NCBI RefSeq assembly: GCF_001904745.1 | Contig: NZ_MRCD01000039.1 | Span: forward strand, 1-64,000 | Direction of reading: 5' to 3' | Origin: Calothrix sp. HK-06 | GTDB lineage: Bacteria > Cyanobacteriota > Cyanobacteriia > Cyanobacteriales > Nostocaceae | DNA: 64,000 nt | In this document: positions 1 through 64,000 of the stretch, piece by piece | Layout of the letters: each line of letters starts with the position of its first letter | Numbering within the stretch: position 1 is the stretch's first letter | Notes under the pieces: generated by a model | The model's database searches: none | The model's input: the letters and a program-made list of their open reading frames with translations, nothing else | Told to the model about the DNA's origin: nothing | Translations under genes and position numbers: made by a program

Positions 1-324
1 ACGAAAAATCAACGTTTTATAGCAAAGTTTTTGTCAAGAAGCCCGGTTTCTAGGTCTGGTGCAAGATGTGAGTAAAGCTTCTATAGTTAAAGTTCCAAAT
101 CAAATTCAGTAATATCTCTTGTGGGATGACATATCTTGTGGAATGGGCATCCTTGCCTGTCCCTTATCTGTAATTATGAGGCGGGCAGGGATGCCCACTG
201 CACAAGAGAAGAAGATAGTTTATACAAACCCTAAATAAATGGTAGGGCAATTTATCGTTACATATGATATACCCGAAGTAAGGGGGTATTTTCCCTGGTA
301 ACTATAACGTATATTTTAGGGGGT
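1..324. other. Intergenic region before ppsA with two repeat elements
   Basis: No gene is visible. The stretch holds one copy of the AGAARCCSGGTTTCT palindrome (37-51) and one copy of a 74-bp palindromic element (134-207), both listed separately. A purine-rich AGGGGGT just before position 325 can serve as the ribosome binding site of ppsA. Confidence 0.6.
134..207. repeat. Dispersed palindromic element, copy 1 (TCTTGTG...CACAAGA)
   Basis: The ends TCTTGTG and CACAAGA are inverted repeats. Inside them GGGCATCCTTGCC pairs imperfectly with GGCAGGGATGCCC, so the whole unit can fold into a long hairpin. A second copy lies at 10064-10142 with the same ends and the same GCGGGCAxGGATGCCCACT core. 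The non-coding, fold-back, dispersed nature fits a small MITE- or REP-like repeat. Confidence 0.75.
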
Positions 325-2766
325 ATGCAAGCGATGGTATTAACCAAGAACACTTTATCTCAATCCTCCATAGAACAAGCTTTTATCCTTTGGTTTGATT
401 CGGTTGGTATAAAAGATATTCCCTTTGTTGGTGGGAAAAATGCCTCGTTGGGAGAGATGATTCAGCAACTCAAACCTCAAGGTGTTAATGTTCCTAATGG
501 TTTTGCCACTACTGCATACGCTTATCGATATTTCCTACAGTCAGCACAGTTAGAACAGAAGCTTCGCAAGTTGTTTCATGACCTTGATGTTGAAGATATT
601 AATAATCTTAAACTTGTCGGTTCCGAAGCGCGCGCTTTGTTAATGAATACTCCTTTCCCAGCAGACTTGGAGGATGCAATAAGTGGCGCCTATAAAAAGC
701 TTTGCGAGCAGTACAATGAAAATACTGATGTTGCAGTGCGTTCTTCTGCGACTGCTGAAGATTTACCCGATGCTAGTTTTGCAGGACAGCAAGATACATA
801 TCTTAATATTACGGGTATTGAAGCGGTTTTAAATGCGTGTCATCGCTGCTTTGCTTCAATATTTACTGACCGTGCGATATCTTACCGTGAAGCTAAAAAC
901 TTTAACCATTTTGATATTGCCCTTGCTGTTGGAGTGCAAAAAATGGTGCGTTCTGACTTAGCGACATCGGGGGTAATGTTTAGTATTGATACTGAAACGG
1001 GTTTTGAGAATGCTGCACTTATTACTGCTGCTTATGGGTTGGGTGAAAATGTAGTGCAAGGAACCGTAAATCCCGATGAGTATTATGTATTTAAACCAAC
1101 ATTAAAAGACGGATTTCGACCCATTATAAATAAGAAGTTGGGTAGTAAAGCTTTAAAGATGGTTTACTCTGGGTCAACAACTAATAATATTCCCGTATCT
1201 ACAGAAGACCAAAATAGATATGCTCTTACGGATGATGAAATATTACAGTTAGCTTCGTGGGCATGTTTAATTGAAGACCATTACTCAATTGTAAACGGCG
1301 CCACAAGTCCAATGGATATTGAGTGGGCAAAAGACGGTATTACAAACGAGTTATTTATAGTGCAAGCACGTCCTGAAACTGTACAGTCACAGAAAAATCA
1401 CGCAGTATTAAAAACGTACAAGCTGCTAGGAGAAGAGAAAAATCTTTTGGTGACAGGTCGTGCAGTTGGGGAGATGATTAATCGAGGTAAAGTTAGAGTA
1501 ATTGTTGACACAGATAAAATTAATGAGTTTCAACCAGGGGAAGTACTCGTTACAGATAGAACTGACCCTGACTGGGAACCAATAATGAAGCGTGCGAGTG
1601 CGATTGTCACAAATTCGGGTGGAAGAGTCTGTCATGCTGCAATTATTGCGCGAGAATTGGGAGTTCCGGCAATTGTTGGCTGTATTAATGCGACACAGGT
1701 ATTAAAAACAGGTCAAGAAGTAACTGTTTCTTGTGCAGAAGGTGAAGAAGGACGAGTTTACAGTGGGTTATTACCTTTTGAGGTTGAAGAAATACCCTTA
1801 GAGAATTTACCTCGTACACGTACTAAAATTTTAATGAACGTTGGCAACCCACAGGAAGCGTTGAAATTATCTATGATTCCTAATGATGGAGTGGGGTTAG
1901 CGCGCACTGAGTTTATTATTGCCAACCAAATTCAGACACACCCAATGGCTTTGCTACGTTATAACGAGTTAAAAGACGAAGTTGCAAAAGCGAAAATAGC
2001 AGAGATGACAGCACAGTACGAAGATAAATCGCAGTATTTCGTTGACAAGCTAACACAAGGTGTCGCGACTATTGCAGCAGCGTTTTATCCTAAACCTGTA
2101 ATTGTCAGGATGTCGGACTTTAAGAGTAATGAATACGCTAATTTACTTGGTGGCAGACAATTTGAACCCAACGAAGAAAACCCAATGTTAGGATGGCGAG
2201 GCGCCGCGCGTTATTATGATGCAGGTTATCGCGATGCGTTTGCGTTGGAATGTCGCGCACTCAAAATTGCTCGTGATGAAATGGGTTTAGTAAATTTGAT
2301 ACCAATGATACCCTTCTGTCGTACTCCATCCGAAGGACGTTTGGTAATTGAAGAAATGGCTCTAAATGGATTGAAGCAGGGTGATAAGGGTTTACAGATT
2401 TATGTAATGTGCGAATTGCCCAACAATGTCATTATGGCATCCGAGTTTGCCGAAGTTTTTGATGGATTTTCGATTGGTTCAAATGACCTAACACAGTTAA
2501 CGTTAGGAATTGATAGAGATTCTTCTTTGGTCGCTGCGTTATTTGATGAACGTAGCGAGGGTGTTAAACGAATGGTAAAAATGGCAATTCAAGCTGCAAA
2601 GCTTAAAAATCGTAAGATAGGTATTTGTGGACAGGCGCCTAGTGACTATCCAGAATTTGCCCAGTTTTTAGTCCAAGAAGGAATTGACACAATTAGCTTA
2701 AACCCTGACTCAGTTTTAAAAACAATGCTAGAAATCGCTAAAGTAGAAAGTTTGCAACGGATGTAA
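325..2766 (+). CDS. ppsA: Phosphoenolpyruvate synthase
   Basis: Converts pyruvate, ATP and water to phosphoenolpyruvate, AMP and phosphate in gluconeogenesis. The 813 residues carry the three expected domains: N-terminal ATP-grasp (about 25-360, with VRSSATAEDLPDASFAGQQD), the swivelling phosphohistidine domain with GGRVCHAAIIARELG (His437 is the predicted phosphorylated residue), and the C-terminal TIM barrel ending with GICGQAPSDYPEF (Cys768 as catalytic acid). The length is close to the E. coli enzyme. The ATG at 325 follows AGGGGGT closely; a second ATG at 334 is an alternative start. The stop codon lies inside a tandem 9-mer repeat. Cyanobacteria can carry both PPS and PPDK; the overall pattern favours PPS. 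Confidence 0.95.
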   Translation: MQAMVLTKNTLSQSSIEQAFILWFDSVGIKDIPFVGGKNASLGEMIQQLKPQGVNVPNGFATTAYAYRYFLQSAQLEQKLRKLFHDLDVEDINNLKLVGSEARALLMNTPFPADLEDAISGAYKKLCEQYNENTDVAVRSSATAEDLPDASFAGQQDTYLNITGIEAVLNACHRCFASIFTDRAISYREAKNFNHFDIALAVGVQKMVRSDLATSGVMFSIDTETGFENAALITAAYGLGENVVQGTVNPDEYYVFKPTLKDGFRPIINKKLGSKALKMVYSGSTTNNIPVSTEDQNRYALTDDEILQLASWACLIEDHYSIVNGATSPMDIEWAKDGITNELFIVQARPETVQSQKNHAVLKTYKLLGEEKNLLVTGRAVGEMINRGKVRVIVDTDKINEFQPGEVLVTDRTDPDWEPIMKRASAIVTNSGGRVCHAAIIARELGVPAIVGCINATQVLKTGQEVTVSCAEGEEGRVYSGLLPFEVEEIPLENLPRTRTKILMNVGNPQEALKLSMIPNDGVGLARTEFIIANQIQTHPMALLRYNELKDEVAKAKIAEMTAQYEDKSQYFVDKLTQGVATIAAAFYPKPVIVRMSDFKSNEYANLLGGRQFEPNEENPMLGWRGAARYYDAGYRDAFALECRALKIARDEMGLVNLIPMIPFCRTPSEGRLVIEEMALNGLKQGDKGLQIYVMCELPNNVIMASEFAEVFDGFSIGSNDLTQLTLGIDRDSSLVAALFDERSEGVKRMVKMAIQAAKLKNRKIGICGQAPSDYPEFAQFLVQEGIDTISLNPDSVLKTMLEIAKVESLQRM

Positions 2767-2863
2767 CGGATATAACGGATGTAACGGATAATTTGTTAGT
2801 TACGAAACAAAGTTAAAGCTATTTGAAATCAACCATCCGTTACATCCGTTCATCATCCGTTGC
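2755..2863. repeat. Tandem ATGTAACGG repeats facing an inverted copy
   Basis: Starting in the last codons of ppsA, the 9-mer ATGTAACGG (one unit ATATAACGG) is repeated three times. About 40 bases later the complement CCGTTACAT/CCGTTCATCAT is repeated. The arms can fold into a long stem that would cap the ppsA transcript. It resembles the short tandem repeats of filamentous cyanobacteria, but has no obvious T-run. Confidence 0.7.
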
Positions 2864-3006
2864 CAATATCCCCACTCGTTATTTGGTATCAAAGCTAACC
2901 TTAATATTGAATTAGCTGCAAATACAATAGTGAAATTTCAAAAGCCAGATTCCCTAAAAGTCGTTAAAGTTAGTAGTGATGATAAAACACGCACTCCTAA
3001 TTGCTT

Positions 3007-4530
3007 ATGACTAAAAAATGGTTTCAAATAGGTTTGGTGAGTGTGTTTTTGCTATCACTCGCTTTACGGTTTTGGGGACTGGGAAGATTCAACACGCTTG
3101 TATTTGATGAGATTTACTACGCGAAGTTTGGTAATGATTATCTGACAGGTGTGCCGTTCTTCGATGGTCATCCACCATTTGGTAAGTTAGTTATTGCTTT
3201 GGGTATTTGGATTGGTAAACATGTACCTTGGTGGCAAAGTGAAGTTAATGGTTTAGCGGGGTCGTTAATGTCTCCGCTTGCTTACCGTTGGATGAATGCT
3301 TTTACTGGTTCGTTTATTCCGTTACTTATTGCTGGTATCGCTTATCAACTTAGTCACCGTCGCAGTTTTGGTTTAATTGCTGGGTTATTTACCGCATTGG
3401 ACGGTATTTTTATTGTTGAAGCGCGTTACGCTTTGATTAATCAATATATAGTTATCTGCGGTAACTCAGGTCAGTTTTTGTTGCTTTTAGCACTTAATAA
3501 GAAAAATCAACGGCGCCATATATATTTAGCAGTAGCAGGTATAGCTTTTGGCGCCTCAATTGCTACAAAATGGAATGGTTTATGGTACCTTTTGGGCGCC
3601 TATACTATGTGGGCTATCGCTTGGGGATTTGAGATATTACGCTCTAAAACAAGCAATAGCGAGACACATGAAGAATATGAGCATAAATTGAGCAATAAAG
3701 CCAAAGCTTGTCAGACTGCAACTAAATATCGAGCAAAAGTTCTGCAAATATCTCCACTTCAAAATCTGACGCAGCTAAATATTTTTCACGTTGCCCTATA
3801 TTTGGGAATTATTCCCGTTATCATTTATAGTGTTATTTGGATTCCCCATTTACTACTTGACACCAAATACAACTTTATTGAGGTTCACAAACAAATCTTG
3901 GGGTTTCATGAGCGTATGGGTGGCAACAATGCGTCGGTTCACCCTTACTGTGCAGCTTGGTATAAGTGGCCCCTTATGACGCGACCGATGGCGTATTATT
4001 ATCAAACTACCCAGAGTTTTCAAGACCCTTTACCTGTGTTTGGCCCACCGTTACCACAAGGTGCAGGCAAAGTTATTTATGATGTTCATGCAATGGGCAA
4101 CCCGTTTTTGTGGTGGTTTGGGTTAGCTGCAATTATACTTTTATTTGGGATGCTTGTTTGGATATTTGTTCGGAAGATTGCGGCGCCTTCGTTACAACAA
4201 CAGCGTTTAGTAGTACCGCAGCTAAGTATCGATATTTGGATTGGTTTGTACTTGGTGGTAAATTATTTAGTTAATTTAATGCCGTGGGTAAAGGTAACAC
4301 GGTGTTTGTTTATTTACCACTATATGACGGGGGTAGTGTTTGCTTTTATGGCAATAGCTTGGGTTGTAGACCAATTGCTTCGCAGTTATATAGCTACTTT
4401 AAGAGCGGTGGGTGTAACTATAACATTTTTAATTATTGGAGCTTTTATATTCTGGTTGCCAATATACCTTGGTTTACCAATTACGTCAGAAGCGTACAAA
4501 TTACGAATGTGGTTTAATTACTGGATTTAA
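3007..4530 (+). CDS. Dolichyl-phosphate-mannose-type protein mannosyltransferase (GT39/PMT family)
   Basis: Predicted integral membrane glycosyltransferase of about 507 residues that moves a sugar from a polyprenyl carrier to protein or another acceptor on the outer face of the membrane. The N-terminal region has an Asp-Glu pair in FDEIYYAKFGND (D34, E35), the catalytic acidic motif of the PMT family, followed by GVPFFDGHPPFGKL. Roughly ten hydrophobic segments follow, and the C-terminal part has RCLFIYHYMTGVVF, typical of the PMT four-helix C-terminal domain. The ATG at 3007 is preferred over an in-frame TTG at 3001. The next gene is on the opposite strand and also concerns surface glycans. 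Confidence 0.85.
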   Translation: MTKKWFQIGLVSVFLLSLALRFWGLGRFNTLVFDEIYYAKFGNDYLTGVPFFDGHPPFGKLVIALGIWIGKHVPWWQSEVNGLAGSLMSPLAYRWMNAFTGSFIPLLIAGIAYQLSHRRSFGLIAGLFTALDGIFIVEARYALINQYIVICGNSGQFLLLLALNKKNQRRHIYLAVAGIAFGASIATKWNGLWYLLGAYTMWAIAWGFEILRSKTSNSETHEEYEHKLSNKAKACQTATKYRAKVLQISPLQNLTQLNIFHVALYLGIIPVIIYSVIWIPHLLLDTKYNFIEVHKQILGFHERMGGNNASVHPYCAAWYKWPLMTRPMAYYYQTTQSFQDPLPVFGPPLPQGAGKVIYDVHAMGNPFLWWFGLAAIILLFGMLVWIFVRKIAAPSLQQQRLVVPQLSIDIWIGLYLVVNYLVNLMPWVKVTRCLFIYHYMTGVVFAFMAIAWVVDQLLRSYIATLRAVGVTITFLIIGAFIFWLPIYLGLPITSEAYKLRMWFNYWI

Positions 4531-4611
4531 CAATTTTGACAGATTGGGGCACAGGCGCAAGGCACCTGTGCAGTAAAAAATAGAGACGTACAAGGCGCCA
4601 TCAGGAAACTG

Positions 4612-5676
4612 TTACTTTTTAAAAAGGAATTCTATACCTTCAAAGGCAGTCTTTGATTCGTTTAAAATAAACTCAATTGGTCTTTGATATTCTTGAAATA
4701 TTTTTTTAATGTTATCAATGTCTATCGGTTCCATAAAATCAAACATTCTATTCAAAGACAGCATATTTGTTTTATCAATATAATTCTTAATCTTAGAATT
4801 TTTGGAGACATAATTATCAATACCTATATTTGGAACTCCAAGAATGTCAGCAATGATGATAGAATGCAGTCGATTGCCAAAGTGAAAATCCATTTGGCTT
4901 AAAATTTCGACAAAATCTTCTGGCTTATTCCATGAGTGTATCTGACAATTTTCTTTAGGTAAGTATTGTAGCATTAACTTATGAAATTTATTGTCATTTC
5001 TTTCTTCACCTCCGTGAGCTGGTAATAGATGAATAACAGAATTAAATTCTTTTATCAATGGCATTAACTGTTTGGCATAAAACTCTGCTCTTCCATCACC
5101 CCACCAAAACTTACCTGAGAATGATATATTTTTAATCTGTTTTGACTTATTCTCTTTTTTGACAAAAGGTTCGTATAAATTTACATCTAAAAATGCTAAA
5201 TCGCCACCAAGACAATAAGTATTAACAGGTTTTAGCTCTTGCCTAGCTAATTCATAGGAGTTATTGTCTCTCAGGTACAACAAATTTGCATTTTGAAAAA
5301 TTTTTGCACTAGTTCCTGCTTGCCCTGACTCTATAGCTTCTAAACCAACTCCTAAAAAACAGAAACGTTTACCAGTCATTTTTACTATATTTTGCATTCT
5401 TAATAAATTGTCTGGTTTGCCGTTTATATTTAAAGTCCCACCACCCCAAATTAGACAATCACTTTTTAAAATTAACAATAGTTTTTTAATTTTTGACAAC
5501 TTGCTACTGAGAAAAAAAGAAACTTTATGACTGTCAGTTTGGTAGTAATTTTCTTCACAGATTATAAAAATATTTTTAACTTGCTTCTTTTCAGTAAAAT
5601 AATTAATTAATTGCTTTACAAACAAATCGTCGCCAACGTTTCTATATCCGTAGTAACCCATGAGAAGAATGTTCAT
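4612..5676 (-). CDS. Polysaccharide pyruvyl transferase family protein (CsaB-like)
   Basis: Likely transfers pyruvate from phosphoenolpyruvate to a cell-surface polysaccharide. The protein of 354 residues begins MNILLMGYYGYRNVGDDLF, the characteristic GYYGxxNxGD motif of the pyruvyl transferase fold, and later has WGGGTLN and a C-terminal FGNRLHSIIIADILGVP motif (R-H in the active-site region). The reading frame is open 80 codons further upstream, but that stretch is low-complexity and includes a genomic repeat; the ATG at 5676 has AGAGAG just upstream and starts exactly at the family's N-terminus. It is more AT-rich than its neighbours, as often seen for surface-glycan genes. Confidence 0.85.
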   Translation of the reverse strand: MNILLMGYYGYRNVGDDLFVKQLINYFTEKKQVKNIFIICEENYYQTDSHKVSFFLSSKLSKIKKLLLILKSDCLIWGGGTLNINGKPDNLLRMQNIVKMTGKRFCFLGVGLEAIESGQAGTSAKIFQNANLLYLRDNNSYELARQELKPVNTYCLGGDLAFLDVNLYEPFVKKENKSKQIKNISFSGKFWWGDGRAEFYAKQLMPLIKEFNSVIHLLPAHGGEERNDNKFHKLMLQYLPKENCQIHSWNKPEDFVEILSQMDFHFGNRLHSIIIADILGVPNIGIDNYVSKNSKIKNYIDKTNMLSLNRMFDFMEPIDIDNIKKIFQEYQRPIEFILNESKTAFEGIEFLFKK

Positions 5677-6112
5677 AAAAGCTCTCTGTTGTAAATATAT
5701 TATGAAAAAGTTAAAAAATGTTAGAAACCCGGTTTCTTTGTATTTAATCCTTTTTAATTGACCTTCAAGCTGTGCAACATCGGGAAAAATACTGAAGAAA
5801 GCAAAAAAATCGTAATTTTTCTCTAAAACACTTCTCTGCGTTGCTTTGTAACGGATACAACCTGATTTTTTCTCAATTCTTATCTTTTCTACATATATAT
5901 ACTTAATACTTAACAAAAGTGATATTAGCTACATTAGCTTCTTTTACATTTATTATTCATCAGTGAATTTACTTGTTGTTAAAATCTGAAAGCTAGAAAA
6001 TAAAAATAACATTAATGTATATCTTGCATCTGAACGACTTGAGGTTAGTCAGTGTCCAGGTTAAGCGTTAGATATTTTATACAACTATCTCTTGTAAGTA
6101 ATAGAGGGGACT
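5677..6112. other. Intergenic region between divergent pyruvyl transferase and phytochrome genes
   Basis: About 436 bp, AT-rich, expected to hold both promoters. It contains one AGAAACCCGGTTTCT palindrome at 5723-5737. Just before 6113 the sequence AGAGGGG is a plausible ribosome binding site. No other gene or RNA is seen. Confidence 0.5.
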
Positions 6113-8413
6113 ATGATGATTAATGATACAAGTTTACAAAACGTTAATTTGACGCAATTAAGAGAGGCGCCAATTCATCTCAATACTAAAATTCAGCCGC
6201 ATGGTGTGCTGATTGTTTTAAAAGAGCCTGAATTAAGCATATTGCAAGTGAGTAGTAATGTGTATACTCACTTTGGCGTAACTGAGTCAGATTTGTTAGA
6301 GGGAACGCTTTTTGATCTACTCGACCCTTTCCAGGTTGAGCAAATTCAAACTGGGTTGACAGCGGAAACTCTTGATTATCTAAATCCGACTAAGATTTGG
6401 GTGCGGAAAAGAGGTGATGATTATGCTGTGTTTGATGCCGTTTTTCATCGCACGTCGGAAGGTTTGTTGGTTTTAGAGTTAGAACCGACTTTTGCACACG
6501 AAAATATTCCGTTCTTAAGCTTTTATCATTTAGCGCGTACTTCCATTAATAGGCTTGAGTCTACTACTAATCTTCGCGATTTTTGCCAAATTATTGTGCA
6601 GGAAGTTAGAAAAATTACTGGGTTTGACAGGGTAATGCTATATAAGTTTGACCATGATGGACATGGTTCTGTCATTGGGGAAGAAAAGCTTAGTCATTTG
6701 GAGCCATATCTAGGATTACATTATCCTGAGTCGGATATTCCTAAACCCGCACGTAAATTATTTGCATCAAATTGGATTCGGTTGATACCTGATACTCACG
6801 CTGAACCTGTTGATGTCGTACCTGCAATAAATCCAATTACTGAATCTCCGGCAAATTTAACTAATTCGGTATTGAGAGGTGCTTCAAAGTGTCACATCGA
6901 ATATTTACATAATATGGGTGTCGGCGCCTCAATGACAATTTCTTTGATAAAAGACGGTCAGTTGTGGGGACTTATTGCATGTCACCATCAAACACCAAAA
7001 TATGTTTCTTACGAATTGCGTAAAGCTTGCGAGTTTTTGGGAAGGGTCATATTTTCGGAAATATCAGCGCACGAAGAAACTCAAGATTATGATTATCGAA
7101 TGAAGCTGACGAATATTCAATCAAAATTGGTTGAATATATGTCGCAATCAGAAAATTTTGTTGATGGTCTGGTACAGCATCAACAAAATTTACTAGATTT
7201 AGCTAATGCACAGGGTGCAGCAGTTTATTTTGGCGGAAAATACACGTTAATTGGTGAAACTCCCAAAGAAGAAGATTTAAATTATCTTGTTCAATGGCTA
7301 CAAGCGAACGTAAATGAAGATGTATTTTATACCAATTCTTTACCACAGCATTATCCAGATGCAGAAAAATATAAAAACGTTGCCAGTGGTTTACTAGCAA
7401 TTCCTATTTCTAAACGTAATTATGTGCTGTGGTTCCGTCCAGAAGTTATACAAACTGTAAATTGGGGTGGTGACCCAAATAATGCGTTTGAATATAATCA
7501 AGCAGAAGGAGATTTACGTCCACGTAAATCGTTTGAATTGTGGAAACAAACGGTACGGTTGACTTCGTTACCTTGGCAGTTGGTTGAGGTAAAAGCAGCG
7601 TTAGAATTACGCAAAGGTATTGTTAATATTGTATTGCGCCAAGCTGATGAGTTAGCTCTACTTGCGCGTGACTTGGAACTATCTAATGCTGAGTTGAAAA
7701 AGTTTGCTTATGTAGCTTCGCACGATTTGCAAGAACCGTTAAATCAAGTGGCAAATTATGTGCAGTTGTTAGAGATGCGCTATAGTAATGAACTTGATGA
7801 GGATGCAACTGAGTTTATAAATTATGCCGTCGAAGGTGTTAGCTTGATGCAAACCTTAATCGATGATGTATTGGCATATTCTAAAGTTGATGTACAAGCA
7901 GTTGAATTTGAACTAACTGATGCAAATACATCATTAGAACGTGCGTTAACACATTTACGTCAGCGCACAGCAGAAACCAAGGCAATAATTACGCATGATG
8001 ATTTGCCGACGGTTATGGCAGACCGCACCCAGTTAATGCAGTTGTTCCAGAATTTGGTTGGTAATGCCATTAAATTCCACAGTGATAAAACACCCAAAAT
8101 TCACATTGGTACAACTCGACTCGAAGACGAGTGGTTATTCTCGGTGTATGATAACGGTATTGGGATTGACCCGAAATTCAGCGAACGTATCTTTGTAATT
8201 TTTCAGCGTCTGCATACGCGCGATGAATATCCAGGTACGGGAATGGGACTAGCAATTTGCAAAAAAATCATAGAATGTCACCGAGGACGGATTTGGGTTG
8301 AGTCTAAACTCGGAGAAGGCGCCACTTTTTACTTTACACTTCCGGTTGGAGGACAGCGTAGTGAGCGAAGAGGACGTAAAGTCCAAAACAATATTTTTGG
8401 TCGAGGACAATAA
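6113..8413 (+). CDS. cph1: Cph1-type phytochrome, red/far-red light sensor histidine kinase
   Basis: Bilin-binding photoreceptor kinase of 766 residues. Order: PAS (about 15-120, with IQPHG), GAF (about 140-320), PHY (330-510), HisKA with phosphoacceptor His537 in VASHDLQEPLNQ, then a HATPase with NLVGNAIKFH, VYDNGIGID and GTGMGLAICKK. Cys260 in SKCHIEYLHNMGVGAS sits where cyanobacterial Cph1 binds phycocyanobilin. The N-terminal Cys used by bacteriophytochromes is absent, so this is the CphA/Cph1 type. Starting at the second ATG (6116) would make it Cys259, the Cph1 number. The last 53 bases overlap the next gene, its probable cognate regulator. Confidence 0.96.
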   Translation: MMINDTSLQNVNLTQLREAPIHLNTKIQPHGVLIVLKEPELSILQVSSNVYTHFGVTESDLLEGTLFDLLDPFQVEQIQTGLTAETLDYLNPTKIWVRKRGDDYAVFDAVFHRTSEGLLVLELEPTFAHENIPFLSFYHLARTSINRLESTTNLRDFCQIIVQEVRKITGFDRVMLYKFDHDGHGSVIGEEKLSHLEPYLGLHYPESDIPKPARKLFASNWIRLIPDTHAEPVDVVPAINPITESPANLTNSVLRGASKCHIEYLHNMGVGASMTISLIKDGQLWGLIACHHQTPKYVSYELRKACEFLGRVIFSEISAHEETQDYDYRMKLTNIQSKLVEYMSQSENFVDGLVQHQQNLLDLANAQGAAVYFGGKYTLIGETPKEEDLNYLVQWLQANVNEDVFYTNSLPQHYPDAEKYKNVASGLLAIPISKRNYVLWFRPEVIQTVNWGGDPNNAFEYNQAEGDLRPRKSFELWKQTVRLTSLPWQLVEVKAALELRKGIVNIVLRQADELALLARDLELSNAELKKFAYVASHDLQEPLNQVANYVQLLEMRYSNELDEDATEFINYAVEGVSLMQTLIDDVLAYSKVDVQAVEFELTDANTSLERALTHLRQRTAETKAIITHDDLPTVMADRTQLMQLFQNLVGNAIKFHSDKTPKIHIGTTRLEDEWLFSVYDNGIGIDPKFSERIFVIFQRLHTRDEYPGTGMGLAICKKIIECHRGRIWVESKLGEGATFYFTLPVGGQRSERRGRKVQNNIFGRGQ

Positions 8414-8804
8414 AGCTGATATTCGTCTTATCCAAGAAGTATTGAAAAACAGCGTACTTCCTCACCAAGTCATCATTGCTCGTGATGGCGTCGATGCGAT
8501 GGCGTATTTAAATCAAGAAGGTGAGTATAAAGATGCACTACGTCCAGATTTAATATTGCTTGACTTGAATTTGCCTAGAAAAGATGGGCGTGAGGTACTA
8601 GCGGAGATTAAGACTGACCCCAAATTACGTCGTATACCTGTGATAGTGCTGACGACATCTAGTAATGAGGAGGATATTTATCACAGCTACGATTTACACG
8701 TAAATTGCTACATTACTAAATCTCGCAATCTTAGCCAACTTTTTCAAATTGTCAAAATAATTGAGGATTTTTGGCTGTCTGTGGTGACTTTGCCCATTGA
8801 ATAA
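8361..8804 (+). CDS. rcp1: Phytochrome-cognate response regulator Rcp1
   Basis: Single-receiver response regulator with no output domain, 147 residues, the size of Rcp1. The start is a GTG at 8361 placed 7 bases after a strong GGAGGA inside the 3' end of the phytochrome gene; the longer open frame from 8298 only reads the phytochrome sequence out of frame. Residues show the acidic pocket in FLVEDNKADIR, the phosphoacceptor Asp68 in LILLDLNLPRKDG, the conserved Thr in IPVIVLTTSSNEED and Lys in YITKSRN. Asp68 matches the known phosphorylation site of Synechocystis Rcp1. The overlap implies translational coupling with the kinase. Confidence 0.95.
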   Translation: MSEEDVKSKTIFLVEDNKADIRLIQEVLKNSVLPHQVIIARDGVDAMAYLNQEGEYKDALRPDLILLDLNLPRKDGREVLAEIKTDPKLRRIPVIVLTTSSNEEDIYHSYDLHVNCYITKSRNLSQLFQIVKIIEDFWLSVVTLPIE

Positions 8805-8825
8805 AAAAATACAAGGCACATAAAT

Positions 8826-8855
8826 GTAGAGACGCTATGTTCATGGCGTCTCTAC
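8826..8855. repeat. GTAGAGACGC...GCGTCTCTAC hairpin, copy 1
   Basis: Perfect 10-base inverted arms (8826-8835 and 8846-8855) around a 10-base loop, between rcp1 and the next kinase gene. Related hairpins occur at 12786-12862, 45332-45362, 48839-48867 and 49586-49663, always directly behind a stop codon or between genes. Confidence 0.8.
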
Positions 8856-8872
8856 GGAGTTCTTTCTTTCTT

Positions 8873-10060
8873 ATGGTTGAAAGCTTGGTCAAAATCTTGT
8901 TAATTGAAGACAACTTGGCTGAAGCTAGGTTGTTACAAGAGTTGCTGACTGGCGCCACACATAAATCTTTGGAGTTTTCGTTATTACATGTAAAACGTTT
9001 GGGAGATGGGCTACGCGAGTTAAGTCAATGTCAAATGACTGATATTAAATGTCCATTTGATGTAGTTTTACTCGATTTAACGCTTCCCGATAGTCATGGA
9101 CTCGCTTCGCTCCCACCTTTGATTAATTTGGCTCCAAGTTTACCAATTGTTGTGTTAACTAATACTAACGATGAAGAATTAGCTTTAGAAGCGGTGCGAC
9201 AAGGCGCCCAAGATTATTTAGTTAAGCGTCAAATCAACGGCGCCATGTTGTTACGTTCTTTGAGGTATGCTATCGAGCGGAAACATGCATTAGAAAATTT
9301 ACGTACAGTTAACCACACGTTAGAAATGCGTGTAGAAGAATATACTGCGGAATTAATTAAAAAACAAGAAATCAACGAGTTCAAAAGCGAATTCGTCTCA
9401 ATGCTATCTCATGACATTCGCAATCCACTTAATACAATCTTACTTGCCGCAGGATTATTACAGAACAACGAAGCTAGATTATCACCAGAAAAAAAGCACT
9501 TACACTTTCAGCTAATACGTTCTGCCATTAAAAATATGGCGCAGCTATTAGACGAAGCGTCATTTATTGGTAAAGCTGATGCAGGAAAGGTTCATTGTGA
9601 GTTAGATGAAATTAACTTAGAGAAATTTTGCCGTCAACTTATAGACGAAGCACATCTAACAATCAGTGAAAAACACCTTAATGTTATATATAAAAGTAGT
9701 GGTGCCTACAATACCGGGTTATGGGATGAAACTTTGCTAAGACACATTTTAGGTAATTTACTTAATAACGCGATTAAGTATTCGCAGGAAGGTGGAGATA
9801 TTCGTTTTGAGTTATTTAGCGATAGTAATCAGGTAACTTTTAAAATCCAAGACTCTGGTATTGGTATACCACACGAAGATTTGCCTAAACTTTTTCATCC
9901 TTTCCACCGCGCAGAAAATGTTGGCGCCATACCAGGTACAGGGTTAGGATTATCAATAGTAAAGAAATGCGTTGATGCTCATGGTGGTCAAATATCAGTT
10001 TCAAGTCAGGTAGACATAGGTACTACTTTTACTGTAGTTTTGCCTCTAGTTCCTGAGTGA
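8873..10060 (+). CDS. Response regulator-histidine kinase hybrid (REC-HisKA-HATPase)
   Basis: Cytoplasmic protein of about 395 residues. An N-terminal receiver (KILLIEDNLAEARLLQEL, phosphoacceptor Asp in VVLLDLTLPDSHG, Lys in DYLVKRQ) is followed by a short coiled coil, a HisKA domain with His in SMLSHDIRNPLN, and a HATPase with NLLNNAIKYS, QDSGIGIP and GTGLGLSIVKK. The order suggests it receives a phosphate and then signals through its own kinase domain. The ATG at 8873 is chosen because the upstream ATG at 8837 lies inside a hairpin repeat. It follows the phytochrome-Rcp1 pair on the same strand after 68 bases and may act in the same light response; this is inferred from position only. Confidence 0.88.
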   Translation: MVESLVKILLIEDNLAEARLLQELLTGATHKSLEFSLLHVKRLGDGLRELSQCQMTDIKCPFDVVLLDLTLPDSHGLASLPPLINLAPSLPIVVLTNTNDEELALEAVRQGAQDYLVKRQINGAMLLRSLRYAIERKHALENLRTVNHTLEMRVEEYTAELIKKQEINEFKSEFVSMLSHDIRNPLNTILLAAGLLQNNEARLSPEKKHLHFQLIRSAIKNMAQLLDEASFIGKADAGKVHCELDEINLEKFCRQLIDEAHLTISEKHLNVIYKSSGAYNTGLWDETLLRHILGNLLNNAIKYSQEGGDIRFELFSDSNQVTFKIQDSGIGIPHEDLPKLFHPFHRAENVGAIPGTGLGLSIVKKCVDAHGGQISVSSQVDIGTTFTVVLPLVPE

Positions 10061-10063
10061 TTA

Positions 10064-10142
10064 ATCTTGTGGAACAGGCATTATTGCCTGTTGTTCAATA
10101 TTATTTACTAAGAGGCGGGCAAGGATGCCCACTCCACAAGAT
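10064..10142. repeat. Dispersed palindromic element, copy 2 (ATCTTGTGG...CCACAAGAT)
   Basis: Second copy of the element at 134-207, with 9-base terminal inverted repeats ATCTTGTGG/CCACAAGAT and the same GCGGGCAAGGATGCCCACT core. It begins three bases after the kinase stop codon, so it may also end that transcript, and it sits beside the broken HD gene. Confidence 0.75.
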
Positions 10143-10147
10143 GTTAT

Positions 10148-10392
10148 TTAACTTGTAGCTAATCTTTCTTCTCCACTTGATGCAATCATTTCAAAATCTG
10201 TTGATAACCTTTATTCGTTAACTCCTCTGTATAAATAATTTTACCTGCATCATGTAAAGCAACGCCTAAGCGCACAAAATTTGCATCTACTTTAATACCA
10301 ATTTGTTCAATTTTATTCAGTAATAAATCAGCAGCTTCTCCAACTAAACGTACATGATGAATTAACTTAGGAGAGGCGCCTTCAAATGCCAT
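10148..10392 (-). pseudogene. Truncated and frameshifted HD-domain phosphohydrolase remnant
   Basis: The frame from an ATG at 10392 gives 68 residues with the start of an HD-type metal-dependent phosphohydrolase: HHVRLVGEAADLLL followed by VRLGVALHDAGKI (the His-Asp pair). It stops just after this. In the +1 frame the sequence continues as EMIASSGEERLATS and a stop at 10148, which looks like the C-terminal end of the same family. The middle of the protein, including later metal ligands, is missing, so an internal deletion plus a frameshift is the simplest reading. It could still be expressed as a short peptide. Confidence 0.55.
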
Positions 10393-10438
10393 ATTAGTTC
10401 AACTCTCAGTATAGTTATACTAGTAGCATCTGAAAAAT

Positions 10439-10884
10439 ATGGATAAATTGGCAGCTTTGAGTGTTGAATTTACACCTACTATTGCACAAGACCCTTCGAC
10501 GGAGCCTTTTTTACTTGAACTGATAGCGTTGTATGGGGATGTAGAACTACGTCAAGCTGTAGCAAGTAATCCAAATACCCCATCTAAGATATTGTTTGCA
10601 TTAGCTGATGAATTTCCAGGTGAGTTTTTTAATAATCCTGTTTTTCCTTTACTAACGCTGGAAAATCCTGATTTTCTAATTTTATTTTGGAACATCCAGC
10701 GGCGCCGATAGAGTTACTGAAGAAAAAGCTACGTTTGCTTTCTTGGATCGAACGCTATACTATTACGCAAAATCACAAAAGTTCACAGGAAATATTGGAA
10801 ATTTTAGCTGGTGATGCTAACCGTGTTGTGCGTCGGGCAGCAAAGGAAAGGCTATTCAATTTTAATCCCCCCAACCCCCCTTAA
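10439..10884 (+). pseudogene. Frameshifted leucine-rich-variant-like repeat protein
   Basis: Two overlapping frames together make one protein. The first (10439-10711) reads DVELRQAVASNPNTP and SKILFALADEFP, resembling LRV/HEAT-like repeats in which each unit describes loss of viability from one repeat to the next. The second (from about 10684) continues LEHPAAPIELLKKKLRLLSW and ILAGDANRVVRRAAKERL, the same repeat style. The switch falls near 10683 in the T-rich run TTTTATTTTGG, where a single-base change would restore one frame of about 148 residues. The last codons run into a C-rich genomic repeat. A sequencing error at the T run is the alternative to a real mutation. Confidence 0.55.
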
Positions 10885-10896
10885 TAAGGGGGGCTT
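10865..10896. repeat. CCCCCC-AACCCCCC-TTAATAAGGGGGG palindrome
   Basis: CCCCCCTTAATAAGGGGGG forms a perfect GC-rich hairpin directly at the end of the frameshifted repeat gene. A similar unit in inverse orientation is at 10946-10974, and a degenerate one follows larC at 28374-28404. The two copies flank the gap between convergent genes and may act as transcription stops for both. Confidence 0.75.
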
Positions 10897-10945
10897 TAAT
10901 TCTTAATTTTATTTTTTATTAAGAGGCCTTAAATCTTACTCTTGT

Positions 10946-10974
10946 TCCCCCCTTATTAAGGGGGGTTATGGGGG
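10946..10974. repeat. CCCCCCTTATTAAGGGGGG palindrome next to trmB
   Basis: Second copy of the C-rich hairpin, followed by GTTATGGGGGA, the inverse of the CCCCCCAAC flank of the first copy. It ends a few bases before the trmB stop codon. Confidence 0.7.
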
Positions 10975-10976
10975 AT

Positions 10977-11612
10977 TTAAATTTTCTCAAACACAACCCG
11001 ATAAACAGGTTCACCTTTGCTTTGTGTCGAAATTTCCCTTTCAGTAGGTACAGGTAATGGATTTTCTGCGAGCCATTCTCCGGTGCCTTGAATTTTAAAT
11101 GCTGGATTTTCGAGAAACCGTGCGCGCATTTCTTCGGCGACAAATTCAATATCTGATTGTAAAAATACAATACCGGATGGCGCCATAAATTCGGCTAATT
11201 CTGTGACTAGTTCAGGTTGAACTACACGTCTTTTGGCATGACGATTTTTAAACCAGGGGTCAGGAAATTGAATTGAGACTCGTTGTAATATGCCTGGAGG
11301 TAGTGTGGATAATAACGGTTTGAGTGAATTATTGGCGTTGCAAAATAAATAATGTACGTTGGTTAAGTTTAATTCTGAGCGTGTGATGTTCGCATCTTCT
11401 ACTAATGGTTTGCGAATTTCTAAACCTAAAAAATTCCAGTCTGGTTGAAGTGGCGCCATTTGTAATATAAATCTTCCACGCGCACAACCTATATCTAAAT
11501 GTAAAGGTTGATTAAGTTTGGTGTAGATTTGTTCCCATTGAATTGGGTTTGTTGGTGCTAGGTACTTGTATGATAGCGGATTGACGTGCTGCCGAACTCT
11601 GACGCGAGCCAT
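10977..11612 (-). CDS. trmB: tRNA (guanine-N7-)-methyltransferase
   Basis: Makes m7G46 in the variable loop of tRNAs using S-adenosylmethionine. The 211 residues include the SAM-binding motif HLDIGCARGRFILQMA (about 40-55), the FLGLEIRKPLVEDA segment and the family signature FPDPWFKNRHAKRRVVQPE. The length is normal. It starts with ATG at 11612 and is followed by a strong hairpin repeat. The upstream neighbour is divergent. Confidence 0.93.
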   Translation of the reverse strand: MARVRVRQHVNPLSYKYLAPTNPIQWEQIYTKLNQPLHLDIGCARGRFILQMAPLQPDWNFLGLEIRKPLVEDANITRSELNLTNVHYLFCNANNSLKPLLSTLPPGILQRVSIQFPDPWFKNRHAKRRVVQPELVTELAEFMAPSGIVFLQSDIEFVAEEMRARFLENPAFKIQGTGEWLAENPLPVPTEREISTQSKGEPVYRVVFEKI

Positions 11613-11693
11613 ATTGTTAAACGTTATACTTTTTTATAATGATTGTTTTTTTGGCTTTTTTTACACTATTACTTTAAAATTACCATTAGTTCA

Positions 11694-12791
11694 ATGATTC
11701 CGAACTTTCGTTTTGCTGTAGTTAGCGATTTGCATATCGCACTTCCTCATACTATTTGGGATCACCCTAGTCGGTTTCATTTGGTTGAGGTGAGTATTCC
11801 CGCTTTTGAAAGTGTACTTGAACATTTGATGCAAATCGATTTAGATTTTATTTTGTTGCCTGGTGATTTAACTCAACATGGCGAACCTGATAATCATAAC
11901 TGGTTGCAGCAACGTTTGGCTAAGTTACCTTTTCCTGCCTATGTAATTCCTGGTAATCATGACGTTCCTGTTTTGGAAGCAAATAGTCAATCGATTGCTT
12001 TTAAGGATTTTCCCAAGTATTACCGTAAGTTTGGTTACGAGAACGACGAACTATATTATACTCGTTTGATTTTACCAGGTGTGCGGTTGGTTGCTCTTAA
12101 TTCTAATGCTTTTAATGAACAAGGAAATCTGATTGGGCGCCTAGTTCCGCAACAATTACAGTGGTTGGACAAAGTGTTGGCTGATGCTAAAGATGAACTT
12201 GTGTTAGTAATGATACATCATAATGTGGTGGAACATTTACCTAATCAAGCGCGCCACCCAATGGCTAATCGCTATATGCTGGAGAATGCAAGCGAGTTAT
12301 TACAAGTGTTACAGCGTTATCAAGTTAAGCTTGTGTTTACTGGGCATTTACATGTTCAAGATATTGCCGAGTCAAACGGAGTATATGATATCACTACTGG
12401 TTCATTGGTAAGTTATCCACATCCTTATAGAATATTTGAGTATAGACGGGACGAAGTTGGAAATAGTCGGTTGCAGGTTTTATCGTATCGCGTTGAGTCT
12501 GTACCTGAATTTCCTAATTTACAATCTTATTCGCGCACTTGGATGGGCGACCGTAGTTTTTCCTTTGTCGTTAAGTTGTTAACGTTGCCACCTTTAAGTT
12601 TACCTGTAAGCAAAGCTGAAGAGTTGGCGCCGACTTTACGCGATTTTTGGGCGTCGATCGCTGACGGTGATGCTGTGTTTGATTATCCGCAATTTCCAAA
12701 AGAGGTTAGTAGTTATTTTCAGCTATTTGCTGCTATAACACAAAATGGTCATCCCGCGTTGATTGATAATAATATTTCATTATTGTTGTAG
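11694..12791 (+). CDS. Calcineurin-like metallophosphoesterase
   Basis: Predicted binuclear-metal phosphodiesterase or phosphatase of 365 residues, of the CpdA/Icc type. All five family motifs are present: VVSDLHI (D12, H14), LPGDLTQHGEPD, IPGNHDV, MIHHNVVEH and FTGHLHVQD. The ATG at 11694 places the first motif right at the N-terminus; the frame is open further upstream but reads only low-complexity hydrophobic residues. The substrate is unknown; cyclic nucleotides are the usual guess for this subfamily. The C-terminal 100 residues after the catalytic domain have no motif I recognise. Confidence 0.85.
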   Translation: MIPNFRFAVVSDLHIALPHTIWDHPSRFHLVEVSIPAFESVLEHLMQIDLDFILLPGDLTQHGEPDNHNWLQQRLAKLPFPAYVIPGNHDVPVLEANSQSIAFKDFPKYYRKFGYENDELYYTRLILPGVRLVALNSNAFNEQGNLIGRLVPQQLQWLDKVLADAKDELVLVMIHHNVVEHLPNQARHPMANRYMLENASELLQVLQRYQVKLVFTGHLHVQDIAESNGVYDITTGSLVSYPHPYRIFEYRRDEVGNSRLQVLSYRVESVPEFPNLQSYSRTWMGDRSFSFVVKLLTLPPLSLPVSKAEELAPTLRDFWASIADGDAVFDYPQFPKEVSSYFQLFAAITQNGHPALIDNNISLLL

Positions 12792-12862
12792 AGACGCGCA
12801 AACCGGAGGTTTCCCCGTAAAGCGGAGCTTTTCCCGAAGGGTAGGATATATCGCGTCTTTAC
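12786..12862. repeat. GTAGAGACGCG...CGCGTCTTTAC hairpin with inner AAAGCGGAGCTTTTCCC unit, copy 2
   Basis: Arms TGTAGAGACGCG (12786-12797) and CGCGTCTTTACA (12851-12862) flank a core containing AAAGCGGAGCTTTTCCCG. The same core in inverse orientation lies inside the related element at 49586-49663. It begins in the final codon of the phosphoesterase gene and can fold into a long hairpin between two convergent genes. Confidence 0.75.
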
Positions 12863-14067
12863 AATTGGCGACAGATGCCAAAGACGGATGTGAAAGCGTG
12901 GAGAAATGTTCTGCCTTGGACAGGACCAATTTCGCCACCGCAGAAAAATCCGCTTAAAGGTATGTTGTGGAGGTAGCGTTGGAATAAGTGCGAGTCAAAG
13001 TTAGGTTGACCGTATAGTCCTTCACCTCTTCCTAAACAAGAAAACATTAAGGCACCTACAGGAGTTTCTTGTCCAAAATGGTCTTTTTGATAACTTTGTA
13101 GAAATAATTCTAGGTCTTCAGCACTCGTTTGGGCGTCACGAATATGAAATTGTAAGCGCTGTCCTGGACGCACTACATCACCTATAGCGATGGCGCCTGC
13201 TGAGGGGTCTACGCCAAGAATGCTACGTATCAAAAAGTCGCCTTGCTGTAAATTTTGTTTAAATTCGTCCATTGCGACCCCCACAAATAACCAGTTCTGC
13301 GCTAGCATCTTTTCTTCTTCGCTAAGGTCAGCAACTAAGTCACGCAATACTGCGAGGGGAACTTTGTCGTTGAGTTCAAGGATAATATTGCGGTCACCTC
13401 TGGTTACTTGTAGCGGTTCACCAATCGGTCGGCATCCTTGGGCGACTATTGTATCCACAACAATATTACCACTCAAAGCTACCCCTACCAAACCATCACG
13501 GTGCATTTTGCCGTTGTAAAACAAAGCAACTCGGCTGCCAAACCCACCACTACCACTCGCTTGACCACCTAATGTCACTGAACCAGGATAAGCAAAATCA
13601 ATTCCTTGCAGTAAATCATTAACACCCGTTGAGAATGTTCCGGAAAACAAAATAAATTTTGGCACTGGGTTTGCGGGTACACCAATAAAATCAACCCAAG
13701 CATCCGGCGAACTATCTAAATCGGGTAATTCATCTAGGGTAATATGAAATGCCTGGACATTAACATCTGGTAAGTAGGCTAAAGTCAACGCGAGCGCAGG
13801 TTCCGCTTCGAGTTCCTGTGTTTGATTTTGAGCATTTGTACCAACTATGCCACCACCACTACAACCAACTAACACAGGTACAGAAAGCTTTAGAGCCAAT
13901 AACGGTAATAACCTTGAATACTCGCTTGTAAATGCACTGGATATAAATACCAGCCCTAAATGAGGTTCGTGCGTTAACTGCGAAGTGGCTTTCTCAACTA
14001 CTTCGTTAACAGCAGCTTCTAATGAAGGACGGGTTGATAGGGCATTCGCCCATTGCATTCGTACCAT
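12859..14067 (-). CDS. FIST N/C domain sensory protein
   Basis: About 402 residues with a FIST_N domain (about 25-220: LGLVFISSAF, VLVGCSGGGIVG) and a FIST_C domain (about 230-385: PIGEPLQVT, NWLFVGVAMDE, GALMFSCLGRGEGLYG). FIST proteins are putative small-ligand sensors, often linked to signalling proteins, and the C-terminal CxGRG motif is present. It has no membrane segment, so it should be cytoplasmic. The ATG at 14067 or a second one at 14058 could be the start; neither has a clear ribosome binding site. The ligand and partner are unknown. Confidence 0.85.
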   Translation of the reverse strand: MVRMQWANALSTRPSLEAAVNEVVEKATSQLTHEPHLGLVFISSAFTSEYSRLLPLLALKLSVPVLVGCSGGGIVGTNAQNQTQELEAEPALALTLAYLPDVNVQAFHITLDELPDLDSSPDAWVDFIGVPANPVPKFILFSGTFSTGVNDLLQGIDFAYPGSVTLGGQASGSGGFGSRVALFYNGKMHRDGLVGVALSGNIVVDTIVAQGCRPIGEPLQVTRGDRNIILELNDKVPLAVLRDLVADLSEEEKMLAQNWLFVGVAMDEFKQNLQQGDFLIRSILGVDPSAGAIAIGDVVRPGQRLQFHIRDAQTSAEDLELFLQSYQKDHFGQETPVGALMFSCLGRGEGLYGQPNFDSHLFQRYLHNIPLSGFFCGGEIGPVQGRTFLHAFTSVFGICRQL

Positions 14068-14370
14068 GAGTTTGTGTGGGGCAAGGATTAGCGTGGTGTT
14101 ATACCTAATCTTAGACTAACCGTAATTGTATATTCGGGTTTACAGCAAAAATTATTTACCCGAATCTTAAAAAATCAATAAGGATATCCAGAATTGGTAC
14201 GAGTTATCGTGTATTGATAGTATTGAGATGTAAAGTATAGGAATATATACCCAGACGTAGCGTCTACTCGCTAAAATGGTGTTTACATCAACCTAGAATG
14301 TGTTTCTTCCATCAAAACCATACTGGTACAATCAGAAATAATCTGTTTGACAATCATTTAAGGTAATACA

Positions 14371-14589
14371 ATGAGTATCCAAGAAAGAATCCAACAAGAA
14401 CTCGAACAAGCTCGCGCTGTTTGTGACGCCACTGGTGGTGAGTCGTCTGAGTGCGCTGCTGCTTGGGACGCTGTTGAAGAACTTCAAGCTGAAGCTTCAC
14501 ACCAACGCCAAGAAAAACCAAAAAACTCTTTAGAACAATACTGCGACGCTAACCCAGAAGCTGCTGAGTGTAGAGTATACGAAGAATAA
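14371..14589 (+). CDS. cp12: CP12, Calvin-cycle redox regulator
   Basis: Small, mostly disordered protein of 72 residues that ties GAPDH and phosphoribulokinase into an inactive complex in the dark. It has both redox cysteine pairs (C18/C28 and C58/C67) and the AWDAVEEL core between them. The C-terminal CDANPEAAECRVYEE is the part that inserts into GAPDH. The ATG at 14371 follows TTAAGGTAATACA. A strong hairpin terminator follows, so it is probably monocistronic. Confidence 0.96.
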   Translation: MSIQERIQQELEQARAVCDATGGESSECAAAWDAVEELQAEASHQRQEKPKNSLEQYCDANPEAAECRVYEE

Positions 14590-14616
14590 CGCAGTTAGAG
14601 CGCGTCTCAAGTCAGG

Positions 14617-14700
14617 CAAGCAACTAAGATTTTTGGGTAATTACTTGCACCCACTAGTGTAAGAGAAGTATTCCTAAATCTTAACTTTGCTTGTCTTTTT
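14617..14700 (+). terminator. Rho-independent terminator of cp12
   Basis: AAGCAACTAAGATTT pairs with AAATCTTAACTTTGCTT across an AT-rich loop, and the stem is followed at once by GTCTTTTT. The long stem and the T-run sit about 30 bases after the cp12 stop codon. Confidence 0.7.
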
Positions 14701-14738
14701 ATTTATTAATGCTATCATGTGTCATTTGTTACACGTTT

Positions 14739-14753
14739 AGAAACCGGGTTTCT
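14739..14753. repeat. AGAAACCGGGTTTCT palindrome
   Basis: A 15-base near-perfect palindrome. Other copies are at 37-51, 5723-5737 and 22069-22083, all in intergenic DNA; a half copy is at 22025-22035. Confidence 0.75.
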
Positions 14754-14783
14754 TGGGTTTCTTTAATTTAAAATTGATTAATT

Positions 14784-15377
14784 ATGGGAAATGAAGCTTG
14801 GTATCGTGGACTAGTTTGGCTTGATTATCGATTAGCTATATTATTTACTGTAGTTATTCCTTTAATCTTGCTGATTTGGGCGTTTGTTCAAAAAGCTCAA
14901 CCAATACAGCATTTGTTGATGATTTACTGGCGAGTGGCTAGTTTGTTAGCTATTACGCTTTATTTAATGATTGCTCAGTATCCGGTTGCTTTTCTTTCTG
15001 GGTTACTTGCGCGGATTCTGGTTCCAATTTCGTTATGGTTTTGGGTAGACTTGAATGATGAAATTGAATATCAGTCTGGCGCTTTAAAGCTGATTTTTAC
15101 CTCATGGCGATGGGCAACCACCTTTTATTGTATTCTAGGTGTTATCGCATTAACTCCTGCATTAGGTTGTGGGTTTTCTGATACCGCTATCAAGACTAGT
15201 ACTTGTCAACTGTGGTTAGAGGCGCCTTTAACATTTAAAGATATTTTCCACGGCAATACAAAAGTACCGTTTTTAGGAATACTTGGTATTTTGGGTTTGA
15301 TAATTTATGTTATTTACCTAAGTTATTTCGTAATTGTCAGACTTGGCAAGCAAGGACGGTCAGCAACCGAACAATAA
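14784..15377 (+). CDS. DUF3177 family membrane protein
   Basis: Cyanobacteria-specific membrane protein of 197 residues. Four to five hydrophobic segments are visible (about 17-35, 47-67, 73-92, 110-130, 165-187). The N-terminus MGNEAWYRGLVWLDYRLA and the FWVDLNDEIEYQ segment match what I recall of the family. Function is unknown. A perfect hairpin (ACCTGGGTTTTAACCCAGGT type) follows within ten bases of the stop codon. Confidence 0.75.
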   Translation: MGNEAWYRGLVWLDYRLAILFTVVIPLILLIWAFVQKAQPIQHLLMIYWRVASLLAITLYLMIAQYPVAFLSGLLARILVPISLWFWVDLNDEIEYQSGALKLIFTSWRWATTFYCILGVIALTPALGCGFSDTAIKTSTCQLWLEAPLTFKDIFHGNTKVPFLGILGILGLIIYVIYLSYFVIVRLGKQGRSATEQ

Positions 15378-15383
15378 AATGAA

Positions 15384-15403
15384 ACCTGGGTTAAAACCCA
15401 GGT
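15384..15403. terminator. Short perfect hairpin behind DUF3177 gene
   Basis: ACCTGGGTTAAAACCCAGGT is a perfect inverted repeat without a T-run. It lies between the DUF3177 stop codon and the next start. It may attenuate transcription or protect an RNA end, or only be a repeat. Confidence 0.45.
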
Positions 15404-15419
15404 CATGCAAATAATTATT

Positions 15420-15716
15420 ATGAACTCAGTTGAAAAAAGACTGGAAAGTTATACGATTAAACGTCCTTTTCAAGTTTTAGTCGTAACTGCGCTAGTAGAT
15501 GGAGAAGAAGACGAGATTACTGTTTTTAAAGGATTTTCTAGTTCGTTGGTGCGTGGAACACCTTCTGACCCCGATGTACCAGTTTTACCAGATGATGCTA
15601 ATATACTAAGTATCGATATAGTAGCTAGCCCTTATAATCCCGAAGCTCCTCGTTATATCGAGCAAAATTTATCTTGGGAAATTATGCAAACTCGTTTGTC
15701 AGATGTTGGTGTGTAA
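15420..15716 (+). CDS. Conserved cyanobacterial protein of unknown function
   Basis: Small acidic soluble protein of 98 residues. It begins MNSVEKRLESYTIKRPFQ and contains VLVVTALVDGEEDEITVFKG and LPDDANILSIDIVASPYNP. I do not recognise a catalytic motif. The predicted beta-rich fold and the conserved-looking composition support a real gene. The ATG at 15420 is chosen; an ATG at 15405 overlaps the foot of the hairpin. It probably shares a transcript with the DUF3177 gene 42 bases upstream. Confidence 0.7.
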   Translation: MNSVEKRLESYTIKRPFQVLVVTALVDGEEDEITVFKGFSSSLVRGTPSDPDVPVLPDDANILSIDIVASPYNPEAPRYIEQNLSWEIMQTRLSDVGV

Positions 15717-16093
15717 TTAGTGCAGTGAGCGATTCAAAAAGCTTTATAGTTATCTCAGTACAGGCAAAGCAATTAAATTTACAATGTAACAAAAGCGTCC
15801 GCATCAAGATATTGTAAAAAGTCGAACTCTTTGTTACCCAATCGCAAAATTGTGTTAACTTAATATGAATAATCGTAAATATCAGAATAAATAGTGATTT
15901 ATCGTATCCACTCTAGGGTAGATTTTTGTTTTTAACGCCATTCCCAATTATAGTCACGAGGCAGACGTAGTTTGATTTAAGCGTCTGTGAGAGTTTCGTA
16001 TTACGTGTCGATTATCCGACATATTTGTCCGTTTTACTTACTGTGGCGCCTTCCCCACTCATCCTTCGCATAACATTTACACTACCATTCATC
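15717..16093. other. Intergenic region upstream of guaA
   Basis: About 377 bp without a convincing gene. It should hold the guaA promoter. The open frame preceding guaA from 16025 is in frame with it but has no start signal. I see no riboswitch-like structure that I could defend. Confidence 0.4.
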
Positions 16094-17716
16094 ATGAATA
16101 CAGCGGTGACTCTACTAACAGAACAAGTGTCTCAAGAAAAGCAGTCTTTGAGACTTATTACTCGCCAAATCATAGTTATCCTCGACTTTGGCTCTCAGTA
16201 CTCTGAACTGATAGCTCGTCGAGTTCGCGAGACTCAAGTATATTCCGAAGTCCTTTCCTATCGCACCACAGCAGAGCAAATTCGTCAACTAAATCCCAAA
16301 GGAATTATTCTTTCGGGTGGTCCAAGTTCAGTTTATGATACAGGCGCCCCACATTGTGACCCAGAAATTTGGAACCTAGGCATACCCATTATGGGTGTTT
16401 GCTACGGTATGCAGTTAATGGTGCAGCAGTTGGGGGGAGAAGTATCGCGTGCGACTAGAGGTGAATATGGAAAAGCCTCATTGTATGTAGATGACGCAAC
16501 AGACCTACTCGCAAACGTTGAAACTGGTACGACAATGTGGATGAGTCACGGTGACTCTGTAACCACCATGCCATCTGGTTTTGAGTTATTGGCACATACC
16601 GATAACACACCCTGCGCTGCCATAGCTAATCATGCTCATAAACTTTACGGAGTACAATTTCATCCAGAAGTCGTTCACTCGCATGGTGGAGGAGCATTAA
16701 TTCGTAATTTCGTTTACGACATTTGTGAGTGCGAACCAACTTGGACGACCGACGCATTTGTAGAAGAAGCAGTGCGCGAAATTCGTGCGCGTGTTGGCAA
16801 TAAACGAGTTCTACTTGCTTTGTCTGGAGGAGTTGACTCTTCAACACTCGCATTTTTGCTCTATAAAGCTATTGGTGAACAGCTTACATGTATGTTTATT
16901 GACCAAGGCTTTATGCGGAAGTTGGAGCCAGAACGATTAGTAAAATTGTTCAAAGATGAGTTTCATATACCTGTAGAGTATGTCAACGCACGGGAACGCT
17001 TCTTGACTGCGCTTAATGGTATTACTGACCCAGAAGAAAAACGGCGTATTATCGGACACGAGTTCATTAGAGTGTTCGAGGAAGAATCAAGACGTTTAGG
17101 GCCATTCGATTATTTAGCACAAGGAACGCTATATCCTGATGTTATCGAATCTGCTGATACTAACGTAGACCCACAAACAGGTGAACGGGTAGCAGTAAAA
17201 ATTAAGAGTCATCATAACGTTGGTGGGTTGCCCAAAGACCTACGATTTAAACTGATTGAACCGCTTCGTAAGCTTTTTAAAGACGAAGTACGCAAAGTCG
17301 GACGTTCAATTGGTTTACCAGAAGAAATAGTTCAACGTCATCCTTTTCCAGGACCCGGTTTGGCAATTCGTATTTTAGGCGAAGTCACTGCTGAGAGGTT
17401 GAATATATTACGCGATGCTGACTTAATTGTACGGCAAGAAATTAACCAAAATGGTTTGTATCATGACTGCTGGCAAGCTTTTGCAGTATTACTACCAATA
17501 AAAAGTGTTGGTGTCATGGGCGACCAACGTACTTATGCGTACCCGATTGTTCTGCGAATTGTTACTAGCGAAGATGGAATGACAGCAGATTGGGCCCGCG
17601 TACCTTATGACGTTTTGGAAGTAATTTCTAACCGTATAGTTAACGAAGTTAAAGGTGTTAACCGCGTTGTCTATGACATTACCTCGAAACCACCTGGAAC
17701 TATAGAGTGGGAATAG
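16094..17716 (+). CDS. guaA: GMP synthase (glutamine-hydrolysing)
   Basis: Aminates XMP to GMP using ATP and glutamine, the last step of GMP synthesis. The 540 residues carry a class I glutamine amidotransferase (catalytic Cys103 in [15 protein letters not shown], and QFHPEVVHS), an ATP-pyrophosphatase P-loop [17 protein letters not shown], and the dimerisation domain with [16 protein letters not shown], ending PPGTIEWE as is standard. The ATG at 16094 gives the N-terminal extension usual in cyanobacteria. It stands alone between a promoter region and a hairpin. Confidence 0.97.
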
Positions 17717-17760
17717 GCGCCTTTTAATTTCTAATATTTCGTCTATATATAGACAGTGAA

Positions 17761-17805
17761 AAGTTCAAATACTTGATAAGTTCTTTAATCAAGTATTTGG
17801 ACTTG
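17761..17805. terminator. Long inverted repeat between convergent guaA and kinase genes
   Basis: AAGTTCAAATACTTGAT pairs with ATCAAGTATTTGGACTT over 17 bases with a single G-U mismatch and an 11-base loop. Its place between two convergent genes suggests a bidirectional terminator, although no long T-run follows. Confidence 0.6.
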
Positions 17806-17966
17806 TAATAGTGTGTGTAAATCGTGAGATTTATTGAATTATAAAAAAATTTAGTAGCTTTTTGCTTCGGAATTATTACTGAATAAAATATTGTGTACTT
17901 TTTAGTTTGCGTGATTTAGCTGAGAAGGGAATTGTTACAAAATACACAGTTTTATCGAAATATAGT

Positions 17967-20699
17967 TTATGTAGATATAGGGAATCGAATTGTAAAAGTA
18001 CTTCCCTGTCCTTCACCTAGACTTGTGGCAGTAATTGTACCACCATGTAATTCAATGATATGACTTGCAATTGCTAGCCCTAAACCTAAACCCTGGCGTC
18101 TGCCACTAGAATTATCTTGTTGATAACGTTCAAATACTTGGGGTAAAAACTTTGGCTTGATACCTATACCTGTATCTTTAACGTCTATTTGAATGTAATT
18201 AAAATCTTGACTTCCTTGCCAGGTGTGTGTAATTGATAAATATACTTCGATACGCCCACCTGCGTCGGTAAATTTTACCGCGTTGGAGAGTAAATTTCCC
18301 ATTACCTGTTGCAAGCGATAAATATCCCCAGAGATAGGAGGTATTGAGTTATCAAGTACTGTTACAAAGCGAATATTTTTAGCGTTGGCACCTGGATAAG
18401 CTGTTTCGATAGCCGCTGTGACAACAGTATAAAGGTTAACTGGCAAAAGTTCTAATTGCAGCTTACTTCTGAGGATACGCGACATATCGAGCAAATCTTC
18501 AAGAAGTTTAGCTTGTGACCTGGCATTGCGTTCAATTGTTTGAAGTGCTTTTTGAGTTGCAGCTTCGTCAAATTTGCGCGTTTGAAGTAACTTTGCCCAA
18601 CCTAATATTGCATTTAGAGGAGAACGCAAATCGTGTGATACCATCGCGACAAATTCATCTTTGGCACGGTTTGCTGTTTCTGCTGACTGTCGTGCTTTTT
18701 CTTCGAGTTCTAATAAATGCTTGTAACGTTCTTCGCTCTGGCGTAGTGCCGCTTCTATTTGTTTAAGCTGAGTTAAATTTATGATGAAACAAGCACTGTA
18801 ACCATCTTCTCTACCTTCCATTTGGGCAATACCAAGTAAGATGGGTACGCGCGTACCGTCTTTGTGAAAATACTCTTTTTCAAATGGAGTACAAAATCCA
18901 TTTAATTGTAGTTCTTGAACTTTTTCAGCATCGAGTTCTTGAAATTCTGATGGGGTCATTGTATCCCAACGCAAAACCCCTGTCTCAATATCGGCGCCTG
19001 TGTAGCCAAACATTTCTAAAAAAGCACTGTTTGCTTCGTAAATGCGACCACTGGCATCACCAAAATAAACACCTACAAAATTTGAGTCAACAATACGCCG
19101 AAACTTAGCTTCACTGTCACGCAATGCAGTTTCTGTTTGTTTTGCAACAGTAATATCTGTAGCATTACCAACTACTCTTGCGACATCTCCTTCAGAATTA
19201 CGAATTATCTTACCTTTATCTTCTACATACCGATAGTTTCCATCTTTAGAACGTACTCGGTAGGACAAACTATAACAATCTTGCTCGGCGATTATAGCAT
19301 CAAGAGCGCTTTTCAAATCATTAATATCATCAGGATGAATTAATTCATACCACCATTCAACTGTTGGCTCAACTTCCGCATTATTATAACCAAAAATGCG
19401 CGTTATTCCATCACTACGTTGTATGGTGTTTGCTTCAGTATCCCAATCATAAATCAAGCTATTAACAGCGCGCGCTGCCAGTTGGAACCGCTCGTTACTT
19501 TTACGGAGTAATTCCTCAGTTCGTTTCTGTTCTGTAATATCGAGCGCAGTCCCAACAATTTGACGGGGTGAATTATCAAAATTACGCTTAAAAATAACTT
19601 CTTTACTTAATAGCCATCTCCATTCCCCATTTTTATGTCGCATCCTATACTCAGTTTCAACACTATCGGTATCCTGAAGTGTATTAAAACGCTCAAGCAT
19701 TTGAGGCAATCGTTGTAAATCCTCTGGATGCATAAGTAAACCAAATAACTGGGCGCCCATTGCTTCAATTTCGGATATCGTATAACCTAAAACTTTGCCA
19801 ATTTGACGATTTACATAGACGTTACGTTGCTCAACTAAGTCATAAACGTATAGTAAACCTGGTGTAGCTGTGGCGATGCGCTCGATAAATTCCTCAGCTT
19901 GCTTTTTGGCTGTAACATCACGCCATGATGCAACAATTCCATCTCCCATTTTGGAAACCTGAATATCGAACACGCGCGTTGACAACTGTTTGCCAAATAC
20001 ATCGGTATATACGAGTGATTCCTTTATTAATGGTTGACCAGTTTCAACAATGCGGCAATACTCATCGAATAAACCAGTGGTGCGTGTTGCAGGGAATAAT
20101 TCGCACAGTAACTTACCTAGCTGCTCTGAGTTGCTCAACATATTCGCTTCACAAGCGGCAGCATTGACATATTCAAACCGAAAATCAATTATATTACCTT
20201 CGTTGTTAGGAACTGCCGAATAAAAGCCGAAGCAGTCGAGTGAATTTTCGATTGAAGTACGGAAGCGTTCCTCACTTTGCTGCAATTTTCGGCGTAAACG
20301 TACATTTTCGACTGCTGAGTGTAATGTTGAGCGTAAAATTTCGGGTGTGGTTTCTCGCTTTACTAAATAATCTTGTACACCGCTTTTCATTGCTTGGACT
20401 GCAACTGCTTCGTTGCCCTGCCCGGTTATCATTATCGCAGCAGGCAGCCAGGTACGCGGTTGAAGGTCGATTTGCTTTTTTAATTCGTCAATTAGCTCTA
20501 ACCCATCGATATCAGGAAGCAAAAAGTCGAATAAAATTACATCCGGTTGAAATCGGCGCCATGATTCAAGACCGCTTTTGCCAGTGGAAGCTTCAATAAT
20601 TGTATAGTTATATTTGGCATCTTGCTGTAAAAAATGGCGATAAAGCTCGCGTTCAGTGGGAGAATCATCAATAATCAGAACAGTTAGCTCAGTCGTCAT
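17967..20699 (-). CDS. Multi-PAS hybrid histidine kinase with N-terminal receiver
   Basis: Cytoplasmic signalling protein of 910 residues. An N-terminal receiver (about 1-125: TVLIIDDSPTERELY, phosphoacceptor Asp in VILFDFLLPDIDG, Lys in DYLVKRE) is followed by four PAS/PAC units (about 145-270, 275-395, 400-525, 530-650), a short coiled coil, a HisKA domain with His in FVAMVSHDLRSPLN and a HATPase with NLLSNAVKFT, VKDTGIGIK and GLGLGLAIASH. No membrane segment is seen. The ATG at 20699 is preferred to the upstream in-frame TTG. PAS ligands cannot be told from sequence. No regulator gene is adjacent, so the output partner is unknown. Confidence 0.9.
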   Translation of the reverse strand: MTTELTVLIIDDSPTERELYRHFLQQDAKYNYTIIEASTGKSGLESWRRFQPDVILFDFLLPDIDGLELIDELKKQIDLQPRTWLPAAIMITGQGNEAVAVQAMKSGVQDYLVKRETTPEILRSTLHSAVENVRLRRKLQQSEERFRTSIENSLDCFGFYSAVPNNEGNIIDFRFEYVNAAACEANMLSNSEQLGKLLCELFPATRTTGLFDEYCRIVETGQPLIKESLVYTDVFGKQLSTRVFDIQVSKMGDGIVASWRDVTAKKQAEEFIERIATATPGLLYVYDLVEQRNVYVNRQIGKVLGYTISEIEAMGAQLFGLLMHPEDLQRLPQMLERFNTLQDTDSVETEYRMRHKNGEWRWLLSKEVIFKRNFDNSPRQIVGTALDITEQKRTEELLRKSNERFQLAARAVNSLIYDWDTEANTIQRSDGITRIFGYNNAEVEPTVEWWYELIHPDDINDLKSALDAIIAEQDCYSLSYRVRSKDGNYRYVEDKGKIIRNSEGDVARVVGNATDITVAKQTETALRDSEAKFRRIVDSNFVGVYFGDASGRIYEANSAFLEMFGYTGADIETGVLRWDTMTPSEFQELDAEKVQELQLNGFCTPFEKEYFHKDGTRVPILLGIAQMEGREDGYSACFIINLTQLKQIEAALRQSEERYKHLLELEEKARQSAETANRAKDEFVAMVSHDLRSPLNAILGWAKLLQTRKFDEAATQKALQTIERNARSQAKLLEDLLDMSRILRSKLQLELLPVNLYTVVTAAIETAYPGANAKNIRFVTVLDNSIPPISGDIYRLQQVMGNLLSNAVKFTDAGGRIEVYLSITHTWQGSQDFNYIQIDVKDTGIGIKPKFLPQVFERYQQDNSSGRRQGLGLGLAIASHIIELHGGTITATSLGEGQGSTFTIRFPIST

Positions 20700-20848
20700 G
20701 TTTACCAAGCCATAGTGTAAATATATACATTATTTGGCAAATTAATCAATCGGTTTCGACAAACAATATTATGTGCCACGAAACATTAATAACATATTCA
20801 ATGTCTTACAGTTTTAAAGAGATTGTGAATACTATTGCCGAAAGATTT

Positions 20849-21736
20849 CTAGTAACTAATTTGATTGGATAGATAGCTGGGTGGTTCTACATGTATCATA
20901 ACTCTGGCAGGGGAAAATCTCTCTTTTAGAAGGTTTTCGACTTCTTCGGTGATGCGGTGAGATGTTTCTACGTCAGGAGCATCTACTATTAAATGCATTT
21001 CTATAAATACTTGGCGCCCAATAACTCCACGTGAGGCAATATCATGGCAGTTGACAACTCCAGGGACTGAAAGTGCGAGCGAGTGAATGACTTCGGGAGC
21101 AACTGCCATTTCATCTACGAGCCACGGTAAATTTTCTTTTAATACTGTCCATCCACTCCAAAATACTAGTAGTGCCACAGGGAAGGATAAGACTATATCT
21201 AACCATTGATATCCTAACCACACACCAATCAATCCTGCGATAACTGTTATCGTTACCCAAATATCGCTCATTGTATGGGTTGCGTCAGCAATTAAAATGT
21301 TACTTTTTACCCGCCTACCTACGCGACGCTCATAAAATGCTACAAAAATGTTTACACCTAATACCAGTAGTAATATCCATAGTTCTGAGGGAGTGATTTT
21401 TACTGGTTTACCACCGTTGATTATTTTTTCGACGGCGCCTTGAATTATTTCAAAACAGGCAATTCCCAAAAAAGCAGCAATTCCCAATGCTCCCACAGCT
21501 TCAAATTTCTGATGTCCGTAAGGATGTTCACGGTCAGGATAGGGAGAAGAAAAGCGACTAGTAATCAATCCTAGTACATTATTGGCACTATCGGTGACAC
21601 TGTGCAGCGCATCGGCAAGCAAGCTCAGGGAACCAGTCAAAGTTCCAACAAAACCTTTTAGCACCATCACAAAAATATTCAGCAGCAGTGTGATGAGTAA
21701 AACTCTTCTAACAACACCACGATTATCATAATTCAT
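20849..21736 (-). CDS. Cation diffusion facilitator family transporter
   Basis: Proton-coupled exporter of divalent metal (Zn, Fe, Mn or Co) of 295 residues. Six membrane segments are visible. The metal site residues are present as ADALHSVTDSANN in TM2 and IADATHTMSDIWVT in TM5, and the C-terminal cytoplasmic domain (about 200-285) has GVVNCHDIASRGVIG and VMIHVEPP. The D-x-x-x-D spacing with His in TM2 does not settle the metal. It is transcribed alone, away from a divergent small gene. Confidence 0.9.
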   Translation of the reverse strand: MNYDNRGVVRRVLLITLLLNIFVMVLKGFVGTLTGSLSLLADALHSVTDSANNVLGLITSRFSSPYPDREHPYGHQKFEAVGALGIAAFLGIACFEIIQGAVEKIINGGKPVKITPSELWILLLVLGVNIFVAFYERRVGRRVKSNILIADATHTMSDIWVTITVIAGLIGVWLGYQWLDIVLSFPVALLVFWSGWTVLKENLPWLVDEMAVAPEVIHSLALSVPGVVNCHDIASRGVIGRQVFIEMHLIVDAPDVETSHRITEEVENLLKERFSPARVMIHVEPPSYLSNQISY

Positions 21737-22122
21737 ACAGTATATTTTACATCCATACCTCTATTTATACTGTAGAACAAATAGCACAAAATAAATGTTG
21801 CAAACCCTTACTCACTAAAGCTTAGATATTTCTTTAGCCGCTATATTATACTTGAGTTTGTTGCAAGTATTTATCAAATTATTATCTCAACATAGACTTA
21901 ATTTAATAAGTGACTCATCTTACGTGTTCTTCAAACTAATTGATTACTTATTGCATTAATATCTATGAGGTTTTAAATAATTTTCATGATTTTTATATCA
22001 TCAGGAATAAATCTTAGGTATATTCCGGGTTTCTTTGTTGATATAGTAATGAAAACGAGATTTTGCATAGAAACCCCGTTTCTTTGTGTAAACAATTGTC
22101 AATAAGTGACGATAATAAAACT
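21737..22122. other. Intergenic region with palindrome copies
   Basis: About 386 bp between divergent genes. It carries a half copy (CCGGGTTTCT near 22025) and a full copy (AGAAACCCCGTTTCT, 22069-22083) of the AGAAACCSGGTTTCT repeat. The rest is AT-rich and should hold both promoters. Confidence 0.5.
22069..22083. repeat. AGAAACCCCGTTTCT palindrome
   Basis: One copy of the dispersed 15-base palindrome described at 14739-14753, with a single central mismatch. It lies about 40 bases ahead of the following start codon. Confidence 0.65.
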
Positions 22123-22473
22123 ATGTCTAGTACCCACTTAACATTAAACTTGGGCGAAGGTTCTATATCTTTTAGCTTTTCTGAGTCTGCTGCACACGAC
22201 TTGAAAGCTGCACTCGACCAATTGATAATAAGTCTCAAAGCTGTTTCGACGGCAAAAAGTGGTGGAGGCGCCAAACCAAGTCCTCAACGTCCTGTAGAGT
22301 ATAGATACACAGGAGAAGTTTTTCTGGAAATTTTTTGTAACCCAAATATCTGGGCAACACCTTTTGCTGCTAAAGTTCTAATTACCGTGCGCGATGCCAC
22401 CATTAAACTAACTACAGAAGCTGAACTCACTCGAATTATAGAGGATGTTAATCAGTACTTAGAACAATTTTAG
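22123..22473 (+). CDS. Conserved small protein of unknown function
   Basis: 116 residues starting [20 protein letters not shown]. Visible features are a helical segment [20 protein letters not shown], a short Gly/Lys/Pro-rich linker, and a C-terminal part with [20 protein letters not shown] and [12 protein letters not shown]. No signal peptide or membrane segment. I do not recognise a family; the two-part, well-composed sequence supports a real gene. The frame is open upstream to 22063 but that part reads through a repeat, so the ATG at 22123 is used. Confidence 0.65.
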
Positions 22474-22864
22474 AGCCTTATCAAAATAAAAAAGGAGCAA
22501 GTGTTGCTGCCAGCACTGCTCCGGGAATTGAAAAAGACTCAAGCAATGAATTTTTATAGTTCCTTCTCTAATGACACCGACGCAATTAAGCGCAAAAAAT
22601 CATTTTGATATATCCCCACCATAACAGGGATGAATAGGGACTCACGGGTGTAATAAATCCGTATTATGTAAGTTTTACTAATTTGGAAGCTTTAAAGTTT
22701 TTAGCCAAGACTTGAGTTAACAGGGAATAATTAATTGTCGGATTGGGAGTAAGTGATTGTAAGCAGAGATTTTTCAGACTAGCAGTCTGTGCAACCCACC
22801 TTGGTTGTCAAATCTATGGTGACTTAATCTTAAGCCCAACCCAAAAACCGAACGTTTGGACTAA
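22474..22864. other. Gene-free gap with terminator-like hairpin
   Basis: About 391 bp between convergent genes. It holds the hairpin listed at 22486-22522 and otherwise no gene that I can support. It could contain a long 3' untranslated region of the DUF4327 gene. Confidence 0.4.
22486..22522 (-). terminator. Rho-independent terminator on the minus strand
   Basis: On the minus strand GGAGCAGTGCTGGCAGCAAC folds with GTTGC-type bases to CTTGCTCC and is followed by TTTTTTATTTT. It would stop transcripts coming from the DUF4327 gene, about 340 bases upstream on that strand. Confidence 0.6.
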
Positions 22865-23101
22865 TTAGTCGTTTTCCCATTCCTCACGACCAATTAAGTC
22901 GGCAATGCGGTCTCGCAGCAAAAAGTCGCATTTTTCTAATTCAGACTCAATACAAACCCATTCTCTAGCGGGAATGTACTGGCACAAGGTATAAATGGGC
23001 TGCTGTCTGCTTACAACCCCTTTCTGCACCAGCCGACGTGCTTCGTCTTGAATCACGCCTAGAGAATAGTAACTGATAGAAGGCACCGTATTGACACTCA
23101 T
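22865..23101 (-). CDS. DUF4327 family protein
   Basis: Short soluble protein of 78 residues, found in cyanobacteria. It begins MSVNTVPSISYYSLGVIQDE and contains EARRLVQKGVVSRQQPIYTL and YIPAREWVCIESELEKCDFL, matching what I recall of the DUF4327 family, ending DLIGREEWEND. No function is known. It starts with ATG at 23101 and is followed by a long leader-free gap with a terminator. Confidence 0.8.
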   Translation of the reverse strand: MSVNTVPSISYYSLGVIQDEARRLVQKGVVSRQQPIYTLCQYIPAREWVCIESELEKCDFLLRDRIADLIGREEWEND

Positions 23102-23969
23102 ATTTTTTACTCACGAATTACACTTAACTAGTGTTCCCGAAATTGTACTAAAACTAACGCAGCAAAAAAAATTTACTTATGGCTTGTGTTTTGTAGTTTG
23201 GTATACGGAACTATTTTCATTCTGGCGCTACACACCTTCAAATTATCTAAAGAAATGTGAAAAAAATCAATATCTCCTGACATATTTACCACCTACTATC
23301 TTCCGGTCTCAGTGTAGAGCTATGCTTTTCGACACATATTACTTTGCGGCGCCGACAAGGCATCGCTTCAGCACTCCAAGGCAAAAGAGAGTGTTTTGAT
23401 TAAGTGGAGAAACAGCGCAAAAGTCAGAACTGAAGGGCAGATTTGGTCGCCCGCTATCGATGAGATATGTGGCGGTGGCGTACAATCAAAACTGTTCTTC
23501 TAGATAAGATACACACAAATTACCTGCCTAGGTGAAAGGTATAAACTAGCTCAAAGCCTAAGTGCTAACATACCTCATTTGCTCTTGCCATTTATCTTGT
23601 CTTAAGGGTTTCTTAAACAAGTATTAAATTAGGTTAAGAATTTACTGAGTATCTGCTTACAGATTTTTATCTGTAACAAAAAGGCGATTGCCAAGCTTTT
23701 CAAAGCTAGTATACCAAATAATGACAAGCATAAAATGCCATTAAGGCAGTGCAATTACATAAATTATTGGGCTAAAAATATAACGTTCCTAGATTTGAGC
23801 GCTTCAAAACAGCAGGCACCCTGAAAAGATTAACTATTATAAATTTATATAACATTTATTAAGAGAACCAATATCAAGCGACAAAACTATGATGATGAAC
23901 TTTAGGGAAGCAGGGGGAAAAATTATCAGAAAGAAGCTCTGTATTGATCCCCTACTTTGGAGGTAGCTG
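23102..23969. other. Long gene-free stretch
   Basis: About 868 bp. An open frame at 23091-23399 lacks a ribosome binding site and has an unnatural composition, so it is not called. The stretch has a GGCGCC site near 23348. It could hide a small RNA, but I see no tRNA, tmRNA, RNase P or 6S signature. Confidence 0.4.
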
Positions 23970-24374
23970 TTACTCCTCTTCTTGGTCTTCTTGTGGGTCA
24001 TCTACGGAATCATCTACCGGGCGTTCGTTGCGAATACGATTGAGAAGCGACAAAACATTTGTACCACGCTCAATTGAATCATCCTCAACAAACATGACTT
24101 CAGGAGTACGACGTAAACGTACCCTTGAGCCAAGTTCGCTGCGGACGTAACCAGTAGCAGATTTTAGACCAGCCATTGTTTCGGCTTTGGCTTCTTGGGT
24201 TCCGTAAATGGAAACATAAATTTTGGCATGTTGCAAATCGCCAGAAACATTAACATCTGTGACGCTGACCATTCCTGTTCCCACACGGTCATCTTTAATG
24301 CCGTTAAGCAGCATAAGACTTACTTCTCGTTTAATCAATTCTGCAACGCGCTCAACGCGACGATTATTAGCCAT
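23970..24374 (-). CDS. rbfA: Ribosome-binding factor A
   Basis: Assists maturation of the 16S rRNA 5' end in the 30S subunit. The 134 residues form the usual KH-like domain: [38 protein letters not shown] and [20 protein letters not shown]. The C-terminal tail is strongly acidic (ending in [10 protein letters not shown]), common in cyanobacterial forms. It lies 42 bases behind a DUF751 gene on the same strand, a likely operon. Confidence 0.93.
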
Positions 24375-24416
24375 AATATTTTAAGTCTCACGAATTAGCA
24401 TCAAAAAGTTGGCGCG

Positions 24417-24623
24417 TTAAACTGGGGTTAAGCCGAGCATTGCGCGTAATGTTAAGCTTACAAACACAAGGCTGCTTACTAAGATACCAATTAAGGCGAT
24501 TACAGTTACTGGACGCTTGAGTAATGGCGCCATTGGAGCGAAGAGGTTGAGTAACACGCCAAGAAGGGTTGTAATAAAGTAGCGGGGGTAGCGGGAAATA
24601 TTCTCCCAAAAACCGTCAAACAT
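24417..24623 (-). CDS. DUF751 / Ycf33-like membrane protein
   Basis: Sixty-eight residues with two hydrophobic segments (about 14-32 and 39-60). It starts MFDGFWENISRYPRYFITTL, the pattern of the Ycf33/DUF751 family known from cyanobacteria and algal plastids. Function unknown. A different open frame covers the same bases but has no such similarity. It is probably co-transcribed with rbfA. Confidence 0.85.
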   Translation of the reverse strand: MFDGFWENISRYPRYFITTLLGVLLNLFAPMAPLLKRPVTVIALIGILVSSLVFVSLTLRAMLGLTPV

Positions 24624-24740
24624 TTGATTTTATACTGCCTTAATTTTACTATAGGTTTTCAAGCACATACAATTCATTCTAATGTACGTGGCAAGAATTT
24701 GGCGCCGATAAAAGTGGGAGCTTGACTAATTGTATTAAAA

Positions 24741-24773
24741 AGAAATCCCGCTCTGCGATAGAACGGGATTTCT
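24741..24773 (-). terminator. Rho-independent terminator downstream of the HetZ-like gene
   Basis: AGAAATCCCG and CGGGATTTCT form a perfect 10-base stem with a 13-base loop. On the minus strand the stem is followed by TTTTT, so it fits termination of the HetZ-like transcript, whose stop codon is about 115 bases before it. Confidence 0.75.
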
Positions 24774-24886
24774 TATAATTAATGATTAAGTGTAATAATT
24801 TCACGTATTTAGAATTAGGATAAACGCATAACTAGTTTGAAATATTTTTAACTTTAAGCTAATGACTTGAAGTTAAGTTAATTCAA

Positions 24887-26107
24887 TTAACCAGCTTGTG
24901 CTTCAGCGTGACCATTACGAATTGTCCATGCTAATTCCAAAAGTTGAGTCCAGCGTTTTTGGAGTTGTTTTGGTGTGCATTTAACAGTTTTAGCAATAAC
25001 TTGGTCATTGATAAGTGCTGTTTTTAGTTGCAGAATTTGTTGCTGTTGTTCTGTTAGCTGACTGACAAAGTTGTCCCACTGCTGCGAAGATAAGCCTAAT
25101 TTCTGCTCGATACCCGCACCTAACCACTGATGTACTAGTTGCCAATTGTGAGTACGAGCAAATTTTTCAACGTGGTATTTAAAGCGTTGTTGCAAGTAGT
25201 CGCGTTGACGGCTAGTTAAACCTAAAATATTGTCGATTTCAGGAGCAGATAAGTCTTGGAGTTTGAGTGTTAAATAATCGATACAGTCTTTTTGACCTTG
25301 CGCTTCGAGGTAGCTCATAAGTTCTTGAACAACGCGGTTACGTTCTGAATCTTCAGCAGGATCAAAATTTCCTTGTGATACTAACTGTGCGCGTAATTGC
25401 TGTACAGTTGAGTTACGTTGGTAAGCTTCAGATTCTTCGGTACGCGAACCTTCGAGTGCTGCTTCAAAGTCAACTGTTGTTTCTTGCGGTTGGCGCCGGC
25501 TAAAACCTTGAGCGCGTAAAATAATCAATTGTTGGTTACAACCACCAGGTAGGTTAATTCGGCGTTTCGCGTATTGCTCAGTGAATGCCATATACTCAGC
25601 TAACTGTAACTTGGTACGTGGTGAGTAATTTTCAGCTAGTTCATTTTCACGGCGAAAAGCTTTGATGGCTTCGATATAAAATGCTTGTAAGAAATCTTCA
25701 ATCAAATTATAACGTGCGTCAAACCCTAGCTGAACATTAGGAGTTGAGATATGGCGGTATACCATTGAACCCAAACTGCTATGTAATTCTACACGGCCTC
25801 TTTGAGAACCAAGTTTGTAGTAATGCAAGCACTTTTGAATACGATGTCTTGCTAAGGTTAGTAACCAGGAATTAATTTCTCCGGAAGTTTGAATACGAGA
25901 GCTTTTATCGCAAATGCGTTCTACTTCGCGTGCAATGCGGGCTGAGACAGATTTAAGACAGGCTTCGGAGGCTTTGATTTGTGGTTGTAATTCCTGACAA
26001 AGTAAATCGACTAATGTATTATCTGTGACAGCGGAGAATTCAGGGGAGAATTCGACGGAAGCGGGCTGGTTTGCGATTGAGACGTTGTTGATGAAGTTAG
26101 ATTTCAT
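24887..26107 (-). CDS. HetZ-like regulatory protein
   Basis: Soluble protein of 406 residues, similar in length to HetZ, an early regulator of heterocyst differentiation. Segments I associate with the HetZ family are EINSWLLTLARHRIQKCLHY, GSQRGRVELHSSLGSMVYRH and the C-terminal YLTLKLQDLSAPEIDNILGL followed by TSRQRDYLQQRFKYHVEKFA. The C-terminal part is like a sigma-factor-type or helix-turn-helix region. The ATG at 26107 with AGGA upstream is preferred to an ATG 24 bases before it. It may be HetZ itself or a HetZ-related paralogue; the sequence alone does not decide. Confidence 0.6.
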   Translation of the reverse strand: MKSNFINNVSIANQPASVEFSPEFSAVTDNTLVDLLCQELQPQIKASEACLKSVSARIAREVERICDKSSRIQTSGEINSWLLTLARHRIQKCLHYYKLGSQRGRVELHSSLGSMVYRHISTPNVQLGFDARYNLIEDFLQAFYIEAIKAFRRENELAENYSPRTKLQLAEYMAFTEQYAKRRINLPGGCNQQLIILRAQGFSRRQPQETTVDFEAALEGSRTEESEAYQRNSTVQQLRAQLVSQGNFDPAEDSERNRVVQELMSYLEAQGQKDCIDYLTLKLQDLSAPEIDNILGLTSRQRDYLQQRFKYHVEKFARTHNWQLVHQWLGAGIEQKLGLSSQQWDNFVSQLTEQQQQILQLKTALINDQVIAKTVKCTPKQLQKRWTQLLELAWTIRNGHAEAQAG

Positions 26108-26394
26108 GATTTTTTTCCTGGAAGATAGCACCGTAACAAGTGCGAGCGAATTTTGGGCGATTGCTTTTTAACCGCTCACATCTATGACTGTATAGAATCT
26201 AAAAAAGTTACGGGTATCTACTTGTGTCGGTTTTTTTTAAATGCCACATTGCGACTGGCACATGGGCGCCCGACAATAGCTATTATGGTCTCAAACGCTT
26301 ATGCAGCAAGGCTTCAACCACACTCTACATCTGTCTATTTTTAGTGTAGAGAGTGTGACAGTTTTAAAAGTGGCGCCAAACACGACTTTTTATT

Positions 26395-27060
26395 TTAGGA
26401 ATAAAAATCAACGGCGCCATCAACAATCCCCAGGCCTTGACGGACTAATACTGCTTCGTCCCCTGTTAAATCTAAAATTGTGGATGTATTGTTGGTTGGT
26501 TCCTCGCCTGTATCGACGATTACATCAACAAAATCATCCAAACGGTCAAATAATTCTGCTTGTGTAATACCAAGTTCAAAATTTGTATCAAAATCTGTAT
26601 CAATACCATCCTCGGTTGGCAAGTGCGCGCTCGTTGAGATTATAGGATTCCCCAACGCTGACAACAAAGCCAAGCACACATTATGATTGGGTACTCGAAT
26701 GCCAGTAGTTTTGCGTTTAGGATTTTGTACTAATTTAGGTACTAATTTAGTGGCAGGTAACAAAAATGTGTATGGTCCAGGAATCAAGCGCTTCATAGTT
26801 CGGTAAGCGTTATCGCTAACAAAAGCGTATGTGGCTATATCTGAAAGCGAGGAACATAAAAACGTTAAAGGTTTGTTATTTGCTAGCTGCTTTATTTGTC
26901 GAACTCGTTCCACCGCTGATTTAACATTCAAGTCACAACCTATGGCATAAACTGTATCAGTAGGATACAGCATTACTGCACCACGCCTCAGTTCTGCTTG
27001 TATTTGTTCTATTCCACGGGTTTGGGGATTTTCAGGATGGATTGAAAAAATTTTTGTCAT
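26395..27060 (-). CDS. Sua5/YciO/YrdC family protein, probable threonylcarbamoyl-AMP synthase
   Basis: 221 residues of the YrdC fold. It has the AVMLYPTDTVYAIGCDL segment, IKQLANNKPLTFLCSSLSDI and NPIISTSAHLPTEDG, the binding-site motifs for ATP, threonine and carbonate used to make threonylcarbamoyl-AMP for tRNA t6A37. The C-terminal NTSTILDLTGDEAVLVRQG is also typical. There is no Sua5 C-terminal domain, so it is the short YrdC/YciO type. YciO-type members may not be the true t6A enzyme, so the reaction is inferred. It is divergent from larC. Confidence 0.85.
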   Translation of the reverse strand: MTKIFSIHPENPQTRGIEQIQAELRRGAVMLYPTDTVYAIGCDLNVKSAVERVRQIKQLANNKPLTFLCSSLSDIATYAFVSDNAYRTMKRLIPGPYTFLLPATKLVPKLVQNPKRKTTGIRVPNHNVCLALLSALGNPIISTSAHLPTEDGIDTDFDTNFELGITQAELFDRLDDFVDVIVDTGEEPTNNTSTILDLTGDEAVLVRQGLGIVDGAVDFYS

Positions 27061-27103
27061 AGATTGAATCGCCGTTAACCACTAATCATTTACTACTATT
27101 AAT

Positions 27104-28375
27104 ATGAGTAAAGTTGTTTATCTTCAATGTCCGACGGGTATTTCGGGCGATATGTGTTTAGGCGCCTTAGTAAGTTTGGGTGTCCCGGTTGAGTATTTGA
27201 CAGAAAAGCTTAATTCTTTAGGAATTGAGAACGAGTATACTATCACCGCTGAATTAGTCCATCGTCACAGTACTGAAGCAACAAAAGTTCATGTAAATTT
27301 GGTGGAACACCATCATCACCATGACCATCATCATGGGCGCCATTTGCCAGAAATAGAGGCGATGATTTTGAAGGCACAGTTACCAGCGCGTGTAGAAGCA
27401 TGGAGTTTAGCGGTGTTTCGGCAATTAGCCGTTGCAGAGGGTGCAGTACATGGTGTGGCGCCAGAACGAGTACATTTTCATGAAGTTGGCGCCGTCGATG
27501 CGATAGTTGATATTGTAGGCACTTGTTTGGGTTTAGATTGGTTAGGTATTGATAATAATGAAGATGGTTTACCTTTACTTTATTGTTCAGCATTGCCAAC
27601 TGGTGGGGGAACTGTGAAAGCAGCACATGGAGTAATGGCTGTTCCTGTTCCTGCGGTATTAAAGTTATGGGAAGCGCGCGGAGTCCCTGTTTATAGTAAT
27701 GGTATTGAGAAAGAATTAGTAACGCCAACTGGTGCAGCGATAGTAACGACTTTAGCAAAACAATTTGGGGCCGCTCCAGCAATGAGTATTAAGCAAGTTG
27801 GACTAGGGGCTGGAAGTTTAAATTTATCTATATCAAATGTTTTGCAGGCTTGGTTAGGTCATTCAGACTCAGAATCTAATTCAAATATTATATCATCAGC
27901 TAGCAGTCCTTATATTGAAACAGTTTCTGTTCTTGAAACGCAAATCGATGATTTAAACCCGCAAGCTATAGGTTATTTGTACGATGAATTATTGGCTGCT
28001 GGTGCATTAGATGTATTTACGCAGTCTATCGGTATGAAAAAATCACGTCCAGGAATTTTATTAACTGTGATTTCGAGGCAAGAGAAAATCCAGCAAATTC
28101 AAGAAATTTTATTTCGGGAAACTACAACTTTAGGAATTCGTTGTTCGACGCAGCAACGTACTACACTGCAACGTCAAATTGAAACGGTCGAAACTGATTA
28201 TGGAACTGTATCTGTAAAAATTGCATGGCTTGGAGAAGCGACAAATAAAGTAGTGACGAATGTTCAACCCGAATACGAAGATTGTGCTTCTTTGGCAAGA
28301 AAATATAATATACCTTGGCGCCAAATTCAACGTCTAGCTTTACAAAGTTGGTATCAAAACAATAAGGGTAATTGA
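27104..28375 (+). CDS. larC: LarC, nickel-pincer cofactor biosynthesis protein (cyclometallase)
   Basis: Inserts nickel into the pincer cofactor of lactate racemase-type enzymes. The 423 residues start KVVYLQCPTGISGDMCLGAL and contain a His-rich run (about 67-79), ERVHFHEVGAVDAIVDIVG and TPTGAAIVTTLAKQFG; the C-terminal half has QIDDLNPQAIGYLYDELLAA and IGMKKSRPGILLTVI. Both halves are in one frame here, unlike the programmed frameshift described for Lactobacillus larC. LarB, LarE and LarA are not in this window, so the target enzyme is unknown. A degenerate C-rich repeat follows. Confidence 0.9.
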   Translation: MSKVVYLQCPTGISGDMCLGALVSLGVPVEYLTEKLNSLGIENEYTITAELVHRHSTEATKVHVNLVEHHHHHDHHHGRHLPEIEAMILKAQLPARVEAWSLAVFRQLAVAEGAVHGVAPERVHFHEVGAVDAIVDIVGTCLGLDWLGIDNNEDGLPLLYCSALPTGGGTVKAAHGVMAVPVPAVLKLWEARGVPVYSNGIEKELVTPTGAAIVTTLAKQFGAAPAMSIKQVGLGAGSLNLSISNVLQAWLGHSDSESNSNIISSASSPYIETVSVLETQIDDLNPQAIGYLYDELLAAGALDVFTQSIGMKKSRPGILLTVISRQEKIQQIQEILFRETTTLGIRCSTQQRTTLQRQIETVETDYGTVSVKIAWLGEATNKVVTNVQPEYEDCASLARKYNIPWRQIQRLALQSWYQNNKGN

Positions 28376-28404
28376 TCCCCCCAACCCCCTTAAAAAGGGG
28401 AGCT
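28374..28404. repeat. Degenerate CCCCCC-AACCCCC-TTAAAAAGGGG repeat after larC
   Basis: ATCCCCCCAACCCCCTTAAA AAGGGG is a diverged copy of the C-rich hairpin at 10865-10896. It starts at the larC stop codon and can form a stem, so it may also act as a terminator. Confidence 0.6.
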
Positions 28405-28466
28405 AAGAGATAATGCAAATTCCCCCGAATTCACGGGGGATAATTAGGATTATATTATATCCGCTT

Positions 28467-29027
28467 TTACTTAGATTCCTTAAGACCACGCTTTACTGTT
28501 TCAGTTTCATCTTTGCCAGCTTGCTTGATGCCTTCAATTGGATTTCCAATTGTTTTTTCAGCTTGGTCTGCTGCATAGCCAGGAGCATCTTGTGAATTGT
28601 TCTTGATGTTTTTCAAGCCCTTCTTGGTAGACTTACCGAAACTGTCAGCTTCGTCCTGTAATTTATCTTTAACAGACTCAGCTTTTTGTTGAACGTTTTC
28701 TCCTAATTTGTCGCTATCTCTTGCAACGCGACTTGCATTTTTTGCAACGTTAGATGAACTTTTCTTAATGTTTTCTTCTGCTTGACGCTTGAGTGCTTCA
28801 GCACGAGATTCTATGCTACCAAGTGCGCGTGAGTCTCTATCGCTAAAGTTATTCATTCCGCCTTCGTAATCGTTAAGAGCACCTGTATCTTTTGGTGCAT
28901 AATATTCAGATTTTTCTCCAGCATTAGGCTTTAATGTAGCAGCTAGGGAAGTACTAACGCTTGAAAAAAACAAGAACATGCCTAGTACTACAACAGCTAA
29001 AGCCTTTAATGGACGCAATTTTTTCAT
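28467..29027 (-). CDS. Exported LEA-like/apolipoprotein-like helical protein
   Basis: 186 residues. A signal peptide of about 29 residues (MKKLRPLKALAVVVLGMFLF, then a site near SLAA) is followed by a long, charged, helical region with repeated Lys-Asp/Glu patterns (EALKRQAEENIKKSS, NVQQKAESVKDKLQDEADSF). The composition resembles late-embryogenesis-abundant or amphipathic stress proteins. Function is inferred only. The ATG at 29027 is preferred over a start two codons upstream. The next upstream gene on the same strand encodes a similar exported protein, suggesting a stress-related pair. Confidence 0.7.
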   Translation of the reverse strand: MKKLRPLKALAVVVLGMFLFFSSVSTSLAATLKPNAGEKSEYYAPKDTGALNDYEGGMNNFSDRDSRALGSIESRAEALKRQAEENIKKSSSNVAKNASRVARDSDKLGENVQQKAESVKDKLQDEADSFGKSTKKGLKNIKNNSQDAPGYAADQAEKTIGNPIEGIKQAGKDETETVKRGLKESK

Positions 29028-29099
29028 TACCACTGCTCCTCTTTATTTAAGTTTCTGATTGATTTGAGATAAATTTTTAGCTTTAAGCTAATCGCGCTT

Positions 29100-29615
29100 T
29101 TATTTGCCAACAGCAGGATTTTTTTGTAGCTCAGGTCGAGCAGATGCTTCGTCTGACTTATCTTTTAAAAACGCAGATGCATCTTTAACTGATTCTGTTA
29201 CTGTTTCAACTCGGTCTTTAAGCCGTTCACCAACACCTTCTTCGCGTTGAATTAATCCACCTGGTTTTGGTTGAAAATCTTTTTCGGTGATGATAGGCAT
29301 TTCAGCTTCTTTTTGAGCGCGACCTGCTGGAGTTTCCGCACCTGGATATAACATTTCGGTTTCGCGAGTTGCTACTCGTTGTGTAGTATTCAAGCTCGCT
29401 TTTTCGTTACCCTTTTCATTTCTTGTAAATTTATCCCCACCACCCTTGTAAGGATTATTGGCGCCACCCATTTGTACAGGTTGGCTATTTGGATTGGCAG
29501 CTTGTGTATCTGCTGATGCACACGCAGTTGTTATCATCAACAAAACTGCAAATAAGGTAGCAGTTACAATTTTACGTAAGCTTACTAGCTTGATACTAGA
29601 AAATAAGGCTTTCAC
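29100..29615 (-). CDS. Putative exported lipoprotein, LEA-like C-terminus (DUF6658-like)
   Basis: 171 residues. The N-terminus has a hydrophobic signal segment ending LLMITTACASADTQ, a weak lipobox with Cys32, so it may be lipid-anchored. The middle is Gly/Asn-rich (NPYKGGGDKFTRNEKGNEK), and the C-terminus has ERLKDRVETVTESVKDASAF, like the neighbouring protein. It lies 72 bases upstream of that gene on the same strand and has AGGAGGG close before its ATG. The two probably form an operon. Function unknown. Confidence 0.7.
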   Translation of the reverse strand: MKALFSSIKLVSLRKIVTATLFAVLLMITTACASADTQAANPNSQPVQMGGANNPYKGGGDKFTRNEKGNEKASLNTTQRVATRETEMLYPGAETPAGRAQKEAEMPIITEKDFQPKPGGLIQREEGVGERLKDRVETVTESVKDASAFLKDKSDEASARPELQKNPAVGK

Positions 29616-29984
29616 TTAGCCCTCCTGAGATTCAAGATTAATTTGTATAGCAATTCGCACACGCAGCAATTTTCACACGTTGGTTATCGTCATGCTGGAC
29701 GCTTACGAACAACAATTCACAATATAGAAATATCAATTAGCCTTTGTCCTCTAACAAAAGTCTAGTAATCCTTAACCGTTAGAATGATATACTTGCTTCT
29801 CAAGAGGTATATAAGCTAATTTAATAAATATTGAGCTTGATTGAGCTTGTATTTTTTTAATACAGTAGTTCTCACTAATGTTTAAATCAATTTGAACGAA
29901 TAGTATTTTTATTTTTTTTACAATCAATGAACTTTTTTATATAACATTGCATCTAAATAATATTACAATGTTGTAAAAACAATC
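29616..29984. other. AT-rich intergenic region between divergent genes
   Basis: About 369 bp, very AT-rich, with no gene or repeat that I can support. It should contain the promoters of the exported-protein pair and of the flippase-like gene. Confidence 0.4.
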
Positions 29985-30932
29985 ATGTCGATATTCAAGC
30001 GGATACTGCGCTGGTTAATTTTGGGTGGAACGTTATTTTTTTTGGCAAAAGCCTTGAAAGATAATTGGTACTCGATAGTGGCTATTCATATTGATGAAGC
30101 GGGATGGGCTATTCTTAGTATTGCCACTGGTGTAACTTTACTGGCACACACTTGGGCAGGTTTGGTATGGACTTGGGTGTTAAGAGAATTAAAGGCGCCT
30201 GTGCCAACTTTCCATTTTATCCAAGTTTACCTCAAAACTAACATTGCAAAATATTTACCAGGTAACGTTTGGCATCACTGGGGAAGAATTGTTGCAGCCA
30301 AAAAAGCGCAAGTACCTACAGGGGTTGCGACATTAAGCGTTTTACTCGAACCATTATTAATGGCAGCAGCAGCAACAGTAGTGATTGTTTTATTTGGCAA
30401 CCAGTTTACCACATTAACAGACAACACAATTGTGCAAATTATGCAAGTGCTTTTGTTAATAATAGCGCTTTGTGTTTTCCATCCCCGCTTTCTCAATCCA
30501 ATTTTAAGTTTTCTACAAAAGCTCAAGTTAAAGAATAAAAAAACTGGTTCTACCGAAGAATCGTCTGAATCTACGACAAGCTTACGTTTAGAACGCTATC
30601 CTTTAAAGCCGTTATTGGGAGAACTGACTTTTTTATTATTGCGTGCTTCAGGGTTTATTTTAACTGTATTTGCACTTGCCCCTGTACAGTTACATCAGCT
30701 TCCCATACTCTTAAGCGCATTTAGTCTTGCTTGGTTGCTCGGATTGATTACACCCGGCGCCCCAGGTGGTTTAGGAGTTTTTGAAGCAACAGCGATTGTT
30801 ATATTACAGTATCACTTTCCTAGCGCTTTAGTAATTAGCGCAGCTGCTTTATACCGCTTAATCAGCATTTTCGCTGAAAGCGCAGGTGCAGCACTCGCGT
30901 TTGCAGATGAGCGACTAACCATTAACTTTTAA
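29985..30932 (+). CDS. UPF0104 / lysylphosphatidylglycerol synthase-TM-like membrane protein
   Basis: 315 residues with about eight hydrophobic segments. It shows the family traits PGNVWHHWGRIVAAKKAQ and LLSAFSLAWLLGLITPGAPG followed by GLGVFEATAIVIL. Relatives are the membrane part of lysyl-phosphatidylglycerol synthases and stand-alone lipid flippase-like proteins. There is no soluble aminoacyl transfer domain, so it is not a full MprF. Its stop overlaps the stop of the convergent gene by four bases. Confidence 0.85.
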   Translation: MSIFKRILRWLILGGTLFFLAKALKDNWYSIVAIHIDEAGWAILSIATGVTLLAHTWAGLVWTWVLRELKAPVPTFHFIQVYLKTNIAKYLPGNVWHHWGRIVAAKKAQVPTGVATLSVLLEPLLMAAAATVVIVLFGNQFTTLTDNTIVQIMQVLLLIIALCVFHPRFLNPILSFLQKLKLKNKKTGSTEESSESTTSLRLERYPLKPLLGELTFLLLRASGFILTVFALAPVQLHQLPILLSAFSLAWLLGLITPGAPGGLGVFEATAIVILQYHFPSALVISAAALYRLISIFAESAGAALAFADERLTINF

Positions 30933-32269
30933 GCTTTTAACTGGGAAAACACTCGGTAAGCGTCTAAGTCGTTAATTCGAGTTTTATTATCATTCTCATT
31001 AACTACCTTTTCTTGTTCCATCATGATTAAGTTGTATTCAACGTTTTCAGCGTAAATAGCAAATGTGATATTAAAAATTTCGATAAAATTAATTACCCAT
31101 TTACATTCGTCTTCTGGATATTTATCATAATAACGAATTAAATCAGCAATCCTCATATCTAAATGATTACGTGAATTTTTGGAAATTAAAACTAACTTTA
31201 GTAGCACAACTACTAAAGTTAGTGGATTTCCTTGAGAAAGTAACATAATGAATAAAGTCGAGGGTTCGCGTCCGTTTTCCGTAGTTAAACAGTCGATTAC
31301 TTTATTACAAGTCCTTAGAACAAAATCTTTACTGATAGTGCGTTCGTGATATTCTTGTTTCCATATATCTAGCTTATCAGCTAGTTGTTGCTTAAGAGTT
31401 TCAACAAAATCTTGCTGTTGAACCGAAAAAATTAAATACTTTTGTAAACTAATTTTAAAATCTAAAAAGCTTTGATTTTGAACTTGTTTTATAAAAATAT
31501 TGGCAATATTCTCATAGCTAAAAACACCTTTCTTTAAAACTATAGTTTTGATTAACCTAAGAACATTATCTCCTAAAATACTGGGATTTCGATAGCGTGT
31601 AGTAATTGAGCTTGTCGGAACACATGCTTGTGATTGTGAGCGCGCGATATACATTGCTAGCTCAAACTTATACTTTTCTTTCAAAACTTTAGAAAGTTTC
31701 CTAGCAGCTTCTTTCTGCTCTTTAGGATTATCTTCTTTCAAAGATTGGGCAAGTAGTAAATATGAGCTATAGCGATTAACCCAATGTCCCTTCACTTGTT
31801 CATCATGACGATGGGCAAATAGCTGTAACTCTTGATAATCTGTACTCTTAATAAAATTATCTAACCAAGTTCGAGCTATTTTAATTTTAGAAGGAGTATT
31901 AGGAGTAATCTGAAGTTTATAGTTACCTATTAACTCAACCAACTCACAAATATATTTTTTTCTTCTAGTACTTTCCCAGTTATTAATCAAAATATAGCAG
32001 CAGCGCTTAATAGTATTGCGAAACTCCTGCTCTGAATGTTCCAAAAAAACGATATACAGCCCCAAAGAAGACTTTGAGGCTTCTGAGTCCAGGCAATCGA
32101 TAAAAGAACGCTTAAAAACTCGTAGAACTTCCTCTGGTTGCCAGCTTTTTACAATTCGCAGTAAAAAACTGTACATTTTTTCTTGGACGTTCTGTAATTT
32201 AATGCGTTTGTCCTTCGATTTCGGAAGATGTCGATTACCCTGACCATGTGGCAAGCTATTAACGATCAT
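30929..32269 (-). CDS. Unknown helical protein
   Basis: 446 residues, AT-rich, rich in Lys, Leu and Ile, almost entirely predicted helix. It begins MIVNSLPHGQGNRHLPKSKD. No signal peptide, membrane segment or catalytic motif is clear; segments such as TWLDNFIKSTDYQELQLFA and ARKLSKVLKEKYKFELAMYI suggest a helical-repeat scaffold. The composition is poorer in GC than its neighbours, which may mark lateral transfer. The ATG at 32269 is preferred over a TTG start further upstream. I do not recognise a family. Confidence 0.6.
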   Translation of the reverse strand: MIVNSLPHGQGNRHLPKSKDKRIKLQNVQEKMYSFLLRIVKSWQPEEVLRVFKRSFIDCLDSEASKSSLGLYIVFLEHSEQEFRNTIKRCCYILINNWESTRRKKYICELVELIGNYKLQITPNTPSKIKIARTWLDNFIKSTDYQELQLFAHRHDEQVKGHWVNRYSSYLLLAQSLKEDNPKEQKEAARKLSKVLKEKYKFELAMYIARSQSQACVPTSSITTRYRNPSILGDNVLRLIKTIVLKKGVFSYENIANIFIKQVQNQSFLDFKISLQKYLIFSVQQQDFVETLKQQLADKLDIWKQEYHERTISKDFVLRTCNKVIDCLTTENGREPSTLFIMLLSQGNPLTLVVVLLKLVLISKNSRNHLDMRIADLIRYYDKYPEDECKWVINFIEIFNITFAIYAENVEYNLIMMEQEKVVNENDNKTRINDLDAYRVFSQLKA

Positions 32270-32530
32270 TACGCTACCCAAGACCAACAGTCCTCTGCCT
32301 CCTTTTCACCAGCTTAACCTTGCTTATCTACAGTATCAATCTATCCTCACTAAAATATTTACTTTTTTCACAGAAAATTAATAAACCCGCAATTCTATAT
32401 GTAAATTCATTGAACTTTATTTAAGTAACTACTGATATCCACCAAGATAAATGTAGAAGTTATGCTACATATTATACGTATTAGTAAACACAAGTACTAT
32501 TAAAATGAGAAGAATCATCATGCCAAAAAA

Positions 32531-32630
32531 TTCCTAGAGGATAAATTCTATAGCTATATATCCTCTAGGAAAATCACAATGGTGCCCAAAATTCCTAGAG
32601 GATAAGTTCTACATATATATCCTCTAGGAA
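32531..32630. repeat. Two adjacent TTCCTAGAGGATA...TATCCTCTAGGAA hairpins
   Basis: Copy one has arms at 32531-32543 and 32559-32571; copy two has arms at 32592-32604 and 32618-32630. Both have identical perfect 13-base arms with different AT loops, spaced 61 bases apart. No other copy was seen in the window. Confidence 0.85.
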
Positions 32631-32771
32631 AATTAACGCGCAGTGCTGACGGGGTGTTGAACATAGCAAATGCTGAAGCTGTATAAAAATTACGCTAGCT
32701 ATACAAATGAATTAGTAAATTAGGAGTTTTTTTGCAATAAACACGTAATTATTCAAAAAATAAGTAGTAAT

Positions 32772-32950
32772 TAGGACTTACGCACTGTACAAACTACTTC
32801 TCTTGTGCTTCAACGTGAATACATCGTTTTAGCATTTTAGGAATTACCCTTTTAATACTAACGGTGCCTTCAGGTTAGTCAAATAAACTAACTAAAAGCT
32901 TGAAAAACAGTACCTGCTACTTTGACTTTTCTGTCAATGCGTAAGTCCTA
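32772..32950. mobile_element. MITE-like element with TAGGACTTACGCA terminal inverted repeats
   Basis: A 179-bp element with perfect 13-base ends TAGGACTTACGCA (32772-32784) and TGCGTAAGTCCTA (32938-32950). It is flanked on both sides by GTAAT, which fits a 5-bp target duplication. There is no transposase or open frame inside, so it would need a transposase in trans. The AGGACTTACGCA end is one I recall from cyanobacterial repeats, but the family cannot be named here. Confidence 0.75.
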
Positions 32951-33135
32951 GTAATATTTACGTTAATCTTATCGTGTGAAGATATAGCACTCTGTTGTGC
33001 TTTGATAACGATATTTTAATAATTCTTTCTCAGTGTCTCTGTGGAAAAAAACACTATATCACCACACAAGGCTTGCGATACCTATGCTACAACATGCCAA
33101 AATTAATGATATTAAGTACGAGTAAATACAATAAA

Positions 33136-33155
33136 AGACCGAGTGTAATCGGTCT
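33136..33155 (-). terminator. Terminator of tRNA-Leu
   Basis: AGACCGA and TCGGTCT form a 7-base stem with a GTGTAA loop. On the minus strand it is followed by TTTTATTG, about 20 bases past the tRNA 3' end. Confidence 0.75.
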
Positions 33156-33173
33156 CTTAAAAAGTCTATTATA

Positions 33174-33559
33174 TGGGGGCGGAGGGACTTGAACCCTCAC
33201 GACCGTTTAAGGTCAACGGATTTTCATCCTTTTGTAGCTTTCACTACTACCAACTTTGAATCAACTGTAGGTTTTAAGGATTGGACTCTCCCTTTACCCT
33301 CGGCTTAACGTTAGGGTAGCTCCCGTCGAGTCTCTGCACCTTCCAATCAGTTAGGAGTTAAGAGTTACGAGTTAAGAGTTAAAAACACTCAGCACGACTA
33401 CTCTGCACTTTTTACTTTCTTTGGCTTGGCTCAGGATTGCCATATCTATAAAAATATAGAATTAGGTTTCCCTGAATTTGAGAGCTTACACTTGAAGGAT
33501 TTCTCACAGCAAGGCTCAGTTGTCTAAGTCCGTAGCGTCTACCATTCCGCCACGCCCCC
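33174..33559 (-). tRNA. trnL-UAA: tRNA-Leu(UAA) interrupted by a group I intron
   Basis: The 5' exon (33559 to 33526) begins GGGGGCGTGGCGGAATGG and ends ACGGACTT. The 3' exon (33224 to 33174) is AAAATCCGT, the long variable arm GTTGACCTTAAACGGTC, then GAGGGTTCAAGTCCCTC and CGCCCCCA. Joined, they make a normal class II leucine tRNA: 7-base acceptor stem GGGGGCG/CGCCCCC, anticodon loop CTTAAAA with UAA. No CCA is encoded. The intron sits between U34 and A35, the classic site for cyanobacterial and chloroplast trnL introns. Confidence 0.96.
33225..33525 (-). other. Group I intron in tRNA-Leu(UAA)
   Basis: 301 bases. It begins AGACAACTGAGCCTTGC and ends with the expected G after CAAAAGGAT. Core elements seen on the minus strand are AATTCAGGGAAACCTAA (P/Q region), CAATCCTGAGCCAAGCC (P3-P4-P5 part) and GGTGCAGAGACTCGACGGGA (R/S/P7 region). 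An extra AT-rich stem region in the middle carries repeated heptamers of the GAGTTAA/TAACTCT type (33350-33385), where P6b length repeats are known in Nostoc. It contains no homing-endonuclease frame and should self-splice. Confidence 0.9.
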
Positions 33560-33789
33560 AAAATATAATTTGGGTTTCAAAGTGAAGGCATCAACTGCCC
33601 CCTATATATTTGACCATCAATTATGTAATTTGTCCAACATTTTTCCAAAAAAATTGAAAAATTTTTTTGAATCAAGATTTATGAGTAGCTGGCGCCGTTA
33701 AAATCAATCAAACTGGACTTCCCGCAAGTGGGCATTCAGCCTATGATGGGAATAGTGCAGTTATCTCAAAACAACAGAACCTTATATAT

Positions 33790-34029
33790 ATGATGACGAC
33801 GCTTTTATCTTCGACGATGATTGTACCCCTGCTGTACTTGGCTCTAGCTGGAGCTTATCTTTTAGTGTTGCCGTTCATCATCGTGTATTACATGAAGCTA
33901 CGCTGGTACTCAGTAAGCTCATTTGAGCGTGCATTTATGTACTTTTTAGTATTTTTGTTCCTCCCAGGGTTGCTCGTTTTGTCTCCTTTCCTCAATTTTC
34001 GGCCCAAGCGTCGGCAAATTGAAGCTTAA
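33790..34029 (+). CDS. ndhL: NAD(P)H-quinone oxidoreductase subunit L
   Basis: Small membrane subunit of the cyanobacterial NDH-1 complex on the thylakoid membrane, used in respiration and cyclic electron flow. 79 residues with two hydrophobic segments (about 10-33 and 46-66) and the typical [20 protein letters not shown] loop, followed by LNFRPKRRQ. Two ATGs lie at the start (33790, 33793). It heads a run with DUF3007 and trpA. Confidence 0.92.
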
Positions 34030-34070
34030 AATCATAAATCAAGAACTTTTCGATAGGTCATGACAACTTT

Positions 34071-34379
34071 ATGCGACGTATAGACGCGATTGTTATTGTA
34101 TTAGGCGTTTTCTTATCAGGTGGCTTAGGGTACGTAATATTCCAGCAATTTGGCTTTGATAGCCAATCTGCTGGTATTTGGACTCAATTGGTACTTGTCG
34201 TCGGCTTAATTGGTTGGCTCGTGACCTATCTCGGACGCGCGGTAGGAAATAAAATGACTTACCATGAGCAACGTCAACAATATGAAGAAGCTTATTTTGA
34301 AAAACGTCTAAACGAGCTTACCCCCGAAGAGCTAGAAAAAATTCAAGCCGAGATTGAACAAGAAAAGAAAGCTAAATAG
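34071..34379 (+). CDS. DUF3007 family membrane protein
   Basis: 102 residues, two membrane segments (about 5-25 and 38-56) and a charged helical tail (YEEAYFEKRLNELTPEELEK). Found in cyanobacteria and plants behind ndhL. The pattern MRRIDAIVIVLGVFLSGGLG is typical of the family. Function is unsettled. It starts 41 bases after ndhL and is followed 34 bases later by trpA, so the three are probably one transcript. Confidence 0.85.
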   Translation: MRRIDAIVIVLGVFLSGGLGYVIFQQFGFDSQSAGIWTQLVLVVGLIGWLVTYLGRAVGNKMTYHEQRQQYEEAYFEKRLNELTPEELEKIQAEIEQEKKAK

Positions 34380-34413
34380 TTTTTAAGTACTAATAAAATT
34401 TGAATATTTGATA

Positions 34414-35208
34414 ATGACTGCTATTTCTGATTGTTTTAAGACTTTGGCACAAACAAATTCATGTGCCTTAATTCCTTTCATTACTGCTGGAGACCCAGAT
34501 TTACATACTACTGCAGCTGCTTTACAGGTTCTTGACACTAGCGGCGCCAGTATAATTGAGTTGGGGGTTCCATATTCAGACCCGCTTGCAGATGGGCCTG
34601 TAATTCAGGCAGCAGCAACACGCGCACTGACTAATGGAACGACGCTGCCATCTGTGTTAGAGATGTTGAAAGCAACCACACCTAAACTTTCGGCACCAAT
34701 AATTCTTTTTACTTACTACAACCCAATATTAAATCGCGGTATTGATAATTTTCTTGAACAAGTAAAATCATCGGGAGTTGCAGGGCTAGTAGTTCCTGAT
34801 TTACCTTTAGAAGAATCTGCGACCCTACTCGAACCCGCTGCTGCTATGGATATTGATGTAACGCTGTTAGTAGCGCCAACTAGCTCAAAGGAACGAATTG
34901 AAGCTATTGCTCGCGCATCACAGGGTTTTATTTACTTAGTCAGCGTTACAGGAGTAACAGGAGTACGTACTCAACTTGAAACACGGGTATCAGATTTAAT
35001 AGAAGAAATTCGTGCTGTTACTGATAAGCCAATCGGCGTAGGCTTTGGAATATCACAAGCCGAACAAGCTCGTCAGGTCAAAGATTGGGGCGCCGACGCA
35101 GTAATAGTCGGCAGTGCTGTAGTTAAACGTTTAGCTCAAGGTACGCCACAACAAGGTTTAGAGTCGGTAAGTGAATTTACGAAGAGTCTCAAACACGCAA
35201 TTACTTAG
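34414..35208 (+). CDS. trpA: Tryptophan synthase alpha subunit
   Basis: Cleaves indole-3-glycerol phosphate to indole and glyceraldehyde 3-phosphate. The 264-residue TIM barrel has the catalytic Glu in [20 protein letters not shown] and the catalytic Asp in [14 protein letters not shown], and the phosphate-binding loop [15 protein letters not shown]. The ATG at 34414 is used rather than a TTG two codons earlier. The position behind ndhL and DUF3007 is common in cyanobacteria. Confidence 0.96.
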
Positions 35209-35488
35209 TTCATAAATAATTCCAATACTAATTAGTGATTTTTACCCTGAAAGGTGATTATAAAAAGTGTTAAGAGTAACAAGAGTATCACCCTACGTAG
35301 TAGACAATTTAACAGTTATCGTCTTGAATATATAAAGCGTATGTCGGACGGGCGCGCACCGAGATGGCGCCATGTATTTTTTGAAGGCGGTCAGATAAAG
35401 TTAGTTGAGGTATAAATAGATGAATGAGTGTGAGAGTGTATAAGGAAATTATGAATATTGTTACATCGCTTGAAGGGAAGGGGGCGCG

Positions 35489-36142
35489 ATGAGTGAAAGC
35501 ATGGCATTTATTGGTGGAGTAGCAGTTGCTGGACTCGCAGCATTAGTACTACTCAAAGGAACAGGCAACCCAGGTCAATCTGGTTTTGTTCCTCCACAAA
35601 TTCAGGCGCCGATTGTACCACAGCAAGTAGTACCACAGCAGTTTGGACAATACGGTTATCCTGGACAAGGTGTTGTTCCAAATCCTGTCCCAAATGCTCC
35701 TAATGACCAGTTACGTTTGGACAACGAGCGCGCAAAAATGCAACTCGATGCTCTCCAACGCGACAACGATCGACTCAAAGCCGAAAACCAACAACTCAAC
35801 TTCCAACTTCAATCCGTTATTGGTAGTGCCCAACAAAGAGCATTACAAGACCAACAAAACCAACAGCGAGCAAATGCATTACAGCAAACCCAAACTCCTT
35901 GGTGGTCGTCTGGAATTATTTGGGCTGTCGGAGGAATGGCTTTAACCGTTGGTGGGGGTATTGTTGTAGCTGGTGTGTCAAGTTTGTTCTCACAAAAACC
36001 ACGCCCTGTTCGTACTGTTCAAGTAGTACATCCATATACCGGGCCGACACCACCACTTGCTCCTACCCGTCGTGCGGAATTTTTACCAGGTCGCAATGAC
36101 GCAAGACGAGTTGAAACTCACGAGTATGAGGATACGTATTAG
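35489..36142 (+). CDS. Membrane-anchored coiled-coil protein of unknown function
   Basis: 217 residues. A first hydrophobic segment (about 6-24) is followed by a Pro/Gln/Val-rich linker, a coiled coil (about 73-135: DNERAKMQLDALQRDNDRLK), a second membrane helix (about 143-168: IIWAVGGMALTVGGGIVVAG) and a basic, disordered tail. The strong AAGGGGG ribosome site ahead of the ATG supports expression. The topology suggests an inner-membrane hairpin with the coiled coil on one side. I do not recognise the family. Confidence 0.7.
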   Translation: MSESMAFIGGVAVAGLAALVLLKGTGNPGQSGFVPPQIQAPIVPQQVVPQQFGQYGYPGQGVVPNPVPNAPNDQLRLDNERAKMQLDALQRDNDRLKAENQQLNFQLQSVIGSAQQRALQDQQNQQRANALQQTQTPWWSSGIIWAVGGMALTVGGGIVVAGVSSLFSQKPRPVRTVQVVHPYTGPTPPLAPTRRAEFLPGRNDARRVETHEYEDTY

Positions 36143-36969
36143 ACATTTGTCTAGCACAATTAACAATTAGTTATGGGACTTGGAATAAAAGTGATAATCA
36201 TTGCTTATTTTTATATTTATCACTAATATTCTTCGTCCCTTTTGATTTATGACACTTCATGCGGTTAACTATTGGCTGTTAGCTAAAAGCTAATGGCTAG
36301 AAGTTGATAGACAGCCGCTCACAGTATACAGTATTTTACTATTAGCTTGAGTCCTACATAAAGTCGTTACAAGTTTGCGTGGACAGTTTTTCAACTGTCT
36401 TTTAAGTATTTAATACTTGTTCAAACGTTATGTCTATATAACTTTGTATCAATTTTAATATTATACTTGATTAAAATATATCGATTAAGTAGTTATTTAA
36501 AATGCGAACTACAGTATTATAAGATACTTGCATTCTGCTGATACTGAGGATTTCATTAATTAGTTATTCAATCACATTTATTACGGTGCCGCAAAATAGA
36601 TTAAGCACTTATCAAATATTTACTACAAGTAAAAAACGTAGTATTATAAATATATAATAAAGCATTGACGCTTTGCTTCAATGCTGAAATTACCCATTGA
36701 AGCATCATAACTTTTATAAGTACTGTACTTCTTGAATACGAGCAATAGAAATCTGCGTTTCTGACCAAAAAGTAATTTTATTTTATTGCTCGACTTTAAA
36801 GACAAATCTCCACTAATTCCTTCTATGTCTCAGGATATATCGTATAAAATAACACATATACTCCCAAGGAAGTATATACGGATAAATCTGCACGTGGCAA
36901 TATAAGAAAAAATACTGAACAATTTTTCATCACCCTGATTGCTTATGGTTCATTTCTGGGTAATATTAC

Positions 36970-37077
36970 TTAAGTGTTACCTTTAGCTTTTAGGGATTCG
37001 GCTGCATCGACTAAAGTGTTGTGACTCGGATAAGCCTCCATGAGTTCTAGGTAGCGACAGACATCATGATTATTCAT
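36970..37077 (-). CDS. Possible small protein of 35 residues
   Basis: An ATG at 37077 opens a frame for MNNHDVCRYLELMEAYPSHN, then TLVDAAESLKAKGNT and a stop. The composition is protein-like, with an amphipathic helix and a balanced set of charged residues, in a region otherwise without coding character. It could be a genuine microprotein or the end of a decayed gene. No family is recognised. Confidence 0.3.
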   Translation of the reverse strand: MNNHDVCRYLELMEAYPSHNTLVDAAESLKAKGNT

Positions 37078-37581
37078 GATTAAAATATGCGCGGATATGT
37101 TTTTTTTACCGGAACATAATAATCCAAGAATGCGTCTGCGCTTTTTGAACAGTATATTTTATGAACGTGTTCTATATCCTCACACAGAGATCAAAGCAAG
37201 CTCTTTCGTAGAAGAGCGAAGATATCATCAACACAGCAGCAGTAATCGTTGCTTCATACGAAGCTGTTGATGTTGTTGAAAATTATAGTGACTGTTGTAC
37301 ATTTGTTGAATAAATTCAGCTCAATTTGATATGCTTGCTAGCTTTTACTGTTAGCAAGTAATACAACTGTCTCTATATGCTTCCACTTTTTTTGTTATTC
37401 CTAAAGAGAGATTGCAAAGATAATTAAAATAAAGCAAAAATTGCCGTAAAAATGTCAACTATATTGTGAGGATGGATAGAATGAGCGATAATGTGCCTTA
37501 ATAGAAAAAATTTTTACAAACAATTTAAAGGAAAATGCATCCTTTTTTTACGCCTGTAAGCATTTAACTATCAAAAATTTT

Positions 37582-37607
37582 AGCTTTACTCCCCCATGAG
37601 TAAAGCT
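37582..37607. promoter_or_regulatory. Hairpin about 90 bases before the surface operon
   Basis: AGCTTTACTC and GAGTAAAGCT are perfect 10-base inverted repeats around a 6-base loop. The position just upstream of the first surface gene could make it part of the 5' untranslated leader or an operator. No T-run follows on the plus strand. The role is inferred from place only. Confidence 0.4.
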
Positions 37608-37698
37608 TTGATAACCAATCGAAGTATCGAACGGTTTTTGAATTTAATTGAAAGCCTTGATTTAAAGTAAATCCAATTCTATTAGTTGATGCCTAACA

Positions 37699-38634
37699 AT
37701 GACATCTATATTATCGTGGTTGAGGCGTAAGCACCTCTTTTTTACAGTTTTTACACTCAGTATATTTACTTACGGAATTATCCCTAGTTCTGCCCAAACT
37801 GAAATACCAAATACTGCGCGTGTAGGCGCCGACAATATCCCCGAAACACCAAATGGTAGGGTTGTTGAATCAAACTCCGTTGTAGTTCGAGCATCTTCAG
37901 CAGCGTTAGAAATTATCAAGACTGGAGACCGCGCGGCTGCTGAACCAGGTGATACTATTATTTACCGACTCGCAATTAGAAACACGGGTACAGTTGCAGC
38001 AAGAAATATTACGGTTACAGATAGGCTGCCCCTAGGACTAATATTTGTTCCCAGGTCAATACGAGGTAGCATTGGCGACCGAACCGTGAGGGTAGATCCA
38101 AGTAGTGGTAATCGCGGTACAGTGACACTTAGTACATCTGAACAGCTTCAACCAAACCAATCATTGAATATTTCCTACGCAGTAGAAGTAACACCTGATG
38201 CGGTGCGTGGCACGGGAAGAAACCTTGCACAAGCGCGCGCGGGCAACTTAACGAGTAATCAAGCGAGTCATACATTGCGTGTGCGCGCTGGCATTGTATC
38301 AGACTGTGCTACTTTAATTGGGCGCGTGTTTGTCGATAAAAACTTTGATGGAGAACAACAACGGAACGAACCTGGAGTGCCAAATGCAGTAATTTACATG
38401 GATGATGGTAACCGAATTGTCACAGATGCTAACGGTTTGTACTCATTAGCAAATGTCGTTTCTGGGTATCGCTCGGCAACGCTTGATTTGACAAGCTTGC
38501 CCGGTTACGCTTTGGCGCCTAATAATTATTTTATTGAAAGAAACAGTCAGTCACGAATGGTAAGACTAGCGCCAGGTAGTATGGCACGAGTTAATTTTGC
38601 AGTTACGCCAGCGTTTTCAGAGGGTAAACGATGA
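37699..38634 (+). CDS. Exported DUF11 / SdrD-like domain protein
   Basis: 311 residues. A signal peptide (about 1-33, cut near SSAQ) leads to a DUF11 Ig-like domain (about 65-190: EIIKTGDRAAAEPGDTIIYR, AARNITVTDRLPLGL) and a SdrD-B/Cna-B-like domain (about 205-305: LIGRVFVDKNFDGEQQRNEP, TDANGLYSLANV). Such domains form adhesive or structural stalks on cell surfaces. It is the first gene of the cluster; its TGA overlaps the next ATG (ATGA), implying translational coupling with the giant barrel gene. It could be the passenger or a periplasmic partner of that barrel. Confidence 0.8.
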   Translation: MTSILSWLRRKHLFFTVFTLSIFTYGIIPSSAQTEIPNTARVGADNIPETPNGRVVESNSVVVRASSAALEIIKTGDRAAAEPGDTIIYRLAIRNTGTVAARNITVTDRLPLGLIFVPRSIRGSIGDRTVRVDPSSGNRGTVTLSTSEQLQPNQSLNISYAVEVTPDAVRGTGRNLAQARAGNLTSNQASHTLRVRAGIVSDCATLIGRVFVDKNFDGEQQRNEPGVPNAVIYMDDGNRIVTDANGLYSLANVVSGYRSATLDLTSLPGYALAPNNYFIERNSQSRMVRLAPGSMARVNFAVTPAFSEGKR

Positions 38635-41600
38635 AAACAAAATTAGAAAAACCAAATTCAGAAGCGAATATTCCTAATAAATTGCAGCTGAATCACTACG
38701 TATGTCAAGGGGTCAAGACCCCACACATGATAAGCTCCGCAGGCTCTTCAGCTTTACGTTACGCCCTACAAAAGGCAATATCCGTCAGAGGTAACGCAGT
38801 CGTCCCTTTCCTTGCTGCTATTTTTATACCTTCGTTGAGTATTTTTAGTACATTGGCACCAAAAGCACAAGCAGCAACTTTAACGGCGCCATCACAAACA
38901 ACGACAGAAGATAATGTTAGCTCTACTCTAATAGCCGAAGCCGAAGAAGGAACAACACCAGCGAGCGGACAAGGAAGCAGTAATTTAACGAATCCTACAT
39001 TTAACAATCCGATAATTCCTTCTTCCACCCCAACTGCACCAAACCCGGAAAGTTCTGTACAAAATTCTCAACCTAATTCTTCAGCACAACAAGTTAATCA
39101 ACAACAAACGCAACCAACTGCTTTACCCCAAGGACTTACTGCCCAAAAAGTTAAGTTAGATATTGCACCAGCAGGAGACCCACGAGCGCAAGCAGATGGA
39201 CGTTCGACAATTAGGTTACGTGGGACATTAACCGACGAAAAAGGTCAGCCCATTACAGGTGATGTACTTGTAACATTAACCAGTAGTGCTGGTAAATTTG
39301 TTGGCGCCGACCAAAGTCGTGATGCTTCTGGTTTCCAAGTTATCGCACGTGATGGGGAATTTACCGCCACACTACAAACGGATATAAAACCCCAACAAGT
39401 GCGGGTTCGGGCAGCAGTTGATAAAATTCGAGTCAGAGATAACGCGCGCATTTCTCCCAGAGTTGACCAACTTGACCCTCGAATAGTCGGCCCACGCTCG
39501 GATGATTTTTTCCCACAGCAAAACGACACCACAATATTAAATAGCACCATTGACTCACCGTTAGAGGCTTATACCCAAGTTGAGTTTGTGACGTTTTTAC
39601 GTCCTTCACTCGCTACAGGTATTATCAACCTACGAATTGGTGCGGGTGGTACCGATTATTGGGGTAGTTTTAGTGATTTTCTTAGCCCTAGTAGAATTGA
39701 CGATGGAACAACGGTAGATTTTAAAGCTTCGGTATTTGCCACGGGTAAAGTTGGCGAATGGTTATTCACTGGAGCATTTAATAGCTATCGTCCCATTAAC
39801 CAAGATTGCGAAGGCAGAAACAGATTATTTGGCAGTATTCAGTTTTGCGAACAGCAATATCCTGTTTACGGTGATAGTTCGACGATGATTCCGACTACAC
39901 CGTCTATTGATAGTGTTTACGCAAAATTTGAACGAACTCCATCAATACCAGGCGCCGAACCTGATTATTTGATGTGGGGTGACTATAATACAGAAGAATT
40001 TTCCCGCATTTCACAGTTATATACAGCGACAACACGACAATTGCACGGTTTGAAGTTGAACTACAACTTTGGACCATTGCAAGTCACGGGGATGTACGCG
40101 AATAACATTGAAGGATTCCAACGTGATACTTTTGTACCTAATGGTACGAGCGGAAATTACTTCTTGTCGCGGCGCTTACTTGTACCAGGAAGTGAAACTG
40201 TATATGTTGAAGCTGAAGAAATAAATCGTCCCGGTACAGTAGTTGAGCGTCAACCTTTATATAGAGATTTAGACTACGAAATCGATTACGACCGAGGTAC
40301 ATTACTATTCCGGCGCCCAATATTAGCCACTGATTTAAACCCGTTTGGTACAACTTTAGTACGAAGAGTAGTTGTTTCGTATCAAAACGAAGGTGGTCAA
40401 GACTCTAACCTTTACGCTGGAAGAATTCAATATAACTTCTCGAATGACTTAGAAAGGAAATCATTTTTAGCAGGAAGTTATTTGCGTGAAGACCAAGGAG
40501 ATAATGACTTTGAACTTTACGGCGCCGACTTTTTAGTTTCACTTGGTAACGTTGGCAAAATTATCGGTGAAATAGCACGCTCGAATAGCGATTTAATAAC
40601 CGGAGATAACGTTAGCGGGAATGCGTACAGACTCGAAGCTAACTTAAACTTTGGTGAAAGAGTTTTAGGTGAAGGTTATTACAGAGCAGTAGAACCTAAC
40701 TTTGTCAACAATGCTACGACTAGTTTTTCACCTGGACAGACTCGTTACGGAGCATCGGTATTGGCTAGAGCGACTTCCACTACTAGCTTCCGGCTTTCTT
40801 ATGACTTTGAAGAGAACTATGGTACTGCACCCGGTCGTGTTGTAGACTACTTCGACTTATTCAACCCGCAACCCCTGGCACGTCCTGGTGAAAGAATTAG
40901 TAACGAACTAAGAACTTTCCGCGCTGGTATTTTACAACGCTTTGGTACTAGTCGATTAAGTCCAGAAGGAAGTGTGGAATATGTGAATCGTTCTCGTGAA
41001 GACAGAGTAAATAATACTCTTAGCGGTGATGCAAATCAACTAGTATCACGTCTGAAAGTACCTTTAGGAGAATCATTACTATTCCAAGCACAGAACGAAC
41101 TCAATATTGATGGCAATGACCCGCTATATCCAAACAGAACCACGCTGGGATTAGATTGGAGAGCATATCAAGGAGTGACATTCCGGTTAGCGCATCAATT
41201 CTATGACAGTAGCGAATTACTTCAAGGTAACTCGATAACTACTTTTGACACGATACTTGACCATAAGTTCTCTGAAAACACTGCAATTACAGGACGTTAT
41301 TCAGTACTGAGTGCATATAACGGACTTCAAGGACAAGGCGCCGTTGGACTAAATAACAAGTGGGTACTGGCGCCTGGTTTGCGGATGAGTGTCGGTTACG
41401 AATACGTTTTCCGAAATCTTTTCAACGCTACTGCTGCTGGACCTCGTTACGAGCAATACTATACAGTTGGACAAACCGCATCCTCCCTAGGGTTATTTTC
41501 TGGTTCAGTTTATAGCCTTGGTCTTGAGTATACCGATAATCCAAATTTCCAAGCTAGTACTCGATTTGAATATCGTGATGGCGACGAAAGCAATAACCTT

Positions 41601-42926
41601 GTAATTTCTGCTTCTGCGGCAGGTAAAATTTCGCCAGCATTAACGGCTTTAGTTAGATATCAACAAGCAGGGGAAGCAAACGTATTTTTACCAACCTCTT
41701 CCAGCATTGGTGGTACTGATGGCGTTAGATTCCAAGACCTCGGTGATACCTCAAACCTAAGAATTGGTTTAGCATATCGCGACCCAACAAACGATAAATT
41801 TAACGCCTTATTCAAATACGAATGGCGCCAAAATTTTGACTCCATACCCGAAACACAACTAATTGGTTCCACAGTAACTGGTCATGTACTTTCAATGGAA
41901 GGTATTTATGCACCTGACTGGCGTTGGGAATTTTTTGGTAAGTTTGCACTACGTAACGGTGTAACTTTTGCTTCAGGCGATAGATTTGATGGTACAGCGA
42001 AATTAGCCCAACTACGCGCAACATATCGTTTAGGTTATCGTACCGATTTAGCTGTAGAAGGTCGCTGGATTGGTCAAGATTCAAACAGTAACAACAGCTA
42101 CACCGAGTATGGTTTAGCAGTTGAAAGCGGTTATTATTTAACACCCGATTTACGATTAGCAGCAGGTTACAGTTTTGGTAGCGTCGATGTTAACGGTGAT
42201 AGAGACTTTTCGGGTTATCGTTCCGAAGGTGGCTTTTATGTTAACGTCAGCTTGAAACTCAACGAACTGTTAGGTGGATTTGGGTTACAAAAACCCGTAC
42301 CTAAACAGCAACAAGAATCAGTAGTTCAACCAGTTTCAGCGGTAAATCAAACACCTCCTAACCCGTTCCCAGTTAATCCAAATAACGAGGTTCAACCTCA
42401 AACAACACCTCAAACAACACTAGCACCTGGTAATCAGTCAAACACACCCAATATACAGTCGAATACTGAGCCAACATCAACTTCGACTCCTAGTACTTCC
42501 AGGATTGAACAGCAACCACAACAGCAAGAACAGGGAATTAACAAAACTGATTCATTATTAAACCCAAATCAGCAAAGTGAGTTGAAGCAGCCAACAGATG
42601 TTCAATCTTTCGTAAATCAACGCACAAATGATTTTGGCGAACCCCAAGAAATAGCTACAAATAATCAGTTGACGAGTGAAAACGCATGGTTCCAACCTCA
42701 AAAGGATATAAATAATCAAAATATCCATTTGGAGGAGCAAAATGTAGTTTCATATCCAGCACACTCGGAAAATCAACTAGGAATTAAAACCCTAGTACCA
42801 ACTAATAAATCGGGGCAACAGCAGCTTCTAGACAAACTCAGAAAATTTACCAAAGCGCCAATTGACTTCAACCAGTCTTTAAACGCTGTTACTGTTCAAG
42901 GTGTAGAGGAGAGGAGTAAGGATTAA
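38631..42926 (+). CDS. Giant outer-membrane beta-barrel with Ig-like domain
   Basis: 1431 residues. An unusually long N-terminus (81 residues) ends with a signal-type stretch and AQAA. A Gln/Pro/Asn-rich linker (90-165) leads to an invasin-type Ig domain (about 172-275: GRSTIRLRGTLTDEKGQPIT). From about 300 to 1220 the sequence alternates short amphipathic strands and loops with many aromatic residues (YRLGYRTDLAVEGRWIG, GFYVNVSLKLNELLGGFG), as in large outer-membrane barrels. A 210-residue disordered Gln/Asn tail follows, unusual because barrels normally end in a last strand. No TonB box or plug domain was seen. It could be an usher-like or adhesin-export pore; this is inferred. Confidence 0.7.
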   Translation: MKTKLEKPNSEANIPNKLQLNHYVCQGVKTPHMISSAGSSALRYALQKAISVRGNAVVPFLAAIFIPSLSIFSTLAPKAQAATLTAPSQTTTEDNVSSTLIAEAEEGTTPASGQGSSNLTNPTFNNPIIPSSTPTAPNPESSVQNSQPNSSAQQVNQQQTQPTALPQGLTAQKVKLDIAPAGDPRAQADGRSTIRLRGTLTDEKGQPITGDVLVTLTSSAGKFVGADQSRDASGFQVIARDGEFTATLQTDIKPQQVRVRAAVDKIRVRDNARISPRVDQLDPRIVGPRSDDFFPQQNDTTILNSTIDSPLEAYTQVEFVTFLRPSLATGIINLRIGAGGTDYWGSFSDFLSPSRIDDGTTVDFKASVFATGKVGEWLFTGAFNSYRPINQDCEGRNRLFGSIQFCEQQYPVYGDSSTMIPTTPSIDSVYAKFERTPSIPGAEPDYLMWGDYNTEEFSRISQLYTATTRQLHGLKLNYNFGPLQVTGMYANNIEGFQRDTFVPNGTSGNYFLSRRLLVPGSETVYVEAEEINRPGTVVERQPLYRDLDYEIDYDRGTLLFRRPILATDLNPFGTTLVRRVVVSYQNEGGQDSNLYAGRIQYNFSNDLERKSFLAGSYLREDQGDNDFELYGADFLVSLGNVGKIIGEIARSNSDLITGDNVSGNAYRLEANLNFGERVLGEGYYRAVEPNFVNNATTSFSPGQTRYGASVLARATSTTSFRLSYDFEENYGTAPGRVVDYFDLFNPQPLARPGERISNELRTFRAGILQRFGTSRLSPEGSVEYVNRSREDRVNNTLSGDANQLVSRLKVPLGESLLFQAQNELNIDGNDPLYPNRTTLGLDWRAYQGVTFRLAHQFYDSSELLQGNSITTFDTILDHKFSENTAITGRYSVLSAYNGLQGQGAVGLNNKWVLAPGLRMSVGYEYVFRNLFNATAAGPRYEQYYTVGQTASSLGLFSGSVYSLGLEYTDNPNFQASTRFEYRDGDESNNLVISASAAGKISPALTALVRYQQAGEANVFLPTSSSIGGTDGVRFQDLGDTSNLRIGLAYRDPTNDKFNALFKYEWRQNFDSIPETQLIGSTVTGHVLSMEGIYAPDWRWEFFGKFALRNGVTFASGDRFDGTAKLAQLRATYRLGYRTDLAVEGRWIGQDSNSNNSYTEYGLAVESGYYLTPDLRLAAGYSFGSVDVNGDRDFSGYRSEGGFYVNVSLKLNELLGGFGLQKPVPKQQQESVVQPVSAVNQTPPNPFPVNPNNEVQPQTTPQTTLAPGNQSNTPNIQSNTEPTSTSTPSTSRIEQQPQQQEQGINKTDSLLNPNQQSELKQPTDVQSFVNQRTNDFGEPQEIATNNQLTSENAWFQPQKDINNQNIHLEEQNVVSYPAHSENQLGIKTLVPTNKSGQQQLLDKLRKFTKAPIDFNQSLNAVTVQGVEERSKD

Positions 42927-45316
42927 TGGAAGAATTTAAACATTATTGGTCAAAACAGAGGAGTAAAAAAAAGGAAAAAGGGAAAAGGAAATTAACTTTA
43001 TTACCCTTTACCGCTTACCCTTTACCCCTTACTTTGCTGGCTTTAAGTTTGTCTTTACTACCATCAAATGTTGCATTTAGTCAACAAAATGGTGGTAATA
43101 GTAATAAAAATAATATTGCCCAGCAATCAACTCCGGCGCCTGCGAATACACCAATCCCGACTCCGGCACTGCGAATAATAGTAAATAGCAACCAAGACGG
43201 CAATGTTCAGCAAGATAACCAATTAACATTACGCGAAGCAGTTGAACTAGTTAACGGGACGCTAAAAGTAGAGCAACTTAGTCCTGCGGAAAAAGCACTT
43301 GTTACACCTTCGACATCTGGGGGTTCCAGGATTGAGTTTAATTTGCCAGCAGGCGCCACTACAATTCAGCTGCAAAGAATATTACCTGACTTAGCATCTC
43401 CTAATTTAGTCATTGATGGTACAAGCCAACCAGGTTATGATGCGACAAAATCCGCGACAGCGGAAATTGCAATTCCTGTACCAGTTGTTGCCATAACTCC
43501 GGCGCCTAATATTGAAATTTTCCGTGGGTTTACAATAGTTGCCGACGCTATAACAGTGCGTGGGTTAAGTTTATATGGATTTAATGCAAGTCCTATTAAA
43601 CAGCAATTGGGAAATTTACTTATATATGACGGTATTCCCAAACCTGTGACACTAACCACACCACCTGGAAATATCGTTATTGCCCATAGATTTCCACCAC
43701 CCGACACAAGTAAGCAACAACCTACACCCAGTAATAATTTCCCATTCTCTAATAAAGATGTTCCACCCAAAAATGTTGTTATTGAAGATAACTGGTTAGG
43801 GTTGACAGTTAATGAACAAATACCCCAAGAAACCTCAGCGTTTGGGGTTTATGTGTTTAACTCACAGGGTACAACAATTCGCCGCAACCGTATTTATTAC
43901 AGCGATGGTAGCGCAATTATTACTTCTGTACGTGGTGAAAATACTTTAGTAACGCAAAACATTATTGTGGGTAATGGTTTGGCTGGAATGCCAGACGCTT
44001 TACGATTTGAGGGAATTGTCACAAATTCCCAAATTACAGGCAACTTAATTTGTGCGAATGACGGTGCGGGTGTGTATCTATTTAAACCCGACGGGAATGT
44101 ATTGCTGCAAAACAATAAAATTACCTACAACGGCAGGCGCCTGCGAAGGGCAGCAGTATATTTAATGGGTAGTAACCATCAAGTTATTGGTAACGAGATT
44201 GATAATCAAACCGGGCCAGGGGTAAGCGTCACATCATTTCCACGTAACGATATTGGTAGCAGTAGTCCTGCGGTTCGCAATATTATTCGTGGTAATAGAT
44301 TTGCCTCGCTTGAAGGATTAAGTATCGACTTAATTACCCAGCAAAATCTTGAAGTTAGCGACTTTCAACGTGGAGACGGCGCCAACCCCAAACGTAACTC
44401 TGGCAACCGTCGTCTAGATACCGGAAACGGTGCAGTAAATGCGCCCGAATTTAGAACGCGCGCTTTTGCTCCCTCTGCAACATCTGTCACAGTTCAAGGT
44501 AAAGCTGACCCAGGTTCTGAGGTAACAATTTATAAGATAAGCGATTATCAACGTGGCAAACAAGCTATATACGACTATGGCTACGGCGCCTTAAATGTTC
44601 CATTAGCAACTGTCCAAGCCGATAAAGACGGTAACTTTAGTACCACTATTGCGAACGTTGCCGAGGGAGATGGAATTAGCGCCATTGCTACTGACCCCAA
44701 ATATGGAACATCAGAACCATCAGTAGCAGCGGTGATTGGTCAAGCCGGAACTTTTCCAAATCTCAACCCGAATTCGCGTCCGCAACCAATAGTACCTCCG
44801 CAGTGTACATCACGACCGAAACCACCCGAACCACCACCACCACCACCCCCACCACCACCACCACCACCATTAAAGATTCGTGTACCGCGTAATATCCACT
44901 TCGCGCTAGACAAATCGTTTATTAGTCCAGCTTCTGCACAAGTTTTGGATAGGGTGGCAGAAGTGTTGCTGCAAAATCCAGTAATTGTAATTGATATTGT
45001 TGGGCACACTGACCCACGTGCAAGTGACGCATATAACTTGGCACTAGGTAGACGGCGGGCATTAGCAACACGTGCTTATTTATTGCGTAAAGGTGTGGCG
45101 CCTGAGCGTATGACCATACGTTCAGTGGGTGAATCACAACTTCTTAACCCAGGAAGTACAGATATTGTGGACTACGCAAGAGACAGACGCGCGGAAATTA
45201 TCTTTAAAGATATTCGAGGAGTAGACATCATTATCGAACCACAAGAAGACGATTTACAAATCGAACAACGAAGACAAAATCAAACACAACCCGCGCGTCG
45301 TCCCCGTAGAAGGTGA
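42926..45316 (+). CDS. CSLREA/beta-helix protein with poly-proline linker and OmpA domain
   Basis: 796 residues. A basic N-terminus and signal segment (cut near AFSQ, about 52) precede a CSLREA-type start (NQLTLREAVELVNG), a right-handed parallel beta-helix (about 185-480, NosD/pectate-lyase-like rungs such as TTIRRNRIYYSDGSAIITS), an Ig-like unit (about 500-600), a run of prolines (about 635-648) and a C-terminal OmpA/MotB domain (about 655-775: DIVGHTDPRASDAYNLALGR, RRALATRAYLLRKG) that binds peptidoglycan. Its ATG overlaps the previous stop (TAATG). The layout suggests a wall-anchored surface stalk with the helix exposed. Confidence 0.8.
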   Translation: MEEFKHYWSKQRSKKKEKGKRKLTLLPFTAYPLPLTLLALSLSLLPSNVAFSQQNGGNSNKNNIAQQSTPAPANTPIPTPALRIIVNSNQDGNVQQDNQLTLREAVELVNGTLKVEQLSPAEKALVTPSTSGGSRIEFNLPAGATTIQLQRILPDLASPNLVIDGTSQPGYDATKSATAEIAIPVPVVAITPAPNIEIFRGFTIVADAITVRGLSLYGFNASPIKQQLGNLLIYDGIPKPVTLTTPPGNIVIAHRFPPPDTSKQQPTPSNNFPFSNKDVPPKNVVIEDNWLGLTVNEQIPQETSAFGVYVFNSQGTTIRRNRIYYSDGSAIITSVRGENTLVTQNIIVGNGLAGMPDALRFEGIVTNSQITGNLICANDGAGVYLFKPDGNVLLQNNKITYNGRRLRRAAVYLMGSNHQVIGNEIDNQTGPGVSVTSFPRNDIGSSSPAVRNIIRGNRFASLEGLSIDLITQQNLEVSDFQRGDGANPKRNSGNRRLDTGNGAVNAPEFRTRAFAPSATSVTVQGKADPGSEVTIYKISDYQRGKQAIYDYGYGALNVPLATVQADKDGNFSTTIANVAEGDGISAIATDPKYGTSEPSVAAVIGQAGTFPNLNPNSRPQPIVPPQCTSRPKPPEPPPPPPPPPPPPPLKIRVPRNIHFALDKSFISPASAQVLDRVAEVLLQNPVIVIDIVGHTDPRASDAYNLALGRRRALATRAYLLRKGVAPERMTIRSVGESQLLNPGSTDIVDYARDRRAEIIFKDIRGVDIIIEPQEDDLQIEQRRQNQTQPARRPRRR

Positions 45317-45331
45317 AAATAAAAATAATGA

Positions 45332-45362
45332 TGTAGAGACGCTCACATGTAACGTCTCTACA
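45332..45362. repeat. GTAGAGACG...CGTCTCTAC hairpin, copy 3
   Basis: Arms TGTAGAGACG and CGTCTCTACA with an 11-base loop, 16 bases after the OmpA-protein stop codon. It belongs to the family at 8826-8855 and may act as a transcript end or attenuator inside the surface cluster. Confidence 0.75.
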
Positions 45363-45402
45363 TTGCAAACAAAATTGTGTGTTGTCTATAGGACTGAGGA
45401 AC

Positions 45403-47028
45403 ATGAAAGCTTTTCTTAAACGAACCTTATTAATGTTTAATAGCGGCTTGCATCGTTCAGCGGAGCAACCTCTCAAAGTCAATCGAAAATGGCAAAAAGT
45501 TCTTAAGTCTCTACGTTATTATTTTCTTGCTTTATTGCTAGCAGTAACGCAAATAGTTTTTTCTGGAGGTATGGTTAAACAAAAAGTAATAGCACAAACT
45601 CAAAATTTATGTCCTGCGGGGGATGTTCCTACACCTGTTAACTGGACACCAGCAGTTGGGGCGCCTGCTATTGCCGCTCAAACAATTCAGGTTGGTGAAG
45701 TGGGTGTAAGTTTCAGTTTTGAAGAAAGTCTGCAACAGCAAGTTATAGATAATGGGGAAACTCTTATCAGTAATGAAACCTATGGTGGTATACCCGGTCC
45801 TAACTTACGCTTTAATATTGGTCAAGATAAAACTCCGTCACCTGGAAACGCGACTCTAAGTATAAACTTTTCTAGACCCGTAATAATTGCATCTCCTTTA
45901 ACTCTTCTTGATGTAGACCGCAATGGCGAACGCGATACGGTAGGCGGTACGGCATTTATTTACCAAGATAGAGTGACAGTTAGTGCATTTAATGGTGATG
46001 TTCCTGTAGGAGTCGCTTTAAGGTCACTTACTCCTAATACTCGTGTGACAGGAAACACCGTTGTAGGTACTATCGAAAATTCTGAACGAGAGCGACCAGA
46101 CTCGAATGTTTCGGTGACACCTGTAGGTCAATTAAATCGCATAGACTTTCTTTACGAACCTGGTACGGAGTTTGGTCAACCTTTACAGGATGAAACTGTT
46201 GGTTTGGCTCAATTTAGTATTTGTCTTCCACCTCCTCCAGGCGCCACTATTGGCGATACTGTATTCAACGACCGTAACAGCAACGGTAGACAAGATGAGG
46301 GAGAACCGGGCATTGCGAACGTAACCTTGATATTACGGAACTCGCGCGGTCAAGAGGTTCGTCGAACAACGACAAATAACAACGGTATTTATAGTTTTAT
46401 AAATTTACCGTTAGGCAATTATACAGTTCAAGCGAATCGACCTAATGATGATTTTAACCCGACGACGGAAACGACTTTGGCTGTACGTCTCACAGAGCCA
46501 AATCAAGAGTTACTGACTGTTGATTTTGGGTTTAATACAAATCGTCTGGGTAGTGCGGGGGCGCCAAATATTCGTCTAATTAAGCGAATTACCAACGCAA
46601 TACGCAATAATCAGACAATTAGTGGTACTGATTTTACCACCTTTGTTGCAGACCCCAACAATAACAATGATGATGACTTACCATCACCAGAACGTTTTCG
46701 AGGTGTTTCGACGTTAGAGGCGCCTATACAGTCACGAGATGAAATTGAATATACGGTTTATTTTTTGACTGAAGGTGATGGAATCGTCAACAATGCTCGC
46801 TTCTGCGACTTAGTTCCAAACGGAACTACGTTTGTCAACAATACTATTAGCATCAATGGTGCAGGTAGCGGCGCCGATGCTGGTAGATATTTAACACCGC
46901 TTGCACCATTAGAAGCATTCACATCGATTTGTCCTGCCAGTAACAATAACGGAGCCGTGGTTGCAAATTTAGGAAACATACCTAGTGGTAATTTTGGTTC
47001 TGTACGCTTCCGCGTCGCAGTAAATTAG
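45403..47028 (+). CDS. Exported SdrD-like protein, tandem paralogue A
   Basis: 541 residues. A long basic N-terminus and a membrane/signal segment (about 45-70) precede a globular N-domain (CPAGDVPTPVNWTPAVGAPA to about 285), a SdrD-B-like domain (about 285-390: TIGDTVFNDRNSNGRQDEGE, TTTNNNGIYSFINLPLGNYT) with Ca-binding-like DRNxNGxxD, and a C-terminal DUF11-like domain (about 395-541: EIEYTVYFLTEGDG, FCDLVPNGTTFVNN). The ATG at 45403 has GAGGA just before it. It is clearly homologous along its length to the next gene. Confidence 0.8.
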   Translation: MKAFLKRTLLMFNSGLHRSAEQPLKVNRKWQKVLKSLRYYFLALLLAVTQIVFSGGMVKQKVIAQTQNLCPAGDVPTPVNWTPAVGAPAIAAQTIQVGEVGVSFSFEESLQQQVIDNGETLISNETYGGIPGPNLRFNIGQDKTPSPGNATLSINFSRPVIIASPLTLLDVDRNGERDTVGGTAFIYQDRVTVSAFNGDVPVGVALRSLTPNTRVTGNTVVGTIENSERERPDSNVSVTPVGQLNRIDFLYEPGTEFGQPLQDETVGLAQFSICLPPPPGATIGDTVFNDRNSNGRQDEGEPGIANVTLILRNSRGQEVRRTTTNNNGIYSFINLPLGNYTVQANRPNDDFNPTTETTLAVRLTEPNQELLTVDFGFNTNRLGSAGAPNIRLIKRITNAIRNNQTISGTDFTTFVADPNNNNDDDLPSPERFRGVSTLEAPIQSRDEIEYTVYFLTEGDGIVNNARFCDLVPNGTTFVNNTISINGAGSGADAGRYLTPLAPLEAFTSICPASNNNGAVVANLGNIPSGNFGSVRFRVAVN

Positions 47029-47039
47029 TTAATTTATAG

Positions 47040-47065
47040 GCGCGATTAGTCGCGTCTCCTTTTTC
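47040..47065 (+). terminator. Terminator-like hairpin between the paralogues
   Basis: CGCGATTAGTCGCG forms a short GC stem about 12 bases after the stop codon, followed by TCTCCTTTTTC. It could end the transcript of paralogue A. Confidence 0.5.
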
Positions 47066-47183
47066 TAAATTATTCTATCGTTAATAAAAAATAAAGGAAT
47101 TACGAATAAGTAATTAAAAAATATTAACTAAATATTAACTCTCTTTCTTTATATTTTTAATTGATTAACTAGGAAACAAAACA

Positions 47184-48836
47184 ATGAAACCTGTTGTTAA
47201 ATTATTGAAACTAATAAGAGCAATGTTTAATATAAAATTCCAAAGGTTACTTTTATATGCCACAACAAATAATCGAAGGGTACGAAAAATTATTAAACCT
47301 CTTCGATATTTTTTTCTAATATTAATGATGGCAGTAACACAAATAGCCATTTTTGGGACTGTGCCTAACCAAAAAGTGGCAGCTCAAAGTTCAGGTGTTT
47401 GTCCAGCAGGTACAGCACCAACAATTGTTAACTGGCAACCAGCAGTTGGTGTAGAAGCAATTGCTGCCCAAAATCTTAACGCTGGTGGGGTAAAAGTCAG
47501 GTTAAGTTTTACAGAAAGCGCTCCAGGACAAGTTATCGAATCAAATTTAGTCGATTTTAACAATGAAATTTACGGAACTCGAATCGATAACGCTGTCTAT
47601 GGTGGTTTACCTGGACCAAACTTAAGATTTCATATTGGTATTGGTAAAGCACCTGCACCAGTTGGTAGTAATGCGACTTTAACTGTAAATTTCGATAGAC
47701 CCGTTACGCTTGCATCTCCTTTAACTGTTCTTGACGTAGACCGAGATGGCGCCAGGGATTTTGGATTTACCTACCAAGATAGAGTGACAGTTAGTGCATT
47801 TAATGGTAATAACGCTGTTAGCGTTGCACTCCAGTCACTTGGTAGTACAACTCGCGTGACAGGAAGTACAGCAGTAGGTATCAATGAGAATTCTTTACCA
47901 AGTAGACCGGATGGTAATGTGTCTGTTACACCTGCTGGTCAAGTAACTAGCTTTCAACTTCTGTATGAACCTGGTACCGAATTTGGTCAACCTCGACAAG
48001 ACGAAACAATAGGTCTTGCTAGGATAAATATTTGTGCCCCCTCGAATACTGGTTCGATAGGTGACACAGTATTTAATGACCGTAACGCTAACGGTGTTCA
48101 AGACCAAGGGGAAAGGGGTATACAAGGCGCCACCTTAATTTTACGAGGCGCCAACGGTGAAGAGATTTCTCGAACCACCACAAACAGCAATGGTATTTAT
48201 GGGTTTACTGGTTTACCAATAGGTAATTACACAGTTGAGGCACTGCGACCCAACAATGATTTTAGACCAACAACAAATACTACTCTATCTGCCAACCTAA
48301 CACAAGCAAACCCAACACTACTTAATATAGACTTTGGGTTCCGTTCGACAGCATTAGGCGCCGCAGGAACACCAAATATCCAGCTAATTAAACGAATAAC
48401 CAACGCGACACGTAGCGGGCAACCAATTACAGGTACTAATTTTAATACCTTTATACCTGACCCTAACAACAATAACGATGATTCGCTCCCAGCACCAGAA
48501 AGATTTAGAGGAGTTCCCAACTTAGAAGCACCAGTACAATCAGGTGATGAAATAGAATACACAGTTTATTTTTTGACCGAGGGAGAAGAAAACATAAGTG
48601 GTGTACGCTTCTGTGACTTAGTACCCAACGGGACTACATTTACCAGCAACAGTATTGGTATAAACGGTGCAGGTAATGGCGCCGACGGTGGTAGATTTTT
48701 ATCTCCACTCGCACCATTAGATACATTCACCAATATTTGTCCTGGCAGCAACAACAACGGCGCCGTAGTTGCGAACCTAGGTAGTGTTCCTGGTGGTCAA
48801 TTTGGGTTTGTCCGTTTCCGCGTCAGCATTAACTAA
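47184..48836 (+). CDS. Exported SdrD-like protein, tandem paralogue B
   Basis: 550 residues, same order as paralogue A: signal region (LMMAVTQIAIFGTVPNQKVA parallels VTQIVFSGGMVKQKV), N-domain from CPAGTAPTIVNWQPAVGVEA, SdrD-B domain (SIGDTVFNDRNANGVQDQGE), and DUF11-like C-terminus (EIEYTVYFLTEGEEN). The AGGAAA before the ATG is a reasonable ribosome site. The differences are mostly in the N-domain, where B has an insertion near NEIYGTRIDNAVYGG. Tandem duplication followed by divergence is the simplest origin. Confidence 0.82.
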   Translation: MKPVVKLLKLIRAMFNIKFQRLLLYATTNNRRVRKIIKPLRYFFLILMMAVTQIAIFGTVPNQKVAAQSSGVCPAGTAPTIVNWQPAVGVEAIAAQNLNAGGVKVRLSFTESAPGQVIESNLVDFNNEIYGTRIDNAVYGGLPGPNLRFHIGIGKAPAPVGSNATLTVNFDRPVTLASPLTVLDVDRDGARDFGFTYQDRVTVSAFNGNNAVSVALQSLGSTTRVTGSTAVGINENSLPSRPDGNVSVTPAGQVTSFQLLYEPGTEFGQPRQDETIGLARINICAPSNTGSIGDTVFNDRNANGVQDQGERGIQGATLILRGANGEEISRTTTNSNGIYGFTGLPIGNYTVEALRPNNDFRPTTNTTLSANLTQANPTLLNIDFGFRSTALGAAGTPNIQLIKRITNATRSGQPITGTNFNTFIPDPNNNNDDSLPAPERFRGVPNLEAPVQSGDEIEYTVYFLTEGEENISGVRFCDLVPNGTTFTSNSIGINGAGNGADGGRFLSPLAPLDTFTNICPGSNNNGAVVANLGSVPGGQFGFVRFRVSIN

Positions 48837-48838
48837 AT

Positions 48839-48867
48839 GTAGAGACCGGATATATCCGGTCTCTAAC
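48839..48867. repeat. GTAGAGACCGGA...TCCGGTCTCTAACA hairpin, copy 4
   Basis: TGTAGAGACCGGA pairs with TCCGGTCTCTA across a TATA loop, immediately after the stop codon of paralogue B. It is the shortest member of the family and a likely transcript end. Confidence 0.75.
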
Positions 48868-48926
48868 ATCTGATATATGATGTGGATGGTTTTTACCCGT
48901 CGCCGATAGATTAATTATTGATATTT

Positions 48927-49580
48927 ATGCGAAAAACTCAGAAAATTAACTTGATTGCTTCTTTAATTACTAGCGCACTTGTTTGTTCTTCGGTTTTGAT
49001 AGGTGAAAGCATTGTCCAAGCGCAACGCTCACCGCGACCAGTAGATTTACTCAGATCAACATGTGTTGCTAGTGGTTCTGGTACAGCACGTGAAGAAAAT
49101 ACAAATGTTTCAATAGGAAGGGCTGTATATTCGAGCCGATTTTTTTTGGGTTCTGGATATCGTTCTGCATCACTAACTTGTAGAATCAAGCCAGATAATA
49201 GCCCAAAACCAATTTTTCAAACATTGAATTTAGGGTTTGGGATGCGTGATAGTGATAGCCGCAGTTCAAGTGTAGATGTCAGAGTCTATTTAGACGGCAA
49301 ACCAGCAGATTCTCGTACTGTATCTCCTTCACAGCAAAATTCACTATCATTAGATGTTAGTAATGCCAGCAATGTCTCTATTGAGGCAGTTTGTAATAGC
49401 GGTTCCCAATATTGTGACCGTGTATACTTTTACGAAGCAAATCTATTTCGTCCCAATATTCAAAAGCAGTCTACATCATCTCCCCAACCCACTCAACAAT
49501 TTAATGTTCCTGGGGCGCCTACACCCGTACCACCCCCACCAACAACGGCGCCTGCCCCTGTAACTCCACAAAAATATTAA
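48927..49580 (+). CDS. Secreted protein with Pro-rich tail
   Basis: 217 residues. A signal peptide (about 1-33, cut near VQAQ) leads to a beta-rich domain with YRSASLTCRIKPDNSPKP, LGFGMRDSDSRSSSVDVRV and YLDGKPADSRTVSPSQQ, reminiscent of carbohydrate-binding NPCBM-like domains but not identified. The C-terminal 45 residues are rich in Pro, Thr and Gln (PVPPPPTTAPAPVTPQ). Four cysteines may pair. It is the last gene of the surface cluster. The ATG at 48927 is used, three codons after a TTG. Confidence 0.7.
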   Translation: MRKTQKINLIASLITSALVCSSVLIGESIVQAQRSPRPVDLLRSTCVASGSGTAREENTNVSIGRAVYSSRFFLGSGYRSASLTCRIKPDNSPKPIFQTLNLGFGMRDSDSRSSSVDVRVYLDGKPADSRTVSPSQQNSLSLDVSNASNVSIEAVCNSGSQYCDRVYFYEANLFRPNIQKQSTSSPQPTQQFNVPGAPTPVPPPPTTAPAPVTPQKY

Positions 49581-49585
49581 TATGC

Positions 49586-49663
49586 TGTAGAGACGTGATT
49601 AATCCCTAGCCTGCGGGAAAAGCTCCGCTTTAGGGGAAATACGAGCGGATTACACGTCTCTAC
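49586..49663. repeat. GTAGAGACGTG...CACGTCTCTAC hairpin with inner AAAGCGGAGCTTTTCCC unit, copy 5
   Basis: Outer arms TGTAGAGACGTG and CACGTCTCTAC flank GGGAAAAGCTCCGCTTT, the reverse of the core in the element at 12786-12862. It separates the surface cluster from the convergent kinase gene. Confidence 0.75.
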
Positions 49664-49678
49664 GTAATGTGGTTAATT

Positions 49679-51700
49679 TTAAGGAGATTTTTTAGATTTG
49701 GGGGTAGGTGTTGGTTCTGGACTACCAAAGAAAAATTGTTGTAGATTTTCTTCAAGGGTGAGGTTGCCCTGTTTTGGAGCTGCAAGCTTTGTTTCGGTTT
49801 TAGCGGGTCTGCCAAGGTTGGGTACTTTCTGCTGCTTAGATAAATTTTCGGCGCCAGTAGCAATATTATCAGCAGCTTGTTGCAAAAGCGGATTGATTTT
49901 GTCACGCCAGTACTGAATATTAGGCAGTTTTTCAGGCTGCTTCTGATAAGAGGTAACTTTATCCCAGTTACCTTTAGCGACTGCCTCATCAATATCTTTA
50001 AATAATGATTCGGCTTTTGACCAGTCTTGCTGCCATTGAGAAATCATTTTACCTGTCTCCTCAATTCCCGCAGGTACCGATTTTAATAAATCAATAGCTC
50101 CTTGTAAATCACCAGATTCATATTTCTCGCGTGCTTGTTCAACTACTTTGCTGTCTTGCTTTTGAGTTTGTTCATCAATATTTGGTATAGTTACTTTATT
50201 GTCGTCTGTATTTTTATCTATATTACTTTCTGTATTGTTATCTTGATTTTTATTTGGCAACGGCAACCAATCAACTATTGTTTTTGGTTTTGGTTCAGGA
50301 CGCGCAGCAATAGCACTACTATCATTAATAATTTTCGTAGCAATACCCTTATCGCGTAGACAATTCGCCCATTCAGAGCTATTACCAATAACATCTGAGT
50401 GAACCCATGCGACCTTACCCGTATCTAGTCGTATTTGTACCCATCCACGTTTTGTACGTGTTCCAGTAACTTCTAAAGCAGTACGTCCGGCAACGGTTTG
50501 CAAAATTGTATCAGAGGATATAGCCGCAGGTTCAGTACGAATATTAGCTGTTTCGCTGGTTATAGCCATACAAGTTTGTGATGCTAGAGTATCACCACCT
50601 TTTGTCCAATTTGCCGTAAGACTTTGGACATTTTTCACAACTCCTGGTGCCGCATAAGCTGCACCACCAGCAAGCAAAGCTAAAATGAATAACTGTAATA
50701 TATCAGGACCTGTTGCTGCTTTACGTATAGCTTTAACATTTTCTGGTGCATATCCACCACTACCACCTCTATTTCCAGGCGCCACAGCAATTGTTTGCTG
50801 TCGAGAAGAGAGCGAGGAATGTTTTACAATTGGGTACTGTGTTTTGTGATACTCTTGATTCTCTGGAGCGGCAGGTACAAATGCACGCAATGCTTGTAGA
50901 GCTTCGGTAGCGTTTTGGAATCTGTCTTTAAAGTGATAGCGAATCATCTTATTTAAGATGACACCTAACTGCGGACTGATGGAAGCATTTTGCCAAAGAA
51001 TTTCGCCAGTGTGGGGGTCTTCTTGTAAATCTACAGGCGCCACACCAGTTAGAGCTTGAATAGCAATAATACCTAGGGCATAAATATCACTGTTAGGACG
51101 AGGTTTGCCTTGACCTTGTTCGGTAGGCATGTACCCAGGTGTACCAATTGCTACCGTAGATGAATGTTGAACACCGACAGTGCGAGTGTAAGCAGTAGCG
51201 CGTAATTGTTTAACGGCGCCGAAATCAACTAATACTAGCTTATTGTCACCACGGCGCCGGATAATATTATCGGGCTTAATATCGCGGTGAATAACTCCCT
51301 GTTGATGGACAAATTCGAGAATGCTAAGGATTTCATCTAAAAGTTGAACAACCTGACCTTCGCTCCAGGTTTCTCCCGGAACAAGTTCTTCACTAAGAGT
51401 ATGACCTTCAATAAATTCTTGTACTAAATAAAATTCTTGATTATCAACAAAATAAGCCAAAAGCCGAGGAATTTGGTTATGACTCCCCAATTTTTCCAGC
51501 GTTTCTGCCTCGCTTTGAAACAAGCGTTTAGCAGTATCAAATATTTTAGAATCGTTACTAGAAGCAGGTTTAAGATGCTTGACTACACAGATAGGGTTGC
51601 CAGGTCGCTTGGTGTCCTCAGCAATGTAAGTTTCACCAAAACCGCCCGTGGCAAGAACTCTGATAACTTTATAACGATAGTCTAGTAGCTTGCCAATCAT
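49679..51700 (-). CDS. Membrane Ser/Thr protein kinase with SH3b domain
   Basis: 673 residues. An N-terminal eukaryotic-type kinase (about 8-270) has the Gly loop VLATGGFGETYIAED, VVKHLKP, the catalytic VIHRDIKPDNII and LVDFGAVKQ, so it should be active. After a linker comes one membrane helix (about 333-352) and an outside region with a bacterial SH3 domain (about 375-440: TANIRTEPA, GRTALEVTGTRTKRGWVQIR), then a Gln/Asp-rich helical tail. SH3b domains bind wall peptides or glycan. The ATG at 51700 with GGAGG upstream starts exactly at the kinase. It faces the surface cluster and might sense its assembly. Confidence 0.9.
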   Translation of the reverse strand: MIGKLLDYRYKVIRVLATGGFGETYIAEDTKRPGNPICVVKHLKPASSNDSKIFDTAKRLFQSEAETLEKLGSHNQIPRLLAYFVDNQEFYLVQEFIEGHTLSEELVPGETWSEGQVVQLLDEILSILEFVHQQGVIHRDIKPDNIIRRRGDNKLVLVDFGAVKQLRATAYTRTVGVQHSSTVAIGTPGYMPTEQGQGKPRPNSDIYALGIIAIQALTGVAPVDLQEDPHTGEILWQNASISPQLGVILNKMIRYHFKDRFQNATEALQALRAFVPAAPENQEYHKTQYPIVKHSSLSSRQQTIAVAPGNRGGSGGYAPENVKAIRKAATGPDILQLFILALLAGGAAYAAPGVVKNVQSLTANWTKGGDTLASQTCMAITSETANIRTEPAAISSDTILQTVAGRTALEVTGTRTKRGWVQIRLDTGKVAWVHSDVIGNSSEWANCLRDKGIATKIINDSSAIAARPEPKPKTIVDWLPLPNKNQDNNTESNIDKNTDDNKVTIPNIDEQTQKQDSKVVEQAREKYESGDLQGAIDLLKSVPAGIEETGKMISQWQQDWSKAESLFKDIDEAVAKGNWDKVTSYQKQPEKLPNIQYWRDKINPLLQQAADNIATGAENLSKQQKVPNLGRPAKTETKLAAPKQGNLTLEENLQQFFFGSPEPTPTPKSKKSP

Positions 51701-51888
51701 ATATCCTCCAAGCTTGTTGACACCTGAATAAACAGGTGGTAATAAATATCTCCAAATCCTCCGCAGCAAAATCCGCTATCTTAATAAAAGATTTTGCTAA
51801 AAACCCAACTTTTTCGTAAATATTTTTTTTAACATAGTTTTTGAATTTAGTTCGTAAATTTTTAAGGTAACAGTATAAAAAATCACTT

Positions 51889-52368
51889 ATGCCACCCAAG
51901 ATAACCGACTCTAACATCTGGCAGCAGGCGGAAACCCTGATGCAACCAGCATTTATCCGTCTCATCGACAATATCCGCAAACAGCTTGACGTATCAAACT
52001 GGAAAGGAACCTACCAAGACGTACTAGTATGGGCGCCGGGTACCAGCGACGAAACCAAGGCAATGGTAACTTCGTTAGTAGAGGAACTCGAAACTGCAAC
52101 CCCGGAACGAACAGAAGATATCAAGCGCACCCTCGAAAAACTACCAATGCCCCATCCAGGATATCATCTGTGTCTACAGCGTCAAGAGCAGCGACTCAAC
52201 ATCGATATATGGGAATTATGCTACCAAGTATGTTTCCAAAATTATGCGTCAGGCGAAGCAGTATCTATAGATACTAGTTTAATCGATGAACAAGGAGAAG
52301 TGGATTGGAATACATTAGATATTAAAGCTAAACAAGTCATTGATACCGTGTTTCAAAATTTACCTTAA
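51889..52368 (+). CDS. Conserved cyanobacterial protein of unknown function
   Basis: 159 residues, acidic and soluble. It begins MPPKITDSNIWQQAETLMQP and contains NIRKQLDVSNWKGTYQDVLV, WAPGTSDETKAMVTSLVEEL and PHPGYHLCLQRQEQRLNIDI. The sequence has no motif I can assign, but looks like a normal folded protein. It is divergent from the kinase gene, with about 190 bases between them. Confidence 0.7.
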   Translation: MPPKITDSNIWQQAETLMQPAFIRLIDNIRKQLDVSNWKGTYQDVLVWAPGTSDETKAMVTSLVEELETATPERTEDIKRTLEKLPMPHPGYHLCLQRQEQRLNIDIWELCYQVCFQNYASGEAVSIDTSLIDEQGEVDWNTLDIKAKQVIDTVFQNLP

Positions 52369-52565
52369 TCCCCACGTAGGTTGCGTGTCAGCGAGTGCGT
52401 TTACGTAGTATGCCGTTATCCGTAAACGCAGTTTTCCCGCTTTCTTAGCATCTTAAAGATTTTGAAGTTTATTTAAAAGTAAAGTTTTAACCCGTTTTCA
52501 AGATAAACCAAGTAACAAGTAAGAGGAATAACCACGATAGAGGCGCCGCTCCTTGATAACGAGTG

Positions 52566-53231
52566 TTATTGAGCAGTATATTTTTCAAACGCTTCTCTAA
52601 CATAATCTCTTAAATACCATAACGGATTATTAAATTCTTCAGCTTTTTCAGCCCCTAGCTCGACAAATAACGGCACCCGTTTATTTATTTCTTCTGCGAC
52701 TTTGGAGGAAAATTCCTCATCATAGAAAGATTCAGGACTCACTTGTTGAAAACAGCAAGAATTTTCTTGATCTTCTTCAAACGTAGTATTTTCCTCATCA
52801 CAAAGAAACTCATTATTCTCAGCATCTATCTCATACGTAAATGTAAAGCCTGCTGCATTACTAGTTTCAGGATAAGCATCATACCAAAGAAGATGAAGTG
52901 CAGAAGCTAACACTCTTCTCTGCCATATATGAGTACTGGGTGAATCTAAAAACTCTAAAATTAGCTCTAAATCATCTCTAGATGCAATAACCAAATCTTC
53001 ATCCTGTTGCGAAAAAGAAAGTCTATCGTTAGTTGCCCAGACTTCTAATATAGAGCGTGAAAGCTTTGGCATTGAAGAGCTTCCCCCAAAATCTCTTGAA
53101 CTGCATTTTAGGCATGGTTCTTCCCACACGCGCGTTTGTTCAAATGCTGCACTTAATTCGTCAAGAAACCTTGTTTCCTCGTAACCGCAGTTATCACAGG
53201 TTCGGTTTTGCTCGTATTGTTCTATTGACAT
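52566..53231 (-). CDS. Zn-ribbon protein of unknown function, paralogue 1
   Basis: 221 residues. The N-terminus has two Cys pairs (TCDNCGYEETRFLDEL and PCLKCSSRDFGG), a probable zinc ribbon, followed by a helical body (LVIASRDDLELILEFLDSPS, IWQRRVLASALHLLWYDAYP) and an acidic C-terminal part ending LWYLRDYVREAFEKYTAQ. It is closely similar to the protein at 59148-59831. The ATG at 53231 aligns with the start of that paralogue. The single-domain, duplicated form recalls immunity proteins, but that is only a guess. Confidence 0.75.
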   Translation of the reverse strand: MSIEQYEQNRTCDNCGYEETRFLDELSAAFEQTRVWEEPCLKCSSRDFGGSSSMPKLSRSILEVWATNDRLSFSQQDEDLVIASRDDLELILEFLDSPSTHIWQRRVLASALHLLWYDAYPETSNAAGFTFTYEIDAENNEFLCDEENTTFEEDQENSCCFQQVSPESFYDEEFSSKVAEEINKRVPLFVELGAEKAEEFNNPLWYLRDYVREAFEKYTAQ

Positions 53232-53629
53232 TGTTATACGCCCATATCTCGACAACACTTAATAACTTCACGCTTTTTTGAACAAATTACGAAATTTCTT
53301 ACTTTGTCAATACGGCGCCTAAACAAGCTTCTTTTAACCTACTCAGCAATCATCAATGCTAAAAGTATTAATTTACACTTATCTGTTATACTTTGTGTCC
53401 GTTATTAACGTACATTTTAACTAGTAATTTTATAAAAAGATAAATATTTAATCATCAGAGCAGAGTTATGGCAAACCTTCTTAGATGTGTCACTTTCGAG
53501 TGTCCACGAGTGGCACTTATTCACACAGAGAATACAGCTGGATAAAAATCGAGGCGCCATATATCACTTATTAACCACAAGACCAGATAAGATTAAAACA
53601 TATCATTGCTATCAAAATGCCAATAACGC
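53232..53629. other. Intergenic region
   Basis: About 398 bp between two minus-strand genes. It has two GGCGCC sites (near 53314 and 53551) and no gene that I can support. It should hold the promoter of the Zn-ribbon gene. Confidence 0.4.
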
Positions 53630-54118
53630 CTAATTTGATCTGTTTTTAGGGTTGATTAAAATAGCTTTTGGTTGGTTAGTATCAAAATTAGAAGCAGACA
53701 ACAGAATAACAGAGCTGTTTGTTTGATTTTCTGCATAATGAACCATTCCACGAGGTTCTACTAAAGAATCTCCTACTGTCAACTGTATAGTTTTCCCTTT
53801 TGGAAGATTCAATTGTGTTCCGTTACCTTTGGTTACTTTAGCTTCTCCTTCTACAACAGTATAAGTTAAAGTTCCTGCCTCTACTCGTTCAATTTGCATT
53901 CCCGGATGATAATGAATAGGGAGTTTTGCTTTTGGCGCAATTGTATAACGCACAAGTTCAAGAATTTGCTTTTTATCTTGAGTAGGATAACCATTAGCTA
54001 AAACTTGACGAGTAACAAGTTGAGTATAACTATTCGGCGAGGATGTTGCTTGTCTATTAACAACTATGCTACTAAAAGTTAAAATAGTTACTGGTAAAAT
54101 TATATACATCTTTTTCAT
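53630..54118 (-). CDS. Exported cupin-domain protein
   Basis: 162 residues. A signal peptide (about 1-25) is followed by a single cupin fold with YTIAPKAKLPIHYHPGMQIE (the HxH...E metal-type motif), VEAGTLTYTVVEGEAKVTKG and VEPRGMVHYAENQTNSSVIL. It probably binds a metal and a small ligand in the periplasm or outside. No catalytic partner is adjacent. Confidence 0.8.
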   Translation of the reverse strand: MKKMYIILPVTILTFSSIVVNRQATSSPNSYTQLVTRQVLANGYPTQDKKQILELVRYTIAPKAKLPIHYHPGMQIERVEAGTLTYTVVEGEAKVTKGNGTQLNLPKGKTIQLTVGDSLVEPRGMVHYAENQTNSSVILLSASNFDTNQPKAILINPKNRSN

Positions 54119-54196
54119 ATTGAAACTTTTATATGTACTTGGTTAGTTCTATGCGCGCATTGTACTGTATTTATGCAGAAATAATTTCATTACTGC

Positions 54197-54409
54197 CTAT
54201 TTTATTAGATAACAAACTGGTTCTTCACCACCAGGTTTAGAATAGGCAGACCGACCGCCGCAACTACGCCCCCACCTATCTGTATCATACGGCCACTGGC
54301 AACTACCACTTATTGTCTTTTTATGTGCGTTTACAAAAAACATTGAGGATGTCGCGGCGCCACTCGTGTAAAAATGTGCCGCTCTCCGTAGGGAAACTGG
54401 CGAAGCCAT
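54197..54409 (-). CDS. Small Cys-containing secreted-type protein, possibly a fragment
   Basis: About 70 residues, ending in CQWPYDTDRWGRSCGGRSAY followed by SKPGGEEPVCYL, a pattern I recall from small secreted cyanobacterial proteins (C..P.D...GxxCGxRxAxxxPGG). The N-terminal half is not a clean signal peptide, so the true start may be lost. It may be a decayed relative. Confidence rests on the C-terminal motif alone. Confidence 0.4.
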   Translation of the reverse strand: MASPVSLRRAAHFYTSGAATSSMFFVNAHKKTISGSCQWPYDTDRWGRSCGGRSAYSKPGGEEPVCYLIK

Positions 54410-54496
54410 AACGCTTATCACGGGCGCCCAATAAGAAGAAGTAAGTTATATATTCAGTCAAATACGGTGCATAGCGCTTAAACAAAAAAGTTTATT

Positions 54497-54724
54497 TTAC
54501 GGTAGAATATGGTTGTTTTTCCGATATATAGCGGCTATAGCATCATGATAATGCTGGCTTGGCGGGTCTTTAATATTCAAGATTTTATCCTCTCCTTCTT
54601 GGTCAATACAGAAATTACCAGCTTCTAACTCGAATGCAACATAATTAAGGAAATCTGCCCAAGAGTTGGCGACAACGTATTTTATCTTTTCATCGCACCC
54701 AAAAATAATGACCTGTCCCACCAC
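54497..54724 (-). pseudogene. C-terminal fragment of a SMI1/KNR4 family protein
   Basis: The 75 residues VGQVIIFGCDEKIKYVVANS, WADFLNYVAFELEAGNF and NIKDPPSQHYHDAIAAIYRK match the last third of SMI1/KNR4 proteins. The N-terminal part with the first strands and helices is missing upstream, so this is a truncated copy. Intact members of this family often act as immunity proteins against polymorphic toxins. No toxin gene is visible nearby. Confidence 0.6.
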
Positions 54725-54881
54725 ACCGTAACATAATTATAAATACTTAGTTAATAATCTATAAAAGATGCTAATCGACTATAGGCGCCTGTATTTGAAT
54801 TTTGGAATGTGCAAGGAGCGGAATTACGCTTAGACGATAGCACGGCGCCTCAGAACACGCTTTTTAAGGGTTGAAATATTT

Positions 54882-56273
54882 TCAAGCAGAAGAAACATTT
54901 GTCTCAAACATTCGCTGATTTTGCGTCCTCCTCCCCGTTACAACCATCGGTACACCTTTTGATGGTCCTAATAAAGCGCCTTTACGTACTGGCTGTACTG
55001 GTTCACCATCAATAACAGCCATCTGAAAATTAGATACAATTTTTGCTAATACCAGTTTCATTTCAAACATAGCAAATGCCAAGCCAATACAGCGGCGATT
55101 TCCACCACCAAAAGGTAAAAATTCTGAAGTGCTAAATTGACGTTCTAAAAAGCGCTCTGGCTGAAATTCTTTGGAGTTAGGATATAAGTCTTCTCGATGG
55201 TGGGTGAGATATATACAGGGTATTATTAACGTTCCAGGTTCTAATTGATACCCCATGATTTCTATAGGCGATTTAACCAACCTGTTTAATGCCAGCATCG
55301 CAACTGGATACAGCCGCAATGTTTCCGAACAAACTGCGTTGAGGTAGGGCAATCGCAATATTGCATTTGGTTCGGGATTTTCCCCTAAACTATCAAGTTC
55401 TTGCAATAGTTTAGAGCGCACCTCTGGTAAACTGTGAATCCAATATAAAGACCATGCCAAAACTGTTGCAGTGGTTTCGTGACCTGCTACCAAAAGAGTC
55501 ATCAATTCATCACGCAATTCTACATCTGTCATGGGTTGCCCAAATTCGTCACGAGCTGCCATCATTAAAGATAAAATATCACTGCAAGATGCATCTACTT
55601 TTTCTCTACGTTCCTGAATTTCGGTATAAATTACCTCGTCTATTTGCTGTTTTAAGCGTAGGAAATGTCCCCAAGGACTCCACGCACCAAAATCTCTTTG
55701 TAGTGCTGGAAAAACAAACATCAATATAAAAACTAAAGGTTGCTTAGGATTTAATATTTCCAGCAGCAGTGTTTTAAGTTTGTCATAACGCTGACCTGCA
55801 TTTAGACCGAATACGGCTTTTAAAATTACTTGCAAGGAAATTTCTTGCATAGAAGGCAGAACTGAAAATGCTTTGTCAAAGAGCCATTTCTCTGTAACTG
55901 CTACAGTAATCTCATTGATTTCTTGAGCATAAGCTTGCATTCGTTCGCCATGAAAAGGAGGTGTTAGCAGTTTGCGCTGTCGTTGATGCGGCTTCCCCTC
56001 TAAGGCTAACATTGATTGCTGTCCTACCAAAGGAGATTTTATACCTGCTGCTGAACCTGAGTCTAAAACTTTGGGGTCGCTGCTAAAAATCTGTTGAATC
56101 GCTTGGGGATTACTAATAAATACTTGAGGAGTAAAAACAGGACCAATTCGCAGGGTGAAAATATCACCGTAGCGTTTAGTACAAGCTTCCATATACTCTA
56201 AGGGGTTAGTTAGCCATTGGAATGTTTGTACCCAAGGGTGAGTAATAGGTCCGTCAGGAAGCTTCACAGTCAT
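54882..56273 (-). CDS. Cytochrome P450 (CYP110-like)
   Basis: Heme-thiolate monooxygenase of 463 residues. Diagnostic motifs are LVAGHETTATVLAWSLYWIH (I helix, oxygen activation), ETLRLYP (ExxR of the K helix), FQPERFLERQ (PERF region) and FLPFGGGNRRCIGLAFAMFE with Cys395 as heme ligand. The N-terminus lacks a long membrane anchor and begins MTVKLPDGPITHPWVQTFQW, as in the CYP110 group of Nostoc-type cyanobacteria, which oxidise fatty acids or terpenes. Substrate unknown. AGAGGG precedes the ATG at 56273. Confidence 0.93.
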   Translation of the reverse strand: MTVKLPDGPITHPWVQTFQWLTNPLEYMEACTKRYGDIFTLRIGPVFTPQVFISNPQAIQQIFSSDPKVLDSGSAAGIKSPLVGQQSMLALEGKPHQRQRKLLTPPFHGERMQAYAQEINEITVAVTEKWLFDKAFSVLPSMQEISLQVILKAVFGLNAGQRYDKLKTLLLEILNPKQPLVFILMFVFPALQRDFGAWSPWGHFLRLKQQIDEVIYTEIQERREKVDASCSDILSLMMAARDEFGQPMTDVELRDELMTLLVAGHETTATVLAWSLYWIHSLPEVRSKLLQELDSLGENPEPNAILRLPYLNAVCSETLRLYPVAMLALNRLVKSPIEIMGYQLEPGTLIIPCIYLTHHREDLYPNSKEFQPERFLERQFSTSEFLPFGGGNRRCIGLAFAMFEMKLVLAKIVSNFQMAVIDGEPVQPVRKGALLGPSKGVPMVVTGRRTQNQRMFETNVSSA

Positions 56274-57131
56274 TTTTCCCTCTCAATTATAGCGACTATG
56301 CCTTTGTATGTTTTTTGTACACTTAGTTTCAAGCCTAGTATGCTATTAGTAACTATACCCAAAAAATACAGAAGCCAAAAGCGTATGTATATATTTTGCA
56401 TGATGAACGCAAAACAAGTGAAGGTAATTAGTAGATTTACGCTGTTTATGCAATAGACGCTATTGATTTATCTGTAGAGGCGCCCACCTCACTGCCAACT
56501 CTTGCACCAAAACGCTAAAATGTTGACCTGGTTTATAATTGGCTTTGACAAATGCGAGAGTATAGCCGTACTAGGAATGCTTTGTATCAACATGACTGTG
56601 CTGGGCGTGACGACTTGAGGGAACGCCAGGGGCACTATATCTGGGCACGTAACGAGGAAGAAGCTTGACAAAAAATGGCTATCAGATACCCGGACGAGGC
56701 ATCTGCTGGGTTTACGGTACAGGAATGGGAAGGGTTTGATGTCAAGGTAGTGGAAATTCAACGCTCGGAGAACGGTTTTGTGATTCAGGAGTGATGGTGC
56801 CTGTTTGATGAGGCGCGTTCTTATTAATTGTTTATTCAATGAGGAAAAGTAACAGGTGCCTATTGCAATAATTCCAGCTACTACTAATCCTGATTAATTA
56901 TTTCTATACTAAGCACGATTGTCTTTATCTTGGCTAGGCGCCTGAAAATCATATAAGATGAAGTTGTGTAAACAGTACACAACAGCGCCCTACCTAATCT
57001 TCGTATATTAGATTGTGAATTTATGTAATATTTTTTGGCACCGATAATTTACAACATATCAAAGATGTTGCATAAGTTGATGACCTAGAAGGAGATATAA
57101 GTACATAAGGCGCCAAAAACTTCTATATCTT
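56274..57131. other. Intergenic region with a small decayed gene
   Basis: About 858 bp. It contains the pseudogene at 56552-56794 and GGCGCC sites near 56479, 56937 and 57109. A minus-strand frame at 56489-56839 is only the shadow of the pseudogene. Confidence 0.5.
56552..56794 (+). pseudogene. Small gene with an in-frame TGA stop
   Basis: From an ATG at 56552 the frame reads MREYSRTRNALYQHDCAGRD then GHYIWARNEEEA, a TGA at 56666-56668, and goes on in the same frame with QKMAIRYPDEASAGFTVQEW and VKVVEIQRSENGFVIQE to a TGA at 56792-56794. The continuing protein-like character across the stop shows one 80-codon gene with a nonsense mutation. The family is unknown. Use of TGA as a sense codon is unlikely here. 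Confidence 0.55.
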
Positions 57132-57596
57132 ATGTTTAACAAATCCTTGTTTGGCTTATTCTTGCTATCAATCGCAACTCTTACAACTTTTCCAGGCAAT
57201 GCCAGTACACAAAAACTAAACAATCGAGAAGGAAGTAATAGTAGTCTAATTGTACAGGCGCCTAATAAAACCGTATATATCTTATTGTTTAAAACAGTCA
57301 ATAATACTGAGGGCATTCATACAATACTTTATAAGAATCGTAACAAAGTACTTATGTTTGAAAAACGGGATGATGCTCTAGTTTATGCTCAAAAGCTTGA
57401 AAAACAAAATTTTCTTGGGTCGAAAGTAGAAGCAATTTCGCGATTACAAGTTCAAGAATCCTGTAAAATCTCTGATTATGATTGTGAATTAGTTCATGCA
57501 GGCGCCAATCTAACACCGCCTACGGAAAATGGCAGGTGGGAGGGAGTGGACAAGATAATCTGCGCTGACAATGAGTGTAATCCTGCCCCAAGATAA
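57132..57596 (+). CDS. Exported DUF3110-like protein
   Basis: 154 residues. A signal peptide (about 1-25, cut near GNAS) is followed by a DUF3110-like ferredoxin-style domain: KTVYILLFKTVNNTEGIHTI, KVLMFEKRDDALVYAQKLEK and VEAISRLQVQESC. The C-terminal part has four cysteines (CKISDYDCE, CADNEC) suitable for disulphides outside the cytoplasm. DUF3110 is usually cytoplasmic, so a signal peptide is a variation. Function unknown. Confidence 0.7.
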   Translation: MFNKSLFGLFLLSIATLTTFPGNASTQKLNNREGSNSSLIVQAPNKTVYILLFKTVNNTEGIHTILYKNRNKVLMFEKRDDALVYAQKLEKQNFLGSKVEAISRLQVQESCKISDYDCELVHAGANLTPPTENGRWEGVDKIICADNECNPAPR

Positions 57597-57732
57597 TTCT
57601 TAAGCCAATAGCTTCGCCTTGTTCAATACTTTTTATTCAGGCGCCCTCATTTATTGGCGCCTGCACTATATTAAGTTTTGTAAATAATGCATAAAATAGG
57701 AACTTGTATAAGTTTATTGAAGCTAAGAAAAA

Positions 57733-58026
57733 ATGTCTACTAATCGCAGAAGCTTTGAGTTCAGGCGCCGAATCGACAATTTTGTATATCGCTACAACCC
57801 TTGTGAAACATTTCAGGGACAATTGGCATGGAAACGCGAAGACATTGACATTTGGGTAACTATAGTTAATGGACGTGGTTGGGTTTGCGTGGATGAAAAG
57901 CTTGAAATTCTTGGCATTCCTTGGAAAGTTGCCATCGCAGAGCAAGACAGTTCCACTCCACCTGCTGGTATTTGGGTGAGCCGAAAAGGTGACAAGTCGT
58001 ATGTTTATGAACTTGTTTATATATAG
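57733..58026 (+). CDS. Small protein of unknown function
   Basis: 97 residues, basic N-terminus MSTNRRSFEFRRRIDNFVYR, then YNPCETFQGQLAWKREDIDI, WVTIVNGRGWVCVDEKLEIL and GIWVSRKGDKSYVYELVYI. Soluble, beta-rich, no motif known to me. The ATG follows AGAAAAA, a weak ribosome site. The coding character is clear against the flanking AT-rich DNA. GGCGCC sites lie on both sides and inside. Confidence 0.6.
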   Translation: MSTNRRSFEFRRRIDNFVYRYNPCETFQGQLAWKREDIDIWVTIVNGRGWVCVDEKLEILGIPWKVAIAEQDSSTPPAGIWVSRKGDKSYVYELVYI

Positions 58027-58231
58027 CAGGCGCCTATCTCTTACTACTTCATACTTGTACTATCATCAGTACTGTCTGAGAACAAAGTGTTCTCACTTTC
58101 AACAAACGGCGCCTACTCGGACGTTCGCATTAAAATCTTTTCCTAGGATTTAAAAATGTTTTAGCAGCGAGTGGCGCCAGTACAATTAATAAGAAGGCAA
58201 ATAATAAAAAAGCAAACAAAACAAAACCTGT

Positions 58232-58909
58232 TTACAACACACTTTTCATCTCCCGCTTGGATAAACAATAAATGATGTAGCCAATGTAGAGAGATAGCAG
58301 TGCTGCCCAGAAACACCATACTGAAACAAAGGCATATTCAAAAACAATATAACTGAAGAGTAATGAACAAACTGACAACCCTCCAAAAACTTTAAGCTCT
58401 GCTGTCTTGGTAATCAAAAAAGGAATTAGAGTTATACATGCGTAGATAAGGCGAGACATATTCCTTGGCATGAAAGCGTCGAAAACAAGTATAGTTTGAT
58501 AGTCAATCGAGCCATATCGTATTGCGGCAGAGAACCACTGCTCGTTAATCAAAAAAGGAATGTATAGTAGCGTGCCAAAAATTACTCCCATAACAGCAGC
58601 TAATCGACAAACATTTTTGATGCTCCTATCTTGCTCTATTAGTGAAACTGACAGCGGTATCCAAAATAGCCAGAAACAGTGGGAGAAAAATAAAAAGCCT
58701 AAAGAACTTAGTTGAACTAAATTTTTACTATCTGAGTTTATTCCAATCCATACAAGCCCTTCCAAAGCTTGCTGTATGCCAAACACTAACGGTATGCCGG
58801 CAAAAGGCAAATACATTCTTGTTGTTGTCGATGCAGTTTTGAGGCAGTAAAGACCAGTGGCAATCAACAATGCACTAGCTGTAAAAGAAGCTTCGGCAGA
58901 AAAACACAT
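58232..58909 (-). CDS. DUF6629 family membrane protein
   Basis: 225 residues with about seven hydrophobic segments. It begins MCFSAEASFTASALLIATGL, the hallmark start of the DUF6629 family, with GIPLVFGIQQALEGLVWIGI after it. Membrane protein of unknown function. It stands alone with ATG at 58909. Confidence 0.8.
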   Translation of the reverse strand: MCFSAEASFTASALLIATGLYCLKTASTTTRMYLPFAGIPLVFGIQQALEGLVWIGINSDSKNLVQLSSLGFLFFSHCFWLFWIPLSVSLIEQDRSIKNVCRLAAVMGVIFGTLLYIPFLINEQWFSAAIRYGSIDYQTILVFDAFMPRNMSRLIYACITLIPFLITKTAELKVFGGLSVCSLLFSYIVFEYAFVSVWCFWAALLSLYIGYIIYCLSKREMKSVL

Positions 58910-59147
58910 ATTTATCCTATCCTAAGTAATAGTTTCATAGTGAGATATTTAATATTTTTACACTTTTTTAAGTATAAATAATTAAAGTTAAGTAACATTT
59001 ATAGGTGCCTCTTAATTTACAGGAGTTCGGCGCCATATTTCATACTTAGATGAATCTCTCTAAAAAACGATTTAAATAATACTTATTACTGAGGAAATGA
59101 TACCCGCGTTCTCACAAAGCTTTTATGTTATCAGTATAGATAAAGCT

Positions 59148-59831
59148 TTAGGCACCAGTGACAGCATATTTTTCAAATGCTTCCCTAACATAATTTCTTA
59201 AATACCATAATGGCTCGCCAAATTCTTCAGCTTTTTCAGCCCCTAATTCAATAAATAACGGTCTCCGTTTGTTTATTTCAGATGCAACTAAAGAAGCAAA
59301 TTCCTCATCATAAAAATCTTCAGGACTTGCTTGTTGTATAGAGCAGAGATTACTTTCCTCGCTTGATAGCAAATCTACTTCATCCCTATATTGCTCTAAA
59401 GTAAAATTGGAATCACATGGATCTGCTTCTTTGAAAACAAATGTGAAGGCAAGTATCTGACTAGTTTTAGGATAATTATCGTACCAAAGTACATGAAGTG
59501 CGGAAGCTAACACTCTCCTTTGCCATATATGTGTACTAGCAGAATCTAAAAACTCTAGAATTATTTCTAAACTGTCTTTGGATGCTATAACCAAGTCTTG
59601 GTCTTGTTGCGAAAAATAAAGTCCATCGTTAGTTGACCAAAATTCCAATATCGAACGTGAAAGTACCGGACGCGAACAACTCTCATTAAAATCTGTTGAA
59701 CCGCATTGAGGACATGGCTCTCGTAGAGCGCCTGTTTCCTCAAAAGATACGCTCAACTCGTCAAGTAACCTTGCCTCATAATAACCGCAGTTGTCGCAAG
59801 TGCGACTTTGTTCGTATTGTTCTGTTGACAT
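59148..59831 (-). CDS. Zn-ribbon protein of unknown function, paralogue 2
   Basis: 227 residues. It is colinear with the protein at 52566-53231: Cys pairs in TCDNCGYYEARLLDEL and PCPQCGSTDFNES, the shared LVIASKDSLEIILEFLDSAS and HIWQRRVLASALHVLWYD, and the same C-terminal LWYLRNYVREAFEKYAV. The acidic middle part differs most. It is a paralogue from a dispersed duplication, with unrelated genes in between. Confidence 0.75.
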   Translation of the reverse strand: MSTEQYEQSRTCDNCGYYEARLLDELSVSFEETGALREPCPQCGSTDFNESCSRPVLSRSILEFWSTNDGLYFSQQDQDLVIASKDSLEIILEFLDSASTHIWQRRVLASALHVLWYDNYPKTSQILAFTFVFKEADPCDSNFTLEQYRDEVDLLSSEESNLCSIQQASPEDFYDEEFASLVASEINKRRPLFIELGAEKAEEFGEPLWYLRNYVREAFEKYAVTGA

Positions 59832-60000
59832 TGGTAAAGCCTAGATTTATACTACATATACTACATTGTATGGCATTGAAAAATGTGGCGCCTGTAATTT
59901 GATTGAGCTAGCATTACATAAATTCATTGCCAGACCAATTTAACCTTACTTTACGCAAACGGCAATTTAAAGCATTTGGTAAGAGCGATAAAAAACGCTC

Positions 60001-60525
60001 CTATATAGTTTCTATTTCTATAGTTTTGTAAAAATTATTCACATCATTGGGGGACTTAAGATGATAAACCCTCTTAACCTCTTTTGCTTTATTTACATAC
60101 TCTCGATACTTCGGAGTTAGTTTTTTATTACACAACCAAACATTGCGATAACTGTTCAGCGTACTCTTTAATAGCGGACTATCTTGTGGCCAACTTTCTG
60201 GTGGTACTATCCACATGAGCAAGAATCGCTTTGTTACCCACCAATAATGCAGGAGAACTGGCATATCTAAATATATGAGAGTATCTGCAATTTCTAATCG
60301 TTCCCATACCGTATCTAATGAACCGTATCCATCAATTATCCACTGGTCTTGCTGAAGAAGTAGATTGTGAGCAGCTTTATATTCCTCATGGGGAACTTCA
60401 CCACCACCTGGTTTGTACATCAAAAGGTCTAAAGCAATTAAGGGTAGACCAGTTATTTCAGCTAAACGTTTGCTAAGTGTAGACTTACCACCTCCAGCAT
60501 TCCCAAATACAGCAACTTTATTCAT
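60001..60525 (-). CDS. P-loop kinase (adenylate kinase/topology-modulation-like)
   Basis: 174 residues. It starts MNKVAVFGNAGGGKSTLSKR, a P-loop at residues 8-15, followed by LAEITGLPLIALDLLMYKPG and ADTLIYLDMPVLLHYWWVTK. This is the FlaR/topology-modulation group of small nucleoside or nucleotide kinases. The substrate cannot be assigned. It lies 9 bases behind the DUF924 gene on the same strand, so they are probably co-transcribed. Confidence 0.8.
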   Translation of the reverse strand: MNKVAVFGNAGGGKSTLSKRLAEITGLPLIALDLLMYKPGGGEVPHEEYKAAHNLLLQQDQWIIDGYGSLDTVWERLEIADTLIYLDMPVLLHYWWVTKRFLLMWIVPPESWPQDSPLLKSTLNSYRNVWLCNKKLTPKYREYVNKAKEVKRVYHLKSPNDVNNFYKTIEIETI

Positions 60526-60534
60526 GTGAAACCT

Positions 60535-61185
60535 TCAAGTATTAGAGAGAAATTGCGACAAATGTGGTGGCATCGAACGTGTATGTACAAGCTGCTCTAG
60601 AGCAAAGTACTCAAGTTCTTCTTGGGTTGACTGGCGCCCTAAAACTTCGTTCCGATGAGGATGGCGCCCAAAGAAAGCAATTACGTCTCGATGTCCACGC
60701 GCTTGTGAAGCAGAAAACTCCAGCAATGCACGGTATTGTTGAGGTGCCTCCAAAACAAGTTGCTCCGCAAACTCAACCGCTAATTCTTGATTTTCAATGT
60801 CCTCAGAATGTCCTAGTGGCAGAAAGAAAAAGGTTTTCTCCCAAGGTGTTTTAAGTGCTGCGTAGTGACCAATATCAATTCCTTCAAGAGTAAGCGCGCA
60901 AGCTTTGGAGTCCTGTGCAAATGCTTGGGAAGTTCCTTTATATATAGTTCGTGAAAACTGGTCGAGAACCAGCAGGAGCGCTAACCGTGACTGTGGCGCC
61001 AACGACCAACTATCAAGTTCACCGCACGCAGCTTGTTCTAGTAAGAGTATAAAATGTTCGTTTATATAGGCGCCTGTTCCACCACGAAACCACCATTCCC
61101 AGGTGCGAACCATCGCCGCAATATCATTGGTTGGTAAACTAGGGAACCAGAAACTCATAACATCTTCAAATTGTTCTGTTTTCAA
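60535..61185 (-). CDS. DUF924 family protein
   Basis: 216 residues, mostly helical. It has the family pattern VMSFWFPSLPTNDIAAMVRT, WEWWFRGG, LLLVLDQFSRTIYKGTSQAF (the DQFxR motif), FFFLPLGHSEDIENQELAVE and FFGRHPHRNEVLGRQSTQEE. Function is unknown; a TPR-like fold is reported for the family. A piece of its C-terminal region is duplicated at about 62280-62380. Confidence 0.9.
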   Translation of the reverse strand: MKTEQFEDVMSFWFPSLPTNDIAAMVRTWEWWFRGGTGAYINEHFILLLEQAACGELDSWSLAPQSRLALLLVLDQFSRTIYKGTSQAFAQDSKACALTLEGIDIGHYAALKTPWEKTFFFLPLGHSEDIENQELAVEFAEQLVLEAPQQYRALLEFSASQARGHRDVIAFFGRHPHRNEVLGRQSTQEELEYFALEQLVHTRSMPPHLSQFLSNT

Positions 61186-61330
61186 GTGAACTCCTTCTAT
61201 ATATTTAGTTTAAATTTAATCAGTAAAACAATTTAGTCGCGGCGCCTCCAACTAAAATCGTAAAGGTCAATCAAGCACCGCATTCAAAAATTGGTGCCTG
61301 TAAATATATAAAATACAGGCACATACAGAC

Positions 61331-61996
61331 TTAAGTACCAGGAACGTACTGTACTCGGAACTTTTGATTTGCCCCACCAACGCACGTGTACTGGACAGCC
61401 GAAGCATACTCAGAAGAAGAAACATTATTTATACTCATGCAGCGTCCACTGTACTGCGACCAAGTGGTGAATGGCTTCCCAGCCCACATATCATACTTGT
61501 TCGATACTTTCCACTCTGGTTTGCTCCCACCGCTTTCACAATTGTCCTGTTTCAATACATCATTTTCGCCGTTACCATAAACCCAGATGCACAAATGTGA
61601 GTTTCGGTTCTCGAATTTGCGAACGCTCTGCCCGTTGCTATCGGTACTCATATGTCTAATCTTCCAATGCTGGGCGCCGAAGTTAGCTTTGTTCATTTGC
61701 ACGATACGAGTACCCACATTCTTGGAATGGTTTTCAGGCATCAGTGCTTTACCACTATGTTCTGCAATAATCCAGTAAAAAGGGCCTGCTCTTCTAGCTG
61801 TGGGGTCTACTTCTGGTTCTCCGTCAGTCGGGTTAATTTTAGGTTCTGTTTGAGAATTGGTAGAATCTTCAGTTACTTGTTCCGTATCTGTTGGGTTGTC
61901 TTTTTGCATAGGTTCGGATGTTGTTTGAGCATAACTAGCGAAGTTACTCAATAACAAATATGCAATTGTAGAACCTAAAATTGCTAACTTTTTCAT
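61331..61996 (-). CDS. Secreted ricin-type lectin domain protein
   Basis: 221 residues. A signal peptide (about 1-23, cut at SYA) leads to an acidic Thr/Glu/Pro-rich linker and a beta-trefoil R-type lectin domain (about 75-221) with FYWIIAEHSGKALMP, ENRNSHLCIWVYGNGEND and GRCMSINNVSSSEYASAVQY. Conserved Trp and Cys positions fit a carbohydrate-binding role outside the cell. The ATG at 61996 gives the best signal peptide; an in-frame ATG at 62014 is possible. No enzyme domain is attached. Confidence 0.75.
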   Translation of the reverse strand: MKKLAILGSTIAYLLLSNFASYAQTTSEPMQKDNPTDTEQVTEDSTNSQTEPKINPTDGEPEVDPTARRAGPFYWIIAEHSGKALMPENHSKNVGTRIVQMNKANFGAQHWKIRHMSTDSNGQSVRKFENRNSHLCIWVYGNGENDVLKQDNCESGGSKPEWKVSNKYDMWAGKPFTTWSQYSGRCMSINNVSSSEYASAVQYTCVGGANQKFRVQYVPGT

Positions 61997-62284
61997 GATT
62001 AATTTAACAAACATTATGTGTTTAATGGAGTTGTAAGTTTTTACCCTCACTCGTCTAAAGCTTTACATGTTTGCCTTTTTATGCTTATGCAACAAGAGGA
62101 TAATTTTATCGTTATTAATTTTTCAAGGCGCCTGCTCCACATTAAAATGTACAAACTTTTGTACTATTCATCACTACAATTCGAGAACTAATGGCTCTCC
62201 CACATCAAGAAACGGCGCCTAATGAATTTCCTTCGGACATGAACATAATTTTCGCGGTATAGGGACATGAATGTTCATGTGCGT

Positions 62285-62380
62285 AGCTTTCTTTGAGCGC
62301 AGCGAGTGACGCTCAAAGAAAGCAATTACGTCTCGATGTGCGGGCGCAAAGGAAGCAGCTTTGCACGGTATAGAGTCGGC
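62285..62380 (-). pseudogene. Duplicated relic of DUF924 C-terminal region
   Basis: The minus strand reads ASFAPAHRDVIAFFERHSLR, an altered copy of SASQARGHRDVIAFFGRHPH in the DUF924 gene 1.6 kb upstream. At DNA level AAAGAAAGCAATTACGTCTC is identical in both places. Only this short part is present and it overlaps no complete gene. Confidence 0.65.
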
Positions 62381-62390
62381 GCCACTTACT

Positions 62391-63065
62391 TCAAGGAATA
62401 TATTCATCAACAACCACAACACCCAGTTCTTCTCTTAATTGAACTAAAGGCTTATCCCAGTTTTCTTCCCATTTTTGCGCTAGAAAGGGTTTGGCTAATG
62501 CACCCATACGATAGCCAATTGCAATTTGTTCTAGAAGAAGCCCTAACTCCTCCGGTTGAGTAAATAAAGTGCGTAGTAAACCTCCGGCAATCAATAAAAT
62601 TGGTAGAGGAATGCGAATCTGAGCAAGACAAAATGCCTGTAAACCAAGTTCAGCATTGACGCTACTACTCAGTCCTGTAACTAAATGCCAGATATCGTGA
62701 GTTTGACGCAAACGAGTCAGTACATAACTTGTATCATCAGTTATTGGTAATGCACGATAGTAATTTGGGTCAAAGCCTGTTTGCTCAATATATTCAGCAA
62801 AACATCGTCCCAGAGACCCTGAAGGCAGTTTTGCAAGGCTTACTAAATCTGGTGCAGGAGCTAGATATCGCTCTTGAACAATTTCTGCAACCCCAGGTAT
62901 TGTTTTAACATAATCTATTGCTACCTGAGTAGCTTTTAATTTAATCATGCCATCTTCAATATCTGGCGTAGCATCTGCTCTACTTGGATCAAGTACCAAA
63001 GTAACTGTTCCTTTTAAAGTAGTCAAAAAGTCTAATCTTAGTTTGCTATTTTTTCCACGAAGCAT
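62391..63065 (-). CDS. Coq4 family protein
   Basis: 224 residues of the COQ4 family, which organises ubiquinone biosynthesis in proteobacteria and mitochondria. The metal motif HDxxH-(x11)-E is intact in QTHDIWHLVTGLSSSVNAEL. The preceding RALPITDDTSYVLTRLRQ and following AQIRIPLPILLIAGGLLR are also typical. Cyanobacteria use plastoquinone, so the role here is uncertain. The ATG is at 63065. The C-terminal end overlaps the relic region only marginally. Confidence 0.85.
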   Translation of the reverse strand: MLRGKNSKLRLDFLTTLKGTVTLVLDPSRADATPDIEDGMIKLKATQVAIDYVKTIPGVAEIVQERYLAPAPDLVSLAKLPSGSLGRCFAEYIEQTGFDPNYYRALPITDDTSYVLTRLRQTHDIWHLVTGLSSSVNAELGLQAFCLAQIRIPLPILLIAGGLLRTLFTQPEELGLLLEQIAIGYRMGALAKPFLAQKWEENWDKPLVQLREELGVVVVDEYIP

Positions 63066-63674
63066 AATATTTTGTGTAAAATTCTATTCTTATTTATTAA
63101 TACGTATATAACTTTTTTTATACAGTGCGTCACCTGTCAAATTACTTAAACTAAAGGAAAATTATAGAATCGGAACGCGGTTATATGTCCCGAAGGGCAA
63201 TTCTTAAGTGGCACCTAACACATATCCCTTACCACGGCGCCTAAATGTAATCTTTATTATTGGTGCCCTTATTCAGTTACAGACACCTCACGCTACTACA
63301 AGCAAACCGCGCTTCAATATAAAAAGGAATTAACAGCATTTGTCCATTCGGCACGCTATAAGTACTACCATCGTTACCATTTTTATAAACATTCTCAGTG
63401 TGAATACTGGCGTTATGTATAGATTCACTCGTATCACTATACACAATGACAAATGTTTAAAGAGTTGAAGTATAAATTTATGCAACATTTTCCGGTGCTT
63501 TTATGTATGATAAAAAAGTTAAAGATTTACAAATTTTATTAATTTATTGCTAACAACTTAACTTTAGTTTAGTGTATATATTAAGACAGATACTTAAAAT
63601 AAACTTGTAACCTTGAAGGCGCCTTTTAACTATAATGTCAGGTGAAAGTGCCTTTATTTTAATTTTGAGAAAAA
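63066..63674. other. Intergenic region
   Basis: About 609 bp, AT-rich. GGCGCC sites near 63237 and 63619; GGCACC and GGTGCC near 63210 and 63262. No gene or RNA is supported. It separates divergent genes. Confidence 0.4.
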
Positions 63675-64000
63675 ATGTTAGAGCAATCTTTATTAGAAAA
63701 ACAGTTAGTCAAATACTATATTGATTTCGACGTGGCTATGGGCAAAGGAACTGGATATGCACGAGAAATTGAAAAATATAGTGGTCAAAATAAAGAATAT
63801 TTTGATTTCTTTAAAAAATCATATGAAAAGAATCATTTTTTAAATATTCAACCTGAACAATATCCAAAAATTCCTAAAATCATTCATCAAATTTGGATTG
63901 GGAATAGACCTATACCGAAGGTCTTACAAAAATATCAAAGAACTTGGATAGAACAAAACCCAGACTGGGAATATAAATTATGGACAAATGAAGAAGTCAA
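63675..64000 (+). CDS. Glycosyltransferase with DXD-type sugar-binding domain, partial
   Basis: The window ends after 108 codons, so only the N-terminus is seen. The translation starts MLEQSLLEKQLVKYYIDFDV and includes KIPKIIHQIWIGNRPIPKVL and then WIEQNPDWEYKLWTNEEV, which is the signature of the Gly_transf_sug family (OCH1-/TcdB-like sugar transferases, with the DXD motif expected beyond the end). It probably acts in surface-polysaccharide synthesis. The ATG at 63675 follows TTTTGAGAAAAA. Confidence 0.8.
   Translation, partial: MLEQSLLEKQLVKYYIDFDVAMGKGTGYAREIEKYSGQNKEYFDFFKKSYEKNHFLNIQPEQYPKIPKIIHQIWIGNRPIPKVLQKYQRTWIEQNPDWEYKLWTNEEV

Follow-up and report, generated by a model that had tools for sequence, protein, structure and literature searches.

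Six intact open reading frames, here called A, B, C, D1, D2, and E, follow one another on the forward strand between positions 37,699 and 49,580 of the window (the whole 64,000-nucleotide stretch of Calothrix sp. HK-06 DNA analysed; Table 1). Each product has a signal-like hydrophobic stretch at its N-terminus when read by eye, in keeping with the six adjacent exported proteins described in an earlier note on this DNA. That note had also reported overlaps among the first three genes, and we find A and B overlapping by ATGA and the coordinates of B and C agreeing with a TAATG overlap. Terminator-like hairpins sit between C and D1, between D1 and D2, and 3' of D2; the region has 22 sites of this kind, where shuffled sequence gave 12.3 (sd 5.4). 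The tight operon may therefore be A-B-C, a reading made uncertain by the longest D1 frame, which overlaps C by 4 bases in two other loci (L052 and L060). The hairpins separating C, D1, D2, and E, together with the restricted distribution of E, make us doubt that all six genes form one operon. A search of the 1.56 kb preceding A for known RNA elements found none (E up to 0.1), and a promoter scan gave 32 matches against 31.9 in shuffles, i.e. no excess.

Table 1. Features of the gene cluster, in positions of the window.
Feature	Position	Strand	Basis
Gene A, exported DUF11 + SdrD-type adaptor, 311 aa	37699..38634	+	open frame, domain matches
DUF11 (CLIPPER) domain of A	37906..38274	+	domain match
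Gene B, giant outer-membrane barrel protein (predicted), 1431 aa	38631..42926	+	open frame, model, homologues
Ig (Big_1/Invasin_D3-like) domain of B, before the barrel	39183..39428	+	sub-cut-off Pfam matches, model
Predicted barrel region of B, ~40 strands, residues 311-1210	39561..42260	+	model, strand alternation
DYEIDYDRGTLLF motif in conserved insert of B	40272..40310	+	aligned columns
Gene C, beta-helix + C-terminal OmpA, 796 aa	42926..45316	+	starts on the B stop codon
OmpA (peptidoglycan-binding type) domain of C	44900..45166	+	E 8e-15
Hairpin between C and D1	45331..45363	.	hairpin scan
Gene D1, SdrD stalk protein	45403..47028	+	frame opens at GTG 45379 (549 aa from there)
C-terminal DUF11-like domain of D1, ends VRFRVAVN	46558..47025	+	domain search, alignment
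Gene D2, SdrD stalk protein, D1 paralogue, 550 aa	47184..48836	+	open frame, domain match
C-terminal DUF11-like domain of D2, ends VRFRVSIN	48366..48833	+	domain search, alignment
Gene E, secreted Pro-tailed protein, apparently accessory, 220 aa	48918..49580	+	open frame

Protein A carries a DUF11 domain (E 7e-11; TIGR01451 at 2e-16), renamed CLIPPER in 2025 (PMC12617251), and an additional SdrD_B match below the Pfam cut-off. Among PDB sequences the A profile matched only 9ifr at E up to 0.01. K74 and D108 of A align with a Lys and an Asp of 9ifr at a spacing of 34, one above that of the published numbers 715 and 748, and N175 matches the 9ifr Asn by position only, being unpaired in the alignment. 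Each of the three is invariant across the 91 A proteins aligned, that of the window among them. The DUF11 domain of A may lock itself by an isopeptide bond, predicted to join K74 and N175.

Protein B gave no domain match other than Big_1/Invasin_D3 at residues 185–266, below cut-off. Searches for a known barrel family in Pfam, NCBIfam, and PDB sequences returned only this Ig part and barrel matches at E of at least 0.3, and the Pfam scan found no SLH domain. AlphaFold modelled residues 170–1240 as one Ig domain followed by about 40 strands, and a diverged B homologue likewise as 40 strands with the Ig in front; confidence was moderate (pLDDT 71.7 and 72.0, pTM 0.67 and 0.62), and the Ig part of the B model is a succession of short strands with pLDDT mostly 70–90. 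Outer-membrane barrel entries made up 50 of 50 and 47 of 50 of the structure matches listed for the two models, the remaining three (two ApoB100 and one glucuronidase) not being outer-membrane proteins. Because confidence is moderate, the two models have most alignment rows in common, and TM-scores to known barrels are at most 0.22 by query length, barrel closure and the exact strand number stay predictions. Residues alternate along the strands of the barrel (z 5.9 and 5.8) and also along those of the Ig domain (z 3.0). Several columns of the DYEIDYDRGTLLF motif, which served as a search peptide, are invariant or nearly so among aligned homologues, and 8 of 10 proteobacterial barrels close on a beta-signal-like strand whose last residue is F, Y, or L. 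We predict that B consists of an Ig domain and an outer-membrane barrel of about 40 strands, which favours the earlier proposal of a 1431-residue Ig-barrel protein.

C combines Beta_helix (4e-12) and NosD (2e-7) matches with an OmpA domain that lies behind a proline-rich linker and matches Pal structures. As C bears this OmpA domain and gave no barrel-family match in the Pfam scan, its beta-helix more likely sits in the periplasm, leaving unsupported the earlier idea that it is a binding tip. D1 and D2 each contain SdrD_B (4e-22 and 3e-22) and are 63% identical, so their description as two SdrD paralogues holds; the likelier start of D1 is the ATG at 45403, behind GAGGAAC. Both share a C-terminal DUF11-like domain, while the N-terminal part of D gave no Pfam family above cut-off and no PDB sequence match. 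An RFRV-type tail motif, composed after inspection of the tails, is present in 45/45 D1/D2-type proteins, 43/53 other complete D proteins, and 1/582 other complete frames; the tail may be conserved only through homology of the D domains. A D-like protein of another locus (L050) carries GEVED domains. Among published work, a study of Spirulina vesicles lists two proteins as SdrD B-like (PMC11635480), and one on signal peptides in Synechococcus PCC 11901 includes a DUF11 protein predicted to be in the outer membrane (PMC13297417). The sole match of E, which has a Pro-rich tail, is to NPCBM, below cut-off.

The neighbourhood recurs in other genomes of the phylum, where homologues keep the same neighbours, as the earlier grouping implied. 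Among 100 loci (103 minus L075, L110, and L117, duplicates by layout and contig), A lies immediately before B in 88 of the 91 where the sequence leaves room for it, and a stalk gene of the SdrD/DUF11 type, D, lies downstream of B in 87 of the 87 with 4.5 kb available. Adjacency here allows –150 to 400 bases between the two genes, and D is any such gene within 4.5 kb, labelled by its best BLAST match to the D proteins of the window, L029, L030, L034, L035, and L048; these five loci match themselves, since their D proteins were references. Near relatives were kept in every count, the statistics ignore kinship (the Fisher value for co-occurrence of B and the D domain included), and the scan of relatives' genomes kept the best 80 of 374. 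C follows B directly in 68 of 93 loci and is absent there in 25, and an E homologue is present in 21 of 100. The view that all six genes are one unit is therefore not borne out: A-B-D is the conserved core, and E is accessory to the cluster.

In genome samples, B (E up to 1e-20) was found in 35 of 292 genomes. The C-terminal domain of D (E up to 1e-8) was found in 33, each of them one of the 35 that bear B; we took the two samples to be the same genomes from their equal number and the genomes shown, those with no match being listed in part. The earlier view of D1 and D2 as mere stalks is not supported, as their common C-terminal domain occurs only in B-bearing genomes of this sample. Forty-seven of 49 D domains lie at most 16 kb from a B and two are unlinked; in the host genome, all four D domains found fall in its three B clusters. 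B homologues also occur in three classes of proteobacteria, some deposited as TonB-dependent receptors, and in Acinetobacter and Pacificitalea A and B are joined in one chain. In 10/10 proteobacterial loci the A profile matches best within the C-terminal part of the chain that immediately precedes the barrel or is fused before it, covering the DUF11 and SdrD parts in seven (in L139 as two pieces) and ending early in the SdrD part in three (L133, L137, and L140). Gene order and co-occurrence show that the gene set is not chance, and B, A, and D are well supported as a module. It is very improbable that these genes are neighbours by inheritance alone, without a joint function: the cluster is often beside the same flank genes, with at least one of those at 34071, 34408, and 35489 of the window in 36 of 100 loci, but the A-B-D set is also present among different flank genes, on plasmids (A and B lie on one in [Synechococcus] sp. 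NIES-970), and in proteobacteria. Moreover, B is fused to A in some genomes and to OmpA in others, and B and D co-occur strictly in the 292-genome sample.

The OmpA domain moves between proteins. We rejected the idea that it is always on C: a profile of OmpA domains found it fused to the B C-terminus in seven loci (L048, L049, L136, and L143–L146), and it stands at the B N-terminus in Eleftheria, at the stalk C-terminus in Croceibacterium (L140), and as a separate protein behind the barrel in Acinetobacter and Vibrio. Since 30 of 103 loci, the host's two other clusters among them, have neither C nor another OmpA match in the stretch examined (some of these being cut short), OmpA anchoring is not universal.

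These observations support the broad proposal of a surface system encoded by several genes and comprising barrel, OmpA anchor, and Ig-like stalks. We consider it somewhat probable that A, B, C, and D form an outer-membrane platform for surface stalks, with a topology that we infer as follows and any energy source putative. B would span the outer membrane as a giant barrel (about 40 strands) and keep its Ig domain on the periplasmic side, where A, with its DUF11 and highly conserved SdrD-type domains, would act as a small adaptor at the barrel mouth. D would cross the inner membrane by means of a presumed signal peptide and emerge at the surface with its N-terminus leading, most likely by way of B. 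It would then be held by docking of its C-terminal DUF11-like domain, whose last strand is of the FGFVRFRVxVN/D type, the SdrD repeats setting the length of the stalk. OmpA, on C here and on B or the stalk elsewhere, would bind peptidoglycan and tie the complex to it. A bolder form of this model is tentative and, in our estimate, falls somewhat short of even odds: a secretion-and-anchoring system of cyanobacteria and proteobacteria in which a single-chain barrel larger than SprA exports Ig stalks by a dedicated RFRV-tailed sorting domain, isopeptide-locked and calcium-stiffened domains folding outside serve as a ratchet, and the stalk, its base fixed to peptidoglycan by OmpA, extends from the wall through the pore to the surface.

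Alternatively, B might be an anchor rather than a conduit, tethering the outer membrane to peptidoglycan in the manner of Deinococcus SlpA or OmpM, with D exported otherwise and docking from outside by its C-terminal domain to form a coat. Deinococcus SlpA, of the S-layer deinoxanthin-binding complex (SDBC), is a large barrel of the outer membrane with an attachment to the wall. Both B models have SlpA/SDBC structures among their top fold matches, OmpA domains accompany B in many loci, and the Pfam scan of the six proteins matched no motor, chaperone, or plug family. Yet the TM-scores to SlpA are at most 0.24, B has no SLH domain, the anchor here being of the OmpA type, a tether would seem not to need about 40 strands, and no other outer-membrane exporter family appears among the six proteins; we regard an anchor as unlikely.

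That B is instead a polymer uptake channel, with the C beta-helix as binding protein, D as capture arm, and the name TonB-dependent receptor roughly right, strikes us as improbable. Some database records carry that name, TonB-dependent receptors are among the fold matches, C does contain a beta-helix, and, as annotation covered the cluster genes, a conserved transporter or enzyme could lie nearby. However, neither the window's B nor any of seven proteobacterial barrels (L132, L135, L137, L138, L140, L141, and L142; L133, L134, and L139 were outside the scan) showed a TonB plug or receptor domain, and the putative binding protein is missing behind B in more than a quarter of the loci. The earlier note had the set lacking a known chaperone, sortase, or TonB plug; for chaperone and plug, the scan of the six proteins agrees.

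Several known systems resemble parts of the one proposed here. Type IX secretion (T9SS), whose substrates bear a C-terminal sorting domain, shares a giant outer-membrane barrel, SprA. Its 36 strands, against about 40 predicted for B, and inner diameter of about 7 nm go with its being termed the largest barrel identified (PMC7463736). The likeness is at fold level only (TM at most 0.16), and the B profiles A1 and A3 left the SprA chain unmatched in PDB sequences (E up to 1 and 5). A TIGR04183-type sorting domain gave E 0.089 in D1 (within the SdrD domain and scoring 12.8 bits where the cut-off is 23) and nothing in D2; the only match of the six proteins to other T9SS families was a generic one of the OmpA domain to PorE. 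Chaperone-usher pili likewise use a barrel (PapC, FimD) to export Ig-like subunits, and ushers are among the fold matches, but B is predicted to have many more strands than an usher, and no usher or PapD-type chaperone matched the six proteins in Pfam at E up to 1. Inverse autotransporters (intimin, invasin) join Big_1/Invasin_D3-type Ig domains and a barrel in one chain. Their barrel has 12 strands, the Ig domains stand behind it, and the passenger is part of the same chain, whereas in both B models the Ig precedes about 40 strands and the presumed passenger is a separate protein.

Also close in its parts is B9T28_05395 of Acinetobacter silvestris, an OmpA-ended CLIPPER (DUF11) fibrillar adhesin published in 2025, whose solved domain 9ifr is the one matched by A and which shares the DUF11 stalk and OmpA anchor. 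The accessible part of that paper (PMC12617251) describes the adhesin alone; here an adhesin-type chain, adaptor, barrel, and anchor make up a gene set. Of the marks of an OmpA-anchored fibrillar adhesin, the cluster has the DUF11/SdrD stalk, while OmpA on the adhesin chain is seen in Croceibacterium L140, the window carrying it on C. The novelty claimed earlier holds as far as the matches listed from open-licence PMC papers, among which we found no description of the system; the DUF11/CLIPPER domain and the OmpA-ended DUF11 adhesin are already published. If the predicted job is right, this way of placing fibres on the bacterial surface seems undescribed. It would explain how many diderm bacteria convey DUF11/SdrD proteins to the surface and retain them there, and would give a function to barrels filed as TonB-dependent receptors or hypothetical proteins; B would also be a candidate single-chain barrel of the outer membrane exceeding SprA in size. 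Substrates could then be sought with the D C-terminal domain as a marker, and the building of surface fibres in filamentous cyanobacteria would become directly testable in mutants.

All six adjacent open frames claimed in an earlier note are present, and we call them A, B, C, D1, D2 and E. Family searches assign one DUF11 and one SdrD-type domain to A (311 aa), a beta-helix and an OmpA domain to C (796 aa), and SdrD_B domains to both D1 and D2; the tail of E is rich in Pro. B (1431 aa) gave a single weak Ig match, besides which no Pfam or NCBIfam family was matched. The OmpA domain of C also matches the C-terminus of an 872-aa photosystem I subunit A2 chain in the PDB (7f4v, chain aB). The 9.99-Mb cyanobacterial host genome has two more B genes, each within a paralogous cluster without C, and among the best 80 of 374 relatives the closest named loci are those of Calothrix sp. 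PCC 7716 and Dulcicalothrix desertica (95% by best B segment).

The 1.56 kb directly upstream of A holds no frame of 100 aa and matched nothing in Rfam at E up to 0.1. Where the flank genes are the same, many relatives retain a gap of about 1.3-2.8 kb upstream of A. Two of the three hairpins, those after C and after D2, have in common a GAGAC/GTCTC palindrome type, known as a dispersed repeat of cyanobacteria. Rfam also placed a group I intron in the window (RF00028, 73.8 bits), and ARAGORN reported no tRNA there; cyanobacterial group I introns of this type often interrupt tRNA-Leu(UAA).

Features in and around the six-gene set
Feature	Window position	Strand
Group I intron	33265-33535	-
Stretch directly upstream of A	36143-37698	
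Genes A, B, C, D1, D2, E	37699-49580	+
Hairpin, C/D1 interval	45331-45363	
Hairpin, D1/D2 interval	47038-47057	
Hairpin, downstream of D2	48840-48865	

The gene set A-B-D is conserved in the phylum. A protein search detected B in 19 of 146 genomes, and a profile search in 35 of 292 genomes and 23 of 116 genera. For gene order, 103 loci were fetched and three duplicates removed (n=100). A lies directly 5' of B in 88 of the 91 loci with room, overlapping it by 4 bases in 62 of these 88 pairs; in the remaining three, either the barrel is split (L050) or A and B are separated by an additional or broken frame (L101, L118). A D-type gene follows downstream on the same strand in 87/87 loci with 4.5 kb of room; at L047, which has less, it is on the opposite strand. 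C is directly 3' of B in 68/93 loci. The window's layout, with a short A, accounts for 75 of 90 loci and a long-A layout for 15, the latter having a large protein (with DUF7925 in both scanned, L030 and L039) and a small DUF11-type protein upstream of the long A. In the second cluster type (L030, L032, L033, L036, L038-L046, L048, L049), the tails shown of the large protein are mostly FQRKVN or a near variant and those of the small protein mostly finish in QVR or KVR; in both the chain again terminates on a strand.

D belongs with B. Its C-terminal domain was found by profile, in the same draw as B, in 33/292 genomes at E up to 1e-8 (the weakest, G047, at 6.5e-9), and all 33 fall among the 35 genomes with B; the other two of the 35, G032 and G035, have B without the domain and are incomplete (83 and 87%). 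Moreover, 47 of 49 domain matches lie within 16 kb of some B. The host genome has four copies, all inside its three B clusters. One unlinked match, in a 952-aa frame of genome G174 (G174:C1:1232501), is separated by 1.03 Mb from the closest B detected and may be an unlinked substrate; the other, in G278, is on a different contig from B. D1/D2-type proteins vary in length (527 to 2132 aa; n=47, those of at least 400 aa) with both termini conserved. The C-terminal 130-155 residues make up a DUF11-like domain, matched by TIGR01451 in D1 and D2, with an invariant RFR close to its end. A tail motif, defined after the tails had been inspected, is C-terminal in 45/45 complete D1/D2-type proteins and 43/53 other D proteins versus 1/582 other frames, and is no independent evidence because the D C-terminal domains are homologous.

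We modelled B residues 170-1240 from a 61-row alignment (pLDDT 71.7, pTM 0.67), which predicted an Ig sandwich followed by 40 strands of mean length 12, a count that excludes a small inserted domain near a DYEIDYDRG motif. A diverged homologue modelled with its fused OmpA (58 rows; pLDDT 72.0, pTM 0.62) likewise had 40 predicted strands, with the OmpA-like helix-strand order at its C-terminal end; the two models are not independent, as most alignment rows are common to both. Outer-membrane barrel entries made up 50/50 and 47/50 of the Foldseek matches listed, among them Cir, SlpA, SprA, ushers, MtrB and LptD, with TM-scores by query length of at most 0.22 for both models. Two-face alternation of strand residues (z 5.9 and 5.8) is weak support for a barrel because the Ig strands alternate too (z 3.0). 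The models thus suggest a barrel-type protein that may be closed and that fits no one barrel family. A passage of a 2020 review names the 36-stranded SprA as the largest barrel of such kind (PMC7463736).

Homologues also occur outside cyanobacteria. Plasmid-record searches returned 20 records with B and 23 with a Nitratireductor barrel, in overlapping lists; of 11 loci examined, one was cyanobacterial and ten proteobacterial. The best A match precedes the barrel in 10/10 proteobacterial loci. In eight it lies in the C-terminal part of a long chain encoded immediately 5' of the barrel; in Acinetobacter L132 and Pacificitalea L142 a single chain holds both. Seven of the ten matches extend across the DUF11 and SdrD parts of A, and the other three (L133, L137, L140) end early within the SdrD part. 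Seven of these barrels were scanned and none has a plug or TonB-receptor domain, contrary to some record names: the alphaproteobacterial plasmid barrels L133, L135 and L141 are named TonB-dependent receptor (L134 and L139, hypothetical), and neither L135 nor L141 has a TonB-receptor domain on scanning. The place of OmpA varies: it forms the C-terminal end of the stalk protein in Croceibacterium, is fused N-terminally to the barrel in Eleftheria, and is encoded by a separate gene downstream of the barrel in Acinetobacter and Vibrio. The Acinetobacter order (DUF11 protein, A-B, OmpA, DUF11 protein) is the cyanobacterial one. Cyanobacterial OmpA is fused C-terminally to B at L048, L049, L136 and L143-L146, with C also present at L144 and L145; 30 of the 103 fetched stretches, some of them truncated, lack both C and any other OmpA match.

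In known proteins OmpA domains are peptidoglycan-binding, and an even strand number puts both ends of a barrel in the periplasm. Together these points suggest that the A, Ig and OmpA parts fused to B form an inward-facing base complex. Since the variable stalk of D is N-terminal and its fixed end C-terminal, the fixed end is the natural attachment place, through which D would be held. Staphylococcal SdrD_B-type domains are, in a passage of one paper, among the mechanically strongest folds (PMC6232131), and a passage of another allows isopeptide bonds in DUF11 domains (PMC12617251). Such a bond would be expected to involve a Lys, an Asp and an Asn, and all three are identical in 91/91 A sequences; against a solved DUF11 domain, Lys and an Asp align and Asn is matched by position only. 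B and A are therefore probably a platform for D. As B is a large predicted barrel and no other exporter is found among the six proteins, passage through B would be the simplest, if inferred, route for D to the surface; alternatively B may be a tether that just docks D, which we consider less likely.

Among the matches listed from open-licence PMC papers we found no description of this gene set. An A. silvestris adhesin with a DUF11 stalk and an OmpA end resembles one half of the module; the passages describing it mention no barrel partner (PMC12617251). The tested defining features of the TonB-receptor family and inverse autotransporters are absent, as are those of T9SS and chaperone-usher systems, although the module may work similarly to these last two. 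Outer-membrane platforms for surface fibres are an already known kind, and this function is predicted for the gene set.
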